From assembly GCA_024278345.1 (NCBI GenBank), contig JAJRTK010000288.1:1-11620 (forward strand): a DNA stretch of 11,620 bases, given 5' to 3'. The stretch comes from a bacterium (lineage in GTDB: Bacteria > CSSED10-310 > JAJRTK01). Shown here one piece after another: positions 1 through 11,620 of this stretch. A model generated the notes under the pieces. It had not been told where the DNA came from. It saw only the letters and a list, made by a program, of their open reading frames with translations, and ran no database searches. Both the position numbers and the translations under genes were made by a program. Every line of letters begins with the position of its first letter. The stretch's first letter is position 1.

Positions 1-95
1 AGGGAGCTGGCTCCCTGGCGTGGGTCTGGGAGCGGCGCTCCCAGCGGAGGTCCGGAGGCAGAGCCTCCGCCGGGTTCCAGGGCTGGAAGCCCTGG
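1..95. repeat. Tandem array of four perfect GC-rich hairpins, ~26 bp period
   Basis: Four consecutive perfect inverted repeats are visible: AGGGAGC/GCTCCCT at 1-16, CTGGGAGC/GCTCCCAG at 26-44 with loop GGC, CGGAGGC/GCCTCCG at 53-69 with loop AGA, and CCAGGGCT/AGCCCTGG at 77-95 with loop GGA. Their centres lie near 8, 35, 61 and 86, so the spacing is 25-27 bp. The stem sequences differ from unit to unit while stem length (7-8 bp) and the 2-3 nt loop are kept, and the linkers are similar (GCGTGGGT, GCGGAGGT, GCCGGGTT). The array touches the window edge and may continue upstream. Function is unknown. It is too regular to be a simple terminator and lacks T-tracts. It reads open in several frames, but that follows from its GC-rich composition. 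Confidence 0.8.
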
Positions 96-533
96 GGCGG
101 CGTCTGAAATCTGCACCGTGGCCGGTACTATGACCAAGGCCTCGAACTTCTTTCCGGGAAATCCGCCATACTGGCAGGGTGGAGCCGTCGGCCTCGGTCA
201 TCGTCTCGGACGCCCAGTGAATTCCGGGCAACAGCGCCAGGGCTTCTGGCCCCCGAACCCGGGGGAGGCTCCGGCTATCGCCTGCGGGGATGTTGGGGTT
301 AGGCGAACCTGACCGGGCTGGAAATCGCACTCCGGCTATCGCCCGCGGGGATGTCGGTCGCGGTCTCGCTGCCGCTCGGCGCATGGACCTCGCAAGGGAG
401 TGCGCTCCCTGGATCAGCCAAAAGATGCTTGGAGCTTCTCCAAATGCTGTTGGCAGCGTGGAACTGGTATCATCGGGAGGAGTTTACACCAGGCGGTCCC
501 GGGAAGTAAGAAAGTCTGGTGGCACTCCGGAAA
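96..533. other. Intergenic region without a convincing gene, rich in isolated hairpins
   Basis: No reading frame here resembles a family I recognise. Apart from the direct-repeat pair listed separately, it holds several perfect hairpins: CCCCCG/CGGGGG at 250-265 with a 4-nt loop, AGGGAG/CTCCCT at 395-410 with loop TGCG, and TTGGAG/CTCCAA at 429-443 with loop CTT. The 395-412 hairpin matches the first hairpin of the window (1-18) except in the loop. The region may be a relic of mobile or repetitive DNA, which is inference. Confidence 0.5.
269..357. repeat. Pair of 28-nt direct repeats, 61 bp apart (CRISPR-like spacing)
   Basis: The copies at 269-296 and 330-357 match at 26 of 28 positions. 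Both begin CTCCGGCTATCGCC and both contain GCGGGGATGT or its one-base variant. Each can fold as ATCGCC/GGGGAT (one internal G-G mismatch) around a 3-nt loop, and one of the two differences lies in that loop. The 33-nt gap between the copies is unrelated in sequence to the repeats. A 28-nt partly dyad repeat with a 61-bp period is what type I-E-like CRISPR units look like. However, only two copies exist, positions 61 bp further out on either side show no convincing copy, and no cas gene is in the window. It could be a decayed mini-array or a chance duplication. Confidence 0.6.
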
Positions 534-590
534 AATGGCGAGTAGCGGGCGTCGGCTGGCGCCCGATGGGAGCGGAAGGCAGCACAAAAA
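534..590 (-). repeat. Dispersed intergenic hairpin repeat, copy A
   Basis: Read on the minus strand, this has a T-rich lead-in (positions 590-586), then TTCCGCTCCCATCG, then a perfect stem CGGGCG/CGCCCG around an 8-nt loop (+ strand 546-551 and 560-565), then a CTACTCGCCATT tail. Three other intergenic copies occur in the window (7566-7621, 10700-10758, 10831-10893). The core before the stem is nearly constant, whereas the stem bases differ between copies but still pair. It lies upstream of the phosphatidyltransferase gene, in reverse orientation to it. Confidence 0.7.
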
Positions 591-635
591 GGGAAAAGGG
601 GTACCTGAAAAACCACGCCCTAAAATGGAGAGCAT

Positions 636-652
636 GGCCGAAAGTCTCGGCC
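636..652. other. Small perfect hairpin upstream of the first operon
   Basis: GGCCGA and TCGGCC pair perfectly around a 5-nt loop. No T-tract follows, so it is not a typical intrinsic terminator. It lies about 120 bp before the first gene of the operon. Any role in a leader transcript is speculative. Confidence 0.35.
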
Positions 653-749
653 CATGATGCGTCGTCAAGCGAAGTCACCGCACCAACAATCCTCCTGCTT
701 GCTCCTTTTCGCAACGGAAAGATTGGTCAGGTGGTGGCTCGCTTTTTTG

Positions 750-758
750 TGCTAGAAT
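750..758 (+). promoter_or_regulatory. Possible extended -10 promoter element
   Basis: TG-C-TAGAAT at 750-758 fits an extended -10 (TGnTATAAT with one mismatch). No good -35 lies at the proper distance; the nearest candidate, TTGGTC at 723, is about 24 bp upstream, which is too far. Transcription would begin near 765, leaving almost no leader before ATG 770 and cutting into the AAGGA at 759-763. If this promoter is real, translation is either leaderless or starts at the in-frame ATG at 794. Confidence 0.3.
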
Positions 759-769
759 AAGGATCGGGG

Positions 770-1384
770 ATGGAAATCGGAAAGTTGGAGGCGATGTCAG
801 AATCGGCGGTCTACACGATGAGGGAAGAGCGCATTTCGGAGGCCCCCTGGTGGAGGCGCGACATCTGGACGCTGGCGAACGCCATCACTGCCATCAAGAT
901 TCCTCTGGCAGTCCTTTTTCCCATTGTCGGAACCGGCTGGCGATCAGAGCTCGCGATCCTGTTTATTGCGGGCATATCTGACATTCTCGATGGTTGGATC
1001 GCTCGAAAAATGGGGCAGTCGCACGGCTTCGGGATGATTCTCGACCCCATTTGTGACAAGCTCTTCCTGATGACTGTTGTTGGGACGTTCCTTTTCGACG
1101 GCCGGCTTGGACCAGGAGCGCTCCTGGTTGTGACGCTCCGGGATCTCTACGTGCTTGTGGCATCAGGTTTCTTGTTCGCCACGGGCCGTTGGCGGGAGTG
1201 CAGTTTCCAAGCGCGTTTTTTCGGGAAGCTCACGACTTTTCTTCAGTTCGCGCTCTTGGCGCTAGTGGTCCTGGAAGCGCCAATCTGGTTCATGCTTGGG
1301 CCGGTGCTTGTCGTTTCGCTTTTGGCCTGTCTGGACTACTCCCGTGCCCCGATGCGCAAGGCGAAAATGGAGAACCGAGTTTGA
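770..1384 (+). CDS. CDP-alcohol phosphatidyltransferase family protein (PgsA-like)
   Basis: This is an integral membrane enzyme that transfers a phosphatidyl group from CDP-diacylglycerol to an alcohol, a step in phospholipid synthesis. The family signature D-x2-D-G-x2-A-R-x8-G-x3-D-x3-D is complete: D71, D74, G75, A78, R79, G88, D92 and D96. These acidic residues bind the metal and the CDP group. Several hydrophobic segments lie around and after the motif. At 204 aa the length suits PgsA or a cardiolipin-synthase-type member. The acceptor (glycerol 3-phosphate or other) cannot be read from the sequence, so no symbol is given. ATG 770 has AAGGA 6 nt upstream; ATG 794 is an alternative start that would remove 8 residues. 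The stop overlaps the TTG start of the next gene by 4 nt, which indicates translational coupling. Confidence 0.9.
   Translation: MEIGKLEAMSESAVYTMREERISEAPWWRRDIWTLANAITAIKIPLAVLFPIVGTGWRSELAILFIAGISDILDGWIARKMGQSHGFGMILDPICDKLFLMTVVGTFLFDGRLGPGALLVVTLRDLYVLVASGFLFATGRWRECSFQARFFGKLTTFLQFALLALVVLEAPIWFMLGPVLVVSLLACLDYSRAPMRKAKMENRV
1369..1373 (+). promoter_or_regulatory. Ribosome binding site fixing a TTG start at 1381
   Basis: GGAGA is followed by a 7-nt spacer and TTG 1381, whose TTGA overlaps the stop of the upstream gene. This is the main reason for placing the GspF-like start here rather than about 190 nt further upstream inside the phosphatidyltransferase gene. Confidence 0.7.
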
Positions 1385-2328
1385 ATGTAAAGACGAGGAT
1401 CTTGTTTTATGCGCAGTTGGGTCGGCTTTTGGATGCGGGCACACCGCTTCAGGGCGCGCTTCGCTTTCTTGAGAAACACCAGGAGCATGCCTATGGCAGC
1501 CTCTGCGGTGCTCTTGGGCAGGCCATCGAAAGCGGGAAAAGCCTCGGTGAAGCCCTGAAAAACGAGGCTCGACTCCCGCCGATACACTGCCGGCTTTTGG
1601 CCTTCGCCGAACAGGCGGGTCGCCTTCCTCAGACGTTGAGCAACATCCGAAGGTGGGACGAAAGGGAACTGAAATTCAGGCGGGAGTTGACCTCAAAGGC
1701 GATCTACCCAACTTTCGTTCTAGTGGCGGCCATCGTCTTGCCACCACTGGCAATTCTTGTGACCAATGGATTGGCGGCATACCTGGAATCCGTTCTCTTC
1801 CCCCTCTTGATTATCGGTGGCGCTGTTGCTTTCCTGGCAGTCGTAAACTGGGCGTTTCCCAGTTTGGCAGCAACCATAGGAAACCAGGTGCCCATTCTCT
1901 CCACCATCCGCCGCCGAGCCGCCGGAAGCACGTTTCTTCGCGCTTTGGGAATGGGCTTGGAATCGGGATTGGGACTGGTGGAGGCATTAGATGGGGCAGC
2001 GGAAAGCGCTGGATCGCAAGAACTTGTCCGGCACGGCCGCAGATGCCGCGATGACGCGATGTCTGGTGGATTCGCCCTGGATCGATTGGCGGTATCCCGA
2101 CTCTTTGGTGATTTCGGGTCTCAAATCCTGCGAACGGGGGATGTCACGGGAAACCTGGGAGACGCCTGCCTCAAAGCCGCGGCACTCTTGGAGGAGGATG
2201 CGGGCCGGATGGTCAAGCAGGCCATTGGTGTCGGAACGGCACTCGTCTACGGAACGGTGGCTTTGGTGGTGGCGATAACGGTGATCCAGTTTTTTCGAAA
2301 TCTCTACTCGGCCCTGCCAATTCCATGA
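1381..2328 (+). CDS. GspF/PilC-like inner-membrane platform protein, short form
   Basis: The protein has two T2SSF-type cytoplasmic domains, roughly residues 7-105 and 175-280. Transmembrane segments lie near 109-128, 139-158 and 282-304. The first domain opens with FYAQLGRLLDAGTPL and the second with FLRALGMGLESGLGLVEAL, the usual helical pattern of the family. GspF and PilC form the membrane platform on which the type II secretion or type IV pilus ATPase acts. At 315 aa it is well below the roughly 400 aa of canonical members, mainly because it lacks their longer N-terminal region. No ATPase, pseudopilin, secretin or peptidase gene is nearby, so it is an orphan here. The TTG start overlaps the previous gene, and the stop overlaps the next gene in an ATGA arrangement. 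A role in a reduced pilus or secretion machine is inference. Confidence 0.85.
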   Translation: MNVKTRILFYAQLGRLLDAGTPLQGALRFLEKHQEHAYGSLCGALGQAIESGKSLGEALKNEARLPPIHCRLLAFAEQAGRLPQTLSNIRRWDERELKFRRELTSKAIYPTFVLVAAIVLPPLAILVTNGLAAYLESVLFPLLIIGGAVAFLAVVNWAFPSLAATIGNQVPILSTIRRRAAGSTFLRALGMGLESGLGLVEALDGAAESAGSQELVRHGRRCRDDAMSGGFALDRLAVSRLFGDFGSQILRTGDVTGNLGDACLKAAALLEEDAGRMVKQAIGVGTALVYGTVALVVAITVIQFFRNLYSALPIP

Positions 2329-3410
2329 AAAGATTGCTCTTGTTGAGCCTCGTCGCGGGATGGGGGGGCCTCGGGCTTGCTTATACGGCGCCGGATATTG
2401 AAGCGGACAGGCTGATGACCCGCGGGCTGCAACTCCTTTACGAGGCGGATTATGGAGAGGCCGAGCGCTTTTTCTTGGAGGAGTCTGCCAAGGACCCTGA
2501 AGAGCCTCTCCCTTGGGTAGGGCTTCTTTTCCTCTACCATCTGCAAATGTATGAGGTCGATGACCTTTCCAGGATCAAGGAGTTCAAGGCTGCCTTGGGC
2601 GTGGCACGACGGCTTGCCAAACGGAAAGTCACAGTGCGCGGAAGCGGTTGGGATTCAATGATCGAGGGTGCTGTTCAAGGAATGTCCGCCCTTTTGGAGG
2701 CTCGGCAGGAACACTGGATTTCTGCCGTAAGAAAGGGGCTACGCGCCAAAAAGAGTCTGAAAGTGGCACTTTCGGCGGACCCGGAGCTTTGGGACTGCTA
2801 CCTTGGAATTGGGGCGATTGACTACTTTGGATCGGTGGCCACCAAGGACTTCTGGATTCTCCCCGGTTTTTCGGATCAGCGGCGAAGGGGCAGGGAGGCA
2901 GTGGAATTGGCCCGCGCCCGCGCCTCTTACGTCAGGCCATTGTCAGAGTTCGTTCTGCTCTACATCTATTATGAAGAGAAGGAGTTCGAGTCAGCTCTGG
3001 CATTGGCGCATTCTCTTGAGTCCAGGTATCCAGGGAATGCTTTGGCGATGAGCTGGGTTGGTTGGCTCAGCCGTCGGCAGGGGGAATTTTCCAGCTATCT
3101 CGACGCCTTTGAAAGAGTCGCTGGCCTGGGTGAAAACCGGTTTCATTCCCTTTACAATATGGGTTACGCCCGATATTTGGCCGGCGGTGATCTTGACCTG
3201 GCGAAGCGGAATCTCCGTGCATTTTTGGCGGCAGGTCCTTCGGCGCGCTGGCAAGCCCGGGCCTACTATCGCATGTCGCTAATACACGAGCGACAGGGCC
3301 GTCCAGCGTCGGCTCGTCGAGCGCTCCTCGCAGCTACTTACATCGATCCTGGGTACGCTCCGGCAAAGCGGCGGCTCCAACGCCATGGTCGAATGCGTCC
3401 CAAAGAATAG
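2325..3410 (+). CDS. Secreted tetratricopeptide-repeat protein, Iml2/TPR39-like
   Basis: The 361-aa product starts with a signal peptide (MKRLLLLSLVAGWGGLGLAY, cleavage near residue 20-22), so it probably acts in the periplasm or at the outer membrane. The remainder is helical TPR-type sequence: an N-terminal repeat around residues 28-60 (GLQLLYEADYGEAERFF) and several C-terminal repeats from about 205 to 350. The middle stretch LGIGAIDYFGSV followed by ILPGFSDQRRRGREAVELA resembles bacterial relatives of the Iml2/TPR39 group, where a short helical pair with a 'P-G-D-x-x-x-G' turn precedes the repeats; that match is from memory. It overlaps the GspF-like gene by 4 nt and may be a scaffold for the same envelope machinery. 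Its precise function is unknown. Confidence 0.8.
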   Translation: MKRLLLLSLVAGWGGLGLAYTAPDIEADRLMTRGLQLLYEADYGEAERFFLEESAKDPEEPLPWVGLLFLYHLQMYEVDDLSRIKEFKAALGVARRLAKRKVTVRGSGWDSMIEGAVQGMSALLEARQEHWISAVRKGLRAKKSLKVALSADPELWDCYLGIGAIDYFGSVATKDFWILPGFSDQRRRGREAVELARARASYVRPLSEFVLLYIYYEEKEFESALALAHSLESRYPGNALAMSWVGWLSRRQGEFSSYLDAFERVAGLGENRFHSLYNMGYARYLAGGDLDLAKRNLRAFLAAGPSARWQARAYYRMSLIHERQGRPASARRALLAATYIDPGYAPAKRRLQRHGRMRPKE

Positions 3411-3456
3411 ACACGGCAGGCTGAAAACCAAGAGTCTGGAGGTTTCTTCTGTTGTC

Positions 3457-3486
3457 TTGACAATGTGAGGATGATTTGGTTAGCGT
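3457..3486 (+). promoter_or_regulatory. Candidate sigma-70 promoter for topA
   Basis: A perfect -35 TTGACA (3457-3462) is followed after 18 bp by TAGCGT (3481-3486), which matches the -10 consensus at only 3 of 6 positions. It lies in the gap after the TPR gene and 105 bp before the TTG start of topA, suggesting topA can be transcribed separately from the upstream operon. Confidence 0.35.
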
Positions 3487-3579
3487 CCCGTTTCGCTGTG
3501 GGATTGAAGGGCCGTGGGTTCCTTTGCGCTTTTCTCAGCCTCTGTTTTTGGGGCATTTTCAGTTCGACTCAACTGGTTT

Positions 3580-3583
3580 GGAG
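3580..3583 (+). promoter_or_regulatory. Ribosome binding site fixing the topA TTG start
   Basis: GGAG followed by a 7-nt spacer precedes TTG 3591. Starting there puts the catalytic glutamate at residue 9, as in E. coli TopA, whereas the in-frame GTG at 3465 adds 42 residues foreign to the family. Confidence 0.7.
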
Positions 3584-3590
3584 CATTTCC

Positions 3591-5870
3591 TTGAAAAAGT
3601 CTCTCGTCGTGGTCGAATCGCCTGCGAAGGCGAAGACGATCAACAAATTCTTGGGCAAGGAATATATTGTCGCGGCCTCGGTGGGGCATGTTCGTGACTT
3701 GCCGAAATCGAAGTTGGGCGTCGATCTGGAGCATGGGTTCAAGCCGCAGTACGTCCGATTGCCGAAAAAAGGGAAAGTCTTGCGGGAGCTCCGCAACCAC
3801 GCTGCCCAGTGCGATGCCGTCTACCTTGCGCTGGACCCCGATAGAGAGGGAGAGGCCATTGCGTGGCATATCGCCGAGGAGCTGAAGGAAACCAACTCAA
3901 ACATCTATCGCGTTCTGTTCTATGAGATCACTCGGTCGGCTGTGCGTGATGCCATCGACAAGAAGCGAGAGATCGATCTGGACAAGGTCAACGCTCAGCA
4001 GGCGCGGCGGATCATGGACAGGCTGATGGGTTACAAGATTAGCCCGTTCCTTTGGTCCAAGGTCCGGCGAGGTCTTTCGGCCGGGCGGGTCCAGTCTGTT
4101 GCTCTTCGCCTGATTTGTGATCGGGAACGGGAGGTTCGTGCGTTCGAGCCGGAGGAATACTGGACGGTCCACGCGGACTTGCTGGGGTCGGGCAAACCAC
4201 TGTTTGCAGCGGAGTTCCACGGAGTTGGAGGGAAGAAGTCGAAATTGTCGCGCGAGGCTGCCGCCCAGGAGATCGAGAAGAAGATTCAAGGTCGTGATTG
4301 GGTCTTGGCCGGGATTGAGAAAAAGAAACGGCAGCAAAAACCGAAGCCCCCTTTCATCACGTCAACTCTCCAGCAGGATGCATCGCGGCGGCTCCGACTG
4401 CCGGCCTCCAAGACCATGCGAATTGCCCAGGAGCTCTACGAGGGGGTTTCGGTTGGGGACGAAGGCCTCGTAGGGCTGATTACGTACATGAGAACGGATT
4501 CTACGAGGCTTTCCAGCGAATCTGTCCAGGAGGTCCGGAAGTACGTTGTCGAAAACTTTGGCGAGGAGTACATTCCGAAAAAGCCCCATCTCTACGCCAA
4601 GAGCAAAAAAGCTCAGGATGCCCATGAAGCGATCCGCCCCACTTCGGTGGCTCGAACTCCGGCTTCATTGCGCGGCTGTCTGACGGCGGAGCAGCACCGG
4701 CTTTACAAACTGGTTTGGGAGCGGTTTGTAGCCTGCCAGATGGCGTCCGCTCGCATGAGCCTCACTCGATTTGACATTGCGGTGGGGGAAGTGGAGTTTC
4801 GTGCCACAGGCTCGATTGTGGATTTTCCGGGCCACCTCAAGCTCTACAAGCCCGATGAAGGGGATCCGGAGAAGAAGGACGCCGGTGGCAACGCCAAGGA
4901 CCGTCTTTTGCCGGCGCTTCAGAAGGGTGAGGTCCTCGACCTCAAGAAGTTGGAGAAGAAGCAGCACTTCACGCAGCCCCCTCCTAGGTTCAACGAAGCG
5001 AGCCTCATCCGGGAGCTGGAAAAGCAGGGGATCGGGAGACCGTCCACCTACGCGACGATCCTCAGCAAGATCCAGGATCGGAAATACACCGCAAGGCTCG
5101 ACCACACCTTTGCTCCCACCGAGCTTGGCTTCGTGGTGAGCGACATGCTGGTGGAGCATTTTGCCGATGTCGTCAACGTCGGGTTTACGGCGGCCCTTGA
5201 AGAGAAACTGGACCAGGTGGAGGAGGGAAAGTTGGATTGGGCTGATCTGGTGGGCTCCTTTTACCGTCCCTTTGCCGCTGACCTGGAACGGGCGAATCAG
5301 AGGGCGGGGAAGGTGGATACAAAGCTCGAGGAGACCGATATACCATGCGATAAGTGCCAGACTCACATGGTGATCAAGCTTGGAAGAAATGGCGAGTTCC
5401 TGGCTTGCCCGCGCTACCCGGAGTGTAGAGGCACTCGAAACTTCAAACGGGATGCCCAGGGCAAGATCGTCGTGGAAAAGCCGGTTATCCTTGAGGAAAA
5501 ATGTCCCGACTGTGGCGCGGAGCTCGGGGTCAAATCTTCCAGAGGAAGCAGGTTCATCGGTTGCACGGGCTATCCGGAGTGTAAATTCACGCGCCCCTTC
5601 ACCCTGGATGTCCCATGTCCGAAAGAGGACTGCAAGGGGGAACTCGCGGAGAAGAGGACCCGGAGAGGACGGACCTTCTACGGCTGTTCCACCTATCCAA
5701 AATGTGAGTTCACGACCTGGCAAAAACCGCTTCCAAAGCCGTGCCCACAATGTTCTCACCCCTTCTTGGTGGAGAAGACCACCAAAAGAAAGGGGCTCCA
5801 GCACCGCTGTCCCAAAAAGGAATGTGGCTATGAGGTTCAGGTGGATGAAGCTCAGCCCGTTGGAGCCTGA
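3591..5870 (+). CDS. topA: DNA topoisomerase I (type IA)
   Basis: TopA relaxes negative supercoils by cutting and passing single strands. The TOPRIM domain carries E9 in VVVESPAKAK and the metal-binding DPDREGE at D82, D84 and E86. The active-site tyrosine is Y299 in LITYMRTDST. The downstream motif RELEKQGIGRPSTYATI is typical of the family. The C-terminus contains four tetracysteine zinc ribbons between about residues 586 and 745 (first C586, C589, C606, C612; last C718, C721, C740, C745). E. coli TopA has three classical ones. The length is 759 aa from TTG 3591. The hydrophobic stretch encoded between 3465 and 3590 is not part of the family fold and is treated as leader DNA. It is followed 87 nt later by xerC and then hslV, a conserved gene order in several phyla. 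Confidence 0.97.
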   Translation: MKKSLVVVESPAKAKTINKFLGKEYIVAASVGHVRDLPKSKLGVDLEHGFKPQYVRLPKKGKVLRELRNHAAQCDAVYLALDPDREGEAIAWHIAEELKETNSNIYRVLFYEITRSAVRDAIDKKREIDLDKVNAQQARRIMDRLMGYKISPFLWSKVRRGLSAGRVQSVALRLICDREREVRAFEPEEYWTVHADLLGSGKPLFAAEFHGVGGKKSKLSREAAAQEIEKKIQGRDWVLAGIEKKKRQQKPKPPFITSTLQQDASRRLRLPASKTMRIAQELYEGVSVGDEGLVGLITYMRTDSTRLSSESVQEVRKYVVENFGEEYIPKKPHLYAKSKKAQDAHEAIRPTSVARTPASLRGCLTAEQHRLYKLVWERFVACQMASARMSLTRFDIAVGEVEFRATGSIVDFPGHLKLYKPDEGDPEKKDAGGNAKDRLLPALQKGEVLDLKKLEKKQHFTQPPPRFNEASLIRELEKQGIGRPSTYATILSKIQDRKYTARLDHTFAPTELGFVVSDMLVEHFADVVNVGFTAALEEKLDQVEEGKLDWADLVGSFYRPFAADLERANQRAGKVDTKLEETDIPCDKCQTHMVIKLGRNGEFLACPRYPECRGTRNFKRDAQGKIVVEKPVILEEKCPDCGAELGVKSSRGSRFIGCTGYPECKFTRPFTLDVPCPKEDCKGELAEKRTRRGRTFYGCSTYPKCEFTTWQKPLPKPCPQCSHPFLVEKTTKRKGLQHRCPKKECGYEVQVDEAQPVGA

Positions 5871-5957
5871 TGGCGGGTGGCCCTGGTTTGGTGAGGCTTG
5901 GCCTCTATTCCGCGGGTGGGCTGTGAAGGGCCTCCCTCGACCTCCGCTGGAGAGGCG

Positions 5958-6989
5958 ATGAAGGAGCGAGGTAAGAAGCTGGGTCCAGAGTCCCTCGTCC
6001 CTGGCTCGCTGGAGGCGGCCAATGAAGAGTTATTGAGGCCATTTGCCGATGCTCTTCGCTACCAACGGGGGCTCCAGCCTTCCACCATCGAGACCTACTT
6101 GCGGGACCTCGGGGACTATGCGGGTTTCCTTGATCGTTTGAGTGGGCGTCTTTCCATCCGCCTCACTCTTCGGGACGCCGATCGCAAGGCGGTTCGCGCC
6201 TATCTGGCGGAGCTCCACCGTTTGGGGCGTTCTCCCAGGACCGTCGCTCGCCGACTTTCTTCTCTTCGGGCCTACTACCGCTATTTGGTTTCCAGGGGGC
6301 AGTTGGAGGTTTCTCCGCTTCAGGGGATTCATGCCCCGCGCCAGGGCAAGCGGTTGCCCGATTTTCTCAGTGTGGAGGAAGTGTTGGGGTTGCTCCGTGG
6401 CGCCCAGGAAGGGAGCGAGCTTACCCATACTCGGTCTCGGGCCGTGCTGGGTCTCCTCTATTCCGGCGGAATGCGAGTCGCCGAATTGGCGGGTTTGGAT
6501 CTCGAAGATCTGGAGATCCAGGCTGGGCGTGTGACAGTTCTGGGCAAGGGTGGCAAGGAGCGGATTTGTTTCGTCGCCAAATCGGTGCTCAAGGTCGTGA
6601 AAGATTATCTATCCACCTGGTCTTCCATTCGAGCCAAAGCCGGATACCCATCTGACGGGGGGCCGTTGATCTTGAACAGGCGCGGTGGGCGCCTAACGAC
6701 TCGCGGCCTCCATCGAGTGGTGAGTCAAACCGCCGTGCTGCTGGGGCTTCCCAGGAATGTTTATCCTCACATGCTCCGCCATAGTTTTGCCACTCATCTG
6801 TTAGATAGTGGCGCCGACCTTCGCTCTATCCAGGAACTGCTGGGACACGAGTCCCTGGCCGCCACCCAACTCTACACCCACGTTTCCGTTGAAAGACTGC
6901 TTGCTGAATACCATCGTGCCCATCCCCGTGACGAGGCCGATCCCGTTCCACGCCTTCCCGTGGACGGTAACCGGAAGGATGACCCCTAA
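5958..6989 (+). CDS. xerC: Site-specific tyrosine recombinase XerC
   Basis: Xer recombinases resolve chromosome dimers at dif, usually as a XerC/XerD pair. The N-terminal SAM-like core-binding domain spans about residues 20-115 ([17 protein letters not shown]). The catalytic domain has the full set: R173 in GGMRVAEL, K197 in GKGGKER, H271 and R274 in HMLRH, H297 in LGHES, and the nucleophile Y306 in LYTHV. The 343-aa length is above the usual ~300 because of about 18 extra N-terminal residues and about 25 charged C-terminal ones. ATG 5958 is chosen because GGAG lies 5 nt upstream; an in-frame TTG at 5898 has no usable ribosome site. XerC rather than XerD is inferred from the topA-xerC-hslV order. 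The stop overlaps hslV by one base (TAATG). Confidence 0.93.
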
Positions 6990-7561
6990 TGGACGAGCGC
7001 CCCAGATTTCAAGCGACAACCATTCTGTCTGTTCGCCGAGGCCAAGAGGTGGCCATTGGCGGAGACGGCCAGGTGAGCCTCAGCGGCAACATTGTGGTCA
7101 AACGGACGGCGAACAAGCTCCGCACTCTGGAGAATGGCCGGATTCTGGCCGGGTTTGCCGGTTCCGCAGCCGATGCTTTCACCCTTTTCGCCCGGTTCGA
7201 GGAAAAGCTTCGAAGCCACGGAGGCAATCTCCTTCGCGCAGCCGTGGAGCTGGCCAAGGAGTGGCGTACCGACAAGATCCTCCAGCGGTTGGAGGCGATG
7301 CTCGTTCTGGTGGACGAGAGCATTTCACTCCTGGTGGCCGGGTCGGGGGAGATCATCGAGCCCGACGATGGTATTCTGGCCATCGGCTCAGGCGGGATGT
7401 TTGCCAGGGCTGCCGCCACCGCTCTCTTGCGTCATACTGACCTCAGCGCCAAGGATATCGTTCGCCAGTCCCTTGATATCGCCGCGGATATTTGCGTTTA
7501 TACGAACCACGAGATCCGCATTCTGGAGCTCGGTTCCCCAAAACCAGGAAACGATGCCTGA
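6989..7561 (+). CDS. hslV: ATP-dependent protease subunit HslV (ClpQ)
   Basis: HslV is the proteasome-like peptidase that forms a double hexamer and works with the HslU ATPase on misfolded proteins in the cytoplasm. The nucleophile is T10 in ATTILSVRR, exposed by removal of a nine-residue propeptide. D26 in GGDGQ corresponds to mature Asp17, and K43 aligns with the conserved Lys33 region. The stretches [24 protein letters not shown] and [13 protein letters not shown] match the family closely, and the 190-aa length is normal. The start overlaps the xerC stop by one base, so the two are co-translated. No hslU follows: the next gene, after 122 bp, is an unrelated secreted protein, so HslU must be encoded elsewhere or be absent. 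Confidence 0.96.
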
Positions 7562-7565
7562 TCTC

Positions 7566-7621
7566 CTTTCGTGTTGCCTTCCGCTCCCGTCGCCGGCAGT
7601 CCGTCCGTCGCCGCTCGCCAG
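7566..7621 (+). repeat. Dispersed intergenic hairpin repeat, copy B
   Basis: It begins five bases after the hslV stop. The T-rich lead-in and TTCCGCTCCCGTCG core are followed by CGCCGG, loop CAGTCCGT and CCGTCG (7591-7610), a stem with one mismatched pair. The loop is identical to that of copy D, and the CGCTCGCCA tail is also shared. It lies exactly where hslU would be expected, at a break in the usual gene order. Confidence 0.75.
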
Positions 7622-7672
7622 CTTCCCGGTGGATCCGGGGCATTATGGAAAGATGGATCATCATTCTGGGTA

Positions 7673-7676
7673 GGAG
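7673..7676 (+). promoter_or_regulatory. Ribosome binding site fixing the GWxTD gene TTG start
   Basis: GGAG plus a 7-nt spacer leads to TTG 7684, the same arrangement as at the GspF-like gene and topA. The resulting N-terminus is a textbook signal peptide, whereas the upstream ATG 7645 has no clear ribosome site and would put a long charged stretch before it. Confidence 0.65.
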
Positions 7677-7683
7677 TAGAATC

Positions 7684-9897
7684 TTGTTGCGGAATCTGGC
7701 TGTGTCCCTTGGTTTTTGGTGCTGCCTCTGCCTTCTTTTCCCTCTGCCGGAAGGGTTAGCGCAGGATCCGATTGTGGAACAGGAGCTCCAATGGCTCGAG
7801 CTAGTGGAGTACATTATGAGCCCGGTGGAGCTGGAGGTCTTCCAGCGGCTCACTCACCGGGAACGGAAGGCCTTCGTCAAGGCTTTTTGGAAGGCTCGGG
7901 ATCCCATCCCTTCCACGGAGATCAACGAGTTCGAGATCGAGCACCGGCGGCGGGTCAAATACGCCGACGACAAGCTTGGCTGGGAGACTCCCAGGCGAGG
8001 CTCCAAGAGCGAACGTGGTTGGGCCTATATTGCCCTGGGACCCCCTCACGCCGTCTACGAGTATCCCGGAAAGATGCAGCTTTACCCAACGGAAGTTTGG
8101 TATTATACCGGCCAGGCTTCCCGTGGATTGCCGTCCGACTTCTACTTGCTCTTCTGCCGGTTCAACGGCATAGGTGAATTCAAGCTCTACGACCCGCAGG
8201 CTGACGGCCCCAGCAGACTCGTGCCCCAGGCCGTGAACCGTTTCATGAAGCCGGGCCAGGTGATGCGGGTCCTCCGGAGCATCGACATGGCCGTGGCCCG
8301 GGCGTCCCTGGCCGTCGATCTTTCAAGTCCCCACGATTACTATAACGGGATTCCCTGGAGCCGGGCTTCGGAGCAGTTGGCCATCATCCGGGGCACACCG
8401 CTGCGAACCGCGCCGGACGGCTACGCCAGACGGTGGGACGAGCTCCAGGGAGAGGTGCGGACGGAGGCGTCGTTCGACCTGTTTTCCATGCCCGTCACCA
8501 TGGCTTTGTTTCGCGGGCCTGACGGGGATCGTTTCCTTTACTATGCCCTGGAGGTTCCGCCGGAGAGGATCGTTGTGGAGGAAGCGAAGCGCCGTTTCTA
8601 CCTGGCGCTGGAGGCCTATCTGTCCCTGGTGGATTCGGAAGCGGAGGAGGTGGGAACCTTGGAAGAGAAAGCGGAGGGCCGGATCGGGGCCGACGATCTC
8701 GAGGTTCTGGGCCAGTCGGCTCTCCAGCTTTGGGGAGTTGCCGCTGCTTCGCGGGAGGTTCGGGGAGCTCGGAGTGTGGTGAGACAGTCACTCACACGGG
8801 CCGTCGGCAGGGCCTCAAGCCTTTTGCAGCCGATCCCGGATCCTTCCACCGACAAGATTGCCCTGTCCGAGCCGATCCTGGGCTATCTGCGCCAGGATGC
8901 GGTTTCCGGGAAAAAAGGCCACAAGGTTCCGGAGGCGACTTCCCGGAAGAGCCTTCACCTCCGAGGCCACGGGATCGCTCCGAAAGAGGGCGAGCCGGGC
9001 TGTGCCGAGCCGCTCCTGGGACCGGGGACTCTCTGGCCGGCGCCGGGAAAGATCGATCTGGGGGACGGCATAGGACTCTATCTCCAGCTTTATGGACCAC
9101 CCGGCACCGAACTGCCCGACGGCGGACAGATCCGGTTGTCTCTGCGCCCGGAAGATGGCGAATCCAGTGGTTCTCCGGTCTGGTCGGCCGTGCTCCCGAT
9201 CTTGGGTGGTTTTTGTCCCGGCGGATTGATAGAAGTGGTGGCGGATCTGCCGCTGGGCGAGGTTCAAGCAGGGAAATACCTCTTTCGCGCCGACTTCTCG
9301 GCTTCCGGAAAAGAGAGTCTTGCGGTTTCCAAGAGATCGGTCGATCTCGCGGTCCCGGGTCCCAATCGGCGCTGGGCTATCGGGTTCCAGAAAAAACCCC
9401 TCGATCATTACAGTTACCGCCTGATACGGGCGCGTCAGCTTCGGCAATCCGGGCACGAGGCGCGTGCGGTGACGGAGCTTGAAAAGGTCCTGGCGGCAGT
9501 GCCGGACCACAAGGGGGCTCTCCGGGAGCTGGCCATGCTGCTTCTTCAGCTCAAGCGGCCAAAGGAAGTGGCACGTTGGATGGGGGATCGTGCCGCCGGG
9601 GCCCTGTTGACGACGGGGTCCCTGCCAGCGGATGATGTGGGCCTCCTGGCCCTGGCAGCCGCGGCTCAGGTGATGCTCGGAGATTTCAGCCGCGCCGAGC
9701 AAATCTACGCCCGGGCGGTTTCCGCCGGCCCTGCACCGCCTCGCCTCCTCAATGCCCTGGCAGCGACCCAGCAGGCCCAGGGAAAGCTAGACCTTGCGGC
9801 AAAGCACTACCGTCTTTCCCTGGAAAGGGACTCCAAACAGCCCAGGATCCAACGGCTCCTGGAAAAAATCCGGAAAGGCAGGTCAAAAGGACCTTGA
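7684..9897 (+). CDS. Secreted GWxTD-domain protein with C-terminal TPR region
   Basis: The 737-aa product begins with a signal peptide: MLRN, a hydrophobic core to residue 21, then LPEGLA with cleavage likely after A26. There is no lipobox. Residues about 28-190 match the GWxTD domain: YIMSPVELEVF, a helix with FVKAFWKARDPIPSTEINEF, LGWETP at 98-103 and GWAYIALGPPHAVYEYP. This domain is of unknown function and is known from Acidobacteriota, Bacteroidota and relatives. Residues 190-575 are a long mixed region I cannot assign. Residues from about 580 to 730 look like TPR units (LRQSGHEARAVTELEKVLAAVPDHKGAL). Many family members are shorter. TTG 7684 is preferred because of GGAG 7 nt upstream; ATG 7645 is the alternative. 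mtgA follows 62 nt later, suggesting an envelope role. Confidence 0.85.
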   Translation: MLRNLAVSLGFWCCLCLLFPLPEGLAQDPIVEQELQWLELVEYIMSPVELEVFQRLTHRERKAFVKAFWKARDPIPSTEINEFEIEHRRRVKYADDKLGWETPRRGSKSERGWAYIALGPPHAVYEYPGKMQLYPTEVWYYTGQASRGLPSDFYLLFCRFNGIGEFKLYDPQADGPSRLVPQAVNRFMKPGQVMRVLRSIDMAVARASLAVDLSSPHDYYNGIPWSRASEQLAIIRGTPLRTAPDGYARRWDELQGEVRTEASFDLFSMPVTMALFRGPDGDRFLYYALEVPPERIVVEEAKRRFYLALEAYLSLVDSEAEEVGTLEEKAEGRIGADDLEVLGQSALQLWGVAAASREVRGARSVVRQSLTRAVGRASSLLQPIPDPSTDKIALSEPILGYLRQDAVSGKKGHKVPEATSRKSLHLRGHGIAPKEGEPGCAEPLLGPGTLWPAPGKIDLGDGIGLYLQLYGPPGTELPDGGQIRLSLRPEDGESSGSPVWSAVLPILGGFCPGGLIEVVADLPLGEVQAGKYLFRADFSASGKESLAVSKRSVDLAVPGPNRRWAIGFQKKPLDHYSYRLIRARQLRQSGHEARAVTELEKVLAAVPDHKGALRELAMLLLQLKRPKEVARWMGDRAAGALLTTGSLPADDVGLLALAAAAQVMLGDFSRAEQIYARAVSAGPAPPRLLNALAATQQAQGKLDLAAKHYRLSLERDSKQPRIQRLLEKIRKGRSKGP

Positions 9898-9900
9898 TGG

Positions 9901-9917
9901 TCCGCCCGCTTCGCGGA
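9901..9917. other. Short hairpin after the GWxTD gene
   Basis: TCCGC and GCGGA pair around 7 nt just after the stop codon; CCGC/GCGG with a 3-nt loop is an alternative fold. A CTTTTC stretch lies about 8 bases further on. It is too weak for a confident intrinsic terminator and may only attenuate transcription into mtgA. Confidence 0.3.
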
Positions 9918-9950
9918 ACGCGATCTTTTCCGATAGCTTGATAAACGGTT

Positions 9951-9955
9951 GGAGG
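9951..9955 (+). promoter_or_regulatory. Ribosome binding site for the mtgA TTG start
   Basis: GGAGG with a 4-nt spacer precedes TTG 9960. In-frame TGA and TAA codons at 9939-9944 exclude any start further upstream, so TTG 9960 is the first available start. Confidence 0.65.
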
Positions 9956-9959
9956 CGCC

Positions 9960-10643
9960 TTGCCAGTTTGGGTTATCAGACATCTCATCGTCCTTTTCAT
10001 CTCGCCCCAGATACCGTGGCAGATCGATGCTTTGAGGCATCGTTTTCCAACGCGGACCGCCTTGATGGCTCAGCGTCTCCGTGAGGCCGGCGGGGCCTTG
10101 GAGATTCAATACGATCCCGTGCGGCTGAGCCAGGTTCCGCGTTTATTGCAGCGAGCCGTGGTCTTGGCGGAGGATTCGGCCTTTTTCCAGCATGGGGGCC
10201 TGGATCTCCGGCAGATTCGGGAGGCGATGCTTGTGAACATTGCCCATGGTCGGATCGTTCGGGGGGCAAGCACGCTGACGCAGCAATTGGCGAAGAATCT
10301 CTTCTTGCGTCCGGACCGATCAGTTCGCCGAAAACTACAAGAGGCGCTCATCGCCCTCTATATGGAGCGGCGGCTGAGCAAGAAGAGGATCCTGGAACTC
10401 TATCTCAACGTCATAGAGTGGGGTCCCGGAGTCTTTGGTATCGATCCAGCAGCTCGGTGGCATTTTCGGTGTACAGCCCGGGAATTGGATGCCGAGGAAA
10501 TAGCGCTCTTGGTGGCCGCGATTCCCAGTCCTCGCCGATGGACTCCGAGGAACCCCAGTCCGTGGCTCACGGCGCGAAGTAACCAGATTTTGGGGATGCT
10601 GGAGAAGGATGGATCTCTGGAGCCTGGCAGCGTGGGCTGGTAG
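9960..10643 (+). CDS. mtgA: Monofunctional biosynthetic peptidoglycan transglycosylase (GT51)
   Basis: This enzyme polymerises lipid II into glycan strands at the outer face of the inner membrane and has no transpeptidase domain. All GT51 motifs are visible: EDSAFFQHGG with the catalytic E71, RGASTLTQQLAKNLFL (101-116), RRKLQEALIA with the second glutamate E128 (57 residues on, as in PBP1b and the Aquifex enzyme), KKRILELYLN, and GVFGIDPAARWHF. The 227 aa are near the family norm, but the N-terminal membrane anchor is short (about residues 3-19, VWVIRHLIVLFISPQIP). The TTG start is forced by upstream stops. It lies 62 nt after the GWxTD gene and is probably in the same transcript. Confidence 0.93.
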   Translation: MPVWVIRHLIVLFISPQIPWQIDALRHRFPTRTALMAQRLREAGGALEIQYDPVRLSQVPRLLQRAVVLAEDSAFFQHGGLDLRQIREAMLVNIAHGRIVRGASTLTQQLAKNLFLRPDRSVRRKLQEALIALYMERRLSKKRILELYLNVIEWGPGVFGIDPAARWHFRCTARELDAEEIALLVAAIPSPRRWTPRNPSPWLTARSNQILGMLEKDGSLEPGSVGW

Positions 10644-10699
10644 GGGTCCCAGGGCTCGTTCGGCGACTTCCGCTGGTGGGTCATCGTTGAGGCGAGGGG

Positions 10700-10758
10700 T
10701 GGATAGGGGCGACCAGCGTGAGCGGCCGCGAACGATGGGAGCGGAACGCGACAAAAAA
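10700..10758 (-). repeat. Dispersed intergenic hairpin repeat, copy C
   Basis: Read on the minus strand it has a run of six T, then TTCCGCTCCCATCG exactly as in copy A, then the stem region GCGACC/GGCCGC (+ strand 10709-10714 and 10724-10729; five of six pairs) around 9 nt. It is the most diverged copy beyond the core. It forms an inverted pair with copy D, the two hairpin ends pointing outward. Confidence 0.65.
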
Positions 10759-10830
10759 GAGAGAATACCAGGTTCGAAGGATGCTTGATCGTGCTCTTCG
10801 CCCAGGGCGCAGCTTTCGGTCAACCCTTTG

Positions 10831-10893
10831 TTTTCTATGTGTTACGTTCCGCTCATATCGGCGGCAGTCCGTCCGCCGCTGTTCGCCATCATC
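10831..10893 (+). repeat. Dispersed intergenic hairpin repeat, copy D
   Basis: The T-rich lead-in and TTCCGCTCATATCG core run into a perfect stem CGGCGG/CCGCCG with loop CAGTCCGT (10859-10878), then the tail GTTCGCCATCAT. It is the best match to copy B over the loop and tail. About 72 bp separate its start from copy C, giving a unit of roughly 190 bp. Confidence 0.75.
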
Positions 10894-11111
10894 GCCGCTC
10901 TCACTCTCCACTGCCCTAAGGCCCAAGCACCACCGGCTTTTTTGCTTGAGGGCTTCCGGGGCTCTTTTGGGGCAAGCTTTCCCTTCTTAGCCGCTGAGCT
11001 GAGCCTTGGGAGGCGGTCACTTTGGGCGCTTGGCTTGTGATGCCCTTGGGATGGGGGCTTTGGAACCGGTTTTGCCTTGGGAGGCCGTGCGCCTTTTCTT
11101 TTGTCGCGGAG

Positions 11112-11136
11112 GGCGGGCAGGCGTGGTGCCCGCCTG
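11112..11136. other. Two overlapping, mutually exclusive hairpins
   Basis: GGCGGGCA (11112-11119) pairs perfectly with TGCCCGCC (11127-11134) around 7 nt. CAGGCG (11118-11123) pairs perfectly with CGCCTG (11131-11136), also around 7 nt. The two folds share bases and cannot form together. No T-tract follows directly. The structure is clear but its role is unknown. Confidence 0.55.
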
Positions 11137-11196
11137 GAGCGTGGGGGGCTTTTCTTGGGGATTGTGGCCCGGGATGGGTGGCGCCGTCCCGAAGTT

Positions 11197-11217
11197 AACA
11201 TAGTCTTTGATTATGTT
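11197..11217. promoter_or_regulatory. AT-rich palindrome, operator-like
   Basis: AACATA (11197-11202) and TATGTT (11212-11217) form a perfect inverted repeat around 9 nt in an otherwise GC-rich stretch. The size and spacing would suit a dimeric regulator, but no gene it could control is identified. Confidence 0.25.
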
Positions 11218-11239
11218 GAGCCGAATGCTTCACCGCCGG

Positions 11240-11271
11240 AAAAAACGGATCGCCTTGTGGCGGTATTTTTT
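11240..11271. terminator. Bidirectional terminator-like structure
   Basis: A run of six A (11240-11245), then CGCC-TTGT-GGCG (11251-11262), then six T (11266-11271). The GC stem is only 4 bp on its own, but the A and T tracts can extend pairing, and CACCGCC/GGCGGT around it gives an alternative longer stem. It could end transcription on either strand. No gene next to it is recognised. Confidence 0.45.
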
Positions 11272-11620
11272 GATCCCGCGGTAGAAGGAAGTGTGGGGGT
11301 TGGTGAGTGGAGCTTTCTGGTTGGGGTTCCCTGAAAGAGGATTTGGCCGTGGCGGTTTTGCGCTTTCAGGGCTGGGGTGAAGCGCCTTTGAGTTCGCGGA
11401 CAAGCGGCAAGGAATGCGGCGTTTTACGTCGTGTGTGCCGTTCCCCTGTAGCGGGAAGGACGCCCAGTAGGCGACCGCGGGGGAATGCGCCCGTTTCACC
11501 TTGGGCTTTGGTCATCATCCCTCGGCAGCGATGTCATCGTATCTTGGCAGAGCCAGGGCGGGTCTGCTCCAGGGCTATGCTGAAGGCGAGCGTTAGGGAG
11601 AACCGCCGACGCTATCAATG

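Follow-up and report, generated by a model that had tools for sequence, protein, structure and literature searches.

What kind of element is a hairpin repeat that keeps the pairing of its stem while the stem bases change, and by what means has it spread between genes? The question is raised by four copies in the window analysed here, a stretch of 11,620 bp in which the genes between positions 770 and 10643 encode, in order, a CDP-alcohol phosphatidyltransferase, a GspF/PilC-like protein, a TPR protein, TopA, a XerC-like protein, HslV, a GWxTD-TPR protein and MtgA. The best named match to TopA comes from a Nitrospinota MAG and shares 54% identity, so the lineage is remote from named genomes. 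The four copies listed in the preliminary description were found at their positions and strands, aligned with each other over about 55 bp, and lay outside predicted genes as described. By themselves these four copies would be weak evidence for a family: the window had five core matches at up to three mismatches, compared with 2.15 expected.

The hairpin unit and its family

In the whole source genome (6.06 Mb, 550 contigs), the 14-base core TTCCGCTCCCATCG had 726 near-matches with two or fewer mismatches, compared with 51 for the reversed control, so the further copies on which the claim of a dispersed family depended do exist. A profile HMM detected 190 copies (E < 1e-3) in 1.58 Mb from 113 contigs of the same genome, a copy density slightly inflated because part of these contigs had been picked for holding a copy. 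From these two counts, we infer about 650-750 copies in the whole genome. In a first set of 148 copies, only 13 had more than half of their length in predicted genes, compared with 82% of random sites, when genes were predicted with a simple purpose-made codon-model caller rather than a published one; more than 90% of the tested copies lay between genes. Frequent copies within genes with non-pairing stems, which would have spoken against the family, were not found.

The unit of about 55 bp consists of a T-rich tract, GTTG, TTCCGCTCCCRTCG, a hairpin of varying sequence and CGCYRCTCGCC, which on the opposite strand reads GGCGA-GYRG-hairpin-CGAYGGGAGCGGAACSCAAC-A-rich. In the window, copy 1 (537..591, minus strand) has a 6-bp stem, CGGGCG/CGCCCG, and scored 68.1 bits (E 2.3e-19) in the covariance model; copy 4 (10833..10887, plus strand) has the stem CGGCGG/CCGCCG and scored 66.3 bits (E 8.1e-19). 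Copy 2 (7565..7619, plus strand; 62.8 bits, E 9.9e-18) starts 3 bp past the hslV stop codon. Copy 3 (10708..10760, minus strand; 33.1 bits, E 1.8e-8) has a stem in which 3 bp and 2 bp are separated by a conserved 2x2 internal mismatch. Thus, the 6-bp stem that the preliminary description placed at the same position in all four copies holds for copies 1, 2 and 4; because copy 3 belongs to the 14-nt mismatch subfamily, the pairing quoted for it (GCGACC/GGCCGC) lies off the family stem position.

Covariation was scored on a same-length alignment of 44 copies with the named structure. Stem positions paired in 90.5% of cells, compared with 78.9% after shuffling, but most changes were subfamily-defining swaps of C-G for G-C, and the independent stem events are therefore fewer than the cells counted. 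The covariation score was 0.208, compared with 0.050 for shuffled alignments, and none of 500 shuffles reached it, confirming that the stem stays paired despite its base changes. Both-sided changes occurred in four of the six stem pairs, and shifting the stem partner by 1-3 columns abolished the signal. Where the arms are 14 or 15 nt apart, the subfamilies keep a 2x2 or 1x1 site unpaired within the stem. RNAalifold found no pairs in the mixed-length alignment, because subfamilies of 14-17 nt misalign, and DNA folding of single copies gave z values from -1.9 to +0.5.

A hairpin with secondary structure near a T-rich tract might suggest an intrinsic terminator, an attC site, a CRISPR repeat or another named short repeat. 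However, in this unit the T-tract precedes the conserved arm on its 5' side, some 20-30 nt away from the stem, and relative to genes the copies point either way. No attC-like inverse core was seen by eye, the copies are usually kilobases apart with no cassette arrays, and the repeat matched no family in an Rfam scan at gathering thresholds. We regard a named short repeat of this sort as highly improbable.

The covariance model built from the copies found at least 150 copies in the source genome but only 0-2 marginal matches, with E no better than 1e-3, in each of seven phylum relatives. A scan of 84,980 GTDB species, each represented by one genome and possibly not including the source genome, gave no match to the exact pattern of the repeat. 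The family appears to be lineage-restricted.

Other repeats were noticed in the window. Positions 1-141 hold a further G+C-rich repeat with several hairpins (AGGGAGCTGGCTCCCT..GGAGGCAGAGCCTCC..), itself present in many copies: it was seen at 84-100% identity on over 25 of the contigs sampled, often exactly at contig ends, where it seems to break the assembly. The stretch 187-276 is inverted to this repeat, and a 28-bp direct repeat, CTCCGGCTATCGCCYGCGGGGATGT, occurs at 269-296 and 330-357, 61 bp apart.

Core-only copies, a MITE and a probable insertion sequence with the same end

About 42 of 196 copies (about 20%) have flanks of a MITE of 145-149 bp with inverted ends GGTsGTGCTC / GAGCACCACC, the shared stretch being 145-150 bp in wider alignments. 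In 33 elements, the left and right flanking octamers had an identity of 0.64, compared with 0.37 for shuffled pairs (maximum 0.44); the likeness was found at length 8 only, and 14 of the 33 matched at seven or more of eight positions. One MITE is inserted in another repeat, six homologues of which are uninterrupted with the expected short overlap, as for an empty site. This subset of copies consists of MITEs with exact 8-bp target duplications.

Two of the four window copies lie within this second element. Around copy 1, an extended alignment showed a decayed MITE of about 148 bp at 492..639 (minus strand), with its left end GGCCATGCTC near 639 and its right end GACCGCC near 492, both placed by eye; the left-flank score was 35, compared with 25 for the 99th percentile of the null. 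Around copy 4, a 148-bp MITE occupies 10787..10934 (plus strand), with left end GATCGTGCTC and right end AAGCACCACC, also placed by eye; over 130-150 bp, it is up to 92% identical to MITE copies on other contigs. The octamers flanking it, GGATGCTT and GGCTTTTT, agree at five of eight positions and are perhaps a decayed target duplication. Copies 2 and 3 are core-only, with the flank scores of copy 2 at background. The four copies are therefore not a single kind of insertion, as the preliminary description had treated them.

The other 154 of the 196 copies have no MITE flanks. Pairs of core-only copies were about 0.9-0.99 identical over 41 nt, loop included, a value inflated by picking the pairs for core identity, and beyond -20 and about +55 the same pairs fell to nearly background identity (about 0.26-0.3). 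The core boundary is sharp, and near-identical 41-mers with background sequence within about 20 nt on either side indicate that the core is a unit by itself.

Could all copies nevertheless be one MITE family, in which the core-only copies are old MITEs that have lost their flanks to decay, the hairpin core being retained by host selection, for example as a protein site or an RNA element? Some copies, such as those on contigs C3 and C439, still have decayed MITE ends and target-like octamers, and the core-only copies share a weak right-side signal with the MITEs (mean right-side score 15.3 compared with 12.8, p 1.5e-19). However, the left flanks of the 154 core-only copies score like random intergenic DNA (p 0.63), near-identical 41-mers with random sequence 20 nt outside are incompatible with uniform decay, and the copies lack the preference for gene direction that an RNA function would lead one to expect. 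We consider a single MITE family unlikely.

Three contigs (C156, C187 and C549; loci L216, L217 and L218) stop 112-135 bp inside an element that starts with GGTGGTGCTCTACCCCTAGGGCA and shares the right end of the MITE, followed by promoter-like sequence and an ATG. The end sequence is GGTGGTGCTCTA (also quoted as GGTGGTGCTCTACCCC) and the open reading frame starts MPSSKCEPREGEFQRWQPP; the interior was not assembled. These contig ends are probably the end of a multi-copy insertion sequence. A search for diverged full copies of the insertion sequence returned contig ends and deletion derivatives only, L225 being a deletion derivative with 12-bp inverted ends. A search for an IS91-type (Y2) transposase behind the insertion sequence end gave no match, with the controls equally silent.

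In its size of 145-149 bp, short terminal inverted repeats, 8-bp target duplications and the presence in the genome of a probable insertion sequence with the same end, the element resembles bacterial MITEs of the ERIC, NEMIS/Correia, RUP and Nezha type. Unlike these, its interior holds a REP-like unit that is found by itself about four times as often, and no description of a REP-carrying MITE was found in the literature searched. A MITE variant of 167-172 bp (for example L191, L195, L197, L206 and L209) has a longer hairpin, GGTTCGACCCGCGCCTGTGGCGCGAGTTCCCCGCGGCGCC, in place of the core hairpin.

A RAYT-like gene and the comparison with REPs

One Y1 transposase-like gene was detected in the source genome (C390:22510-23235, corresponding to 1012-1737 of locus L045; 241 aa). 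Its best family was NF047646, REP-associated tyrosine transposase, at 67.2 bits, which is below the NCBIfam cut-off of 80, and it scored 30.1 bits, over the cut-off, for PF01797. Its HVH and YIENNP stretches align weakly (E 0.0021) with the E. coli TnpAREP structure 4er8. The gene lies between inverted copies of the repeat, an arrangement that the preliminary description had suggested looking for, but one copy (C390:21204-21258, plus strand) is 1.25 kb upstream and the other (C390:23210-23264, minus strand), which overlaps the 3' end of the gene, is diverged (E 1.3e-4 in a search of 72.5 kb). Fourteen other Y1-transposase loci, from other genomes, had no significant copy of the repeat. A different palindromic repeat, GGGACCTATCAGGTCCGGTTGACAAG, flanks the RAYT-like gene at either end (at about 865 and 2030 of locus L045), is also present in several MITE flanks and elsewhere, and could instead be the gene's own partner.

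REPs associated with RAYT (TnpAREP) have a GTAG tag 5' of the hairpin, with degenerate forms such as GYRG described, and form subfamilies with alternative complementary stem bases, some with mid-stem mismatches (PMC3733652, PMC2817692, PMC6006769). TnpAREP cleaves and recombines REP strands in vitro (PMC8266576). The present repeat shares with the GTAG-tagged REPs the hundreds of intergenic copies, the hairpin subfamilies with alternative complementary stem bases, the mid-stem mismatches and, in part, a degenerate tag on the 5' side of the hairpin and a RAYT-like gene with inverted copies around it, one of them diverged. In 91 of about 149 core-only copies (61%), the four bases at the hairpin foot read GYRG (GTGG in 39, GCAG in 24, GTAG in 21 and GCGG in 7), with GT[AG]G in about 40%. 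The repeat differs from the GTAG-tagged REPs in that about 40% of its copies have a tag outside GYRG, that a 14-nt conserved arm and an A/T-rich tract stretch the unit to about 55 bp, that the upstream copy is 1.25 kb from the RAYT-like gene, and that no relative was found among the phylum genomes searched. A conserved 14-base arm and a T-rich tract are unusual in REPs.

The repeat has the properties by which REPs are recognised in being short, extragenic and present in more than 100 copies, and in forming a palindromic stem-loop with alternative complementary bases. Tight inverted pairs or clusters, as in BIMEs and REPINs, were almost absent, with one pair within 300 bp among 158 copies. Its hairpins are arranged in inversion as in REPINs and BIMEs, but here such neighbours are mostly separated by 1-3 kb holding one to three genes instead of lying side by side. 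Judged by its sequence, the repeat seems to behave as a REP does, but it has only part of these properties, and we therefore call the family REP-like. The REP-type dispersed hairpin family of the preliminary description is supported by copy number, intergenic position, covarying stem, GYRG tag and RAYT-like gene between inverted copies; membership among the REPs proper is weakened by the degenerate tag, the lack of tight clusters, the RAYT-like protein scoring below the curated cut-off and the long conserved 3' arm.

Our verdict is that the repeat represents a new, lineage-restricted REP-like family, partly captured by a MITE. As the fuller explanation, we favour, with moderate confidence, a non-autonomous hairpin element of about 55 bp spread via a RAYT-type Y1 transposase, with part of the copies captured by the MITE. 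Most likely, the repeat would have spread through intergenic DNA as a single strand recognised by a RAYT-type Y1 (HUH) transposase, for which the reverse strand offers a GYRG tag 5' of an imperfect hairpin whose pairing, rather than sequence, is kept; the gene at C390 would encode the protein that moves the core. Part of the family would then have been captured by the MITE, an unrelated element of 145-149 bp whose inverted ends read GGTsGTGCTC and which has 8-bp target duplications, and that MITE would be moved by the insertion sequence with the same end, presumably through a DDE transposase. In this order of events, which we infer, the core would have entered the MITE. As the repeat occurs both alone and inside the MITE, one repeat apparently has two routes of spreading.

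Orientation of neighbouring copies

Among neighbours less than 3 kb apart on the contigs read, 35 were in opposite and 4 in the same orientation (p 3e-7); for core-only neighbours, 21 were inverted and 1 direct. With random intergenic placement and gaps weighted equally, same-orientation neighbours were depleted (4 seen, about 20 expected) and opposite neighbours at 1.5-3 kb were in excess (25 seen, 12 expected). The inverted pairs enclose one to three genes in either direction. On further contigs with incomplete position lists, the bias was weaker (11 opposite and 5 same below 3 kb, p 0.21), and several same-orientation pairs in this set include a MITE copy.

Gene direction did not explain the alternation, paired copies were no more alike than random copies, and the enclosed DNA had ordinary G+C. 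Orientation was weakly associated with local GC skew (p 0.001).

Together with the intergenic position, the covarying stem and the conserved 14-mer, the alternation along the chromosome might point to a host-functional element, such as a nucleoid or protein binding site or an mRNA end element, that is not mobile, was slowly amplified and is under selection. However, the repeat is missing, apart from marginal matches, from the seven phylum relatives and from the scan of GTDB species, unlike a conserved host site, and has no link to gene direction; we judge a host function of this kind very unlikely. The simplest idea for the alternation is that DNA between direct copies gets lost, through slippage or the action of a Y1 transposase, although such loss alone would not account for the excess of inverted pairs. 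A possible but rather doubtful view is that the alternation is a footprint of active excision, in which segments flanked by direct copies within about 3 kb of each other are removed, in the way expected of a Y1 transposase acting between two ends on a shared exposed single strand, so that the remaining neighbours would be inverted and bracket one to three genes.

To our knowledge, little about the spread of REPs in living cells has been proven so far. A hairpin unit that has spread in two distinguishable ways, apparently alone and as a MITE passenger, gives one genome its own controls for where insertions end, which targets they use and how old they are. Alternation of orientation that is confined to short distances is a quantitative signature, open to testing in other genomes that are rich in REPs and well sequenced, and it could expose a deletion process between direct copies.
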